Assembly: GCA_944336625.1 (NCBI GenBank)
Contig: CALVLF010000053.1
Coordinates: forward strand, 1 to 43,375
Length of the DNA stretch: 43,375 bases
Source: an uncultured Clostridia bacterium
Lineage (GTDB): Bacteria; Bacillota; Clostridia; Christensenellales; CAG-138
Direction of reading: 5' to 3'
Shown here: one piece after another, positions 1 to 43,375 of the stretch
Numbering within the stretch: position 1 is the first letter of the stretch
Layout of the letters: each line of letters starts with the position of its first letter
Notes under the pieces: generated by a model
What the model was told of the DNA's origin: nothing
The model's input: only the letters and a program-made list of their open reading frames with translations
Database searches by the model: none
Made by a program: the position numbers and the translations under genes

Positions 1-186
1 TCCATCCACCTGGAGCGCAGCCGGGCCGCATATACCCCCGGCCATTGCCAGACCTGCCTGGCCTGTATACACGCCTGCCCCCAAAAGGCAATTTGCCTGA
101 CGATTCCGGAAAAGAATCCCCAGGCCCGCTACCGTAACGAGCACATTGCCCTATCTGAGATCATACAGGCGAATTACCAAGATTGA
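1..186 (+). CDS. EFR1-type ferredoxin protein, C-terminal end (partial)
   Basis: Frame 1 is open from the window edge to the TGA at 184-186, giving the last 61 residues of a longer protein. A cysteine cluster (CQTCLACIHACP, then QKAI) is a 4Fe-4S ferredoxin binding motif; any second cluster would lie upstream of the window. The tail after the motif (ARYRNEHIALSEIIQAN) is typical, from memory, of the EFR1 family, in which an N-terminal flavodoxin-like domain is fused to a C-terminal ferredoxin domain. The likely role is electron transfer in the cytoplasm of an anaerobe. The flavodoxin part is not visible, so the family call rests on the tail alone. The next gene starts 50 bp downstream on the same strand, and a short palindrome lies in the gap. 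Confidence 0.75.
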   Translation, partial: SIHLERSRAAYTPGHCQTCLACIHACPQKAICLTIPEKNPQARYRNEHIALSEIIQANYQD

Positions 187-196
187 TGTAAGAGCA

Positions 197-219
197 TTAC
201 CCTTGTCCGTTAAGGGTAA
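197..219. repeat. Short palindromic element, copy 1
   Basis: TTACCCTT and AAGGGTAA form a perfect 8-bp inverted repeat around the 7-base loop GTCCGTT. The loop and the inner seven base pairs recur unchanged at 12540-12560 in front of lepA. Here the element sits about 17 bp before the alcohol dehydrogenase start codon and abuts its ribosome binding site. There is no T-run after it, so it is not a normal terminator. It could be a protein-binding operator or an RNA hairpin affecting translation. Confidence 0.7.
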
Positions 220-236
220 ATTAAGGAGGAAGAATT

Positions 237-1382
237 ATGGATAAATTTACTTTCGTGTATCCTACAAAGGTTTACTTTGGCCAGGGAGTGGCAGCGGAGG
301 CGCTGCAGCAGGAACTGCCGAAAGTAGGGAAAACCGTAATGCTGGCCTATGGCGGCGGTTCCTTGAAAAAGAGCGGCGTTTATGATGAATTGAAAAGCCT
401 TCTAGAGCAAGCTGGAAAGGAAATCGTGGATTTTTCCGGCATCATGCCCAACCCCACTTACGCCAAGTTGCAAGAAGGGGCGAAACTGGCCAGGGAACGC
501 CAGGTGGATTTCATACTTGCGGCAGGCGGCGGCAGCGTGGTGGATTGCTGCAAGGTGATTTCCGCCCAGGCTGTGATGGATGGGGATATCTGGAACCTGG
601 AGTATCAAAATGGAAAATTTCCTACCGCCGGAATCCCTATGGGGGCTGTTGTCACCGCATCTGGTACCGGCGCGGAAATGAATGCAGGCGCTGTAATTAC
701 CTATGAAGAAAAAAAGTGGAAGGGCCCCATTGTTGGGTCGTCCGCTTCCTTTGCCATTCTGGACCCCAGCTATACCGCTACCGTTCCGGATATGCAGGTG
801 CTCTCTGGTGCCTTTGATACGCTGAGCCATGCCATGGAAACTTACCTGGGCAAGGCAGATGAGGATAATGTATCCGATGATGTGGCATTGGCTATTATGC
901 GCAATACGGTGGTCAATATGCGCCGCCTGCTAGTGGATATCAACGATATGCAGGCCAGGGGGAACCTGATGTGGGATTCTGCCATGGCCGAGAACGGCAT
1001 CCTCAAGGTGGGCCGCCTTACCGACTTTCAGGCCCACCAGATTGAACATCAGCTAGGCGCATATACCGATTGTAACCATGGCCAGGGGCTGGCGGTGATC
1101 CATCCCGCTTATTACCGGCATATTTTGCAGGATGCCAGGGAGAAGTTCACCCGTTTTGCAAAAGAAGTTTTTAGAAAAGAAACCGCGGAAGAGGGATTGA
1201 CAGCCTTGACCGAATTTATCCAGGAATGTGGTCTTCCTACCAAGCTGGGCCAGCTGAAATCCAGGGTGGAAATTACTCCAGAGGTGCTGCGCGAGGTAGC
1301 GGATACCTGTAATATTATCAAATGCAACTCCCGTGAGCTAAGCAGAGATGAAATATATGAAATTCTCTGCGAATGCTTATAA
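237..1382 (+). CDS. Iron-containing alcohol dehydrogenase
   Basis: 381 residues, the usual length for group III Fe-dependent alcohol dehydrogenases, which interconvert aldehydes and alcohols with NAD(P)H. A strong ribosome binding site (AAGGAGGAAG) precedes the ATG. Visible family features are the nucleotide-binding GGGSVVDCCK stretch near residues 98-107, the GTGAEMN segment near residue 143, and the histidine-rich metal site: LSHAMETY near residue 200, then EHQLGAYTDCNHGQGLAVIH near residues 269-288. The sequence most resembles the NADH-dependent butanol dehydrogenase (BdhA/YqdH-like) subgroup. The gene follows the EFR1 ferredoxin but is probably its own unit, ending at the hairpin at 1593-1620. 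The exact substrate cannot be read from the sequence. Confidence 0.9.
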   Translation: MDKFTFVYPTKVYFGQGVAAEALQQELPKVGKTVMLAYGGGSLKKSGVYDELKSLLEQAGKEIVDFSGIMPNPTYAKLQEGAKLARERQVDFILAAGGGSVVDCCKVISAQAVMDGDIWNLEYQNGKFPTAGIPMGAVVTASGTGAEMNAGAVITYEEKKWKGPIVGSSASFAILDPSYTATVPDMQVLSGAFDTLSHAMETYLGKADEDNVSDDVALAIMRNTVVNMRRLLVDINDMQARGNLMWDSAMAENGILKVGRLTDFQAHQIEHQLGAYTDCNHGQGLAVIHPAYYRHILQDAREKFTRFAKEVFRKETAEEGLTALTEFIQECGLPTKLGQLKSRVEITPEVLREVADTCNIIKCNSRELSRDEIYEILCECL

Positions 1383-1592
1383 AGAGCCTGCAGAAGAAGC
1401 GAAAACGCGGCATTATTTCGGAGATGCCTTTCGCAGGGACGGCTGTTTTTCCCGCTTTAGAGATATGCAACTGCTATGGGCATCCCGCCGCGTTTTGGAA
1501 TGTAAGGGATACATTTCCTTGCCGCACGCAAGCTATAAGTAGAGCCCTTCGGGGCAACATATGCTTTTCATCCATAAAGACGAATACTATTC
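1383..1592. other. Non-coding 3' region of the alcohol dehydrogenase gene
   Basis: I see no credible gene in this stretch. It holds two small hairpins, CTTGC/GCAAG at 1518-1532 and GCCC-TTCG-GGGC at 1543-1554. The latter is a stable UUCG tetraloop. They precede the real terminator and may be part of the 3' untranslated region. Confidence 0.5.
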
Positions 1593-1622
1593 AAGGCTGC
1601 CGGCTTTAAGGCAGCCTTTTCT
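1593..1622 (+). terminator. Intrinsic terminator of the alcohol dehydrogenase gene
   Basis: A perfect 9-bp stem, AAGGCTGCC (1593-1601) with GGCAGCCTT (1610-1618), has an 8-base loop and runs into TTTTCTT. It lies 210 bp after the stop codon. Confidence 0.85.
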
Positions 1623-1626
1623 TCAT

Positions 1627-1657
1627 ACAAAAGGCGCAGGCGGGAGGGCGCCTGCGC
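1627..1657 (-). terminator. Intrinsic terminator of the nuclease operon
   Basis: GCGCAGGCG (1634-1642) pairs with CGCCTGCGC (1649-1657). Read on the minus strand, the stem is followed by CCTTTTGT, so it ends transcription of the nuclease gene that stops at 1688. Confidence 0.75.
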
Positions 1658-1687
1658 TTGGCTTTTTGCGGGGCTTTCGATTGGGGG

Positions 1688-2614
1688 CTAGGGATTGCAG
1701 CGCTTACAGGGGTCATAGCCCTGGCTGATCAGGGCATCCCTAGCGACGTGGTAATTTTCCCGGGCGGCGTCGCTAATATCCTCTACGCTGGAACAGGTGG
1801 GGAGGTGGAACTTCATGGTATTGGTATTGAGAACGTAATCCGCTGCTTCCCCTGCCTGCATATCTGCCTGGCTGTCTTCAGCCAGGGCGCTGTCGCCAGT
1901 GGCATAATCGATCTCTACGCCCGGCTGCACATTGTAGGCATATACGCAGAAGCAGACGCCTTCGCCCGCATCTTCTACAGAGTAACCCTCCAGCAAAACG
2001 CCGCTGGCTAGCAGGTTATCGCCCGCAAAAAGTGGAGTTACCCGGTAGAGCACATGGTTATCCGTTTCCTTCACATAGTCCGCCACCATGTTTTCAAAGG
2101 GGAGCATCCCCTCGATATTCAAATATCGGGTTCCGGTAATCAGGTTTTCCTCGTTGGCGTTTTCGCCGGTTAGCTGGAAGCCAATCAAATGGCAGCGGTT
2201 ATAGAGGTATTTCCCATCCACGCAGTCATATTTCACCGTATGCCAGCCTGTTGGCTTGACCTGGCCAATGCTGCCGCGCTCTTCCGTAGGCATCAGATCC
2301 TGGCCCACGTTGGCGTAAGCAAGGCCGCAGCGCCCCAGGGCATCCAGGCTGCTGTAGGTTTCAAAAGAGGTGGTGGTCATTTCCTCCGGCGTAAAATAGG
2401 GCGTATTGCCATGGATGGCGATATAAGCTTCCCCGTCGTATTCCGGAATATCTGCCAGGGTGATCTGGGCATCGTCCTGGCTGTATAGGGTAGGCGCAGG
2501 GGTGCTGGCCTGGCCCATGTCCACGGAAACGGAGAGCGGTATGCTTTCGCAGCCCGTAAGCAGGGCGAAGGAAAGGAGCAGGGCTAGAAGGAAAGCGGCC
2601 CATTTCTTATTCAT
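1688..2614 (-). CDS. Secreted DNA/RNA non-specific endonuclease, lipoprotein
   Basis: 308 residues. The N-terminus is a lipoprotein signal: lysines, a hydrophobic run and the lipobox LLTGC, with Cys22 as the lipidation site, so the protein should be anchored outside the membrane. The middle (about residues 60-230) resembles the DNA-entry nuclease family of EndA type: GWHTVKYDCVDGKYLYNRCH, then LIGFQLTGENANEENLITG with the family's N-rich core. The usual DRGH-like catalytic site appears here as NRCHL. The last 45 residues form a separate module with an H-x3-TC and a C-x2-C (FHLPTC, CKRC), probably a small metal-binding domain seen on other secreted Firmicute nucleases. Its start overlaps the stop of the upstream gene (ATGA), so the two are translationally coupled. 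Roles in DNA uptake or nutrient scavenging are inference. Confidence 0.85.
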   Translation of the reverse strand: MNKKWAAFLLALLLSFALLTGCESIPLSVSVDMGQASTPAPTLYSQDDAQITLADIPEYDGEAYIAIHGNTPYFTPEEMTTTSFETYSSLDALGRCGLAYANVGQDLMPTEERGSIGQVKPTGWHTVKYDCVDGKYLYNRCHLIGFQLTGENANEENLITGTRYLNIEGMLPFENMVADYVKETDNHVLYRVTPLFAGDNLLASGVLLEGYSVEDAGEGVCFCVYAYNVQPGVEIDYATGDSALAEDSQADMQAGEAADYVLNTNTMKFHLPTCSSVEDISDAARENYHVARDALISQGYDPCKRCNP

Positions 2615-3009
2615 TTCTGGTAAACCTCCATGGTGATCTTTTCATGAGAACTGCCAGGGAATTCTTCGGCGGATATGCGGTGCCAGGCGCCCAAATCTAT
2701 GCCGAAGTGCAGATCCGCCGGATAAACCCGGTTCCATCGAAAAACGATGACCCTTTGCACCCTTTCTTCGCAGGCGCTTCCATCTTCCAGCTCGATGAAG
2801 CAGAAATCGCCATCTTTGGCCTGCTGCAAGAAGTCCGGGCTTGCAAGGGCGGAGCTTTCCGGGAATAATTTGGCGGAATAGGGGGACATCCGCAGGCATG
2901 CACCTTCTGCCAGCTTCTGGATCCGTTCCAATACGACCCGGTCCCGGCTTTGCCGTCTATGGTTGAAGGCCATGCCGTTTTTATCATCCAGGCAAACAAT
3001 CAGCTTCAT
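2611..3009 (-). CDS. Small conserved protein of unknown function coupled to the nuclease
   Basis: 132 residues, cytoplasmic, with no signal or membrane segment. I recognise the type from other Clostridia: it starts MKLIVCLDDKNGMAFNHRRQ and ends SHEKITMEVYQK. I know of no established function. In some genomes, from memory, homologues carry the label ribonuclease Z, which nothing visible here supports. Conserved-looking blocks are the N-terminal CLDDKNG, the RRQSRDR basic patch and FRWNRVYPADLHF. The stop overlaps the nuclease start by four bases, so the two are co-transcribed from the promoter at 3087-3115, with an AAAGGGG ribosome binding site. The tight coupling raises the possibility of a protective or folding role for the nuclease, but that is speculation. 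Confidence 0.75.
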   Translation of the reverse strand: MKLIVCLDDKNGMAFNHRRQSRDRVVLERIQKLAEGACLRMSPYSAKLFPESSALASPDFLQQAKDGDFCFIELEDGSACEERVQRVIVFRWNRVYPADLHFGIDLGAWHRISAEEFPGSSHEKITMEVYQK

Positions 3010-3086
3010 TTCTGAACCCCTTTGGTTTGATCGGGCAAGATTCCACCCTTACATAGAAGACGGGCGCGGAAATCCTTATTTTCTCA

Positions 3087-3115
3087 ATTATAGCATACCT
3101 TCCATTTTCCCTCAA
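3087..3115 (-). promoter_or_regulatory. Promoter of the 132-residue protein and nuclease operon
   Basis: On the minus strand, TTGAGG (3110-3115), a 17-bp spacer and a perfect TATAAT (3087-3092) form a strong sigma-A promoter about 75 bp before the start codon. Confidence 0.75.
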
Positions 3116-3136
3116 TTGCGGGGATAGAGGATAGCC

Positions 3137-3165
3137 TTGCGCAAATGGGGCAGGGAGGCTATAAT
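3137..3165 (+). promoter_or_regulatory. Promoter of the alpha/beta hydrolase gene
   Basis: TTGCGC (3137-3142), 17 bp and TATAAT (3160-3165). The expected transcription start near 3172 lies downstream of the earliest in-frame start (3145). That start is therefore excluded and the start at 3217 is supported. Confidence 0.7.
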
Positions 3166-3216
3166 CATCCTGATCAGGCGCAAAAGCATCCGGATAAAAA
3201 GGAGATGGGAAAGTAT

Positions 3217-3993
3217 ATGCAGGGACATTTCGCCTATAAAACCAGGGAGTTAAGCTGCGCTTCAGCGGGGCAGGAGATCTATGGATTGGCCTATCTGCCG
3301 GAAAGGGAGGGGAAGCTGCCCCTGGTAATTTTTTCCCATGAACTGTGCAGTACCCATCGCTCTGGCGCTGCCTATGCCCAGACCCTAGCGTCCCAGGGGA
3401 TTGCCGTTTACACCTTCGATTTTCGCGGCGGTAGCCGGCATAGCCGGAGCCAGGGCAGCACAGAGGGCATGTCCGTTATGACAGAGGCGGAAGATCTATC
3501 CGCTGTGCTGGATGCGGCAAAGGGCTGGGATTTTGTGGATACGGGCCGTATCCTGCTCATGGGAGCCAGCCAGGGCGGCATGGCCAGCGCGATCGTTGCC
3601 GCAAGAAGGCCGGAAGAGATCCGGGGGCTGATTCTGCTGTATCCAGCCCTGCTCATCCGGGATGCGGTGCGCGCCCAATTTGGCTCGCTGGATCAGGTGC
3701 CAGAGCGCTTCAAATTCAAAGGATGGATCATGGTGGCAAAGAATTACGTGGCGGACGTTTGGAATTATGATGTATATGCGGATATGCCCAAATTTAAAAA
3801 TCCCGTCCTGCTCCTCCATGGTAGCCAGGATTCCCTTGTAGACCCAGCCTATTCCCAGCGCGCGGCGGACAGCTACCCGAATGCACGGCTCCGTATTCTG
3901 GAGGGGGCAGACCATATTTTCAGGGACAGCTATCTTCTTCAGGCGGTAGATGAAATTCTGCCTTTTTTGCGGCAGCTGGGCTTCCTGGGCTGA
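3217..3993 (+). CDS. Alpha/beta hydrolase, feruloyl/cinnamoyl esterase-like
   Basis: 258 residues from the ATG at 3217. An in-frame ATG at 3145 precedes the likely transcription start and another at 3205 abuts the GGAG. The protein is a cytoplasmic serine hydrolase. The nucleophile elbow is MGASQGG, the acid is in LLHGSQDSLVD and the histidine in EGADHIF. The block FDFRGGSRHSRSQGSTEGMS, followed by VMTEAEDL, is characteristic of the bacterial cinnamoyl/feruloyl esterase group (Est1E and Lactobacillus LJ0536 type), which cleave short esters of hydroxycinnamic acids. No signal peptide is present, so substrates would be taken up first. The gene is monocistronic, divergent from the nuclease operon, with ArsR downstream on the same strand under its own -10 box. 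Substrate specificity is inferred from family resemblance. Confidence 0.82.
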   Translation: MQGHFAYKTRELSCASAGQEIYGLAYLPEREGKLPLVIFSHELCSTHRSGAAYAQTLASQGIAVYTFDFRGGSRHSRSQGSTEGMSVMTEAEDLSAVLDAAKGWDFVDTGRILLMGASQGGMASAIVAARRPEEIRGLILLYPALLIRDAVRAQFGSLDQVPERFKFKGWIMVAKNYVADVWNYDVYADMPKFKNPVLLLHGSQDSLVDPAYSQRAADSYPNARLRILEGADHIFRDSYLLQAVDEILPFLRQLGFLG

Positions 3994-4043
3994 GGGCGCG
4001 CCGGGGCAAGACAAAGGGCCAAGCGTCTCGATTCTCTTTACAA

Positions 4044-4074
4044 TTGCCCATCTATAGGAAAAGAGCGGTATAAT
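4044..4074 (+). promoter_or_regulatory. Probable promoter of the ArsR-family gene
   Basis: A perfect TATAAT (4069-4074) is preceded by TTGCCC (4044-4049) at 19 bp, slightly longer than ideal. It lies 42 bp before the ArsR start codon. Confidence 0.5.
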
Positions 4075-4116
4075 AAAAGCGTTTCAAGGCTTGCGCGCGT
4101 AGAGAGGGGGCTGCAA

Positions 4117-4479
4117 ATGGAAGGGAATACAACCGAAGATGTACGCCGGCTGGAAAGGGAGTTCAAAGCCTGCCGGCGGATGCTCATGGTTCTGGGGGAT
4201 GAGACCCGGCAGCACCTTTTGTGCGTGATGCTGCAAGGGGATTGCGGCGGCAGCCGGATTATCGACCTTGCTACACAGACCAACCTTTCCCGGCCAGCGG
4301 TATCTCACCATATGCGGATCTTAAAGGAGGCGGGCATCGTCAAAAGCCGCAAGGAGAGCACCCGTGCCTATTATTATCTGGATCCGGCGGCGGAGGAGAT
4401 CGAGGGCTTCATCACCCTCTTTTGCCATATACGGGAGTTTATGAAAAAGGTTCCGGATCGAAGCGGCTGCGACGATTAG
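4117..4479 (+). CDS. ArsR-family winged-helix transcriptional regulator
   Basis: 120 residues. The winged-helix core runs from about residue 18 (RRMLMVLGDETRQHLLCVM) through the recognition helix in NLSRPAVSHHMRILKEAGIV (about residues 57-76) and the wing (KSRKESTRAYYYLDP). The metal-binding ELCVCDL box of classic ArsR/SmtB sensors is absent; that position reads IIDLATQTN, so the signal is probably not a metal bound at the alpha-3 site. The C-terminus carries two cysteines (FCHIREF, SGCDD). It is followed after 92 bp by a nitroreductase on the same strand, a likely partner and target. A GAGGGGG ribosome binding site precedes the ATG. Confidence 0.85.
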   Translation: MEGNTTEDVRRLEREFKACRRMLMVLGDETRQHLLCVMLQGDCGGSRIIDLATQTNLSRPAVSHHMRILKEAGIVKSRKESTRAYYYLDPAAEEIEGFITLFCHIREFMKKVPDRSGCDD

Positions 4480-4571
4480 GCTCATGGCCCGCCGGCGGCT
4501 TCCGGACAGGCTGGCAGGAAGAAGTGACGAAACAATGCAGCATGTCAGCAAAAATTGCAGGAGGTAGAAAA

Positions 4572-5237
4572 ATGGATTTACAACAGGCGATGCAGGCACG
4601 GCATTCCGTCCGCTCCTATACGGAACAGCCCATCGAAGGAAAGCAGGCGGAGGATTTGCGCGCCTTTGTCGCCCAGTGCAACGAGGAAAGCGGCCTGCAT
4701 TTGCAGTTGGTTTTAAATGAGCCGAAGGCTTTCGATAGCTTTATGGCCAATTATGGCAAGTTTTCAGGCGTTGGGAACTATCTCGTCTTGGCAGGGAAAA
4801 GGGGGCCGGGGCTGGAGGAAGCTTGCGGCTACTATGGGGAAAAGGTCGCCCTCTATGCCCAGGCGCTGGGTCTGAATACCTGCTGGGTTGCCCTGACATA
4901 TAGCCGGGGTAAGGCAGTATTTGCTCTGGCGCCGGGGGAAAAACTATGCCTGGTTATAGCCCTGGGCTATGGAACGACCCAGGGCCTTCCCCGCAAATCC
5001 AAGCCGCGGGAAGCCGTGATGCGCTGCGAAACCACCCCGCCAGACTGGTTTATCCGGGGCGTTGAGGCGGCCCTGCTGGCCCCCACGGCCATGAACCAGC
5101 AGAAATTCATCTTTGCCCTCAGGGGGACGGCCGTAGAGGCAAAGGCGGGCACCGGCTTTTATACAAAGGTGGATTTAGGCATCGCCAAATATCATTTTGA
5201 GCTGGGGGCGGGCAGGAAAAACTTCCAATGGGCCTAG
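4572..5237 (+). CDS. Nitroreductase-family protein, TM1586-like
   Basis: 221 residues from the ATG at 4572, chosen because GGAGG lies 7 bp upstream and the protein then begins MDLQQAMQARHSVRSYTEQP, the usual nitroreductase N-terminus. The frame is open further upstream but only as an overlap with arsR. Family marks are RHSVRSY, the YYGEKVALYAQALGLNTCWV segment and the second half WFIRGVEAALLAPTAMNQQK. These match the TM1586 subgroup of FMN-dependent nitroreductases, in which two related halves form one FMN site. It probably reduces a small organic electrophile with NAD(P)H. It may be co-transcribed with arsR. It converges with another nitroreductase on the opposite strand after only 11 bp; the two are not close relatives. 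Confidence 0.85.
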   Translation: MDLQQAMQARHSVRSYTEQPIEGKQAEDLRAFVAQCNEESGLHLQLVLNEPKAFDSFMANYGKFSGVGNYLVLAGKRGPGLEEACGYYGEKVALYAQALGLNTCWVALTYSRGKAVFALAPGEKLCLVIALGYGTTQGLPRKSKPREAVMRCETTPPDWFIRGVEAALLAPTAMNQQKFIFALRGTAVEAKAGTGFYTKVDLGIAKYHFELGAGRKNFQWA

Positions 5238-5248
5238 GCCCGTTGCCA

Positions 5249-5836
5249 TCAAAACCGCAGAATCCGGCCCTCCTTCCGGGGCTTGGGCGTAGGATGGGCA
5301 TCTCCCTCCCGGGGATAACCCAGCAGAAGCTGCATCACAGCATAGTAATCCGGCCGGATGCCCCATTTTTGCAAAATTTCCTGGCCGTATGGATCGGCAA
5401 AAGCTGTCCAACCCTGGCCGATGTAGCAGGAGCCTATACCCAGGGCGTCCGCTGCCAGCATCATGTTTTCCGCAGCTACGGCGCAATCCTCCCCGGCGAA
5501 AAGGAAGTTTTTCGGGGCGAAAAGGGTGATGACCGTAGGCGCGCCGTAAAAGGCGTCGGTCAGCTTGGGGTCGTCGGCAATGCTGGGCTGCTCCCGGGAA
5601 ACATAGCTATCCCCGGAGGCCATGCGGGGCTTAGAATTTGCCCGCTTGATCCGCCCCAGGCGCAGGTTGACTTCCTTATCCTGGCATATGGCAAAAATGA
5701 CCCCCTGCCGGCCCCCGGCGCTGGGGGCATATAGCCCTGCTTGCAATATCTGCTCTAGGGCCGCCTCCTCCAGCTGCCGCGCCTGGAAGCGGCGGATAGC
5801 CCGCCGGTGCAAAATGACTTCCATAATATCTTTCAT
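5249..5836 (-). CDS. Nitroreductase-family flavoprotein of the ACGX cassette
   Basis: 195 residues, the normal length for a single-domain FMN nitroreductase. The N-terminus MEVILHRRAIRRF and the APSAGGRQ and NMMLAADALGIGSCYIGQG segments are FMN-binding landmarks of the family, and the end (LLLGYPREGDAHPTPKPRKE) is typical. The start codon lies one base after the stop of the radical SAM gene, and its GGAG ribosome binding site lies inside that gene, so the two are translationally coupled. The context suggests it acts with the radical SAM enzyme on the cysteine-rich peptide, for example by a flavin-dependent redox step. That role is inference; the sequence alone says only FMN oxidoreductase. 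Confidence 0.85.
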   Translation of the reverse strand: MKDIMEVILHRRAIRRFQARQLEEAALEQILQAGLYAPSAGGRQGVIFAICQDKEVNLRLGRIKRANSKPRMASGDSYVSREQPSIADDPKLTDAFYGAPTVITLFAPKNFLFAGEDCAVAAENMMLAADALGIGSCYIGQGWTAFADPYGQEILQKWGIRPDYYAVMQLLLGYPREGDAHPTPKPRKEGRILRF

Positions 5837-5837
5837 C

Positions 5838-6872
5838 TTAGCTTATCTCCTTCCAGCATTGCGGGTCCGGGGCGTAAAAATTTCCATCCTTGCCGCTGGC
5901 TACCGCTGGGCAACCCCGGCAATAGGGCAAAAGCTTGCACTTGGCGCACTTTTCAAATTTCCCGTAGTCCCTGTATTTTTCCATTTCGCACAACCAGATA
6001 TCTGCCAGCCTGTCCGCGAGAGCATTGCCTACCAGGCTGTTTTGCACCCGGCGGCAGGCGAAAACTTCCCCGGTGGGCAAGATGGTCATATGGCAGTTGC
6101 CGCAGTTGCAACCGCTGTATATCATCCCCGGCTGGGCATCCTGGGGGATTTTGAATATTCCCTTCTCGTATTCATATAGAGTCCAGAGGTGGTCCTTTTT
6201 GTTAAAATAGGTAGGGCAGCCTGCCGCCGCATATTCCTGGAATTTTTTATAGCAGGTATCCAACAGATCCCTATATTCCTCCGGGGAGATGCCCGTATCC
6301 TTTTCTTCGCTTGTGGGGCAGTACCGGGCAAAGGCGTAAACATCCGCCCCGGCAGCCACTACGGCGTCTATGATATCCGGCACTTCCCGAATATTTATAC
6401 CGGATACGGTGGTCATGATTACGGAGCGCAGCCCCGCCCGCTTAAGGCAGCCGATCTTCTCCAGGGTGCAGGCAAAGGAGCCGGGCTTGCGGAACCAGTC
6501 GTGGGTCTTTTCCATGCCATCCAGGGAAAGCTGGTACTTCTGGCAGCCCTGGGCTTTTAGCTGTCTGCACACCTTATCGTTCAGGTGAAAAGGATTTCCC
6601 AGTATGGCAAAGGGCGCGCCATGCTCCTTAAGGAGCGCCAGCAGCCGCCAGAAATCCGGGTGCAGAATGGGGTCCCCGCCAGTGATATAGAAATAGGGCA
6701 GCCGGGCATATACCTTGCAAAAGTCCAGGCAGTTATAAAAAACCTCCTGCATCTCGGGCCAGGGCATCCGCCCCGGCTTTTTATCGTTATCTTCGGAAAA
6801 TATATAGCAGTGCTTGCAGCGCTGGTCACACTCGTCGGTGATGTGCCACTGAAAGGCAAAATATTCTTGCAT
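5838..6872 (-). CDS. Radical SAM/SPASM protein of the ACGX peptide system
   Basis: 344 residues. The radical SAM 4Fe-4S motif CDQRCKHC lies at residues 15-22, followed by the GGDPILHP strand (about residues 65-72). The C-terminal SPASM region carries the auxiliary cluster cysteines: CNCGNC, FACRRV, then CAKCKLLPYCRGC and a final DPQCW. Length, architecture and the adjacent peptide match the radical SAM/SPASM family named ACGX system in TIGRFAMs. Such enzymes modify ribosomally made peptides, often by cross-linking a cysteine sulfur to a carbon of the peptide; the actual ACGX modification is not known to me. The gene lies 75 bp downstream of the peptide gene, has a GAGGAA ribosome binding site and is coupled to the nitroreductase. 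Confidence 0.9.
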   Translation of the reverse strand: MQEYFAFQWHITDECDQRCKHCYIFSEDNDKKPGRMPWPEMQEVFYNCLDFCKVYARLPYFYITGGDPILHPDFWRLLALLKEHGAPFAILGNPFHLNDKVCRQLKAQGCQKYQLSLDGMEKTHDWFRKPGSFACTLEKIGCLKRAGLRSVIMTTVSGINIREVPDIIDAVVAAGADVYAFARYCPTSEEKDTGISPEEYRDLLDTCYKKFQEYAAAGCPTYFNKKDHLWTLYEYEKGIFKIPQDAQPGMIYSGCNCGNCHMTILPTGEVFACRRVQNSLVGNALADRLADIWLCEMEKYRDYGKFEKCAKCKLLPYCRGCPAVASGKDGNFYAPDPQCWKEIS

Positions 6873-6947
6873 GGTGGTGTTCCTCGCTTCAGGATAAGCG
6901 GGGAGCCCCGGCCGGTGAGGACGGAACCCCCTTTTTTGCAGGCGGGC

Positions 6948-7124
6948 TTATTTATCCCCGGCGCCACATGCAGAGCCGCAGGCTGCGGGCTTTTCCTCCG
7001 GCTTGTCCCCAGCGCCGCATGCAGAGCCACAGGCCGTGGGCTTTTCCTCTGGCTTGTCCCCGGCGCCACAGGCCGTGCCGCAAGCAGCTGCCTTTTTCCA
7101 TCCAAATAAGTTTGCCAGTGCCAT
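6948..7124 (-). CDS. ACGX-repeat cysteine-rich peptide, putative RiPP precursor
   Basis: 58 residues starting MALANLFGWKKAA. The start at 7124 is chosen because GGAGGT (7133-7138) lies upstream; longer in-frame starts lack a ribosome binding site. After a 13-residue leader come three copies of a 17-residue unit: two ACGX tetrads plus the linker GDKPEEKP and one residue (14-30, 31-47), the last copy stopping after GDK (48-58). All six cysteines lie in ACGX tetrads at 15, 19, 32, 36, 49 and 53. The DNA shows the matching 51-bp repeat, a sign of unit duplication. The radical SAM and nitroreductase genes follow on the same strand. The leader is unusually short, and a double-glycine protease site is not evident. 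No exporter or protease gene lies nearby. Confidence 0.9.
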   Translation of the reverse strand: MALANLFGWKKAAACGTACGAGDKPEEKPTACGSACGAGDKPEEKPAACGSACGAGDK

Positions 7125-7150
7125 TTTTCTGTACCTCCGTCTGTATATTT

Positions 7151-7167
7151 GGAACGTTACCTGTTCC
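7151..7167. promoter_or_regulatory. Small inverted repeat in the leader of the ACGX cassette
   Basis: GGAAC (7151-7155) and GTTCC (7163-7167) form a 5-bp inverted repeat with a 7-bp centre just upstream of the peptide gene's ribosome binding site. The cassette promoter itself is not clear; TACAAT (minus strand, 7177-7182) is a possible -10 without a good -35. Confidence 0.3.
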
Positions 7168-7255
7168 TTGGCTATTATTGTACGGGGCAAGAGGCAGGGG
7201 AAAAAGTACGCACAATTCTATTACCTGGTCACCTTTTTATAACCGGGCCCAGCTG

Positions 7256-7284
7256 TTGAATATATTTGCATGTTAGATTATAAT
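7256..7284 (+). promoter_or_regulatory. Promoter of the HxlR-family gene
   Basis: TTGAAT (7256-7261), 17 bp and a perfect TATAAT (7279-7284). The -10 box lies inside the spacer of the inverted repeat at 7264-7302. Confidence 0.8.
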
Positions 7285-7302
7285 ATGATGTAACATGCAA
7301 AT
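7264..7302. promoter_or_regulatory. Operator-like 12-bp inverted repeat around the hxlR -10 box
   Basis: ATTTGCATGTTA (7264-7275) and TAACATGCAAAT (7291-7302) are perfect reverse complements separated by 15 bp. One arm fills the -35/-10 spacer and the other covers the expected transcription start. A dimeric winged-helix protein bound here would block the promoter, so HxlR autorepression is the simplest reading. Confidence 0.75.
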
Positions 7303-7341
7303 CAGAACCATGCATCCTGGGAAAAGGAAAGGATATTATAT

Positions 7342-7665
7342 ATGATTACGAAAGAAGAATTGCCCGAATGCCCCGTGGCCACTACCGTGCAGCTCATCGG
7401 CAGCAAGTGGAAGCTACTGATCTTGCGCAATCTTTTTCAGCGGCCCTGGCGCTTCAACGAGCTGAAAAAATCTTTAGAGGGTATCAGCCAGAAAGTGCTT
7501 ACGGACAGCCTTCGTTCCCTGGAGGCAGATGGTATCATCTCCCGCACGGTATACCCGGAGGTACCCCTGCGGGTGGAATATGCGCTTACGGACTTGGGGC
7601 AGTCCATGCGGCCCATTATCCAGGCGATGGAGGACTGGGGAATAAGCTATAAAATGCGGCTTTGA
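7342..7665 (+). CDS. HxlR-family (DUF24) winged-helix regulator
   Basis: 107 residues. Family hallmarks: the N-terminal CPVATTVQLIGSKWKLLIL segment with conserved Cys10, RPWRFNELKKSLEGISQKVLTDSLRSLEADGII as the helix-turn-helix region (residues about 33-65), and the wing RTVYPEVPLRVEYALTD. HxlR proteins are dimeric one-component regulators; several sense aldehydes, quinones or oxidants through the N-terminal cysteine. The gene is divergent from the ACGX cassette with about 217 bp between starts, and its promoter contains the perfect inverted repeat. It therefore probably regulates itself and perhaps the cassette. An AAAGGAAAGGA ribosome binding site precedes the ATG. Confidence 0.9.
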   Translation: MITKEELPECPVATTVQLIGSKWKLLILRNLFQRPWRFNELKKSLEGISQKVLTDSLRSLEADGIISRTVYPEVPLRVEYALTDLGQSMRPIIQAMEDWGISYKMRL

Positions 7666-7690
7666 GCCTAGCTGTGCCGTGGAAAAGCGC

Positions 7691-7736
7691 CGCAGGCCGG
7701 GCAAAAGCTCTGGGAGAAAAATCCTGCCGGCCTGCG
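7691..7736. repeat. Stem-loop between hxlR and glmM
   Basis: CGCAGGCCGG (7691-7700) and CCGGCCTGCG (7727-7736) are a perfect 10-bp inverted repeat with a 26-base loop. There is no T-run on the plus strand. It could be a weak terminator of hxlR; its right arm abuts the glmM -35 box. Confidence 0.6.
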
Positions 7737-7766
7737 TTGCCAAAAAAGCCAATGTTCGCATATAAT
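7737..7766 (+). promoter_or_regulatory. Promoter of glmM
   Basis: TTGCCA (7737-7742), 18 bp and TATAAT (7761-7766), about 47 bp before the glmM start codon. Confidence 0.7.
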
Positions 7767-7812
7767 AATAACGATAAATGCAGTTGGCAAATATGATATT
7801 TGGAGGTAGGAA

Positions 7813-9168
7813 ATGGCAAGGCTGTTTGGTACGGATGGCGTACGAGGCATTGCAAACCAAGACCTGAGCTGCGAACTGGCCATGAAAATCGGCATGGCTG
7901 GAGCCCAGGTTTTAACCAGCGAGGTGCATAACCCGCGGATATTAATCGGCAGGGATACGCGGCGCTCCGGCGATATGCTGGCAGCTGCCCTGATGGCAGG
8001 CATATGTTCCGTTGGCGGAGATGTGATCGACGTTGGGGTGATTCCGACCCCGGCAATGGCCTACCTCGTCCGGCTGTACGAGGCAGATGCAGCGGTAATG
8101 GTCAGCGCCAGCCATAATCCCATGGAATATAACGGGGTAAAATGGTTTAATGAGCAGGGATTTAAGCTTTCCGATGCATTGGAAGATCAGATCGAAGCGC
8201 TGGTCAAGGAGCCGGATTTTTTGCGCCCCATTGGCGAGGATGTGGGGCACGTCATCAATGCGAAGCGGGCCCGGAAGGAATATGAGGAGTTTCTTATTTC
8301 TACGGCCACCCAGCGCTTTGATGGGCTTACCGTGGTGCTGGATTGCGCCAACGGGGCGGCTTCCGGTATTGCGGCGGAGGTATTTACAGCCCTGGGCGCC
8401 CATGTGATTTCCCGGGCAGATGAGCCGGATGGGAGTAATATCAATGATGGCTGCGGCTCTACCCACCCGGAGCGGCTCCAGGAGCTGGTGACGGAAAGTG
8501 AGGCGGATGTAGGATTCGCTTTTGATGGGGATGCGGACAGGGTCATCGCTACCGATGAACGGGGCAATATCGTGGATGGAGACCGCATCCTGGGCATCTG
8601 CGGCAAGGTAATGCATGGGCAGGGCCGCCTCAGCGGAAATACCCTGGTGATTACGGTGATGAGCAATATTGGTCTGAAGCAGTATCTGCAGGAAACGGGA
8701 ATTTCCGTTGCAGAGACGGCTGTAGGCGATCGATATGTATTAGAGCGGATGCTGGAAGGCGGGTTCAGCCTGGGCGGAGAACAATCTGGCCATGTGATTT
8801 TCCTGGATCAGAATACGACAGGGGATGGGATCCTCACTGCCATCCAGGTTATGAACATTTTGAAGGCTTCCGGTAAGCGCATGTCCTCTCTGGCGGGGGA
8901 AGTGCCTATCTATCCTCAAATCCTGGTCAATGTCGTCCTGGAAAATGGGCTGAAGGCCCAGGCCATGGCGGATGAAGAAGTACAGGAAAAGACGGCGGAG
9001 ATCGCCGCCAAGCTAGAAGGCCGGGGCCGCATTCTGGTGCGGGCCAGCGGCACGGAACCCCTGATCCGCATCATGCTGGAAGGCCAGGATCCGGATGAGC
9101 TGGAGGAATTGGCGGCGCAGGTAGCCCGCATCCTTCGCAGGAAGTATAATGGCAAGGTAAAGATATAG
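7813..9168 (+). CDS. glmM: Phosphoglucosamine mutase
   Basis: 451 residues, the normal GlmM length. It converts glucosamine-6-phosphate to glucosamine-1-phosphate, the step before UDP-GlcNAc in peptidoglycan precursor synthesis. The N-terminus MARLFGTDGVRGIANQ is diagnostic. The active serine lies in VMVSASHNPMEYNGVKWF (near residue 101), the magnesium loop is FDGDADRV (near residue 240), the sugar loop is GGEQSGHVIF, and the C-terminal phosphate loop is RASGTEPLIRIM. All key residues are intact. It has a GGAGG ribosome binding site, its own promoter and a terminator at 9188-9223, so it is monocistronic. Confidence 0.97.
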   Translation: MARLFGTDGVRGIANQDLSCELAMKIGMAGAQVLTSEVHNPRILIGRDTRRSGDMLAAALMAGICSVGGDVIDVGVIPTPAMAYLVRLYEADAAVMVSASHNPMEYNGVKWFNEQGFKLSDALEDQIEALVKEPDFLRPIGEDVGHVINAKRARKEYEEFLISTATQRFDGLTVVLDCANGAASGIAAEVFTALGAHVISRADEPDGSNINDGCGSTHPERLQELVTESEADVGFAFDGDADRVIATDERGNIVDGDRILGICGKVMHGQGRLSGNTLVITVMSNIGLKQYLQETGISVAETAVGDRYVLERMLEGGFSLGGEQSGHVIFLDQNTTGDGILTAIQVMNILKASGKRMSSLAGEVPIYPQILVNVVLENGLKAQAMADEEVQEKTAEIAAKLEGRGRILVRASGTEPLIRIMLEGQDPDELEELAAQVARILRRKYNGKVKI

Positions 9169-9187
9169 TTTTATAGCAACATCAGCA

Positions 9188-9227
9188 AAAGCGCCCGGTA
9201 CTCCAAAAGCGGCCGGGTGCTTTCGTC
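9188..9227 (+). terminator. Intrinsic terminator of glmM
   Basis: AAAGCGCCCGG (9188-9198) pairs with CCGGGTGCTTT (9213-9223), with one G-T wobble, and a T-rich tail follows. Confidence 0.8.
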
Positions 9228-9519
9228 TATTTTTTGGGTTTGGAAGCCGGAGCCGCGTAGGCTTGTATTCCCATTCGGTGGCATATGCGGCGGAAAATCT
9301 ATCAGGTCCGGCGGAAAATGCGTAAAAGCGGTCTATAGGCAGCTTTTATAGCGCTGCTCTTTATCCTGGTTTAGCGCATTTCAATTCATTACCGATAAGC
9401 GTGATGTATAGCAGATGAATGAAGGGCTGCATAGAACGAAACAAGGCGGGCAGGCCTGATACGAGCCCTTACATTGGCGCCTGCAAGGCCGCTCTTATCC
9501 AGAGGATCTATGTTAGGCC
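9228..9519. other. Gene-free stretch between convergent glmM and glycyl-tRNA synthetase
   Basis: No convincing gene. The only open frame of note (62 codons, minus strand, 9389-9577) runs into the glycyl-tRNA synthetase terminator and has no recognisable protein. The stretch contains an 11-bp direct repeat CGGCGGAAAAT at 9288-9298 and 9309-9319, with a 21-bp period. Confidence 0.5.
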
Positions 9520-9555
9520 AAAAAAAGAAACGGCATGGCAATTCATTGCCATGCC
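9520..9555 (-). terminator. Intrinsic terminator of glycyl-tRNA synthetase
   Basis: GGCATGGCAAT (9532-9542) and ATTGCCATGCC (9545-9555) form a perfect stem. On the minus strand it is followed by TTTCTTTTTTT. Confidence 0.9.
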
Positions 9556-9592
9556 ATAAAACATAACTTGGCTCCAAAGCCGAATCAGTTGA

Positions 9593-10981
9593 TTAAAAAT
9601 CCGTCGCTGCCAGGATATAGCTTTCCAGCTCAGAAATGGGCAGGCGGATCTGGTTCATGGTATCCCGATCCCGAACGGTGACAGTATCATCCTCCAGGGT
9701 ATCGAAGTCAATGGTAATGCACAGCGGCGTGCCGATCTCATCCTCCCGGCGGTAGCGCTTGCCGATCTGCCCCGCGTCGTCGTAGTCCACCATGAAGTGC
9801 CGAGCCAGCATGGCGTGAACCTCCTTGGCCTTATCGCCCAGCTTATTCTTCTGCAGGGGCAGTACGGCAGCTTTATAGGGGGCCAGAGCCGGATGGAGAT
9901 GCAGTACGTTGCGGATATCGCCATTCTCCAGGGTTTCTTCATCGTAGGCATCGCAGAGGAATGCCAGGGCAACCCGGTCTGCGCCCAGGGAGGGCTCTAC
10001 GCAGTAAGGGATATAGCGCGTATTGGTAAAGGGATCCAGATAATCCATGGAAGCGCCGCTGTGATTGGCATGGGCCTTCAGGTCAAAATCCGTCCGGCTT
10101 GCAATGCCCCAAAGCTCACCCCAGCCAAAGGGGAAGAGGAATTCAATATCCGTGGTGCCATTGCTGTAATGGGAAAGCTCCGCCTTATCATGCTCCCGCA
10201 TGCGCATATGCTCCGGCGTCATGCCTAGGGAAAGGAGCCAGTTTTTGCAGAAATCCTTCCAATAAGTGTACCATTCCATTTCAGTGCCTGGGGCGCAGAA
10301 GAACTCCAATTCCATCTGCTCGAATTCCCGCGTGCGGAAGGTGAAATTGCCAGGCGTGATTTCATTGCGGAAGGATTTGCCGATCTGGGCAATGCCGAAG
10401 GGAATCTTCCTGCGGGTAGTCCGCTGCACATTGCGGAAGTTTACGAAAATGCCCTGGGCAGTTTCCGGCCGGAGGTAGATCTGGCTGGCCGTGTCCTCGT
10501 TGACACCCTGAAAAGTTTTAAACATCATGTTGAATTTACGGATGCCCGTAAAGTCACTTTTACCGCATTCCGGGCAGGTAATGCCCTGATCTTTGATATA
10601 TTCCGCCATCTGTTCATGGCTCCAGCCATCGGGATGGACATCCAGGCCATGTTCCTTTGCATAGTCTTCGATGAGCTTATCGGCCCGGAAACGGGCTTTG
10701 CAGCTCTTGCAGTCCATAAGCGGGTCGTTGAAGTTCACCACATGGCCAGAGGCGACCCAGGTTTCCGGATTCATGAGAATAGCGGCATCCATGCCTACGT
10801 TATAGGGGCTTTCCTGTACGAATTTCCGCCACCAAGCTTTTTTGACGTTGTTTTTGAATTCTACGCCAAGAGGGCCATAGTCCCAGGTGTTCGCAAGACC
10901 GCCGTAGATCTCAGAACCAGCAAAAATAAATCCACGGTTTTTGCAGAGTGCAACGATCTTATCCATGCTAAAATTTGCCAT
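9593..10981 (-). CDS. glyQS: Glycyl-tRNA synthetase, dimeric type
   Basis: 462 residues starting [18 protein letters not shown]. The start at 10981 is chosen for its AAGGAG ribosome binding site and because the promoter at 11030-11058 lies downstream of the longer in-frame extension. This is the single-chain alpha-2 class II enzyme (eukaryote-like), not the separate GlyQ/GlyS type. Class II motifs are visible: motif 1/2 region with [20 protein letters not shown], then [20 protein letters not shown] and [14 protein letters not shown]. Motif 3 is [18 protein letters not shown] zinc-type cysteine set (CKSC and CPECGKSD) lies in the insertion near residues 94-145. The C-terminal anticodon-binding domain follows ([10 protein letters not shown]). 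I saw no T-box leader; the 5' leader is only about 45 bases. Confidence 0.96.
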
Positions 10982-11029
10982 GTGATTTGCTCCTTTATAA
11001 ACTGAAATCTTCCAGCATTTTATCGTCTT

Positions 11030-11058
11030 ATAATACCATAGAAAGCCGCTTACTTCAA
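11030..11058 (-). promoter_or_regulatory. Promoter of glycyl-tRNA synthetase
   Basis: On the minus strand TTGAAG (11053-11058), 17 bp and TATTAT (11030-11035), about 50 bp before the start codon. Confidence 0.7.
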
Positions 11059-11185
11059 GGGGAGCGGGGGAAAGATTGGCCGATATTCGGCTAAAAATCC
11101 CGGGAAGGAAGCACACAATCTGCCCCAGCGGCGTACTATATCGTAGCAAGAGCGTAGCACGCTCACAAAACAAGGAGGCAAACAT

Positions 11186-11437
11186 ATGTGGAATTGCGGT
11201 AATGGTTGTGGAAACAGCTGTTGGTGGATTATCATCCTGCTGCTGCTCATCTGCGGCTGCGATAATAGCTGCTGCGATAATGGCTGCGGCAATGGCTGCG
11301 GCTGTGGCAATGGCTGCGGCAATAGCTGTTGGTGGATCATCATCCTGTTGCTCCTCTTCGGATGCGGAAACGGTTGCTGCGACAATGGCTGCAACTGTGG
11401 CTGCAGCAATACCAACAATTGCGGCTGCGGCTGCTAA
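11186..11437 (+). CDS. Cysteine-rich mini-protein with internal duplication
   Basis: 83 residues with 21 cysteines and many Gly and Asn. Two copies of an 18-residue unit (CGNGCGNSC, then WWIIILLLL) are identical at residues 4-21 and 40-57, a period of 36 residues or 108 bp. Each hydrophobic WWIIILLLL run is too short for an ordinary transmembrane helix but could bury in a membrane or self-assemble; the Cys-rich linkers could bind metal or cross-link. It resembles small proteins that NCBI labels chorion class high-cysteine HCB in Clostridia; that label is descriptive and no function is known to me. An AAGGAGG ribosome binding site precedes the ATG. The gene stands alone between glyQS (divergent) and the GIY-YIG gene (convergent). 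Confidence 0.85.
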
Positions 11438-11440
11438 AAG

Positions 11441-11479
11441 GAAAAAAGCCGGGGGCGGCGATTGGGCTTGCCCCCCGGC
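11441..11479 (-). terminator. Intrinsic terminator of the LUD/GIY-YIG operon
   Basis: GCCGGGGGC (11448-11456) pairs with the CCCCCCGGC end of 11470-11479. Read on the minus strand the stem is followed by TTTTTTCC. On the plus strand there is no T-run, so it is a poor terminator for the cysteine-rich gene. Confidence 0.75.
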
Positions 11480-11505
11480 AGGATTGGAAAGGTTGGCGGC
11501 AATAC

Positions 11506-11772
11506 TCAGGGCCGCGCTGGGCTTTCCCTTTCGAATTTACGGATGAGGGAAAGCTTTTCTTTTCGCGTCAGCTGCTTAAATTCCCATTCCCGGTGCATGG
11601 CGCTTCCTTTATCCGGGAACGGTTCGAAATAAGCCAACGTTACCGGAAGGCGGCTGCGGGTATATTTGGCGCCCCGGCCTTCATTATGGACGGCAAGGCG
11701 CTTCCCCAGGTCATCCGTATAGCCGGAATAGATCGTATCGTCCGCGCAGCGGAGCATGTAAGCATAAAACAT
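11506..11772 (-). CDS. GIY-YIG nuclease domain protein, UPF0213/YhbQ type
   Basis: 88 residues from the ATG at 11772, which gives the standard N-terminus [20 protein letters not shown]. The GIY-YIG motif appears as AYM (about residue 5) and YSGYT (residues 14-18); the conserved arginine is in KRLAVHN and the catalytic glutamate in EWEFKQL. The family is small single-domain proteins of unknown cellular role, possibly nucleic-acid processing. The start overlaps the stop of the LUD gene by one base (TGATG), so it is translated by coupling. The C-terminus [19 protein letters not shown] is basic. Confidence 0.88.
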
Positions 11773-12389
11773 CAATAGCCCAGTTCCGCATCTACTAGGA
11801 TTAGGTGCAGGGAATTTAGATAGGTAGGGCGGTACTCTATGATGCTGGTTACCCGGCACATACGGTCTGCAGATGCACAGTCAGCGCATTGGTCCGTATG
11901 GGCGCAGGGGGTATTCCGGTTCAGGCGCCGGGCGTTTGGCGGGGCGGCTACATTTCGCACTCGATCTAGGGCAGCGGACAAGTCCTTTACCAGCTTGTTC
12001 TTCCCGACGATGAGGCAAACGTTTCTGGGCCCGGCAACCATGCCTGCCACCCGGTTGCCGATGCCATCCGTATTCACCAGTTTTCCATCCCGGGTCAGGG
12101 CGTTGGTAGAGCAAAGATACCAGTCCGCCGTATTCTCCTTGCGAAAAATATCCGGGTCCTTTGCCGGAGGGACGACGGCATGGCTGTAAACCGTAAGCCC
12201 CGCCGCCACCAGTGCATCATAAAGGCCCAGGGAAGCCACGGTCATAGAGCCGCCCATGCCAACGCTGGCCCCCTGGGAGAGAAGGGCGAGCGCTTCTTTT
12301 TTTGCTTCCTGGGGGGTAGCGGCATGATGAACGGTATAGCCGCGGCTTTCCAGCACCGCCACCAGATCGTCATATTTTTCGCAGAACAT
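11772..12389 (-). CDS. LUD domain protein, LutC-like
   Basis: 205 residues from the ATG at 12389, preferred because GGAGG lies 7 bp upstream; the ATG at 12410 has no site. LUD (DUF162) proteins include LutB and LutC of the lactate utilisation complex, and stand-alone members like this are common in Clostridia. Family marks are the GASVGMGGSMTVASLGLYDAL region, the DWYLCSTNALTRDGKLVNTDGIGNRVAGM core and the VCLIVGKNKLV strand. The C-terminal part holds a cysteine cluster (TPCAHTDQCADCASADRMC), which might bind an Fe-S cluster or zinc. No lutA or lutB partner lies nearby, so a lactate role should not be assumed. Confidence 0.88.
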   Translation of the reverse strand: MFCEKYDDLVAVLESRGYTVHHAATPQEAKKEALALLSQGASVGMGGSMTVASLGLYDALVAAGLTVYSHAVVPPAKDPDIFRKENTADWYLCSTNALTRDGKLVNTDGIGNRVAGMVAGPRNVCLIVGKNKLVKDLSAALDRVRNVAAPPNARRLNRNTPCAHTDQCADCASADRMCRVTSIIEYRPTYLNSLHLILVDAELGY

Positions 12390-12428
12390 AGAGATACCTC
12401 CGGCTTTCATACTTGGGTTCTATTTCTT

Positions 12429-12457
12429 ATCATACCACGGGCGGGCAAGACTTGCAA
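12429..12457 (-). promoter_or_regulatory. Promoter of the LUD gene, sharing its -35 with lepA
   Basis: On the minus strand TTGCAA (12452-12457), 17 bp and TATGAT (12429-12434), 40 bp before the start codon. Confidence 0.75.
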
Positions 12458-12480
12458 TTTTCCTGCGTTTCTTATATGAT
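12452..12480 (+). promoter_or_regulatory. Promoter of lepA, sharing its -35 with the LUD gene
   Basis: TTGCAA (12452-12457), 17 bp and TATGAT (12475-12480). The hexamer is its own reverse complement, so the same six bases serve both directions. The lepA leader would be about 120 bases and includes the palindrome at 12540-12560. Confidence 0.7.
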
Positions 12481-12539
12481 TTCATAGGATAAGTTTATAA
12501 AATGCCCGGAATCCGGCTTTTGACAAGCCTGGCTAACCC

Positions 12540-12560
12540 TACCCTTGTCCGTTAAGGGTA
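12540..12560. repeat. Short palindromic element, copy 2
   Basis: TACCCTT and AAGGGTA around the loop GTCCGTT, identical over these 21 bases to the element at 198-218. It lies in the predicted lepA leader, 47 bp before the start codon, and no T-run follows. Confidence 0.75.
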
Positions 12561-12607
12561 GCCTTGTTGCGGCATTTCGGATCCATAGATTGATTTCGGA
12601 GGAAAGC

Positions 12608-14410
12608 ATGGCATACGATCGGGAACGAATTCGAAATTTTTGCATCATTGCCCATATTGACCATGGGAAATCCACTCTGGCAGACCGTATGATGGAGCTG
12701 ACGGATACGGTGGCGCTCCGGGATATGGAAGATCAGCTCCTGGATACCATGGATATCGAACGGGAGCGGGGCATTACCATCAAGGCCACGGCCGTCCGCA
12801 TGTTCTATACCCATACGGATGGCCGGCGCTATATGTTCAACCTGATCGATACGCCGGGCCATGTGGATTTTACTTACGAGGTTTCCCGGGCTCTGGCCGC
12901 CTGCGAGGGGGCTGTGCTGGTGGTGGATGCCACCCAGGGGATCGAGGCCCAGACCCTGGCCAATGTTTATCTTGCCCTGGATAATGACCTGGAGATCGTG
13001 CCGGTTATTAATAAAATCGACCTGCCCAGCGCCCGGCCAGAATTCGTCATCAAGGAAATCGAGGATGTGATTGGCCTGCCGGCGGAGGATGCCCCCTGTA
13101 TCTCCGCAAAAAACGGAACGAATGTGGAGGCGGTGCTGGCCAAAATAGTAGAGGCGGTGCCGTCTCCCCGGGGGGATGAAAACGCGCCCCTCCAGGCCCT
13201 GATCTTCGATAGTATTTATGATAATTACAAGGGCGCCCTCAGCTACGTGCGGGTAAAGAATGGGCAGGTCAAGGCCGGCATGCGCATTCGCTCCATGGCC
13301 ACGGGGAAGGAATTCGATGTAACGGAGGTGGGCATTTTCTCTCCAGCCCTCAAGCCTACGGATTGCCTGCGGGCCGGAGAGGTGGGCTACATCTCCGCCT
13401 CCATCAAGAGCGTGGCGGAAACCAAGGTGGGCGATACGCTGACGGATGCCGCCAACCCAGCCCAGGAAGCCCTGCCGGGTTATAAGCATGTGCAGCCCAT
13501 GGTATTCTGCGGCATCTATCCGGCAGATGGGGCGGATTATGAAAATTTAAAGGACGCACTGGATAAGCTGGTCCTCAATGACGCTTCCCTTTCCTATGAG
13601 CCGGAAACATCTCTGGCCCTGGGTTTTGGCTTCCGCTGCGGCTTTTTAGGGTTGCTGCACATGGAGATTATCCAGGAGCGCCTGGAGCGGGAGTTTGATC
13701 TGGACCTGGTAACCACTGCCCCCAGCGTAATCTATAAGGTGGTCAAGCTGGATGGTACCCAGCTTACCATTGATAACCCCAGCAACCTGCCCCCGGCGGC
13801 GGAGATTTCCTATATGGAAGAGCCCATAGTGGAAGCCCATATCATGACTCCATCGGATTACGTGGGGGCTATTATGGAGCTGTGTCAGGAAAAACGAGGG
13901 GTGTTCATCGATATGACCTACATGGAAGAGACCCGGGTCAATATCAAATACGAGCTGCCTCTCAACGAAATCATCTATGATTTCTTCGATCAGCTTAAGT
14001 CCAGGAGCCGGGGCTATGCCTCCTTTGATTATGAATTCAAGGAATACCGCCGCAGCGAGCTGGTAAAGCTGGATTTTCTGCTCAATGGGGATATATGCGA
14101 CGCCCTTTCCACCATCGTCCATAAGGATAGGGCCTATGCAAAGGGCAGGGCCGTGGCGGAAAAGCTCAAGGAAGTTATCCCCCGCCAGCAGTTTGAGGTG
14201 CCCATCCAGGCAGCTATCGGCTCCAAGGTCATCGCCCGGGAAACGGTGCGGGCCCTCCGCAAGGACGTTTTGGCCAAATGCTATGGCGGCGACATTACCC
14301 GTAAAAAGAAGCTGCTGGAAAAACAAAAAGAAGGGAAAAAGCGCATGCGCCAGATCGGCACCGTCAGCGTGCCCAGCGAAGCCTTTATGAGCGTGTTGCG
14401 CATCAACTGA
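12608..14410 (+). CDS. lepA: Elongation factor 4 (LepA)
   Basis: 600 residues from the ATG at 12608, which has GGAGGAAA just upstream. It is a ribosome-binding translational GTPase involved in ribosome back-translocation or initiation. The G-domain motifs are intact: AHIDHGKST (G1), GITIKATAV (G2), DTPGH (G3) and NKIDLP (G4). The LepA-specific C-terminal domain is present ([19 protein letters not shown] and [13 protein letters not shown] near the end). It is followed one base later by hemW, the usual Firmicute order before hrcA. The gene has a long leader containing a palindromic element also found in front of the alcohol dehydrogenase. Confidence 0.98.
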
Positions 14411-14411
14411 T

Positions 14412-15554
14412 ATGGCAGGCCTGTATATTCACATACCCTTTTGCGTGCGCAAGTGCGCCTATTGTGATTTTCTCTCCTTCCCCCAGGCGGAAGCCCAGCG
14501 CGAGCTTTATCTCTCTGCCCTGGGGGAGGAGATCCGCCTAGCGGGCCGGCTCTTTCCCGCCCAAGGCTATGAGACGGTCTTTGTAGGGGGCGGGACGCCC
14601 TCTATTCTGGAGCCGGGAGAGGTTCGCACCCTGTTTCAAACCCTGCGGCAATCCTTTTCCATCCTGCCGGATGCGGAAATCACCCTGGAATGCAACCCCG
14701 GCACCCTCAGCCAGGAAAAGCTGGAGGAATACCGGGCTTCCGGCGTGAACCGCCTTTCCCTGGGCCTGCAAAGCGCAGAGGAGAAGCTTCTGCAGGAGAT
14801 CGGGCGAATCCACAGCTTCCCGCAGTTTTTAGATAGCTTCCGCATGGCCCGGCAGGCGGGCTTTGGCAACGTCAATGTGGATATCATGTATGGCCTGCCG
14901 GGACAGGATAAGGCGCAGTTCCTTTCCACCATAGAGCAGGTAGCGGCCCTGGGCCCGGAGCATATCAGCGCCTATTGCCTTATTTTAGAGGAAGGCACAC
15001 CCCTTCATGAAAGGGTTGGTCGGGGGGAAACCCGGCTTCCCCATGAGGATGCGATATGGGACATGGAGCAGGAAGGGCGGGCTGCCTTGGCCGCTTTGGG
15101 TTATGCGCGCTACGAAATTTCCAACTATGCAAAAAAAGGATTTGCCTGCCGCCATAATATGAATTATTGGGAAAACGGGCCCTATCTGGGCCTGGGCCTG
15201 GGAGCACATTCCGCCATGCGCCTGGGTGGCTGGCGGCGCTGGGAAAATACCCGGGAGCTGGAATCCTATTTTCAAGCTATAAAGGCGGGCCGCTTGCCCA
15301 TCCAGCACCAGGAGCGGATCGAAGAAAAAGAAGAGATGTTCGAATGCCTTATGCTGGGCCTGCGCATGCTAAAGGGTGTAGACCGGGCAGCCTTTCAGGC
15401 CCGGTTTGGACGGGATTTATGCGCGGTCTATCCGGAGGCAGTGGAGGCGCTGTGCGCCATAGGATGGGCAGAAGTGCAGCCGGATGCTTTTATGCTGACG
15501 GAGGCAGGATTGGATATGGAAAACAGCGCCCTTCTCTATTTTTTGGAGGATTAA
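14412..15554 (+). CDS. hemW: HemW-like radical SAM protein
   Basis: 380 residues. The radical SAM motif CVRKCAYC lies at residues 11-18 in the HemW-typical context MAGLYIHIPFCVRKCAYCDF, followed by VGGGTPSIL. The downstream blocks NRLSLGLQS, NVDIMYGLPGQ and ISAYCLILEEGTP are typical. HemW is related to the anaerobic coproporphyrinogen III dehydrogenase HemN but is regarded as a haem chaperone; the first motif has three cysteines (CxxxCxxC) without HemN's extra one. There is no haem synthesis gene in the window. It starts one base after the lepA stop and is therefore coupled to it. Confidence 0.93.
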   Translation: MAGLYIHIPFCVRKCAYCDFLSFPQAEAQRELYLSALGEEIRLAGRLFPAQGYETVFVGGGTPSILEPGEVRTLFQTLRQSFSILPDAEITLECNPGTLSQEKLEEYRASGVNRLSLGLQSAEEKLLQEIGRIHSFPQFLDSFRMARQAGFGNVNVDIMYGLPGQDKAQFLSTIEQVAALGPEHISAYCLILEEGTPLHERVGRGETRLPHEDAIWDMEQEGRAALAALGYARYEISNYAKKGFACRHNMNYWENGPYLGLGLGAHSAMRLGGWRRWENTRELESYFQAIKAGRLPIQHQERIEEKEEMFECLMLGLRMLKGVDRAAFQARFGRDLCAVYPEAVEALCAIGWAEVQPDAFMLTEAGLDMENSALLYFLED

Positions 15555-15628
15555 AGGGACAAAACGGGCGGCTTTGCATGTTTCATCCTTATGTTTCCGT
15601 TTGTTCACATTGCTGCGCGCCGGGTCCC

Positions 15629-15657
15629 TTGACAGAAAAGGGCTTCGGTGCTATTTT
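15629..15657 (+). promoter_or_regulatory. Sigma-A promoter of the hrcA-grpE-dnaK-dnaJ operon
   Basis: A perfect TTGACA (15629-15634), 17 bp and TATTTT (15652-15657), just upstream of the CIRCE element. Confidence 0.88.
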
Positions 15658-15669
15658 TATTCTTAGTGG

Positions 15670-15696
15670 TTAGCACTCAAATGCATCGAGTGCTAA
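15670..15696. promoter_or_regulatory. CIRCE operator (HrcA binding site)
   Basis: TTAGCACTC (15670-15678), nine bases, GAGTGCTAA (15688-15696): an exact match to the CIRCE consensus. It covers the start of the transcript 25 bp before the hrcA start codon, so HrcA represses its own operon until heat shock titrates it. Confidence 0.98.
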
Positions 15697-15720
15697 CAGC
15701 CTGGAAAGGAGGCGGGAAAC

Positions 15721-16758
15721 ATGGATCTGGATATGCGGAAAATGCGTATCCTACAGGCAATCATTGATGATTACATCATGACGGCTACGCCCGTAGGCTC
15801 CCGCACCATATCCAAACTGCCGGATATTTCTCTTTCTTCGGCTACGATCCGCAATGAAATGAGCGACCTGGAAGAAATGGGCTATTTGGAGCAGCCCCAT
15901 ACTTCCGCAGGCCGCGTGCCCAGCGAAAAAGCTTATCGCTTGTATGTCAACTCCATTATGCAGCGCGCTGAGCTGACGGAAGCGGAAAAGCGGTTTATCA
16001 AAAACTGCTATTCCAATACCTTGGATGAGGTGGACGAGATCGTCCGGCAAACGGCCTGGGTCCTCTCCAGCATGAGCAAATATACCTCCATGGTATTGAA
16101 GCCGGCCCTAACCGCCGTCCGCATCAAGCACATACAGCTGGTTCCCGTGTCGGATGGCCGGGCCCTGGCAGTAGTGGTTACGGATATGGGGGTAACGAGG
16201 GATACGCTCATCAACGTGCCCCGGGGCATGAGCTATCAGCAGCTGGAACGGGTCTCCCGTATTCTAACGGCAAGGCTGCAGGGGTGCCCGATTCGGGATG
16301 TGGCTTCCGTAAATATTCCGGAGTTACAGGCGGATCTGAATAGCCAAAGGGAGTTTTTAAACAATGCCCTGGCCGCCCTGCATAAAACCTTTGACGATGG
16401 GCCCGGCGGTGTGCAGCTATCCGGCGCCACCAATATGCTCAACTATCCGGAATACAGCGATATGTCCAAGGCGCGCAGTTTTCTGGCGGCCATCGAAACC
16501 AAGGATGTGCTCTACAAGATCCTGACGGAAGCTGCGGACGTGGAGTTTTCCATCAAAATTGGCCAGGAAAACCAGGAAAAGGATATCCAAGACTGTTCCG
16601 TGGTAACGGCCGTTTATAAGGTAGGCGGCTCCGCAGTGGGCACATTGGGTGTAATTGGGCCAGTGCGGATGGATTATGCCAGGGTTTTGGCCCTGATGCG
16701 GCATATAGGAAAAAGCGTGAGCGAAGTGCTCACCAATCTGATGGAGGAGGAGCGATAG
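15721..16758 (+). CDS. hrcA: Heat-inducible transcription repressor HrcA
   Basis: 345 residues, normal length. The N-terminal winged helix includes ILQAIIDDYIMTATPVGSRT and the recognition helix LSSATIRNEMSDLEEMGYL, followed by the hallmark QPHTSAGRVPSEKAYRLYV (about residues 58-76). The C-terminal part is the GAF-like dimerisation region with GTLGVIGPVRMDYARVLALM near the end. It binds the CIRCE element upstream and is kept folded by GroEL in known systems. An AAAGGAGG ribosome binding site precedes the ATG. It is the first gene of the four-gene heat-shock operon. Confidence 0.98.
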   Translation: MDLDMRKMRILQAIIDDYIMTATPVGSRTISKLPDISLSSATIRNEMSDLEEMGYLEQPHTSAGRVPSEKAYRLYVNSIMQRAELTEAEKRFIKNCYSNTLDEVDEIVRQTAWVLSSMSKYTSMVLKPALTAVRIKHIQLVPVSDGRALAVVVTDMGVTRDTLINVPRGMSYQQLERVSRILTARLQGCPIRDVASVNIPELQADLNSQREFLNNALAALHKTFDDGPGGVQLSGATNMLNYPEYSDMSKARSFLAAIETKDVLYKILTEAADVEFSIKIGQENQEKDIQDCSVVTAVYKVGGSAVGTLGVIGPVRMDYARVLALMRHIGKSVSEVLTNLMEEER

Positions 16759-16761
16759 GCT

Positions 16762-17379
16762 TTGCGTAAGGAAAAAGAGCCCAAGCAGGATCAGCAGCCG
16801 GTCGAAACCCCGGCGCAGGATGCCGGGCAGGAAGCCCGGGAAACAGCGGCCCAGGAGCAGGAGGCGCTGCCTGAGGAGGAGACCGAAACGGAAATTCCTC
16901 AGGTTGTCGAACTGAAAAAAGAAGAGTTTTTAAAAGTTAAGAACCATATCGTCGCCCTAGAAAAGGAAAGGGATGAAATGAAGGCCCTAGCCCAGCGGGT
17001 GCAGGCGGACTTTGATAATTTCCGCCGCCGTAACGCCACCATCATGTCGGATTGCCGGGAAGAGGGCATGCGCAATTGCATTCGGGATCTGCTGCCCGTG
17101 TTGGATAACTTTGACCGGGCGATGGATAGCGCCGAAAACATAGATGAAAGCTGGCTCTCCGGCATTAAATTGGTGCAGCGGCAGCTGCTGGAAACCCTGG
17201 GAAAATGTGGCCTTAAGGAGGTTCCTGCCGATGGCCAATTTGACCCCAACCTCCATGAAGCAGTTATGCAGGAAGAGGTAGAGGGCATGGAATCCGGCAA
17301 GATTTTACAGGTTTTCCAGAAAGGTTATCAGGTAAATGACCGAATCATACGGCATAGTATGGTGAAGGTCGCAAAATAA
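16762..17379 (+). CDS. grpE: DnaK nucleotide exchange factor GrpE
   Basis: 205 residues beginning at a TTG codon three bases after the hrcA stop; GGAGGAG inside the end of hrcA serves as ribosome binding site. The first 50 residues are charged and Gln/Glu-rich and probably disordered. A long coiled coil follows (ALEKERDEMKALAQRVQADFDNFRRR), then the RDLLPVLDNFDRAMD segment and the C-terminal beta domain (FDPNLHEAVMQEE, then GKILQVFQKGYQVNDRIIRHSMVKVAK). It releases ADP from DnaK. All conserved blocks are intact. Confidence 0.97.
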   Translation: MRKEKEPKQDQQPVETPAQDAGQEARETAAQEQEALPEEETETEIPQVVELKKEEFLKVKNHIVALEKERDEMKALAQRVQADFDNFRRRNATIMSDCREEGMRNCIRDLLPVLDNFDRAMDSAENIDESWLSGIKLVQRQLLETLGKCGLKEVPADGQFDPNLHEAVMQEEVEGMESGKILQVFQKGYQVNDRIIRHSMVKVAK

Positions 17380-17416
17380 ATAAGTTATTAAGAGAAAGTT
17401 TGTCAGGAGGAAATAG

Positions 17417-19252
<1,836 letters not shown>

Positions 19253-19266
19253 AATCATAGCGCCGC

Positions 19267-19324
19267 TGCGGGTTATACCGCAAAGAAACACCGCTTCGGG
19301 GCCGCTCTTGTGGGCAGCCCCGAA
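19267..19324 (+). other. Two tandem hairpins between dnaK and dnaJ
   Basis: TGCGG/CCGCA (19267-19282) and TTCGGGGC/GCCCCGAA (19295-19324). Neither is followed by a T-run, so transcription should continue. They may protect the dnaK message end or set the lower dnaJ level by processing. Confidence 0.5.
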
Positions 19325-19352
19325 AGTGGCGTAGATAGGAGTGTTGGGGAAT

Positions 19353-20495
19353 TTGGCAAAAGCGGATTATTATGAAATATTGGGCGTGAACCGGGATGCT
19401 TCCGATGCGGAGATCAAAAGCGCGTTTCGAAAGCTGGCGAAGCAGTATCACCCCGATCTGCATCCGAACGATAAAGAAGCGGAGCAGAAGTTTAAAGATA
19501 TAAACGAAGCCTATGAAGTTCTTTCCGATGAAAAGAAGCGGGCTCAGTATGACCAGTTTGGCCATGCTGCCTTTGATCCTACTGCTGCATCTGGCGGCAG
19601 CTATGGCGGCGGGGGAGGCTTTGGCTTTGACGATATTTTTTCCGCCTTTACTGGAGGCTTTGGCGGTTTTGGCGGCTTTTCCCAAAACCGGAACGGCCCG
19701 GTGCAGGGCAGGGACCTTCGCTATAATCTGACCATAACCTTTGAAGAGGCCGCCTTTGGTGCGAAAAAGGAAATCCTGATCCCCCGGGAGGAGAATTGCA
19801 AAACCTGCGGCGGCACCGGCGCAAAGCCCGGAACATCGCCGGTTACCTGTACGACCTGCGGCGGGACAGGACAGGTGCGGGTGCAGCAGAATACCATGTT
19901 CGGTTCCTTTGCCACGGTGCGCACCTGCGATGCCTGCAACGGTACTGGCAAAATTATAAAGGAGCCCTGTCCGGATTGTAAGGGCAGGGGCCGGGTAAAT
20001 CGTTCCAAGCGCATTGTGGTAAACGTACCGGCAGGCATTGACAATGGGCAGACCCTGAATATGCGCGGGGAAGGCGAAGCGGGCCTGCGGGGCGGCCCTG
20101 CAGGGGATCTCTATATTACCATCAATGTAAAACCCCATAAACTTTTTACCCGCCGTGGAAACGACCTGTATCTGGAAATGAACATCCCCATGACCGTAGC
20201 CGTTCTGGGCGGAGAAATCCAGGTGCCCACGCTGCGGGGAACCGTAAAGTATACCGTTCCCGAAGGGACCCAGCCCGGCACTACTTTCCGTTTGAAAGAG
20301 CAGGGGATGCCCCGGTTGAATTCCAATATCAAGGGCGACCTTCTGGTGCGGACCAATGTAAGCATACCCAAGCGGCTTACCGACGAGCAAAGGGATCTGG
20401 TGAAGCGTCTGGCCGCTTCCCTGGGAGATAAGGTCTCGGATGTAAAGCCTGCGAAGAAAAACATCTTTTCCAAGATCAAGGATGCCATAGATTGA
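19353..20495 (+). CDS. dnaJ: Co-chaperone DnaJ (Hsp40)
   Basis: 380 residues if it starts at the TTG at 19353, giving the normal N-terminus (M)[11 protein letters not shown] with AGGAG 11 bp upstream. GTG (19341) and TTG (19344) further up are too close to the ribosome binding site. The J domain carries the HPD tripeptide (KQYHPDLHP). A Gly/Phe-rich stretch (about residues 75-110) is followed by four zinc-binding CxxCxGxG repeats ([32 protein letters not shown]) and the C-terminal substrate-binding domains. It stimulates DnaK ATPase. The terminator at 20546-20577 closes the operon. Confidence 0.97.
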
Positions 20496-20545
20496 TCCTT
20501 TGCTGTGTCTGCCAATTCGGGCAAGGCGCAGCTTCGCAGAACATT

Positions 20546-20582
20546 ATAGGCAGCAGGTGGGAACATCCGCTGCCTATTTTCC
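20546..20582 (+). terminator. Intrinsic terminator of the heat-shock operon
   Basis: ATAGGCAGC (20546-20554) pairs with GCTGCCTAT (20569-20577) and runs into TTTT, 50 bp after dnaJ. Confidence 0.85.
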
Positions 20583-20655
20583 TAATGAAAGAATTTTCTT
20601 GCGCTGTATTGCAGGCAAAGGACAATAAACGAAAGCTTTGGGAGGTATGCAAAAA

Positions 20656-21114
20656 ATGAAGCTGAAAAGCCCCATGCTGGTGGTGAAGGATATGGATAAG
20701 TCGGTTGCGTTTTATAAGGAAGTGCTGGGGCTTCATGTTATTATGGATTTCGGGGCGAATAAGACTTTGACCGGCGGGCTGGCCTTGCAGACGGCGGATA
20801 CGTATAAAGCTTTTATTGGTACGGAGGATATTTATTTCGGCAGCCATAATTTTGAGCTTTATTTTGAAGAAGATGACTTTGACAAGTTTGTGGATAGCTT
20901 AAAAGAAAAAGATGTTGAATATCTGCATCCTGTCCAGGAACATCCATGGGGACAGCGCGTGGTTCGTTTCTACGACCCGGATAAACACATCATTGAGGTC
21001 GGGGAAAATATGAAAGCTGTCTGTAAGCGGTTCCTGGATAGCGGAATGACGCCAGAGCAAGTGGCGGCACGTATGAATGTACCCATAAAATTCGTAAATG
21101 CTTGTATGCGATAG
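20656..21114 (+). CDS. VOC-family (glyoxalase/dioxygenase fold) protein
   Basis: 152 residues from the ATG at 20656, preferred because GGGAGG lies 10 bp upstream; in-frame ATGs at 20638 and 20647 are at or against that site. The fold is a single vicinal-oxygen-chelate module: KSPMLVVKDMDKSVAFYKEVLGLHV at the start and the metal/strand segment RVVRFYDPDKHIIEVGE near residues 102-118. The last 35 residues (VCKRFLDSGMTPEQVAARMN, then VPIKFVNACMR) form a small helix-turn-helix-like tail that is not part of the VOC fold, seen in some clostridial members. Its substrate is unknown; relatives are annotated loosely as glyoxalase or bleomycin-resistance proteins. It is converging with the SDR gene. Confidence 0.85.
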   Translation: MKLKSPMLVVKDMDKSVAFYKEVLGLHVIMDFGANKTLTGGLALQTADTYKAFIGTEDIYFGSHNFELYFEEDDFDKFVDSLKEKDVEYLHPVQEHPWGQRVVRFYDPDKHIIEVGENMKAVCKRFLDSGMTPEQVAARMNVPIKFVNACMR

Positions 21115-21167
21115 CCCTTGGTTTTTCATCCCGTTAAACGCAAAATAGCCTGTTCCAGACAGTTCAA

Positions 21168-21980
21168 CTATTTCGCCTCGTTGTGGGGCTCTATCTCATT
21201 GACCGTCCCAGAGAGCCGACTTACCCGAATAAGCCAGTCGCTCAGGGAAGGGCTGATCGCATCTGCCCAGGCCAGGAGATGGCAGGGAAAAGAAGGCACC
21301 ATAAGTTCCTTCTTTTTCTTTACAATGGCGCGCACGACTGCCCTAGCCACCAGTGATGGATCGCCCTTTGGGGTAATGGCAGGGCAGTCTACATGGGCGA
21401 TCTGGGGCGTATCCATACGGCTGGGGAATATGGTGGCGATATGGATGCCGCTTCCCCGCAGTTCCTGGCGCAGCACTTGGAAAAAGCCGTTCATGGCGAA
21501 TTTAGCGGCCACATAGGCTGCGTCCGGGGGTACGCCCTTTTTTCCGTCCATGGAGCAGGTTGTCACAATGGTGCCAGAACCCTGCGCCAAAAAATAGGGG
21601 AGTACGGCGTAAACGCAGTGTAAGCAGCCGAAGAAATCCACTTCCATCAGCTTCCGGATTTGCTCCATCCGAAGATCCTTTGCAGGGCAGCGCAGGTAGA
21701 TGCCCGCATTGCAATGGAAGATATCCAGGCCTCCCAGCCCGCAGATCGCCGCTTCCACTGCTGCTTTTACCTGCTCTTGCTTGGTGATGTCTCCCTGGAT
21801 GACGATGGCCTTGCGGCCTAGGGAGCGGACTTGCTCCGCTGTTTCTGTAAGGCGCTCCATGTCCCTGGCGATCAGAGCCACATCCGCCCCTTCCTTAGCA
21901 AGGCAAAGGGCTGTGGCCTGGCCGATCCCGCTGGAAGCCCCGGTAACTGCTGCCTTCTTGTTTAAAAGCCTCTGCTTCAT
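21168..21980 (-). CDS. Short-chain dehydrogenase/reductase
   Basis: 270 residues, classical SDR. The cofactor loop is VTGASSGIGQAT (residues 12-23), followed by the ALIARDMERL segment whose Arg39 after the second strand favours NADP(H). The NAG motif is in FHCNAGIYL. The catalytic serine is in TTCSMDGKKG and the YxxxK is in AAYVAAKFAMNG. All catalytic residues are present. The C-terminus (AWADAISPSLSDWLIRVSRLS) is extended and hydrophobic, common in 3-oxoacyl-reductase-like or steroid dehydrogenase-like SDRs. The gene is separate from the downstream BTAD regulator by orientation order only: both are on the minus strand, with 90 bp between the regulator's stop and this start. Substrate unknown. 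Confidence 0.88.
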   Translation of the reverse strand: MKQRLLNKKAAVTGASSGIGQATALCLAKEGADVALIARDMERLTETAEQVRSLGRKAIVIQGDITKQEQVKAAVEAAICGLGGLDIFHCNAGIYLRCPAKDLRMEQIRKLMEVDFFGCLHCVYAVLPYFLAQGSGTIVTTCSMDGKKGVPPDAAYVAAKFAMNGFFQVLRQELRGSGIHIATIFPSRMDTPQIAHVDCPAITPKGDPSLVARAVVRAIVKKKKELMVPSFPCHLLAWADAISPSLSDWLIRVSRLSGTVNEIEPHNEAK

Positions 21981-22070
21981 AGCTTGGTTCCCTAATCGAT
22001 CTCATAGTTCCTATGTAAAATATTACCCTTCACGCACGCAGGATGACGAAAAACCGTCTAAGTTTCCTTC

Positions 22071-24953
22071 CTAAAGGACGCCGGCATTTTTTAGAATCTG
22101 CAGGCATTCCTCCACCGCATTGCGCTCAAACGCAATTTTTAGCTGGGGCAACAGTTCCCCGCAGATGCGCCCATATTGGGCAGCAGCCTCCCTTTTATCC
22201 AATGCCAGGCAAGTGAGGGCCAGGGCGCTATACAGGTCCCCCCTGTTTTCCAGAAAGGCGCTTTGCGCAAAGAAAGCTTCCGCCCGCTGAAGCTCCTCCA
22301 GAGCTTCCCCGTATTCCGCCCGGGCATAGTGAAGCCTTCCCTCATTTAAATTGAGCATGGCAGCGCCGGGTTCATCGCCAACATTCCGGCAAAATTTGCG
22401 GGCCATCCGAATATTTTGCTCGGCCTCTTCCAGGTCCTTTTTTTGGAGGGCTATGGTGGAACGGGTAAAGAAATTCATGGCAAGCTGGCCATCCACATCC
22501 CACTCTACCGGCAGCTTCTCTAAAATTGCGGTATTTTCATCCAACAGTGCTTCGCTTTCCGCCAGCCTGCCCTGCCGGAGAAACAGAACGGCTTTATAGT
22601 GGCGCACCATAGCGCCGAAGCTGGGGTTTGCCTGATAGCTGGGCAGGCTCTCGGCAAGGCCGATATAGCGCTTCATGTTGTCCAGTTCACAGTTATCTAC
22701 GCTCTGGAGGATCATCCGAAGATATGCGTCTGCCAGGTATTCTTCCTTATGGAGGGCCCGGGCAAAGCTTAACATATTCTCCACGGCCGCCTTGCCCTCC
22801 TCATAGCGGCCCTGGCTATATCGCAGCCGGCCTAGCAAGTATGCATAGCGGAAATGCAACAGGGTGAGCTTTTCTTTATCGCAGCGGAGGCGAGGGTTAT
22901 GGAGTAGGTCGTGGATCTCCTGCAGTTCCCGTTCCGTATCCTCGGCAGAATCATCGAAAAAGTTCACATTCCAACCGGGTTCAGCCACGTCCAGGCGGAA
23001 CATCTCATAGCGGCGCTTGGCGATGCGCTCCTGCCGGTCCAGGCGAAGGGTGACGATCTTATAGAGATTATCCGCCAGGCTATAGTGATACAGGAGCAAG
23101 CCCATGGGTAAATAAGCTTCGCTATTATCCGCGCAAAGGGTCTCTATACCGTTTGCGATCTTCTCATGGAGCAAGGCCCGCTTGGATAATGAAATGCTGT
23201 TATAGATATGCTCCCGAAGCTTTTGATGGGTGAAGCAGTAGCAGATATCGCCCTTAGCATCTACAAACTCCCGAAGGATACCTAGGGACAAGAGTTTGTC
23301 CACCGCGTCTACGACCTCCAGCCGGTCTACGCCGGAAACCACCTGGAGCAGCTGCAAGCTCATGTCGTTTTGCATGGTTGCCACCAGGTTGGCAATGGCC
23401 CGCACGGATTTGTCCAGGCCGCTGAGCCGGGCGCCAATGAAATTATTGATATCCGGGCTCAAAATATCCACCTGGAGCCCACAGGAAAGGTTGCGTACTG
23501 CCTCTATAATAAAGAAAGCATTGCCTTCGCTCTCCCGGTAAATGATTTCATGAAGGTTCTGAAACTCCGGCGCGATGCAATGAAGCAGCTCGCGGGTTTC
23601 ATCGGAATTAAACCGGTCCAGGGACAGAAGCTGAAGGGAATCGCTGCCGCTCAGGCTATAGCACAGCTGGTTTACATTATCCGTCTGATCATCCCGGCTG
23701 GCAGCGGCCAGCATAATCCTTCCGTTCCCCGCCAAAACCCGAAATAGCAGCTGCAAACTCCGCCCATCTATCCATTGCAGGTCATCCACGATCAACACCA
23801 CCGGCCGTATGCCGCAAACATAGCGCAACAGCCGCAGGATAAAATAGTCCATCCGCGAAATCGTTCCGCCTGCTGCTCCCGTTATTTCTTCCATATCGTT
23901 CATATCCGGCTGAAGCTGCTGCATGGACTGGAGCAGCTCCTCATCCAGGCTGAGCTGCTTGGATTTTGCCATGGCAAGCAGCTGAGCGCATACGCTGTGC
24001 CACAACTTATAAGGATAGTCTTTTTCGCTGTAATAGCTATTTTCGGATAGGACGAAGCACGCATCCCCGATTTCCGCCTTCCAGGCGGACAGGAGGGCGG
24101 ACTTTCCAACGCCCGGTTCACCCAGCAAGCAGAAGTTTTTCGGCCCTTTTCCTGCCAGGAATGTTTGATAGAACTGCCTGAGCTTCCGCCGCTCCCGGCC
24201 GCGGCCAAAGAAGGGGGTCTCGCTGGAGGCGTTTCCCGGCTTTAACAGCGCCCCCTCCACAAGGTCCGTCAATCCTTTGGAAGGACGGATAAACAGCTCC
24301 TCTTTCAGCAGCGCTTCCAGCTGGGCATAGATTTTAATGGCCTCCTGGCGCCGGTTATGCTGTAAAAGCAGCTCAATCAGTTTTTGATAGGGCAGTTCCT
24401 GGTAGCTGTCCAGCCGAATCATTTTTTCATAGCAGCGCCTGGCCCCTTCCCAGTTTCCATTTTGGGCCAATTCTTCTGCCGTCCGCTCCAGCCTCGCCAG
24501 ATAAGCCTCCCGGTAGTTCCCCTGCTCCAGGAGCAACCAGTCCGAATAGCCTTCTGCACCCCGAATGCCCAATTTTGCCAGAAAATCCTGCTGGTAAAAG
24601 GCTAAAAATCCTGCCAGGTTTTCTCCGGGAACCGGCCCCGTCTGTTCCAGCCATTTTAGATCGGTCTCGATGGAATATGCGCTGCCGAGCTGGAGCGAAT
24701 CATGGGCACTGGACTCTATAACGGCCTCTCCCAAGGCTTTGCGCAGGGCATATACGGCGTTTCGCAGGCTTTTTTTGCTCAGCTCTGCGGGACTATCCCC
24801 CCAGAAAATATCACAAAGGCGCTCTTTTTTCACAATTCCGTCCGCTGCCAGGCAGTATAGAACCCCTTCGGCCTTCACATAAGGCAGCTTGACCGGCTGG
24901 CCGTTCAGCAGAACCGGCTGCTCGCAAAAAAAGGCAAGATTGATTGACGTCAA
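22071..24953 (-). CDS. BTAD/AAA/TPR transcriptional regulator (SARP/AfsR-like, large)
   Basis: 960 residues from a TTG at 24953, chosen because GGAGG (24961-24965) lies 7 bp upstream; the frame also opens at a TTG at 24968, but that overlaps the site. The order is: OmpR-type winged helix (about residues 5-95), bacterial transcriptional activation domain (about 100-235), STAND-type AAA ATPase with Walker A GEPGVGKSAL (about 278-287) and Walker B VVLIVDDLQW (about 385-394), then a long TPR-like helical region (about 620-955). Such proteins activate specific promoters after a ligand triggers the ATPase; known members include AfsR and clostridial growth or metabolism regulators. It is divergent from the aminotransferase-iorAB operon, its best candidate target. 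A TTGACGTCAA palindrome begins exactly at the start codon. Confidence 0.88.
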   Translation of the reverse strand: MTSINLAFFCEQPVLLNGQPVKLPYVKAEGVLYCLAADGIVKKERLCDIFWGDSPAELSKKSLRNAVYALRKALGEAVIESSAHDSLQLGSAYSIETDLKWLEQTGPVPGENLAGFLAFYQQDFLAKLGIRGAEGYSDWLLLEQGNYREAYLARLERTAEELAQNGNWEGARRCYEKMIRLDSYQELPYQKLIELLLQHNRRQEAIKIYAQLEALLKEELFIRPSKGLTDLVEGALLKPGNASSETPFFGRGRERRKLRQFYQTFLAGKGPKNFCLLGEPGVGKSALLSAWKAEIGDACFVLSENSYYSEKDYPYKLWHSVCAQLLAMAKSKQLSLDEELLQSMQQLQPDMNDMEEITGAAGGTISRMDYFILRLLRYVCGIRPVVLIVDDLQWIDGRSLQLLFRVLAGNGRIMLAAASRDDQTDNVNQLCYSLSGSDSLQLLSLDRFNSDETRELLHCIAPEFQNLHEIIYRESEGNAFFIIEAVRNLSCGLQVDILSPDINNFIGARLSGLDKSVRAIANLVATMQNDMSLQLLQVVSGVDRLEVVDAVDKLLSLGILREFVDAKGDICYCFTHQKLREHIYNSISLSKRALLHEKIANGIETLCADNSEAYLPMGLLLYHYSLADNLYKIVTLRLDRQERIAKRRYEMFRLDVAEPGWNVNFFDDSAEDTERELQEIHDLLHNPRLRCDKEKLTLLHFRYAYLLGRLRYSQGRYEEGKAAVENMLSFARALHKEEYLADAYLRMILQSVDNCELDNMKRYIGLAESLPSYQANPSFGAMVRHYKAVLFLRQGRLAESEALLDENTAILEKLPVEWDVDGQLAMNFFTRSTIALQKKDLEEAEQNIRMARKFCRNVGDEPGAAMLNLNEGRLHYARAEYGEALEELQRAEAFFAQSAFLENRGDLYSALALTCLALDKREAAAQYGRICGELLPQLKIAFERNAVEECLQILKNAGVL

Positions 24954-24954
24954 A
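24944..24954. promoter_or_regulatory. TTGACGTCAA palindrome on the regulator start codon
   Basis: A perfect 10-bp palindrome at 24944-24953 overlaps the TTG start codon of the BTAD regulator; with one more base it contains a TTTGACG heptamer on the minus strand (24948-24954). It matches the heptamers in the intergenic region. Confidence 0.55.
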
Positions 24955-25018
24955 GCACGGGCCTCCAACTTTTTTCAGAATGCTATACCTCGAACCGAGG
25001 TTTTCCTGTCAATTTTTT

Positions 25019-25048
25019 ATTATATACCGTTGCCCGGCATTCCAGCAA
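25019..25048 (-). promoter_or_regulatory. Promoter of the BTAD regulator
   Basis: On the minus strand TTGCTG (25043-25048), 18 bp and TATAAT (25019-25024), about 65 bp before the start codon. Confidence 0.65.
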
Positions 25049-25065
25049 TGTTTCCCACTTAAAAA

Positions 25066-25074
25066 GCGTCAAAA
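25066..25074 (-). promoter_or_regulatory. TTTTGACGC half-site in reverse orientation
   Basis: GCGTCAAAA on the plus strand is the exact reverse complement of TTTTGACGC at 25131-25139. It lies about 18 bp upstream of the regulator's -35 box. Confidence 0.5.
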
Positions 25075-25131
25075 GGTATAGAAATATTTTTTGTTTTTTG
25101 ATATACTTTAAAAGGTTTCAAGCACAGCATT

Positions 25132-25164
25132 TTTGACGCCTGTTTGACGGTTTCTTTGTATCGT
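25132..25164 (+). promoter_or_regulatory. SARP-type direct repeat and likely promoter of the aminotransferase-iorAB operon
   Basis: TTTGACG occurs at 25132-25138 and 25143-25149, an 11-bp period with 4-bp spacers, the arrangement bound by SARP/BTAD activators. A weak -10-like hexamer TATCGT (25159-25164) lies 9 bp after the second repeat, where known SARP sites have about 8 bp. The operon's first codon is at 25222. The poor -10 fits an activator-dependent promoter. Confidence 0.55.
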
Positions 25165-25221
25165 AATAAATAGGATAAATAGCTCCATTCTGGAGCAAGA
25201 TTCAGGAAAGGAAGGGTTATT

Positions 25222-26319
25222 ATGATCGAAAAGTATGTGCGGCCGTGCGTACTGAACTGCCGGGACTACGTTCCGGGCAAGCCTGTTGAAGAGGTCCAGC
25301 GTGAACTTGGATTGACGGACGTATACAAGATGGCTTCCAATGAGAATCCTCTTGGCGTTTCCCCCAAGGCAATGGAAGCGATGCAGAACGAGCTCAATAA
25401 AGCGAACCGCTATCCGGAAAGCCTGTGCACAGATCTGGTAAATTGCCTAGCGGAAAAGCATGGCGTTTCCCAGGACTGCATTATGGTTGGCAATGGGCTT
25501 GATAACGTCATTACCCTGCTGGGCATGACATTCCTCACGGAAGATTCGGAAATCATCTACGGTGATATCACCTTCCCCGCTTATGGAAACATCGCCCGGA
25601 AGATGGGCGCCAAGTGTGTCGAGGTTCCCCTTACAGACAAAATGGAGCTGGACCTGGACGCCATGGCGGCTGCAATTACGGATAAGACCAAGATGATCTT
25701 CATCTGCAATCCAAATAACCCCACCGGTACCGTCGTTTCCCATAATGCATTCGCGGCATTTATCCAGAAGGTTCCTGAACATATCATCATCGTTTCTGAC
25801 GAAGCCTATTTTGAATTTGCAGATAACCCCGGCTTTGGCTCCATGATGGATATGCTGCCCCAGCGGGATACCCTGGTAGTACTGCGCACCTTCTCCAAGG
25901 TCTATGGCCTTGCTGCCCTGCGCGTTGGCTACGCGGTATCCAGCCCTGAGCTCATCCGCTATGTCCTCAAGCTCCGGGAACCTTTCCCCGTAAACCGCAT
26001 TGCCCAGGCCGGCGCCATTGCTGCCTTGAACGATAAGGAATTCGAAGAAAAAACCCTGAAGCTCAACAAGGCTGGCCGGGATTATTTCATGTCCGCTTTT
26101 GAAGAAATGGGCCTGAAATATTATGATTCCCAGACCAACTTCATCTATGTTGAGATCGATAAAAACGCGCAGGAGGTATTCCAGCGCATGCTGCAGGATG
26201 GCGTTATCGTCCGTCCCCAGTCCTTCCCCGGCCACCCCGATGCCCTGCGCATCTCTTTCGGCCTGGAAGAAGAGAATGAAATTACGCTGAAGTCCCTCAA
26301 GAAGGTTCTCGGCGAATAA
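25222..26319 (+). CDS. PLP-dependent aminotransferase, HisC-like
   Basis: 365 residues, fold-type I class II aminotransferase closest to histidinol-phosphate aminotransferases. Visible are YKMASNENPLGVSP near the N-terminus, NPNNPTGTVVS (about residues 161-171), the IVSDEAYFEFAD aspartate strand, the PLP lysine in TFSKVYGLAALRVGYA (about residue 231) and the carboxylate-binding arginine in DALRISFGLEEENE. Because the gene is followed 30 bp later by iorA and iorB and no other his genes are near, its likely job is transamination of aromatic amino acids to aryl-pyruvates rather than histidine synthesis. That is inference from context; the sequence alone would be annotated HisC. A GGAAAGGAAGGG ribosome binding site precedes the ATG. 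Confidence 0.88.
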   Translation: MIEKYVRPCVLNCRDYVPGKPVEEVQRELGLTDVYKMASNENPLGVSPKAMEAMQNELNKANRYPESLCTDLVNCLAEKHGVSQDCIMVGNGLDNVITLLGMTFLTEDSEIIYGDITFPAYGNIARKMGAKCVEVPLTDKMELDLDAMAAAITDKTKMIFICNPNNPTGTVVSHNAFAAFIQKVPEHIIIVSDEAYFEFADNPGFGSMMDMLPQRDTLVVLRTFSKVYGLAALRVGYAVSSPELIRYVLKLREPFPVNRIAQAGAIAALNDKEFEEKTLKLNKAGRDYFMSAFEEMGLKYYDSQTNFIYVEIDKNAQEVFQRMLQDGVIVRPQSFPGHPDALRISFGLEEENEITLKSLKKVLGE

Positions 26320-26349
26320 GTTGAAATTAAAAGACGGGAGAGACTTATT

Positions 26350-28215
26350 ATGAAAAGAATGATGATCAGCGGCAACGAAGCGGTAGCTTATGCTGCGCTC
26401 CATGCTGGCGCAAAGGTAATCAGTGGTTATCCTGGCACGCCCTCCTCTGAGGTTATCGGCTCCCTGATGAAGAAGCCTCCCTTTGAGGGCACCCATATTG
26501 AATGGAGCACCAACGAAAAGGTGGCCATCGAAGTTGCGGCTACCTGCGCCTGGGCTGGCAAGCGCGCCCTGTGCACCATGAAAATGTCCGGCTTGAACGT
26601 GGCCTATGACTCCATGATTGGTATTGCCCATTCCGGCGTTATTGGCGGCCTGGTGGTTTACGTGGCAGATGACCCTGGCACCACTTCCGGCATGTGCGAG
26701 CAGGATTCCCGCGGCTTTGCCCTGATGAGCGATATGGTCATGCTGGAGCCTGGCTCCGTTGCTGAGACCTACGACATGGTTAAGTACGCTTTTGATCTTT
26801 CCGAAAAGATCCAGGAGCCCGTATTCGTCCGTTCCGTTACGGTAGTGGCCCAGTCCCATGCCGTTGTGGATGTAGAGGACCGCACCATGCCGGATCCCAG
26901 CGTCCCCGTAGTGAAGAAGGACGTCAACAAATATGCCAAGGCCGGCGCCGCCATGTGCATGGCCCAGCATCAGAACTGCATCGACAACCTGAAGAAGGGC
27001 GCAGAGATCATTGAGAAAGATGGCCTGAACAAGCTGCACCTGGGCAAGAAGGGCGGCATCGGCATCATCTCCGTCAGCTCCGTTAAACCCTATGTGGAAG
27101 AAGGCCTGAACATCGCCGAGTCCATGGGTTGGAAGCGGGAAGATGTGAGCACCTTGGAAGCCATATGCACCATCCCCTTCCCGGATAACGAAATCCGCAA
27201 ACTCTTGGAGCATTGCGGCACCATCGTAGTAGCGGAAGAGCTGGAGCCCTATATGGAGCGGCAGGTCTGTATCCTGGCCTTCCAGACCGGGGCCAAGGTT
27301 CGCGTAGTTGGCAAGCTGGATGGCACCCTGAGCAGAATCGGCGCCTACAATGCGCTGAATGTGGCCAAGGGCGTCATGGCTGCCGCCAACCTGCCCTTTG
27401 ACGAGTCTATCATGACCGCCGGCGACGATGTGGCTGCCAAGTCTCTGCCCCGTCCCATCACCACCTGCGCCGGCTGCCCCCACCGCGGAACCTACCTGGC
27501 CATCAACAAGGCCATCCGCAATGCCAAGCTGAAGAAGGACGAAGTGATCGTTACGGGCGATATCGGCTGCACCATCCTGGGCATGAACCCTCCCTTCAAT
27601 ACGGTTTGGATGGAGATCTCCATGGGCGCTTCCATCCCCTGCGCGCACGGCTTCTATTTTGCTGGTGTGGATAAGCCCATTTTCGCCACCATCGGCGACT
27701 CCACCTTCATTCACAATGGCATGCCCGGCCTTGTAAACGCCGTACAGCATAACACCAACATCACGGTCATCATCATGGACAATGGCTGGACAGCCATGAC
27801 CGGTATGCAGGTCAACCCCAATACTGCCTCCGAGTTCCAGCGGGAAGGCGACGTGAACGTGGACCTGGTGGAGTTGGTGCAGCACATGGGCGTGAAGCAC
27901 TTCTATGTAACCGATCCCTATGATCTGGACGGCATGACTGCCGTGTTGGATGAGTGCCTCACCATCAAGGGTCTGAAGGTCGTCATTGCCCGCCGTGAGT
28001 GCGCCATTCAGGCTGGCCGCCGGAAGGTCAAGTATGCCAAGATGCATGTTGATGAGAATCTGTGCATCAACTGCAACGTTTGCATCAATACCACCGGTTG
28101 CTCCGCGCTGATCCCCGGCGAGAAGAATGTACACATTGATCCCAATGCCTGCAATGGCTGCAGCCTGTGCTCGCAGGTATGCCCCAAGAAGGCCATCATC
28201 AAGGAGGAGATCTAA
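26350..28215 (+). CDS. iorA: Indolepyruvate:ferredoxin oxidoreductase, alpha subunit
   Basis: 621 residues. The enzyme oxidatively decarboxylates indolepyruvate, phenylpyruvate and hydroxyphenylpyruvate to aryl-acetyl-CoA with ferredoxin as acceptor, or runs in reverse to make aromatic amino acids. The N-terminal pyrimidine-binding domain starts MKRMMISGNEAVAYAALHAG with SGYPGTPSSEV. The thiamine diphosphate motif is GDSTFIHNGM through MDNGWTAMTG (residues about 440-490). Two C-terminal 4Fe-4S sets are CINCNVCINTTGC and CNGCSLCSQVCPKKAI, the first one being atypical as usual in IorA. Full length with no defects; followed two bases later by iorB. Confidence 0.95.
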   Translation: MKRMMISGNEAVAYAALHAGAKVISGYPGTPSSEVIGSLMKKPPFEGTHIEWSTNEKVAIEVAATCAWAGKRALCTMKMSGLNVAYDSMIGIAHSGVIGGLVVYVADDPGTTSGMCEQDSRGFALMSDMVMLEPGSVAETYDMVKYAFDLSEKIQEPVFVRSVTVVAQSHAVVDVEDRTMPDPSVPVVKKDVNKYAKAGAAMCMAQHQNCIDNLKKGAEIIEKDGLNKLHLGKKGGIGIISVSSVKPYVEEGLNIAESMGWKREDVSTLEAICTIPFPDNEIRKLLEHCGTIVVAEELEPYMERQVCILAFQTGAKVRVVGKLDGTLSRIGAYNALNVAKGVMAAANLPFDESIMTAGDDVAAKSLPRPITTCAGCPHRGTYLAINKAIRNAKLKKDEVIVTGDIGCTILGMNPPFNTVWMEISMGASIPCAHGFYFAGVDKPIFATIGDSTFIHNGMPGLVNAVQHNTNITVIIMDNGWTAMTGMQVNPNTASEFQREGDVNVDLVELVQHMGVKHFYVTDPYDLDGMTAVLDECLTIKGLKVVIARRECAIQAGRRKVKYAKMHVDENLCINCNVCINTTGCSALIPGEKNVHIDPNACNGCSLCSQVCPKKAIIKEEI

Positions 28216-28217
28216 TT

Positions 28218-28823
28218 ATGCAGAAGCAATATGATATTTATATCGTAGGTTTAGGTGGCCAAGGCGTACTCACCATCGGCGACCTTCTGGCCCAGGCAGG
28301 CCTGGCCAAGGATATCCCCGTTAATTTCTATCCCCGCAAGGGCATGAGCCAGCGCGGCGGCTTTGTGCAGGGCCAGCTTCGCTTCGGCAGCTCCAATGTT
28401 GGCGCCAGCATTCCCCGCAAGGGAGCAGACCTGGTGGTTTCCATGGAACGCTCGGAAGCCCTCAAGTGCGCCGGCTATTGCAAGCCTGGCTGTGATTTCC
28501 TCCTCTATGACGATGTGTGGGTAACTACAGACGTTATCGCCAAGCGGGAAAAGTATCCTGAGCTGGACGATGTAAAGGCCGAGATCAAGACGGCCGGCGC
28601 GAATCTGTATTGCCTGAGCAGCGAGCATCTGCCCGTAGTCAATGGCGTGCCCGCCCGGGCGAACATGTTCATCCTGGGCGCCCTCCTTTCCAATACTTCC
28701 CTGAAGGAGCTCTTTACCCTGGACGAGATTATCTCCGCTCTGCAGAACTTTATGCCTAAAAACCTCGAGTCCAACATTGCCGCTGTAAAAGCTGGCTATG
28801 AATGCGCCCTGAAGGCTGAGTAA
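28218..28823 (+). CDS. iorB: Indolepyruvate:ferredoxin oxidoreductase, beta subunit
   Basis: 201 residues from the ATG at 28218, with AAGGAGGAG upstream at the end of iorA. It is the gamma-type domain of 2-oxoacid:ferredoxin oxidoreductases: DIYIVGLGGQGVLTIGDLLA at the start, then FYPRKGMSQRGGFVQGQLRFG and the DLVVSMERSEALKC strand. It forms the heterotetramer with IorA in the cytoplasm. The terminator at 28865-28903 ends the operon. Confidence 0.94.
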   Translation: MQKQYDIYIVGLGGQGVLTIGDLLAQAGLAKDIPVNFYPRKGMSQRGGFVQGQLRFGSSNVGASIPRKGADLVVSMERSEALKCAGYCKPGCDFLLYDDVWVTTDVIAKREKYPELDDVKAEIKTAGANLYCLSSEHLPVVNGVPARANMFILGALLSNTSLKELFTLDEIISALQNFMPKNLESNIAAVKAGYECALKAE

Positions 28824-28864
28824 GGATCCCTATTTTCAGTTCGCGCAATAGGTAAATCGCTTCG

Positions 28865-28903
28865 GCCAGGTATCCGGCTAAAATCCGGATGCCTGGCTTT
28901 TTT
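28865..28903 (+). terminator. Intrinsic terminator of the aminotransferase-iorAB operon
   Basis: GCCAGGTATCCGG (28865-28877) pairs with CCGGATGCCTGGC (28885-28897), one T-G wobble, followed by TTTTTTC. Confidence 0.92.
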
Positions 28904-29158
28904 CTTTCTAATATAAATAAGGAAAGCCCAGCCTACAATCCCTGGCTGCCAAAAGTGCAGCAGCAAGTATCATCATTAATTTATATTCTATATAAGGTTC
29001 TTTATATAGTTAGTATATGTAGATATTCGTATTTGTTTATTATATTGCGCACATACCCCTTCTTCCATTTTTTAACATAGCAGATTGTATCAGTTTTGCT
29101 GTAAAATTGGCGGAATATGTGATAATATAAGGATATCTATCCTATAAGAGGTATATCT
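28904..29158. other. AT-rich upstream region of the SpoIID-domain gene
   Basis: No gene seen. A possible promoter has TTGCTG (29096-29101), 19 bp and GATAAT (29121-29126) preceded by TGT, an extended -10. A short palindrome GGATA-TC-TATCC lies at 29131-29142, between this box and the start codon. An AGAGG ribosome binding site precedes 29159. Both site calls are weak. Confidence 0.35.
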
Positions 29159-32100
29159 ATGCGCAGAATCTTTGCGCTAGCCTTAGCGCTGGTTATTATT
29201 TTTTCCCTCCTTCCCCAGAGTGGGGCCCTTGCAGCTACGAATAGCTATGACACCATCCGCGTCAAGCTTTCTACCAATAACGCAACGGCCCTTTCTCTTT
29301 ATGCCTCCGGCAGCTATTTCATCAGGGAAAACGGTGCCTCCTTTTCCGGCGGCACGATTTCCGTCCGTTCCAACTTCGATGGTAGTTTGACCCTGAGCCA
29401 TTCTTCCCTGGGAATCCTTTATACCGGCAAGACCATCAGCCTTATGCGGGAAAAGATGGACAGAACCGCTGGGCATATCCAGCTAGGCAGCTACCGGTAT
29501 TTGGGACACTTTTATTTTTCTGCCCTGAGCAGCGGATATATTCAGGTGGTAAATGAGGTTCCTTTGGCACACTATCTCTATGGTGTGGTGAGCTATGAGA
29601 TGAGCAATACCTTCCCCATAGAGGCCCTCAAGGCCCAGGCCATTGCCGCCAAGTGTTATGTGCTCAGTCTCCTTTCCAGCAATGGCTCCTATGATATTGG
29701 CGATACCTCTAGTGACCAGGTCTACCGGGGCTATAATGCCAGCTATACCAATGTAATCGCTGCCGTGGATGCTACCCTACAAGAGGTACTGACCGTAAAT
29801 GGGCGGCTGCTTTGCACCTATTATGCCGCCAGCAACGGCGGGGAGACCATCCTGCCTAGCCAGGCCTGGAGCGGCCGCAGCGATGCGGGCTATGCGGTAG
29901 CGCAAGATCCTTACGATCTGCGTAACGTTTACAGCAAGCGGGAAACGGTTACCATCCCCCTAAACCAGGGGGGATCCATTAACCAGGGCATCTGGAACCT
30001 GCTCCTCGCAAAGGCCAGCGCCGCCACAGGGCAGAGCTGTAATTCCCTTTATAACATCGCGTCCTTTTCCCTCCATAGCCCTCGCTATTCCTCCCATACC
30101 CGGAATATGACAGCAGGCAGCGCTGTGGTCTCCGTGGGTACTACCAGCGGGAGCCGTATTGATAACGTCAACGTATCCTTCAGCACCACGGAGCTTTTGG
30201 CTTACCAGGCGGTAACAGATAGTACGCTGCGGGCCTTCTGGGGAGAACTTTCCCAGGATGGCACCCAATATTATATCTACCACCTGCGCTATGGACATGG
30301 GGTTGGTATGAGCCAGCGGGGCGCCCAGCAGGCCGCCACTGAGGGCCTTTCTTATCGGGATATCCTTCGCTTCTATTATCCGGGGGCCAGCTTTGGTACC
30401 ATATCCGTCCAGATGCCGGCGGACCCGGTGAATTCCCTGGCTTCTAACGGGGAGCAAACGGACTATGTGCTGGCCTACACTACCACCGGCGTTAATTTGC
30501 GGGCCGGCGCGGGCAGGGATTATATGTCTATCCTCATTCTCCCCGGCGGCGCCGAGCTTCGAGTCTATTCCCGGAATAATGGCTGGGCTCAGGTTTCCTA
30601 TGGGACTTACCAGGGATACGTTTATGAACAGTATATCGACTATGTCAACGGCTATCCCGCGTCTACCCCTACGCCTTCTCTGGCGCCCACGCCCTCCGCT
30701 ACCCCCAGTTCCACAGCGGCGCCCGGCGTGATCGCATTTGGCAGGGTAACGGGCCAGGGAGTCAATATCCGGACGGGTCCCAGTACAAGCTACCCCAGCC
30801 TTGGAAAGTTGGACAAGAATACTGCTCTCAATATCTATGGCCAGCAAAATGGCTGGTACAGCGTTTCTACGGACATGGGCAGCGGTTATATCATCAGCAG
30901 TTATGTGGCCATTACAGGTTTCCCTGTCTATACGCCTGTGGACGACGGCCTGGAGCAGCCTGTACAGACCATTCAGCCCAGCGCCACGGCTACGCCCGCC
31001 CCCACTTACGCCATTCCCATCGTAACCAGCGACCCGTATACGACGGTGCAGACGGGCCTTTTATCCACCGGCGGCGTAAATTTCCGGGAAGGGCCGGATA
31101 CCAGCTACAGGAGCATGGGCAAACTGAGCAAGAACACTGGGGGGTATATATTAGGCCGGGATGGCGACTGGTATAAAGTCCTGATCGATGGGCAAACCGG
31201 CTATGTTTATGACAGTTACATTACGGTCACCGGCACCGCCCGCATCGACAGCGAGGGAAATGTGGAGGGTGCGCCGCCCAAGGGAAGCATCGGCCTGGGC
31301 AAAGCCACTGGCAATGTTTATCTGCGTAAGGGACCGGGCACCAGCAATACTGCCATCACCATTCTTCGCCCCGATACGGAAGTAGTCCTTTACGCACTAG
31401 AAGATGGCTGGTATAAGGTAGAGCTGGAGGATGGAACCGAAGGCTATGTCAGCTCCAAATATATCGCCGTGACCCAGAGCTACAATTCTTCCATTACCGG
31501 CGGCGGTTCTTCCGGCAGCGGCTCCGATGGTACATCTACGGAAGCCGAGGGGAGCCCTGGCGTTACTACGACGGATGTAAATTTCCGGCAAGGACCATCT
31601 ACCAGCACAAAAAAGCTGGGGCGCATCGAGGAAGGTGCCTCCATAACCATATTGGCTACGGAAGGCAGCTGGCGCAAGGTAATCTATAATGGAACTACTG
31701 GCTATATTTATGGAAAATATGTAAAGGAACTGGAAAGCAGCAGCCAGGAGACCATCGTTTCCCCAGAGGCCTCGCCAGCCCCCAGCCTGCCTGCAGGCGC
31801 CTCGGTAGAACTGGCTTCGGGCTCCGCCGGCGGCAAGGTCAATCTGCGAAAGGGGCCCAGCACGGAGGCGGAAAAAATCGAACTCCTGCCCAAGGGAACG
31901 TCCCTGCATATCTTAGGCCAATGCGGAGACTGGTATTATGTCCTTTATAATGGGCAAACGGGCTTTGCGTATAAGGCATATATCCGGGTGGAAAGTCAAG
32001 GAGCCGCAGGCATTCCTACGGTAAGCGCGGCTATTTCCCCCAGGCAATGTACCACCACTGCCGAGGTAAACATGCGCACCGGGGCCAGCACCTCCAGCTC

Positions 32101-32224
32101 TATCATCACTTTGATCGATCATCGGGAGACGGTAACGGTTTACTATGTCCTCAACGGTTGGTGCCTTGTGCGCTATGGAGGCGTATTCGGCTATGTCACC
32201 AGCCAGTATGTGGATCTGGGCTGA
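29159..32224 (+). CDS. Secreted SpoIID/LytB-domain protein with seven SH3b repeats
   Basis: 1021 residues. A signal peptide (residues 1-25, ending ALA-A) is followed by a SpoIID domain (about 90-410): VNEVPLAHYLYGVVSYEMSN, then FPIEALKAQAIAAKCYVL, CTYYAASNGGET and the C-terminal GHGVGMSQRGAQQAA. SpoIID is the lytic transglycosylase of spore engulfment; LytB-like proteins act on vegetative walls. After a Pro/Thr/Ser linker come seven SH3b modules of 55-62 residues, each with the VN(L/I/F)RxGPxT core and a GY(V/I)xxxYI end, starting roughly at nt 30468, 30735, 31050, 31290, 31560, 31800 and 32040. They would bind peptidoglycan. Linkers rich in Ser/Thr/Pro vary while cores stay alike. Bacillus SpoIID lacks this SH3 array and has a membrane anchor, so this is more likely a wall-remodelling relative than SpoIID itself. 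Confidence 0.9.
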   Translation: MRRIFALALALVIIFSLLPQSGALAATNSYDTIRVKLSTNNATALSLYASGSYFIRENGASFSGGTISVRSNFDGSLTLSHSSLGILYTGKTISLMREKMDRTAGHIQLGSYRYLGHFYFSALSSGYIQVVNEVPLAHYLYGVVSYEMSNTFPIEALKAQAIAAKCYVLSLLSSNGSYDIGDTSSDQVYRGYNASYTNVIAAVDATLQEVLTVNGRLLCTYYAASNGGETILPSQAWSGRSDAGYAVAQDPYDLRNVYSKRETVTIPLNQGGSINQGIWNLLLAKASAATGQSCNSLYNIASFSLHSPRYSSHTRNMTAGSAVVSVGTTSGSRIDNVNVSFSTTELLAYQAVTDSTLRAFWGELSQDGTQYYIYHLRYGHGVGMSQRGAQQAATEGLSYRDILRFYYPGASFGTISVQMPADPVNSLASNGEQTDYVLAYTTTGVNLRAGAGRDYMSILILPGGAELRVYSRNNGWAQVSYGTYQGYVYEQYIDYVNGYPASTPTPSLAPTPSATPSSTAAPGVIAFGRVTGQGVNIRTGPSTSYPSLGKLDKNTALNIYGQQNGWYSVSTDMGSGYIISSYVAITGFPVYTPVDDGLEQPVQTIQPSATATPAPTYAIPIVTSDPYTTVQTGLLSTGGVNFREGPDTSYRSMGKLSKNTGGYILGRDGDWYKVLIDGQTGYVYDSYITVTGTARIDSEGNVEGAPPKGSIGLGKATGNVYLRKGPGTSNTAITILRPDTEVVLYALEDGWYKVELEDGTEGYVSSKYIAVTQSYNSSITGGGSSGSGSDGTSTEAEGSPGVTTTDVNFRQGPSTSTKKLGRIEEGASITILATEGSWRKVIYNGTTGYIYGKYVKELESSSQETIVSPEASPAPSLPAGASVELASGSAGGKVNLRKGPSTEAEKIELLPKGTSLHILGQCGDWYYVLYNGQTGFAYKAYIRVESQGAAGIPTVSAAISPRQCTTTAEVNMRTGASTSSSIITLIDHRETVTVYYVLNGWCLVRYGGVFGYVTSQYVDLG

Positions 32225-32283
32225 GTTGTTACAAGGCATATGGCAAAGCAGCTAGAAGCGCCTACCCAGTTGCAATATGCAAC

Positions 32284-32320
32284 AAAGGCATTGACCCCGC
32301 AAAGGGGCCAATGCCTTTTT
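32284..32320. terminator. Terminator between the SpoIID-domain gene and spoVT
   Basis: AAAGGCATTGACCCC (32284-32298) pairs with GGGGCCAATGCCTTT (32304-32318) with one mismatch, and TTTTT follows on the plus strand. On the minus strand the tail is TTTGTT, so it may serve both convergent genes. Confidence 0.88.
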
Positions 32321-32350
32321 CCTGTCTTTTTGCTAGGATGGCGCGGCCTT

Positions 32351-32896
32351 TTAGGTCTCCATCTGTTTCCCCATAAAATGGGCGGCCGTTTCGCAAAGCT
32401 TAAGCTCTACCTCCCCCATATTGGAGGCCTCCTTGCTTAGCATGAGAACCGCCCCAATGGCATCACCGCCGGCCAGAATGGGAACAACTACCGCCGCGGT
32501 ATATTCTCCCGCTTCCCCATGGAACAGCGGAATCATGGTGCCCTGGGCCGTGCTGAATGCACCCCGCTCCCGGCGCTTCATAAGCCGCTCCACCTCTTCA
32601 CTGATAGGCCTGTCCATCAGCTCCCGCTTGCTCCCTCCCGCAACGGCGATAACAGCATCCTTATCGCAAATTACCGCCGTATGCCCCAGGGATTGATAAA
32701 GGGATTCGGCATATTCTTTTGCAAAATCCCCCAATTCGCCGATGGGGGAATACTTTTTTAAAATCACTTCTCCGTCCCTATCTGTAAATATTTCAAGCGG
32801 ATCGCCTTCGCGTATGCGAAGTGTCCTGCGGATTTCCTTGGGGATGACTACGCGCCCGAGCTCATCGATGCGCCTGACAATGCCTGTTGCTTTCAA
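32351..32896 (-). CDS. spoVT: Stage V sporulation protein T
   Basis: 181 residues beginning at a TTG with GGAGG 9 bp upstream. The N-terminal AbrB/SpoVT DNA-binding domain is MKATGIVRRIDELGRVVIPK, continuing EIRRTLRIREGDPLEIF (residues 1-37). The C-terminal GAF-like domain runs from about residue 55 to the end. In Bacillus SpoVT is made in the forespore under sigma-G and tunes sigma-G genes, including germination genes. The near-consensus sigma-G promoter upstream agrees with this. The gene order is not that of Bacillus. Confidence 0.94.
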   Translation of the reverse strand: MKATGIVRRIDELGRVVIPKEIRRTLRIREGDPLEIFTDRDGEVILKKYSPIGELGDFAKEYAESLYQSLGHTAVICDKDAVIAVAGGSKRELMDRPISEEVERLMKRRERGAFSTAQGTMIPLFHGEAGEYTAAVVVPILAGGDAIGAVLMLSKEASNMGEVELKLCETAAHFMGKQMET

Positions 32897-32937
32897 TGCC
32901 CTATTCCTCCTGTAATGTGGTTCTTTGGCTGTAGGAC

Positions 32938-32967
32938 TAGTATTTGTAAGCAGGCAGAATGTAATGC
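32938..32967 (-). promoter_or_regulatory. Sigma-G-like promoter of spoVT
   Basis: On the minus strand GCATT (32963-32967), 18 bp and AATACTA (32938-32944) match the sigma-G pattern G-[AC]-ATR / CATNNTA except for the R and the first C. It lies about 40 bp before the start codon. Confidence 0.6.
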
Positions 32968-33018
32968 GGGGTTTTCAGTGGTGTTTTTTGCCATAGGATA
33001 ATTCCGTAAATAGGCAAA

Positions 33019-33043
33019 GCAGCAGGGCCCATATGCCTGCTGC
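33019..33043 (-). terminator. Possible terminator of the aldo/keto reductase gene
   Basis: GCAGCAGG (33019-33026) pairs with CCTGCTGC (33036-33043); on the minus strand it is followed by TTTGCCTATTT, a weak tail. Confidence 0.45.
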
Positions 33044-33084
33044 CGTTCTGCATAAAAATATCCTGTTTTGATGGCTGCCCTATA

Positions 33085-34173
33085 TCAATAGCCAAAGTAG
33101 GCGCTGATCTCCGTCATCCTATTGCTCTGGGCCACATGGAAAGGACAACGGGCATCGCAGTGACCGCATTGCACGCAGTCGGAGGCATGCTTTTCCAGAT
33201 GAGCATAATGATCCCTGGCCAGGCCATCCCCAGCATTGGAAAGATCATAATATTTATTGATCAGCCCTACGTTCAGCCCGGCAGGGCAGGGCTGGCAATG
33301 ATTGCAATAAACGCAGGCCCCAGTGATCTCCTTGGGCGTAAAGGTGCCGATGATGGAATAGTCCTTTTCCTCCGGGCTGGCGGAAAGGAAGCCAAGCAGG
33401 TTCGTAAGTTCCGCCCTATCCCGCACGCCAGGCAATACGGTAAGGACGCCAGGCTTATCCAGGGCATACTGGATGCATTGGTAGGCCGTCAGAGGGCTGC
33501 CAAAGGGGGAGGTTTTTCCATCCAGCAGCTGGCCGCCGCTAAAAGCTTTCATAACCGAAATGCCAACCCCTTCCGCCGCGCAGCGGCGGTAGAGAGCCAT
33601 CCGCTCCCCCGCACTGCCGATGGCATACTCCCCATGACGGTAATCATAGGCAGGATTGATGCTAAACATAAGCATATCCAGCACCTTTAGATCCAGGGCC
33701 TTTTGCACCACCTCCGGCGTATGGGAGGACATACCGATATGATGGACGATGCCTTCCTTCTGCAGCCGCAGGATATATTCCAGGGTACCCTTGGATTTTT
33801 CCAAATCTTCCAGCTCATCTAAGCAGTGGAGAAATCCAAAGTCAATATAGTCCGTTTGCAGAGCCTTCAGCTGCCAATCTACCGAGCGCTTGATCGCATC
33901 CAGGTTTGTGGTCCAGCCGTATTTTCCGCTGCGATAATCTGCCCCAAAATGGACCTGTAAATAAGCCTTTTCCCGGCACCCCGAAAGAACCCTGCCAAAG
34001 GGAATGAAAACCGCCGCATCTCCAGCAGCCAAATCGAAATAGTTGATACCCTTTTCCAGGGCCAGCTCCATGGTTGCGGCGATTTCTTTCTCCCCAGCCT
34101 GCCCTAGGGTGCTGGTGCCGATGCCTAAAATGCTGATCCTTTCCTCGCCATGCGGCAGCTTTCGATATTCCAT
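33085..34173 (-). CDS. Aldo/keto reductase fused to a 4Fe-4S ferredoxin domain
   Basis: 362 residues from the ATG at 34173 (GGAGC 7 bp upstream); a longer frame to 34263 lies in the leader downstream of the promoter and is not needed. The TIM-barrel aldo/keto reductase domain starts MEYRKLPHGEERISILGIGTSTLG; the expected catalytic region INYFDLAAGDA lacks the usual tyrosine after the aspartate (N-Y-F-D-L-A), as in many of this clostridial subgroup. The C-terminal part has ferredoxin cysteines: CVYCNHCQPCP and CVQCGHCDARCPF. This arrangement suggests coupling of a small-molecule redox reaction to ferredoxin. Substrate is unknown. The gene is monocistronic. Confidence 0.88.
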   Translation of the reverse strand: MEYRKLPHGEERISILGIGTSTLGQAGEKEIAATMELALEKGINYFDLAAGDAAVFIPFGRVLSGCREKAYLQVHFGADYRSGKYGWTTNLDAIKRSVDWQLKALQTDYIDFGFLHCLDELEDLEKSKGTLEYILRLQKEGIVHHIGMSSHTPEVVQKALDLKVLDMLMFSINPAYDYRHGEYAIGSAGERMALYRRCAAEGVGISVMKAFSGGQLLDGKTSPFGSPLTAYQCIQYALDKPGVLTVLPGVRDRAELTNLLGFLSASPEEKDYSIIGTFTPKEITGACVYCNHCQPCPAGLNVGLINKYYDLSNAGDGLARDHYAHLEKHASDCVQCGHCDARCPFHVAQSNRMTEISAYFGY

Positions 34174-34279
34174 GGTGTTGCTCCTTTCCCGCTTCCGTAT
34201 TTTTTCTATGACCGCACTCCTCGTTCCTGTCCGTGGGACGGCATTTGCGCTATTTTTCTGCATCTATTCTGCTTTTGCC

Positions 34280-34308
34280 ATTATACAGCCTTCATCAGCT
34301 TCCGGCAA
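34280..34308 (-). promoter_or_regulatory. Promoter of the aldo/keto reductase gene
   Basis: On the minus strand TTGCCG (34303-34308), 17 bp and a perfect TATAAT (34280-34285), about 105 bp before the start codon. Confidence 0.7.
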
Positions 34309-34329
34309 ATGCTTATATATTATGGCAAT

Positions 34330-34378
34330 CCATAGGCCGCAGCTATGGTTTGCCTGCCAAATGAAAGGCAAACCATAG
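34330..34378. repeat. Overlapping alternative hairpins
   Basis: CTATGGTTTGCCT (34343-34355) is perfectly complementary to AGGCAAACCATAG (34366-34378). Its first six bases can instead pair with CCATAG at 34330-34335. The two pairings exclude each other. There is no T-run on either strand. The element lies upstream of the aldo/keto reductase promoter and outside any gene. Confidence 0.6.
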
Positions 34379-34670
34379 ATCTGGCTGTTTCCAATGCTGT
34401 AAACAATCTCTTGCGGATGGCTTATTTTCCATGCTGTGCATTGGGGAAGGAATAGGGGGGAGACTGTAACAATAACGCACAAAATGGCATAATGCAGCCC
34501 AGGAATGAAGCTTGCTTTTAATTCCTGGGCATTTTTAGCATAACAAAAGCCCTATAACAGTTCGAACGATTAACTTTTTCATGTTAAGCACCTGTTAATC
34601 CAAGTTTTATGTTCCATAGCATCATTATATTGTTCAGCCGGTAAATTAACAAGAAGGGTATGGATGAAGC
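34379..34670. other. Gene-free region with an orphan terminator and GTTAA repeats
   Basis: No credible protein gene. A clear plus-strand terminator lies at 34497-34535 with no gene upstream of it on that strand. After it, GATTAAC (34568-34574), GTTAA (34583-34587) and GTTAATC (34594-34600) form a cluster; the outer two are perfect inverted repeats and the last two are 11 bp apart. Confidence 0.45.
34497..34535 (+). terminator. Orphan intrinsic terminator
   Basis: GCCCAGGAAT (34497-34506) pairs with ATTCCTGGGC (34521-34530) and is followed by ATTTTTAG. No plus-strand gene precedes it, so it may end an unannotated small RNA beginning in 34300-34450. Confidence 0.75.
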
Positions 34671-34935
34671 GTGCGCCTTGGGCACAATCCTGAGAACATG
34701 GCAGCAAGCCGGAAAGGGAGGGAATCCAGCCCCGACCAAAGGAAAAATAACCAAAAGTGCAAATGGGGCGTTATTCGCGCATATTCGGCAAAACTAGTGG
34801 GAATACTTGGAAGGGAGCGAAATTTATGCGGTGAAAAGGATATATATGGCCGCCGCGGAGCCGGCGTCCTGTTTTCCGCCTGCCGGGAGAAGGAAGGTGC
34901 GCCGGCGTGGCATATTTCTTTGCGGAGGACAAGCT
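34671..34935. other. Leader/promoter region of the spoIIA operon
   Basis: No gene. TTCGGCAAA (34784-34792) is one base away from the Spo0A box read in reverse (TTCGACAAA). AAAGGAAAA (34738-34746) resembles a sigma-H -35 element, but a convincing sigma-H -10 (GAAT-type) at the right distance is not seen. Sigma-H and Spo0A control of spoIIA is known in Bacillus. Confidence 0.35.
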
Positions 34936-35277
34936 ATGCAGATAATGACAAAACGAAAAAACGGCCTGCTGATAGCCTCCTTATCCGGAGAGCTGGATCA
35001 TCACAGCGCTTCCCAGGTGCGGGAAGAGCTGGATGAAGAATTGACAATGGATATACAGGAACTAGAGCTGGATCTTAGCGGCGTTACCTTTATGGATAGC
35101 TCGGGTATCGGCGTGATCCTGGGTCGGTACCGGATCCTGCGGGAGCGGGGCGGAAGCCTGCGGATAACCGCTATGAGCGCCTATGTCGGACGGATTTTAA
35201 AAATGGCAGGGGTTTTACCGCTGGTAAGCCAGCAGGAAAGCCAAAGCAAGGGGAAAAGGGGGACAAAACATGCTTGA
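34936..35277 (+). CDS. spoIIAA: Anti-sigma-F factor antagonist SpoIIAA
   Basis: 113 residues from the ATG at 34936, with GGAGG 8 bp upstream. It is a single STAS domain with the phosphorylation loop in LDLSGVTFMDSSGIGVILGR, where SpoIIAB phosphorylates a serine of DSSG (residues 54-57). Unphosphorylated SpoIIAA frees sigma-F in the forespore. The C-terminal extension after MAGVLPLV (SQQESQSKGKRGTKHA) is polar and slightly longer than in Bacillus. The stop overlaps spoIIAB by 8 bases. Confidence 0.95.
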   Translation: MQIMTKRKNGLLIASLSGELDHHSASQVREELDEELTMDIQELELDLSGVTFMDSSGIGVILGRYRILRERGGSLRITAMSAYVGRILKMAGVLPLVSQQESQSKGKRGTKHA

Positions 35278-35710
35278 GAATCAAATGGAACTGCACTTTG
35301 CCAGCATCTCGCAAAACGAAGCCTTTGCGCGGACGGTAGCTGCGGCTTTTGCCACCCAGCTGAACCCCACCATCGAAGAGCTGACCGATATCCGTACGGC
35401 GGTGAGCGAAGCGGTGACCAATGCCATCATCCATGGCTATGAGAATGATCCGGGGCAGACTGTAATCCTAACTGGGGAAATCCAGGGGCGGAGCATTGTG
35501 CTCAGTATCCGGGATACGGGCAGAGGAATCGAGAATGTGGAACTGGCCCGGCAGCCTTTCTATACCAGCCAGCCGAATATGGAGCGAAGCGGCATGGGAT
35601 TTTCCGTTATGGAAGCTTTTATGGACAAGGTAGTCGTGGAATCTTCCCCGGGCCAGGGAACGGTCGTGACCCTATTTAAACAGCTGAGCCAGGAGGATGA
35701 CCATGCCTGA
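35270..35710 (+). CDS. spoIIAB: Anti-sigma-F factor / serine kinase SpoIIAB
   Basis: 146 residues, GHKL-type kinase. The N box is EAVTNAIIHGYEN, the G1 box DTGRGIENVELAR and the G2 box MERSGMGFSVMEAF. It binds sigma-F and inactivates it, and phosphorylates SpoIIAA. The gene overlaps spoIIAA by 8 bases at the front and sigF by 8 at the back, a translationally coupled operon that keeps the three proteins in proportion. The ribosome binding site GGGGGAC is inside spoIIAA. Confidence 0.96.
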   Translation: MLENQMELHFASISQNEAFARTVAAAFATQLNPTIEELTDIRTAVSEAVTNAIIHGYENDPGQTVILTGEIQGRSIVLSIRDTGRGIENVELARQPFYTSQPNMERSGMGFSVMEAFMDKVVVESSPGQGTVVTLFKQLSQEDDHA

Positions 35711-36440
35711 AAGCGGAGCCCTTCCGCATGAGGAAACCATGGATTTGATCATCCGGGCCCAGGCCGGCGATGCGGGAGCACAGGAGCGTTTGGTCGTATG
35801 TAATGCCCCACTGGTCCGCTCCATCGTACGAAAGTATATGGGCAGGGGAACAGAATACGAAGATCTTTATCAGATCGGCTGCCTGGGGCTTGTGAAGGCA
35901 ATCCGGAATTTCAGTACGAGTTATAATGTTCGTTTTTCCACTTATGCGGTGCCCATGATTGCTGGCGAGATCAAGCGCTTCCTTCGGGATGACGGAATGA
36001 TCAAGGTAAGCCGGTCTCTCAAAGAGCTGGCAGCCCGCATAGCCGCCGTGCAAACGGAACTGTCCAATAAATCAGGGCGGGAGCCCGGCGTTGTAGAAAT
36101 TGCCCAGACCTTGGGAGAATCCCCGGAAGATATTGCCATGGCGATGGAGGCCGTCCGTCCCCATGTTTCGCTATATGAACCGGCCTATGGGGAAGACTCG
36201 GAGCCCCGGGTAATCGAACGGATGGCAGGGGAAGAGGATGGGGAAGAAAAGGCGCTGAACCGCGTACTTTTAAAGGAACTGCTGAATACCCTGGATGCCC
36301 GTGAGCGGCAGATTATCCTCTTGCGCTATTTTTCGGATAAAACCCAGAGCGAAATCGCGGGTATGCTGGGCATATCTCAGGTGCAGGTATCCCGCCTGGA
36401 GAGCCGCATTCTACAGAAAATGCGGGAAAAAGCCAAATAA
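35703..36440 (+). CDS. sigF: RNA polymerase sigma-F factor
   Basis: 245 residues from the ATG at 35703 with AGGAGG 6 bp upstream; the in-frame ATG at 35697 touches that site. It is the first forespore-specific sigma factor. Region 2 contains the core-binding YEDLYQIGCLGLVKAIRNF and FSTYAVPMIAGEIKRFLRDDG. Region 3 follows (REPGVVEIAQTLGESPEDIAMAME), and region 4 has the helix-turn-helix KTQSEIAGMLGISQVQVSRLE. The genomic position after spoIIAA-spoIIAB separates it from the similar sigma-G. Confidence 0.96.
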   Translation: MPESGALPHEETMDLIIRAQAGDAGAQERLVVCNAPLVRSIVRKYMGRGTEYEDLYQIGCLGLVKAIRNFSTSYNVRFSTYAVPMIAGEIKRFLRDDGMIKVSRSLKELAARIAAVQTELSNKSGREPGVVEIAQTLGESPEDIAMAMEAVRPHVSLYEPAYGEDSEPRVIERMAGEEDGEEKALNRVLLKELLNTLDARERQIILLRYFSDKTQSEIAGMLGISQVQVSRLESRILQKMREKAK

Positions 36441-36518
36441 TTGGCATGAAAAAGGCCCGCAGGCGGCTGGAAAAGCCCGCATGCAAGCCAGCAAATTACT
36501 ATTAAATTAAGGAAAGGC

Positions 36519-37376
36519 TTAGGCCCGCCCAGCAGCCGTGTAAACCAGCTCCATATGCTCTGCATCCGGAAGATCCCCTACATGGGAAAGGCTGCCATCA
36601 AAATAGAGGCAGGCATGCCCGTCCATATCGTTCCCTGAATAATGATCTTCCCCATGGGGCCAGCCGGAAAGGGAGGCGGCAATATCCCGGCCTTCAATGG
36701 TGACGACTACGGGACGCTTGGAGAAATTATATTCGCCACCGAAGGCGTTGCGGTAAGTTTCTGCATTATAGGCGTCCGTGCATTCCATTTCCGCGTGTTG
36801 CTCCCCGGATACAAAATACATGGAAAAGGTAACGCCGGTATTATAATCGAAGACTGAATAGGCGGTGCCTGGAACCAACAGTTCCTTCACCTCGCTCCAG
36901 CTCACAAGTTCCCCTACGCGCTCTGCTTCGCCCTGGAGGGATTCGCCGATTGGAATTGAAGCGGCGATATCCGCCCGGGATACGTTGTGGCGGAAGAGAA
37001 TATCCATGGATTGGGAACCGATTGTGCCGTCGGCAACCATGGGAGTTCCATCGTCCATGGTATGCTTTTGCTGGAATTCTTTCGCCGCGTCCGCCGTCAT
37101 GGATTGATAGATCCCCGTGGGCTTGAAATTGAAATAATCAAGATCCCGCAGACGGATCTGCACCCGAACCACGTCCTCGTTGGTGGCATTATCCAGGGCG
37201 CTGATGGCGATCAGACCAGTAAAGGGCGTGGTTTCCGGAATGGCAGGCGTCCAGGTAGGGGCAGGGGTAAGGCGGGGCGTGGGCTCCGGCGTTGGAGTTT
37301 CCTCCTCGTCAGCCATGGCGGTGGATACGGGAAACAGGCATAATATACATAGTAAAAATAATATCGCACGTTTCAT
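36519..37376 (-). CDS. Secreted peptidoglycan-binding protein with GHxC C-terminal domain
   Basis: 285 residues from the ATG at 37376, giving a clear signal peptide (MKRAILFLLCILCLFPVSTAMA). A Pro/Thr linker is followed by a PG_binding_1 repeat (VRVQIRLRDLDYFNF, TADAAKEFQQKH, GTIGSQSMDILF) and a C-terminal domain of about 125 residues. That domain is clearly homologous to the end of the 41272-42405 protein: TG(V/L)(T/S)F, RP(V/I)xV, (I/V)AAS, PH(G/M), DGH(A/F)C(L/I), GS and a final His. The HxC element after a PHG resembles the L,D-transpeptidase HG...SHGC site but with the Gly replaced. No ribosome binding site is visible, and the promoter would start the transcript at the ATG, so the message may be leaderless. 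Confidence 0.8.
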   Translation of the reverse strand: MKRAILFLLCILCLFPVSTAMADEEETPTPEPTPRLTPAPTWTPAIPETTPFTGLIAISALDNATNEDVVRVQIRLRDLDYFNFKPTGIYQSMTADAAKEFQQKHTMDDGTPMVADGTIGSQSMDILFRHNVSRADIAASIPIGESLQGEAERVGELVSWSEVKELLVPGTAYSVFDYNTGVTFSMYFVSGEQHAEMECTDAYNAETYRNAFGGEYNFSKRPVVVTIEGRDIAASLSGWPHGEDHYSGNDMDGHACLYFDGSLSHVGDLPDAEHMELVYTAAGRA

Positions 37377-37382
37377 ATACAC

Positions 37383-37412
37383 AGTATAACACAGGCCGGG
37401 GAAGCAGCGCAA
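37383..37412 (-). promoter_or_regulatory. Promoter of the peptidoglycan-binding gene, leaderless
   Basis: On the minus strand TTGCGC (37407-37412), 18 bp and TATACT (37383-37388). The ATG at 37376 lies seven bases after the -10 box, the normal start of transcription. Confidence 0.55.
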
Positions 37413-37464
37413 TGCATCCCATAAAACCCGGACCTGCTGCCTTTTTGCATAGCGGCGAAAAAAC

Positions 37465-38160
37465 TCAGGGCTTATCCGTGGGAATCAGGTTGAGCATGTC
37501 TTCTTCGCCGGCCACGTTGGTATATACCTCAGGTACATCCCCGACGATGATGCTCTCCGCAATAGCTGCCTCCGCAGAAACCTGGATCACCTCGCTGACG
37601 CCTGGCAGGATCAAACGGACGGAGGCTGTAAGCCTAAGGTTTACCCGATATAAGGATTGATTGATGCCGCTGGCCTGCAGATCGGAGGAAAACTCGCTTT
37701 GTACGCTGCCCACTGGCGTAAAGCTGACCCGAATCCCCGGCCCTTTCCCGGAAAGAAAGGAAATGCCTGTAACCGTGCCCAGGGGCACGGTTACGCCCTG
37801 CTCGCCGATCTGCGCAATCCGGTCTTGGGCCGCTTCAGCGCAATCCGCAGCCAGGATGTTCATATTGCGGGTATTGGCCTGGAGCATATAGACTTTTTCC
37901 CCGTTATCCTTTACGGAAAGGAGCTGGGCGTAGGTCGTCTCATCCCCCATGGATTCCAGGATGGCGTCATTCATGGCCCGGGCGGCGATGGAGCGGATAC
38001 GGGCTTCTGCCAGGGCTTGAAGCGCCGGACGCATATTCCTGCTCAAAAGCGCTGCCCCCAGGATGGATAAAATACACAGTGCTACCATAATCAGAGCAAG
38101 GCGCTTCTTGAATTTCCGGAATTTCCTCCGGGGAGAGGAATCGGTTGGCAAAGCGGACAT
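37465..38160 (-). CDS. yunB: Sporulation protein YunB
   Basis: 231 residues. One membrane helix near the N-terminus (LALIMVALCILSILGAALL, about residues 21-39) follows a basic stretch (RRKFRKFKKR), so most of the protein is outside. Family features are the RIRSIAARAMNDAILESM segment, NMNILAADC, VTVPLGTVTGISFLSGKGPGI and the C-terminal SAEAAIAESIIVGDVPEVYTN. YunB is a sigma-E-controlled protein in Bacillus of undefined role in sporulation. An AGGAGG ribosome binding site precedes the ATG. It is divergent from the class A PBP gene with a palindrome between. Confidence 0.93.
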   Translation of the reverse strand: MSALPTDSSPRRKFRKFKKRLALIMVALCILSILGAALLSRNMRPALQALAEARIRSIAARAMNDAILESMGDETTYAQLLSVKDNGEKVYMLQANTRNMNILAADCAEAAQDRIAQIGEQGVTVPLGTVTGISFLSGKGPGIRVSFTPVGSVQSEFSSDLQASGINQSLYRVNLRLTASVRLILPGVSEVIQVSAEAAIAESIIVGDVPEVYTNVAGEEDMLNLIPTDKP

Positions 38161-38210
38161 AGAGACCTCCTGTTCTAGGCAAATCGTAAGGGGTGGGCTG
38201 GCAAAAAATC

Positions 38211-38229
38211 AATAAGTTGTTAACTTATT
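38211..38229. promoter_or_regulatory. Palindrome between yunB and the PBP gene
   Basis: AATAAGTT (38211-38218), three bases and AACTTATT (38222-38229): a perfect 8-bp inverted repeat with a short centre, typical in size for a regulator site. Confidence 0.55.
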
Positions 38230-38238
38230 CTATGCGGC

Positions 38239-38269
38239 CCGGCAGATTATTGAGCTTGACCGGCAGATT
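38239..38269. repeat. CCGGCAGATT direct repeat around the PBP -35 box
   Basis: CCGGCAGATT occurs at 38239-38248 and 38260-38269, a 21-bp period or two helical turns. The copies flank the TTGAGC -35 hexamer. Confidence 0.65.
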
Positions 38270-38279
38270 GTGCTATAAT
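38250..38279 (+). promoter_or_regulatory. Promoter of the class A PBP gene
   Basis: TTGAGC (38250-38255), 18 bp and a perfect TATAAT (38274-38279), about 33 bp before the start codon. Confidence 0.7.
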
Positions 38280-38311
38280 GTAACGGGGAAATTTGCGAAA
38301 GGAACCCATGC

Positions 38312-41260
38312 ATGAAACGCTTTGATAAACACGATAACGATAAACAAAAGAACCTGCTTGCCCGGGGGAAGAGCTCTCCAGAAAATGATACTGCTTCTGA
38401 GGATGGGTGGACGGATATCCTTGAAAGGCTCAAGGCTTGGTGGGGCAGCCTGCGCAGCCGGTTCCAGCGCCGGGAGGCAAAGGGCGGCAAACCGCAGGAA
38501 ATTTTCGTAGAGCGCCGGGGCAATCGCCCCTTTTTATTAGCGCTCCTGTTTACGACCCTGAAAGTTATGGGCGTTATGGTCATTTTGCTCGGCTGTATCG
38601 GCATGGGCCTGGTGATGGGCATTGCCAAAGCCTATATCGATACCACGCCCGAACTGGATACGGCGCAGATCACTAGGAGCGATAGGACCTCGTATATTTA
38701 CGATAAGGACGGAAATCTAATCACTACCTTCGCGGGTATGGAATACCGGGATTGGGCGGATATTGATGAGATTCCGGATATGCTCAAGAATGCCCTGATC
38801 GCCATAGAGGATGTGCGCTTTTATAAGCACGATGGCGTGGATTACAAGCGCCTGTTTTCTGCTGTAATCAACACCCTGCGCAATACGTATACCCATGGCG
38901 GCAGCACCCTAACCCAGCAGCTTATTAAGAACAAGGTCCTTTCCAGCGAACAAAGCTATAAGCGCAAGATTAAAGAGGCGTATTTAGCCATAGAGCTGGA
39001 AAACGTATTTACCAAAGACCAGATCCTGGAAGCTTACATGAACGACGTGAGCCTGGGGGGCTCCAACTATGGCTTTAAAACTGCAGCCATGGACTATTTC
39101 GGCAAGGAAATGGGCGAGCTGACCATTCGGGAATGTGCCATGCTGGCTGGCCTTGTGCAGAAGCCCTATACCACCGATCCTCGCATCAATACCTACCAGC
39201 GTACCCTTACGGACAGCAAGCGGGAAGAGCTGGAGGAGCTGTATGCTTCCGGCGCCATTACGGAGGCGCAATACCGCTATTCTCTGGAAAACAACAACCA
39301 GATGTACGTTACGGACCGGCGTACCAACGTGGTTTTACTGGCCATGTACGAAGGCGGCTTCATAACCAAGGAGCAGTATGAATCCGCTCTGAACGATACG
39401 GTAACCATCATCGAAGAATCCTCCAATAATCAGCTCTATGATATGCCCTATTTTGTGGAGTACGCCATTCGGGACGTCATTACCCACCTGCTGGAGCAGC
39501 GGGGCATGCTGGATACGGTAGCAAACCGGGCCTCCATTGAAAATGAGCTGCGCACGGGCGGGTATCATATTTATCTTACCGTGGATACGGAAATGCAGCA
39601 CGCGGTTCAGGAGACCATAACCAATTGGGATGAATATCCGGAGCTTACGGATCCTTCCGCTGCCATTCGGGTAGAAACCCTGGATAATGGAACCACCATC
39701 GAAACCGTACAGCCGCAGGTTGCGGCTGTAGTGCTGGATTATCATACGGGAGAACTGCGGGCCATCATCGGCGGCCGGGAGGAGCCGGTTATCCAGAAAG
39801 GCCTGAACCGGGCCACCAGCCCCGTGCAGGTGGGGTCTTCCATTAAGCCTTTGGGCGTATATGGCCCCGCCTTGGATCTTGGCGCCTCCCCGGCTACTAT
39901 CCTGGCCAATTTTCCCTCTCCAATCGAGGGCTGGGATAGTGAAAGCGGCTATCCTGCCGTAGGCAGCGAGCGGTATATCGGCCCGCTGACGCTGCGCACT
40001 GGCGTGGTGCAGTCTTTGAACGTAGCGGCAGCCCGGACGCTTCTGGAGCATGTTGGGATCGAACAAGGGGCCGAGTATCTGGCCAATCTCGGGGTGGATC
40101 AAAGCCGGGTCAGCGCCACGGGCAGCGGCCTGGCCCTGGGGACGACGGATATTACCGCCGTGGAGATGGCGGTCGCCTATGGTGCCATTGGCAATGGCGG
40201 GGAATATATCGAGCCCCTTTCCTTTACCCGGGTGGTGGACGATAATGGCAAGATCATTCTCGATGCGGAAACCGTGCGCGACCGCCACCAGGTATTTAAA
40301 ACCTCTACGGCTTATATGCTGGTGGATATATTGACAGAGGCTGTTGAAAGCGGTACGGGCACGAACGCACGGATCGACGGAATTACCGTGGCAGGCAAGA
40401 CGGGCACCAACTCCGACTATTCCAGCGTATGCTTTACCGGTATTACGCCCTATTACAGCAGCTTCGTTTGGATCGGGCACGATTATTATACCCAGTATAA
40501 GCTCAAGGGCAGGGCTACTGGCGGTTCTTATGCAGCGCCGCTTTGGCAGGAATATATGTCCGCCATCCACGAGGGGCTTACAGACCGGCCTATCATCGAT
40601 GAATCCCCCTCGGAGCTGGGCCTGGAAAAATGCACGGTCTGCTCCGTCAGCGGGCTCCTTGCTACGGATGCCTGCTATGCAGACAGCGCTGGCCATACGC
40701 CCGTAACGGATTGGTTCGCCGAGGGAACGGCGCCAACGGAATTCTGCAATATGCATCTTATGACCCGCATCTGCCTGGATTCCGGCCAGCCTGCGTCGGC
40801 CTACTGTACCAATGTTTCCACCTCTTCCAGCGCCGTGCTGATCTTTACGGATTCCATGTATGCGGGCATCGATCAGCTTCTGGTGCTGGAACATATCCCC
40901 AATGCGGTTTGGATCAATATGACTTCCGCTGAGTATGATGCCCTTTCCGCCTCCGGAAGCACTGGTATCAGCGGCACCTGTGCCCTGCACACCCCCTCCT
41001 GGCTGCAGCAGAACAGCTGGGATGCGGACTTGACCTCTGCGCGGCAAACGGCCCAGAGCCTCATCAATCAGGTCAACCAGTACCTGAGCCAGACCCAGAC
41101 TCTGCCGGATTCGGACCGGAATAACCTCGTGCAGAATGTCTACACTCTGCAGAACTATGTAGCCTACGGTACCGCTTCGAACATTCTACGTGCCGTGGAA
41201 GAATTGCAATATACTTACACTGTCCTCAGGGAGGCGTACCCGCCCGTGGGCGCATATTAA
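38312..41260 (+). CDS. Class A penicillin-binding protein (PBP1A type)
   Basis: 982 residues, bifunctional. A basic cytoplasmic segment of about 70 residues precedes a membrane anchor (about 73-105). The GT51 transglycosylase domain has EDVRFYKHDGVD (166-177) and GGSTLTQQLIKN (196-207). The transpeptidase domain has SxxK at Ser509-Lys512 (SSIK), SxN at 568-570 (SLN) and KTG at 696-698. After the transpeptidase come two cysteine-containing stretches (CTVCSVSGLLATDAC; MTRICLDSGQPASAYC), as in other clostridial PBPs, and a Ser/Gln-rich tail. It polymerises and cross-links peptidoglycan at the outer membrane face. It lies upstream of an SH3/peptidoglycan-binding protein (11 bp gap) and opposite yunB, which suggests an envelope or sporulation role. 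Confidence 0.95.
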   Translation: MKRFDKHDNDKQKNLLARGKSSPENDTASEDGWTDILERLKAWWGSLRSRFQRREAKGGKPQEIFVERRGNRPFLLALLFTTLKVMGVMVILLGCIGMGLVMGIAKAYIDTTPELDTAQITRSDRTSYIYDKDGNLITTFAGMEYRDWADIDEIPDMLKNALIAIEDVRFYKHDGVDYKRLFSAVINTLRNTYTHGGSTLTQQLIKNKVLSSEQSYKRKIKEAYLAIELENVFTKDQILEAYMNDVSLGGSNYGFKTAAMDYFGKEMGELTIRECAMLAGLVQKPYTTDPRINTYQRTLTDSKREELEELYASGAITEAQYRYSLENNNQMYVTDRRTNVVLLAMYEGGFITKEQYESALNDTVTIIEESSNNQLYDMPYFVEYAIRDVITHLLEQRGMLDTVANRASIENELRTGGYHIYLTVDTEMQHAVQETITNWDEYPELTDPSAAIRVETLDNGTTIETVQPQVAAVVLDYHTGELRAIIGGREEPVIQKGLNRATSPVQVGSSIKPLGVYGPALDLGASPATILANFPSPIEGWDSESGYPAVGSERYIGPLTLRTGVVQSLNVAAARTLLEHVGIEQGAEYLANLGVDQSRVSATGSGLALGTTDITAVEMAVAYGAIGNGGEYIEPLSFTRVVDDNGKIILDAETVRDRHQVFKTSTAYMLVDILTEAVESGTGTNARIDGITVAGKTGTNSDYSSVCFTGITPYYSSFVWIGHDYYTQYKLKGRATGGSYAAPLWQEYMSAIHEGLTDRPIIDESPSELGLEKCTVCSVSGLLATDACYADSAGHTPVTDWFAEGTAPTEFCNMHLMTRICLDSGQPASAYCTNVSTSSSAVLIFTDSMYAGIDQLLVLEHIPNAVWINMTSAEYDALSASGSTGISGTCALHTPSWLQQNSWDADLTSARQTAQSLINQVNQYLSQTQTLPDSDRNNLVQNVYTLQNYVAYGTASNILRAVEELQYTYTVLREAYPPVGAY

Positions 41261-41271
41261 AGGAGGCAAAA

Positions 41272-42405
41272 ATGAACCGCAAACGGCTGGCTGCTGGAAT
41301 GCTTACCCTGCTGGCCCTTTTGCCAGGCAGGCTGATTTGTGCGGAAACCGGCACGATTACGGCCGAAGGGGTCAACCTTCGGGAGCAGGCAAACACGGAA
41401 TCCAATGCGTTGCGGGTGCTGAGCCTTGGGAGCGAAGCGGAAGTATTGGCCCAGGAGGGAAGCTGGTACCGGGTTATGCTTCCAGATGAAACCGTGGGCT
41501 ATATCCGGCAGGATTATATTTTTGTTCAAAGCGGCGGAAGCCGGGGTGCTTATGTCCTCGATGATAATACAGCCTTGCGGGGCGGCCCGGATGCCCATAC
41601 CTATGTGGTTGCCCAGCTTTCGGCGGGCCAGGGTGTTCGCGTAAAGCGGGTTGTGGGGGAATGGTATTTTGTAAATGCAAATGAGCAGGCCGGGTATGTG
41701 CACCGCCAGCATTTGAGCATGACTACCTCCGCCATGGCTTCCGCCAGCATGCTGAAGCAGGGTATGGAAGGGGCAGAGGTGGAACGGCTGCAGCAGGAGC
41801 TATACCGGCGGGGCTTTTTAGGAAAGGATGGCCTTACCGGCAGCTATTCCAGCGCTACCCGCAAGGCGGTCCTGGAATATCAGCAGGCTGCCGGCCTTAG
41901 CAGCGCAGATGGGGTAGCGGGAGCGGAGACCCTTTCTTCCATCTATGACAGTGGCAACGACCTGCGGAAAGAAACGGCAACCTTTACCCAGCTCAAGGGC
42001 AGCGTAATTCTGCTGGACTGGTTCGAAGGCGGGGAGGAATGGCTCCATAAGGGGGCGAAATTCACCGTAACGGATGTACGTACGGGGCTCAGTTTCCGGG
42101 CGCGCCGTTTCGGCGGCTGGTATCACGCGGATGTGGAACCCATTACTGCGGAGGATACGGCTATCATGAAGCGGATTGCCGGCGGCACCTGGAGCTGGAA
42201 CCGGCGGCCGATCTGGGTCACCTATGATGGAAAGACTGTAGCAGCCAGCATGCATTGTATGCCCCACATGGCCAATCCAACACGAAGCAACAATTTTGAT
42301 GGGCATTTCTGTATCCATCTGAAGGGCTCCAAGGTCCATGAAAACAGCAAGGAATGTCCCCGGCATCAGGCTTGCGTTACGGAGGCCTATCGGGCGGGCC
42401 GCTGA
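41272..42405 (+). CDS. Secreted SH3b/peptidoglycan-binding protein with GHxC C-terminal domain
   Basis: 377 residues. A signal peptide (about 1-24, ending RLICA-E) is followed by two SH3b modules (about 25-86 and 92-147), a PG_binding_1 repeat (MLKQGMEGAEVERLQQELYR, ATRKAVLEYQQAAGL) and a C-terminal domain of about 130 residues (VILLDWFEGGEEW to the end). The C-terminal domain is the same as in the minus-strand gene at 36519-37376 and contains GHFCIHLKGS near the end. Its PHM...GHFC arrangement recalls a degenerate L,D-transpeptidase active site; the cysteine is present in both paralogues. The gene follows the PBP by 11 bp with AAAGGAGG, so the two are probably co-transcribed, and the terminator at 42436 ends both. 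Confidence 0.82.
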   Translation: MNRKRLAAGMLTLLALLPGRLICAETGTITAEGVNLREQANTESNALRVLSLGSEAEVLAQEGSWYRVMLPDETVGYIRQDYIFVQSGGSRGAYVLDDNTALRGGPDAHTYVVAQLSAGQGVRVKRVVGEWYFVNANEQAGYVHRQHLSMTTSAMASASMLKQGMEGAEVERLQQELYRRGFLGKDGLTGSYSSATRKAVLEYQQAAGLSSADGVAGAETLSSIYDSGNDLRKETATFTQLKGSVILLDWFEGGEEWLHKGAKFTVTDVRTGLSFRARRFGGWYHADVEPITAEDTAIMKRIAGGTWSWNRRPIWVTYDGKTVAASMHCMPHMANPTRSNNFDGHFCIHLKGSKVHENSKECPRHQACVTEAYRAGR

Positions 42406-42435
42406 TTTTCCCCAAGGGGATCTGTATTTCATCGA

Positions 42436-42466
42436 AAAAAAGAGCAGTGCGCACTGCTCTTTTTTA
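42436..42466. terminator. Perfect bidirectional terminator
   Basis: AAAAAGAGCAGTGC (42437-42450) is mirrored by GCACTGCTCTTTTT (42451-42464), with the symmetry extending over 42436-42465. A-tracts and T-tracts on either side make it work on both strands. It separates the PBP operon from the gerA promoter. Confidence 0.92.
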
Positions 42467-42480
42467 TTGCTTGCTTTTAA

Positions 42481-42510
42481 GAATAGGGTTGCAACCTGCG
42501 GATCATACTA
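42481..42510 (+). promoter_or_regulatory. Sigma-G promoter of the gerA operon
   Basis: GAATA (42481-42485), 18 bp and CATACTA (42504-42510): an exact match to the sigma-G consensus. It lies 27 bp before the start codon. Confidence 0.85.
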
Positions 42511-42537
42511 CCGGAAAAAGGATGAGGAGGAAGGGGT

Positions 42538-43375
42538 ATGTCTCCATGGGAAAAGCTGGCACGAAGGCTGGGATTTACCCAGGAAGAAAGCGAATTTGAG
42601 CTTCTGGAAAGCGAATATGGCAACCCTGATGATTCGGGGAGGAAAGCGAACGCTTGCGGCGGGGAGGCGGATCCACAGCCGGGATGGCCTGGCAAGCATC
42701 CAGACCCTACTGCATTTCAGCCTGGTCCTCGGGGAAAGGTGTACCGGCGGATTCCGGCGCAATATGAAAAAGAAGAGCTGCCAACTTCCCTCGGGGAAGC
42801 TCTGGCAAGGTTGCGGCAAGATTTTCGTTCTGATATCAATACAGACTTGATCGTCCGCAGGTTCAGCCTGGGTGGCCAAGTGGATGCCGCTGCCGTTTTC
42901 CTGAACGGAATGGCAAATGGGAATGCCGTCAATGATTTTATCCTGCGGGAAGGCATGCGGCCGGATTGCCTGGTAGGGGCGAAGGCGCCTTATGGAAAAT
43001 TTTTGATAGAACGGATTTTTACGTTCAACGAAATGGATCTGGAAGAGGATTATACGAAGGTAAAGCAGGCCATTTTAGATGGGAAAACCGCCGTATTAAT
43101 CCAGGGAGAGCGGCAGGCCCTCATAGCAGATACCCGGGGCTATGCACATAGAGGGGTAGGCAAGGCAGAGAATGAAAAAACGGTGCGGGGGCCCCAGGAA
43201 AGCTTTACAGAAAATATGCGGACAAACATAACCCTTTTGCGGCGCATTATCCGCCGGGAGGACTTTGTCTGCGAAATCCGGCCCTCTGGCAGCGGAAACC
43301 GGCTGCAGGTTTCTATTGTATATCTGGAAGGGACAGCGAATACGGCGCTGGTGGAAGAAGTAAAAAGCCGCCTTG
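42538..43375 (+). CDS. Spore germination protein, GerA family (GerAA/GerKA type), partial
   Basis: The frame is open from the ATG at 42538 to the window edge, 279 codons, ribosome binding site GAGGAGGAAGGGG. The first 80 residues are variable and Gly/Pro/Asp-rich. The conserved N-terminal domain follows: SLGEALARLRQDFRSDINTD, VDAAAVFLNGMANGNAVNDF and, near residue 220, VRGPQESFTENMRTNITLLR, then SIVYLEGTANTALVEEVKSRL. That is the GerA signature. The transmembrane half lies beyond the window. GerA proteins form the A subunit of nutrient germinant receptors (or the SpoVAF relative) in the spore inner membrane. The sigma-G promoter fits forespore expression. Which receptor it is cannot be told without the downstream gerB and gerC genes. 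Confidence 0.92.
   Translation, partial: MSPWEKLARRLGFTQEESEFELLESEYGNPDDSGRKANACGGEADPQPGWPGKHPDPTAFQPGPRGKVYRRIPAQYEKEELPTSLGEALARLRQDFRSDINTDLIVRRFSLGGQVDAAAVFLNGMANGNAVNDFILREGMRPDCLVGAKAPYGKFLIERIFTFNEMDLEEDYTKVKQAILDGKTAVLIQGERQALIADTRGYAHRGVGKAENEKTVRGPQESFTENMRTNITLLRRIIRREDFVCEIRPSGSGNRLQVSIVYLEGTANTALVEEVKSRL

Follow-up and report, generated by a model that had tools for sequence, protein, structure and literature searches.

A gut-bacterial gene cassette for a short peptide of cysteine repeats, predicted to be enzyme-modified and probably a redox buffer induced by chemical stress

Within a 43,375-nucleotide stretch of DNA from an uncultured Clostridia bacterium (the window), we find a cassette that encodes a cysteine-repeat ACGX peptide, a radical SAM (rSAM) maturase, an oxidoreductase and a divergent regulator. 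The peptide and rSAM are ordinary in being a named pair; what is surprising is that they belong to a redox regulon of the DUF24 type together with a class M sirtuin (SirTM) and a Zn-macrodomain protein. The explanation that we favor overall, with somewhat better than even confidence, is that the rSAM enzyme modifies a thiol peptide that stays in the cytosol and belongs to a thiol/electrophile-stress regulon under DUF24 control, where it would take the part that lipoyl-GcvH-L has in known SirTM operons. This reading builds on gene content, conservation, promoter sharing and co-occurrence, from which we infer regulator binding, the rSAM product, a redox function and ADP-ribosylation. As far as the literature that we searched shows, the regulator, promoter box, oxidoreductase slot and SirTM link of the ACGX system are undescribed, and the reading provides a first functional frame for a peptide family, TIGR04340/TIGR04341, for which our search found no paper naming it.

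The peptide gene (6948..7124, reverse strand) encodes the 58-residue sequence MALANLFGWKKAAACGTACGAGDKPEEKPTACGSACGAGDKPEEKPAACGSACGAGDK and is preceded by a GGAGG ribosome binding site that can be read off the sequence (7134..7138, reverse strand). It is followed on the same strand, after 75 bp, by a gene for a 344-residue radical SAM/SPASM maturase with both Pfam domains (5838..6872) and, after a single base (5837) beyond the rSAM stop, by a gene for a 195-residue FMN nitroreductase-family oxidoreductase (5249..5836; PF00881, 82 bits). The divergent gene for a 107-residue HxlR/DUF24 redox-type regulator (7342..7665, forward strand; PF01638, 114 bits) lies just beyond position 7302, the end of the stretch considered in an earlier note on this DNA. 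That note had described the peptide with six ACGX tetrads, the rSAM/SPASM gene, the nitroreductase gene at a one-base gap and the divergent HxlR, all of which our analysis bears out, as it does the 17-residue periodicity, with the correction that the peptide has two full repeats and a truncated third rather than three. The first ACG is preceded by 13 residues. In NCBIfam profile searches, the peptide matches TIGR04341 with 67 bits (cut-off of 28) and the rSAM matches TIGR04340 with 593 bits (cut-off of 400), such that the pairing is indeed a recognized family. The window is a minimal member of it, with the same peptide/rSAM pair and gene order as the NCBIfam ACGX system and no difference in the pair.

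A single scan of GTDB genomes yielded 80 homologous loci, chiefly from Lachnospiraceae and other gut and rumen clostridia, with some from Bacilli and Treponema; most of these loci are metagenome-assembled, and their open reading frames were called by a simple rule. Cultivable isolates of Blautia and Massiliimalia (L040 and L104) are among the carriers of the cassette. Peptide homologues stand beside the rSAM gene in most loci, and the peptide was readable in 74 of those inspected, including that of the window. Across these 74 peptides, which have 2–10 cysteines each and mostly begin with a MALxNLxGW leader, glycine follows 429 of 434 cysteines and alanine precedes 410 of 434. Because some peptides (such as those of loci L061 and L110) contain isolated ACGX units only and no CX3C pair, the conserved unit is the single ACG. 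The profile scores, the 80 homologous loci and the cysteine context statistics together argue that the ACGX pattern is not a product of chance. No dedicated transporter or protease/peptidase recurs among the neighbors of ACGX loci; the main recurrent transporter gene is that of an ABC ATPase (13 loci, on both strands), a frequency that by our own estimate is close to the general abundance of such genes. As no exporter or peptidase recurs, the product is plausibly cytosolic, in line with the earlier suggestion that it may stay in the cell, and we propose that the peptide would be retained in the cytosol once produced.

The rSAM carries its CxxxCxxC motif at residues 15/19/22, and after TIGR04340 its best-matching named NCBIfam family is SbtM (TIGR04082, 165 bits; 164.7 before rounding), followed by AhbD (122 bits). 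As the SbtM score fails the family cut-off (165 versus 350 bits), we do not file the enzyme as SbtM, and its alignment begins at model position 197, with the first ~195 residues of SbtM absent. When searched against 299 Bacillota genomes at E<1e-45, the SbtM model recovers five proteins, all of which are ACGX rSAMs, while true SbtM sequences above the cut-off, which we sought for a tree, number zero in the same genomes. The AlphaFold2 model of the rSAM (pLDDT of 86.9) is closest to SuiB, SkfB and the Cys-oxidizing sulfatase maturase anSME. According to the part of PMC11002830 that cites Lewis et al. 2021, SbtM removes four hydrogens from a Cys-containing peptide to yield a thiooxazole. The ACGX rSAM resembles SbtM in that SbtM is its nearest named rSAM/SPASM family and in having the cysteine of a ribosomal peptide as its presumed substrate; it differs in its sub-threshold score, its missing N-terminal ~195 residues and the lack of a known selenocysteine precursor here. 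By this kinship, the rSAM would modify the cysteine of each ACG, most likely through a four-electron oxidation to a 5-thiooxazole, perhaps with some cysteines left as CX3C dithiols. We regard thiooxazole formation as the likeliest chemistry, at a confidence a little short of even. ACGX rSAMs are thus candidates for a second radical SAM family that forms thiooxazoles, present in bacteria of the gut and rumen.

The same comparisons bear on whether the rSAM instead forms thioether cross-links of the sactipeptide or ranthipeptide kind, giving an antimicrobial or signaling peptide. The fold agrees with such a role, the enzyme being a SPASM rSAM whose closest solved structures include the RiPP maturases SuiB and SkfB, and the core is rich in cysteine. 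However, the peptides show no fixed acceptor residue, many have no CX3D, the PapB-type and sactipeptide maturase models score about 50–57 bits where SbtM scores 165, and neither an exporter nor a protease nor an immunity gene recurs at the loci. We consider this reading improbable.

Directly behind the rSAM gene, 38 of the 80 loci have a nitroreductase, 26 have a quinone oxidoreductase of the zinc-type, PIG3-like kind, 4 have a PNPOx-ferredoxin flavoprotein (PNPOx-like, with two 4Fe-4S motifs) and the remaining 12 have something else. On a tree built from 72 rSAMs, the nitroreductase and the quinone oxidoreductase replace one another at least 10 times, and peptides and rSAMs are similar in the two types of loci. 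The earlier note had suggested a two-enzyme maturation. In such a scheme the nitroreductase would also modify the peptide, for example by flavin-dependent dehydrogenation following the rSAM, and the one-base gap on the same strand and the 38 loci with an adjacent nitroreductase are compatible with it. On the repeated swapping, we reject the nitroreductase as an obligate maturase, and the occupation of the slot by an oxidoreductase of a different fold in 26 loci and by the PNPOx flavoprotein in 4, with peptides and rSAMs alike in both locus kinds, makes joint maturation improbable. A swappable detoxifying or electron-transfer oxidoreductase explains the slot better than a second maturase. The modified peptide could then serve as a cytosolic thiol carrier or scavenger with the adjacent flavin/NAD(P)H oxidoreductase as its partner, namely the nitroreductase in the window and a quinone oxidoreductase or PNPOx-ferredoxin protein elsewhere.

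In 67 loci the upstream sequence was long enough to be assessed; a divergent HxlR gene lies within 1.1 kb upstream in 44 of them, and most of the encoded proteins are 75–90% identical to that of the window. Counted by regulator type, HxlR occurs in 50/67 loci and LysR in 7/67, with neither nearby in the other 10/67. The earlier note had named a random association of the nitroreductase and HxlR genes as a ground against its reading; their recurrence in other genomes (divergent HxlR in 44/67 loci, nitroreductase in 38/80) shows that they are not random neighbors, and the observation stands on this point. The HxlR protein scores 114 and 87 bits against the RrpB and RrpA models, respectively, both below their cut-offs, and its structural relatives are HypR (4a5m) and YodB (5hs7), of the MarR/DUF24 kind. 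Its sole cysteine, Cys10, aligns with Cys14 of HypR and is kept in 50/54 HxlR homologues, together with Val12. In DUF24 regulators, an N-terminal cysteine senses HOCl, quinones and diamide, and the targets are nitroreductases and flavin reductases (PMC6943732), while HxlR regulators of the formaldehyde type require a lysine two residues past the cysteine (Cys11/Lys13; PMC7835342). The formaldehyde type is ruled out here, as Val12 occupies that position. The system thus resembles the HypR/YodB/CatR regulons of B. subtilis (PMC6943732) in its HxlR fold, its N-terminal, presumably sensing cysteine and its likely control of nitroreductase and flavin reductase genes, but the window HxlR, unlike those regulators, would seem to act on a modified peptide and an ADP-ribosylation module as well.

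A candidate site for this regulator is provided by a nearly invariant promoter box, GTGCGTACTT, upstream of the peptide gene (7204..7213, reverse strand), which is present once in the window versus 0.02 copies expected. This box, or the looser form GTGC[GCA]TACTT, occurs in 39 of 44 HxlR/peptide intergenic regions and in one orientation. Across 1.2 Mb of loci, we count 64 exact copies, nearly all of which sit at the ACGX promoter, whereas about 2 are expected from base counts. In the window, a -10 hexamer, TACAAT (7177..7182, reverse strand), lies 21 nt past the box, and the spacing is conserved, with a TATAAT-like -10 at 20–22 nt from the box at 60 of 63 unique sites. The upstream flank of the box is AT-rich and contains GGTNAC-like repeats about 10 bp apart. 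A longer composite promoter pattern, which was too strict, gave no match, and our literature search found no relevant published mention of the box. As the box stands just upstream of the -35 position and no good -35 is present, activation is the likelier mode. The position of the box suggests that it is bound by HxlR, and we propose that the regulator would sense electrophiles or disulfide stress through Cys10 and control the GTGCGTACTT promoters, probably by activation. The HxlR gene itself has a promoter-like TTGAAT-17-TATAAT, a consensus match (7256..7284, forward strand). It is overlapped by a perfect 12-bp inverted repeat, ATTTGCATGTTA-15-TAACATGCAAAT (7264..7302), which we considered and rejected as the regulator site, because it is present in the window only and absent from the other loci.

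The box extends beyond the cassette and constitutes a promoter signature with which the regulon can be mapped. Of the five copies in the genome to which the window belongs, two fall within reading frames and look fortuitous, while three lie in promoters that have the 13-mer ATTGTGCGTACTT in common. The first is that of the window's ACGX operon; the second precedes an operon on another contig, C22, that encodes a PNPOx-ferredoxin flavoprotein, a Zn-macrodomain protein and a class M sirtuin and has another HxlR gene divergent to it; and the third precedes an NAD(P)H-binding oxidoreductase gene on contig C124. Across the 15 genomes of the window's rSAM group, the box with the full promoter layout is found before ACGX, SirTM, PNPOx-ferredoxin, NAD(P)H-binding, FMN reductase and flavin reductase genes. 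That the box-bearing genes form a redox regulon is well supported.

This gene set also bears on a possible role of the peptide as a metallophore or as a buffer for metals, in which a thiooxazole or thiolate would bind copper or another soft metal and the oxidoreductases would be bystanders in a general-stress operon. A parallel is offered by bufferins and captophorins (PMC12668002), which share with ACGX peptides repeated x-Cys-Gly units and a stress setting. The x-Cys-Gly repeats further resemble the Lys-Cys repeats of thiooxazole peptides made by MNIO enzymes; these peptides bind copper and have a link to both metal stress and oxidative stress. Thiooxazole chemistry is itself plausible via the SbtM kinship. 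Unlike the ACGX peptide, however, bufferins and captophorins are made by MNIO enzymes, with copper binding as their proposed role; we noticed no MNIO enzyme among the recurrent neighbors of ACGX loci, where the maturase is a radical SAM enzyme. With no recurrent metal transporter or metal-sensor gene, a regulator of the thiol-switch DUF24 kind and co-regulated genes that encode flavin/NAD(P)H oxidoreductases and SirTM, metal buffering appears unlikely. Of the redox or metal-handling role suggested in the earlier note, the redox part fits, while metal handling is not favored by the regulator type or the neighbors.

The SirTM of the second box operon, which like the Zn-macrodomain gene directly upstream of it lies on C22 and outside the window, matches the Streptococcus pyogenes SirTM (5a3a) at 5e-74 and carries QG (...TQGDYGLWQC) instead of the catalytic HG; it is not recognized by NCBIfam and is marginal in Pfam. 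Its macrodomain partner matches the Zn-macrodomains 8rsi (9e-88, zinc-loop Cys and His residues aligned) and 5kiv. Of 67 ACGX loci, 30 have a SirTM gene within 5.5 kb and 13 have a Zn-macrodomain gene within this distance; on the tree, the presence of SirTM changes at least 11 times. In the window's clade, SirTM is never within 5.5 kb of the ACGX locus, yet 13 of 15 genomes encode it at another place. Among 18 such unlinked SirTM genes, 5, including that of the window's genome, have a box no more than 2 kb upstream of them, versus 0.02 expected. In an even sample of 398 Bacillota genomes, SirTM occurs in 7 of 9 ACGX genomes versus 12 of 389 others (Fisher p of 6e-9, or 9e-8 without the window's own genome), a significance that is inflated by genome kinship. 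No SirTM was detected in 2 of the 9 ACGX genomes of this sample and in 2 of the 15 of the window's clade. The link is one-way, and in at least one family SirTM often occurs where ACGX does not: of the 13 genomes of this small family, 12 have a SirTM-like gene and only 2 have ACGX. Used as a family-matched control, these 13 genomes, being nearly all SirTM-like-positive, do not separate lineage from function. Given this family and the 12 SirTM genomes in the sample of 398 that lack ACGX, part of the co-occurrence may reflect lineage. On a SirTM tree, the sequences from ACGX genomes cluster but do not form a single clade. The SirTM/Zn-macrodomain link, the shared promoter box and the SbtM kinship were all absent from the earlier note.

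In S. pyogenes and S. aureus, SirTM is encoded in an operon with the Zn-macrodomain protein, the lipoyl carrier GcvH-L, the ligase LplA2 and two oxidoreductases, which is linked to oxidative stress and in which lipoylation comes before ADP-ribosylation (PMC4518038, PMC11490716). According to Rack et al. (PMC4518038, PMC11490716), GcvH-L is the only known SirTM target, the targets of other SirTM/Zn-macrodomain systems being unknown. We find no GcvH (GCV_H) near SirTM in 20 genomes, and we noticed no LplA2 among the ORFs beside the SirTM of the window's genome. That genome has as its sole GcvH a 23-bit partial match on a different contig, and neither it nor four other genomes with both SirTM and ACGX (G127, G280, G292 and G397) contains a strong GcvH match, such that SirTM probably has another target in these genomes. 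In bacteria that have SirTM and the Zn-macrodomain protein, ADP-ribosylation and its reversal may gate the ACGX system, either from within one operon or, in the case of the window's genome, from a second box operon. The most probable target would be the peptide, in the position that lipoyl-GcvH-L holds in the known operons. We tentatively suggest that SirTM/Zn-macrodomain pairs without GcvH-L have the rSAM-modified ACGX peptide as their missing substrate. The peptide would then be a redox carrier of the RiPP class that is reversibly ADP-ribosylated, the anaerobes' counterpart of lipoyl-GcvH-L, possibly with a thiooxazole on every ACG. A serious alternative to this last step, which we place somewhat below an even chance and which is compatible with the regulatory, cytosolic, rSAM and oxidoreductase steps proposed above, is that SirTM and ACGX are merely co-regulated in one redox regulon and have no contact, with a different protein as the target of SirTM. 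Unrelated flavin oxidoreductases are also driven from the box, and SirTM is found without ACGX, both of which suit mere co-regulation; against it, SirTM is a recurrent in-operon partner (30/67 loci) with many separate gains or losses. As a gating target, the ACGX peptide is a concrete and small candidate for SirTM/Zn-macrodomain systems.

By analogy, the window's system may work like a SirTM carrier module, but it falls outside the GcvH-L type of operon. When compared to the SirTM extended operon (Rack et al. 2015, PMC4518038; 2024, PMC11490716), it likewise combines SirTM, a Zn-macrodomain protein, oxidoreductases, a putative sulfur-bearing carrier and the enzyme that would modify this carrier in a redox-stress setting. 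The carrier would be an rSAM-modified Cys-repeat peptide in the ACGX system versus LplA2-lipoylated GcvH-L in the extended operon, while the oxidoreductases are nitroreductases, quinone oxidoreductases or PNPOx-ferredoxin proteins in the former and OYE/LLM proteins in the latter. Unlike in the extended operon, the SirTM and ACGX parts in the window's genome are split over two operons.

In some of the related ACGX loci from GTDB genomes (L067, L068, L070, and L081-L083), a LysR-type regulator gene lies upstream, replacing HxlR, and the GTGCGTACTT box, a promoter element before the peptide gene that is the putative regulator site, is absent. In the Bacilli loci L090-L093, HxlR identity is only ~48%, and the box has the sequence GTGCCTACTT. 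Within the set, four HxlRs have Asp at the position of the sensing Cys (Cys10), and these are probably the regulators of the same Bacilli loci.

Within the window, the HxlR promoter is spanned by a perfect 12-bp inverted repeat with a spacer of 15 nt (7264-7302), which among ACGX loci is seen only here. Beside the cassette, family matches identify an ArsR-type regulator (4117-4479, forward strand) and, as the next gene, a TM1586-type nitroreductase (4572-5237, forward strand) that is convergent with the cassette nitroreductase; across the other ACGX loci, this pair is not a regular neighbor.

The peptide reading frame of L037 (4753-4965) contains three ACG units and then ends in an unrelated tail, which looks as if it were the product of a frameshift. 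Its genome, G463, is one of two in the window's rSAM clade in which SirTM, a class M sirtuin often near ACGX loci, was not detected. At L172, we observe a related rSAM, a second rSAM, and an adjoining Cys-rich 91-aa peptide (8029-9417 and 9451-9726). The related rSAM scores 241 bits against TIGR04340, the NCBIfam model of the ACGX rSAM, which is under the cut-off of 400 bits, and the L172 rSAMs and peptide constitute a peptide-rSAM system distinct from ACGX.

Finally, an 83-aa ORF in the window (11186-11437, forward strand) has an exceptionally high content of Cys, Gly, and Asn. A family search against NCBIfam and Pfam gave no significant match for this ORF, which contains two WWIIILLLL stretches.

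Follow-up and report, generated by a model that had tools for sequence, protein, structure and literature searches.

Two genes in the window, by which is meant the whole stretch of DNA analysed (43,375 nucleotides from an uncultured Clostridia bacterium), end in the same small domain, called GHxC here. The question raised by the locus is what this domain does in proteins that otherwise consist of wall-binding modules, and whether its place beside sporulation genes and a class A penicillin-binding protein (PBP) gene reveals its function.

The two proteins and their neighbours

The products of ghxC1 (P0001) and ghxC2 (P0002) share their C-terminal 125-130 residues, a peptidoglycan-binding repeat and the order of motifs, and their genes flank yunB and the class A PBP gene (Table 1); in all of this, coordinates included, the first-pass annotation was right. 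In BLASTP, 201 residues align with 29% identity (E 3e-21), far beyond chance, so that the paralogy is real. Each frame opens with ATG (at 37376 on the minus strand and 41272 on the plus strand) and begins with a signal-peptide-like stretch, as judged from the sequence. The genome, which is 97.6% complete, has only these two copies.

Overlooked at first were spoIIAA-spoIIAB-sigF at 34807-36440, at lower coordinates than ghxC1, and the gerA-type gene after ghxC2. The gene set of the window thus comprises a SpoIID-SH3 gene, spoIIAA-spoIIAB-sigF, ghxC1, yunB, the class A PBP gene, ghxC2 and gerA. In the SpoIID-SH3 product (29159-32224), of 1021 residues, a SpoIID domain is combined with seven or more bacterial SH3 repeats. 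The arrangement ghxC1-yunB / PBP-ghxC2 is seen again in related genomes, where neighbours of the domain include PBP genes in 22 further loci, gerA-type genes in 14 and yunB in nine; beyond close relatives, gene order around the domain is mostly not conserved.

Divergent promoter-like sites between yunB and the PBP gene recur in orthologues, and are best assigned, provisionally, to sigma-E on the yunB side and sigma-A on the PBP side. The sigma-E-like site is exact and is the sole one of its kind in the window, the chance expectation being 0.27 when up to 2 mismatches are allowed. The two promoters overlap (38227-38279), their -35-like parts having bases in common. Transcription of ghxC2 probably proceeds together with the PBP gene from the sigma-A-like promoter, and a palindrome beyond ghxC2 is read as an intrinsic terminator separating it from gerA. 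Ahead of ghxC1, a TATA(A/C)T-like box lies a few bases before the ATG in all readable orthologues (L004, L006, L008, L009, L012, L013, L015 and L019), and there is no obvious ribosome-binding site either in the window (37376-37390) or in those orthologues. A conserved -10-like box in this position makes an own promoter and a leaderless mRNA possible for ghxC1, and suggests that the leaderless state may be conserved among the orthologues.

Table 1. Features of the ghxC1-ghxC2 locus (window coordinates)
Feature	Position	Strand	Evidence or remarks
ghxC1 (P0001, 285 aa)	36519..37376	-	signal-peptide-like N-terminus, PG_binding_1, C-terminal GHxC domain
Modelled GHxC region of ghxC1	36522..36965	-	pLDDT 91.2, pTM 0.86
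GHAC motif of ghxC1	36609..36620	-	sequence
PG_binding_1 repeat of ghxC1	37059..37181	-	Pfam E 2.6e-7
-10-like box (TATACT) a few bases ahead of the ghxC1 ATG	37383..37388	-	similar box in orthologues
yunB	37465..38160	-	TIGR02832 E 2.5e-45; PF09560
Possible sigma-E-type promoter of yunB	38227..38253	-	TCAATA-N13-CATAGAAT; orthologous gap alignment
Sigma-A-type promoter ahead of PBP-ghxC2	38250..38279	+	TTGAGC-N18-TATAAT with TG extension; orthologous gap alignment
Class A penicillin-binding protein (PBP1A family)	38312..41260	+	Transgly E 5.6e-57, Transpeptidase E 6.3e-23
ghxC2 (P0002, 377 aa)	41272..42405	+	signal-peptide-like N-terminus, two SH3, PG_binding_1, C-terminal GHxC domain
Two bacterial SH3 domains of ghxC2	41368..41718	+	SH3_3 E 3.4e-17
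PG_binding_1 repeat of ghxC2	41770..41937	+	Pfam E 1.9e-13
Modelled GHxC region of ghxC2	41953..42402	+	pLDDT 90.7, pTM 0.83
GHFC motif of ghxC2	42301..42312	+	P0002 residues 344-347
Palindrome with A and T tracts between ghxC2 and gerA	42435..42465	+	read from sequence
gerA-type germinant receptor gene, cut by window end	42538..43374	+	PF03323 E 2.1e-41

A widespread domain without a name

The shared C-terminal region matches no Pfam or NCBIfam model in either protein, PHROGs likewise holds no model of it, and no description of the domain was found in open-licence papers. The original view of the domain as unrecognised was therefore borne out, and the domain proved to be strongly conserved and to reside in exported wall-binding proteins. 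A scan of 84,980 species genomes with narrow patterns yielded 85 relatives, and a profile search of 398 genomes from the phylum detected the domain in 139; its partner modules are PG_binding_1, SH3 or LysM. Thermosyntropha lipolytica is one carrier that can be cultured. Among 137 distinct sequences collected for a residue tally (P0002 numbering), the spacing between the PH and GH motifs is 13 in 125.

The domain also occurs in Bacilli, where a megaplasmid of Cytobacillus spongiae (L160) encodes a GHxC protein, annotated as hypothetical, next to a VanW-family gene. Genomes of one family in the order sample (f144, e.g. G438, G487, G498 and G521), mostly without SpoIVA, have up to five copies, some of them within open frames 700 to 1100 residues long.

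Comparison with known enzymes and folds

The first proposal for the domain was a divergent L,D-transpeptidase of the YkuD superfamily (PF03734). Members of that superfamily are likewise exported, often together with PG_binding_1 or LysM, and resemble GHxC in being beta-rich and in having a His-x-Cys motif with an upstream His, here a PH about 13 residues before it. The [ST]HGC signature is found in none of the 137 GHxC sequences, in every one of which Gly stands before the His and in none after it; no YkuD match at E<=1 was obtained with Pfam among 58 members, and hhalign of the GHxC profile with 20 YkuD domains from the same order gave a probability of 0.3%. The predicted fold finds other matches, and no YkuD chain was listed among the structure matches of two models, an absence that by itself is no proof. 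The Cys, moreover, is exchangeable for Asp in 8 of 136 sequences, and the genome of the window already has two ordinary YkuD proteins elsewhere. Kinship with YkuD was accordingly rejected, and a transpeptidase of this kind is the least probable of all the readings considered, with next to no weight left to it.

AlphaFold2 models of both GHxC domains are confident (Table 1), and for either model no PDB match reaches E<=0.001. PDB sequence searches gave chance matches only, and BFVD gave nothing below E 0.001. The top ranks in structural comparison are held, for both models, by PilZ-like and other small barrels with Z up to 7.0, a range (below 8) in which, as the tool warns, similarity may reflect merely a common arrangement. 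The PilZ and YcgR-N barrels, although the best structural neighbours (Z 6 to 7), are cytoplasmic c-di-GMP receptors with about 10% identity to GHxC, so that the resemblance is likely one of barrel shape only. It nevertheless lends some colour to the idea that GHxC is non-catalytic and binds the wall or a ligand, for example in muropeptide sensing or in positioning the PBP: YcgR-N and PilZ are ligand-binding domains, and GHxC is mostly paired with other binding modules. Such a role appears unlikely: invariant His, Ser and Trp residues together with a near-invariant GH[CD] are found more typically in active sites, every part of the phage proteins described below other than GHxC has been assigned to binding, and a weak likeness of this order may be no more than the common arrangement.

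Known wall hydrolases were no closer. Lysozyme, NlpC/P60 and LytM folds are absent from the structure lists of both models (which is not proof), and profiles for NlpC/P60 or CHAP, and for Amidase_2/3, M23 and M15, match none of 58 members at E<=1. The NlpC/P60 and CHAP cysteine hydrolases are, like GHxC, small domains that contain Cys and His and occur in proteins of similar modular build, and they cut the wall; unlike theirs, the Cys of GHxC is not invariant. With the zinc amidases and peptidases of the wall (Amidase_2/3, M23, M15) GHxC shares its modular partners and its proposed His-rich site with a Cys/Asp ligand, but the metal of GHxC is putative. As neither solved structures nor known hydrolase folds match, the case for catalysis rests on conservation and context.

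Conserved residues: nucleophile or metal ligand?

Five residues, W250, H285, S326, H332 and G344, are invariant in all 137 sequences, and two more, H356 and H365, in each of the 136 that extend far enough; the invariant His thus number four (H285, H332, H356 and H365). H345 is His in 133 of 137, four members lacking it. Residue 347 is Cys in 128 of the 136 and Asp in the rest, which comprise one LysM-bearing group and a single Tepidibacter plasmid protein.

If GHxC were a wall enzyme that depends on cysteine, be it a hydrolase or a transpeptidase, with a fold other than that of YkuD, Cys347 would be the nucleophile and a conserved His the base, and the variants with Asp would be inactive or changed. 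The prevalence of the Cys and, in most members, an invariant His 15 residues upstream agree with this, and the phage and PBP settings would suit any wall enzyme. The Asp members, however, keep every invariant His and, in all but one, the GH; they are spread over several families and look like working proteins rather than products of decay. A swap of Cys for Asp with the invariant His retained is more readily understood for a metal ligand than for a nucleophile, and a nucleophilic Cys347 therefore seems decidedly unlikely, somewhat more so than a mere binding role. The first-pass annotation had offered, besides the transpeptidase, some other cysteine cell-wall enzyme: the cell-wall enzyme probably stands, whereas the Cys nucleophile is weakened. 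The conserved set, four invariant His, one near-invariant His and a Cys/Asp exchange, is of the metal-ligand type, and residue 347 would accordingly be one of the ligands.

Relation to sporulation

The setting of the window copies among spoIIA, yunB and gerA, and the earlier suggestion of a function in the cortex or germ cell wall, raise the possibility of a spore-specific wall protein. At the level of the phylum the association is strong: 135 of the 139 carriers have SpoIVA (Fisher p 3e-8), and the four that lack it are 61, 72, 75 and 90% complete, three of them keeping Spo0A. Within the window's order, sampled as 121 genomes all at least 90% complete, the direction is opposite, the domain being carried by 17 of 20 SpoIVA-negative and 33 of 101 SpoIVA-positive genomes (p 2e-5). 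Sixteen of the 17 SpoIVA-negative carriers also lack SpoIIGA, and nine lack Spo0A. This reversal implies that the link to SpoIVA across the phylum reflects mostly ancestry.

Presence in non-sporulating lineages, which the first-pass annotation had itself held to speak against its proposal, is therefore observed at the level of genomes, and the data do not support a general role of the domain in cortex or germ wall. With the PBP-ghxC2 promoter being sigma-A-like as well, a spore-specific role for the family is very improbable, only slightly less so than a YkuD enzyme. Given the spore genes around them, ghxC1 or ghxC2 may have a spore role in the window's own genome. Spo0A_C-type matches in that genome (G000; C101, C91, C132, C113, C22) number five, and three of these lie in short open frames.

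GHxC proteins of phages

The strongest pointer to wall cutting comes from phages. Seven viral contigs encode GHxC, and their proteins form one group in the tree (support 98); those scanned consist of PG_binding_1 and GHxC, apparently, by eye, without a signal peptide. The gene order in one phage contig (L165) is tail genes, a lysin-like gene with Pfam ELLD (endolysin-like domain) and SH3 (8643-9479), the PG_binding_1-GHxC gene (9476-10429), a small membrane-protein-like ORF and a holin (PF09682, E 3.8e-11). This lysis-cassette setting, seen in one phage, argues for a lysin rather than for a sporulation gene carried by a phage, of which examples are known (PMC10294663). Since the ELLD-SH3 gene adjoins the GHxC gene, the cassette may hold two different lysins; a second contig (L162) has an NlpC/P60 gene as another wall-enzyme candidate, so that GHxC need not be the main lysin in either. 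Elsewhere (L167 and L168) the GHxC gene adjoins terminase and portal genes.

The phage proteins resemble modular endolysins with PG_binding_1 (PHROGs 1493, 2649 and 1224) in having the same module, in their apparent lack of a signal peptide and, for one copy, in lying by a holin. PHROGs labels the N-terminal part endolysin, but the match lies mainly within the binding module, and the GHxC part is left uncovered. Against named phage records the P0002 domain found nothing; a phage protein found 838, of which two cover 80%, and the places listed favour the N-terminal, binding-module side. The architecture is of the endolysin type, a wall-binding module (PG_binding_1, SH3 or LysM) being joined to a separate GHxC domain.

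One viral contig of 168960 bases (L155 and L166 being the same contig) has a GHxC gene (L155:2701-3500) with several in-frame stops, one read as TAG, at positions that hold ordinary residues in its relatives. This suggests that the phage may read TAG as an amino acid, perhaps Gln.

A model for GHxC function

Taken at large, the chances are about even that GHxC is a peptidoglycan-cleaving domain with a probable metal site, used for wall remodelling in bacteria and as a lysin in phages; catalysis, the cutting of a bond and metal binding are what we infer. The PG_binding_1, SH3 or LysM modules, or a membrane anchor, would place the domain on the wall, where H285, H332, H356 and H365, with the near-invariant H345 and Cys/Asp347, would probably form the metal site, likely for zinc. 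The metal would activate water, and a bond in peptidoglycan would be cut. Phages would use this activity as a lysin, and bacteria for wall remodelling beside the class A PBP: ghxC2, probably co-transcribed with it, would open or trim the wall during growth and may help PBP1 to insert new wall, while ghxC1, beside yunB, could act in sporulation, in growth or in both. The more specific reading, that of a new family of metal-dependent peptidoglycan hydrolases of Clostridia and their phages, with Cys or Asp as ligand and a fold unseen in wall enzymes, is put forward tentatively, as a possibility that falls short of an even chance.

Implications

GHxC is a real, widespread and unnamed domain family, and, to judge from its sequences and their settings, likely a peptidoglycan hydrolase. 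If the domain does cut peptidoglycan, a large group of gut and anaerobic bacteria would gain a further family of wall enzymes, and the domain would be a source of phage lysins against Clostridia. It would also aid the annotation of many proteins that are now only "peptidoglycan-binding" or hypothetical.
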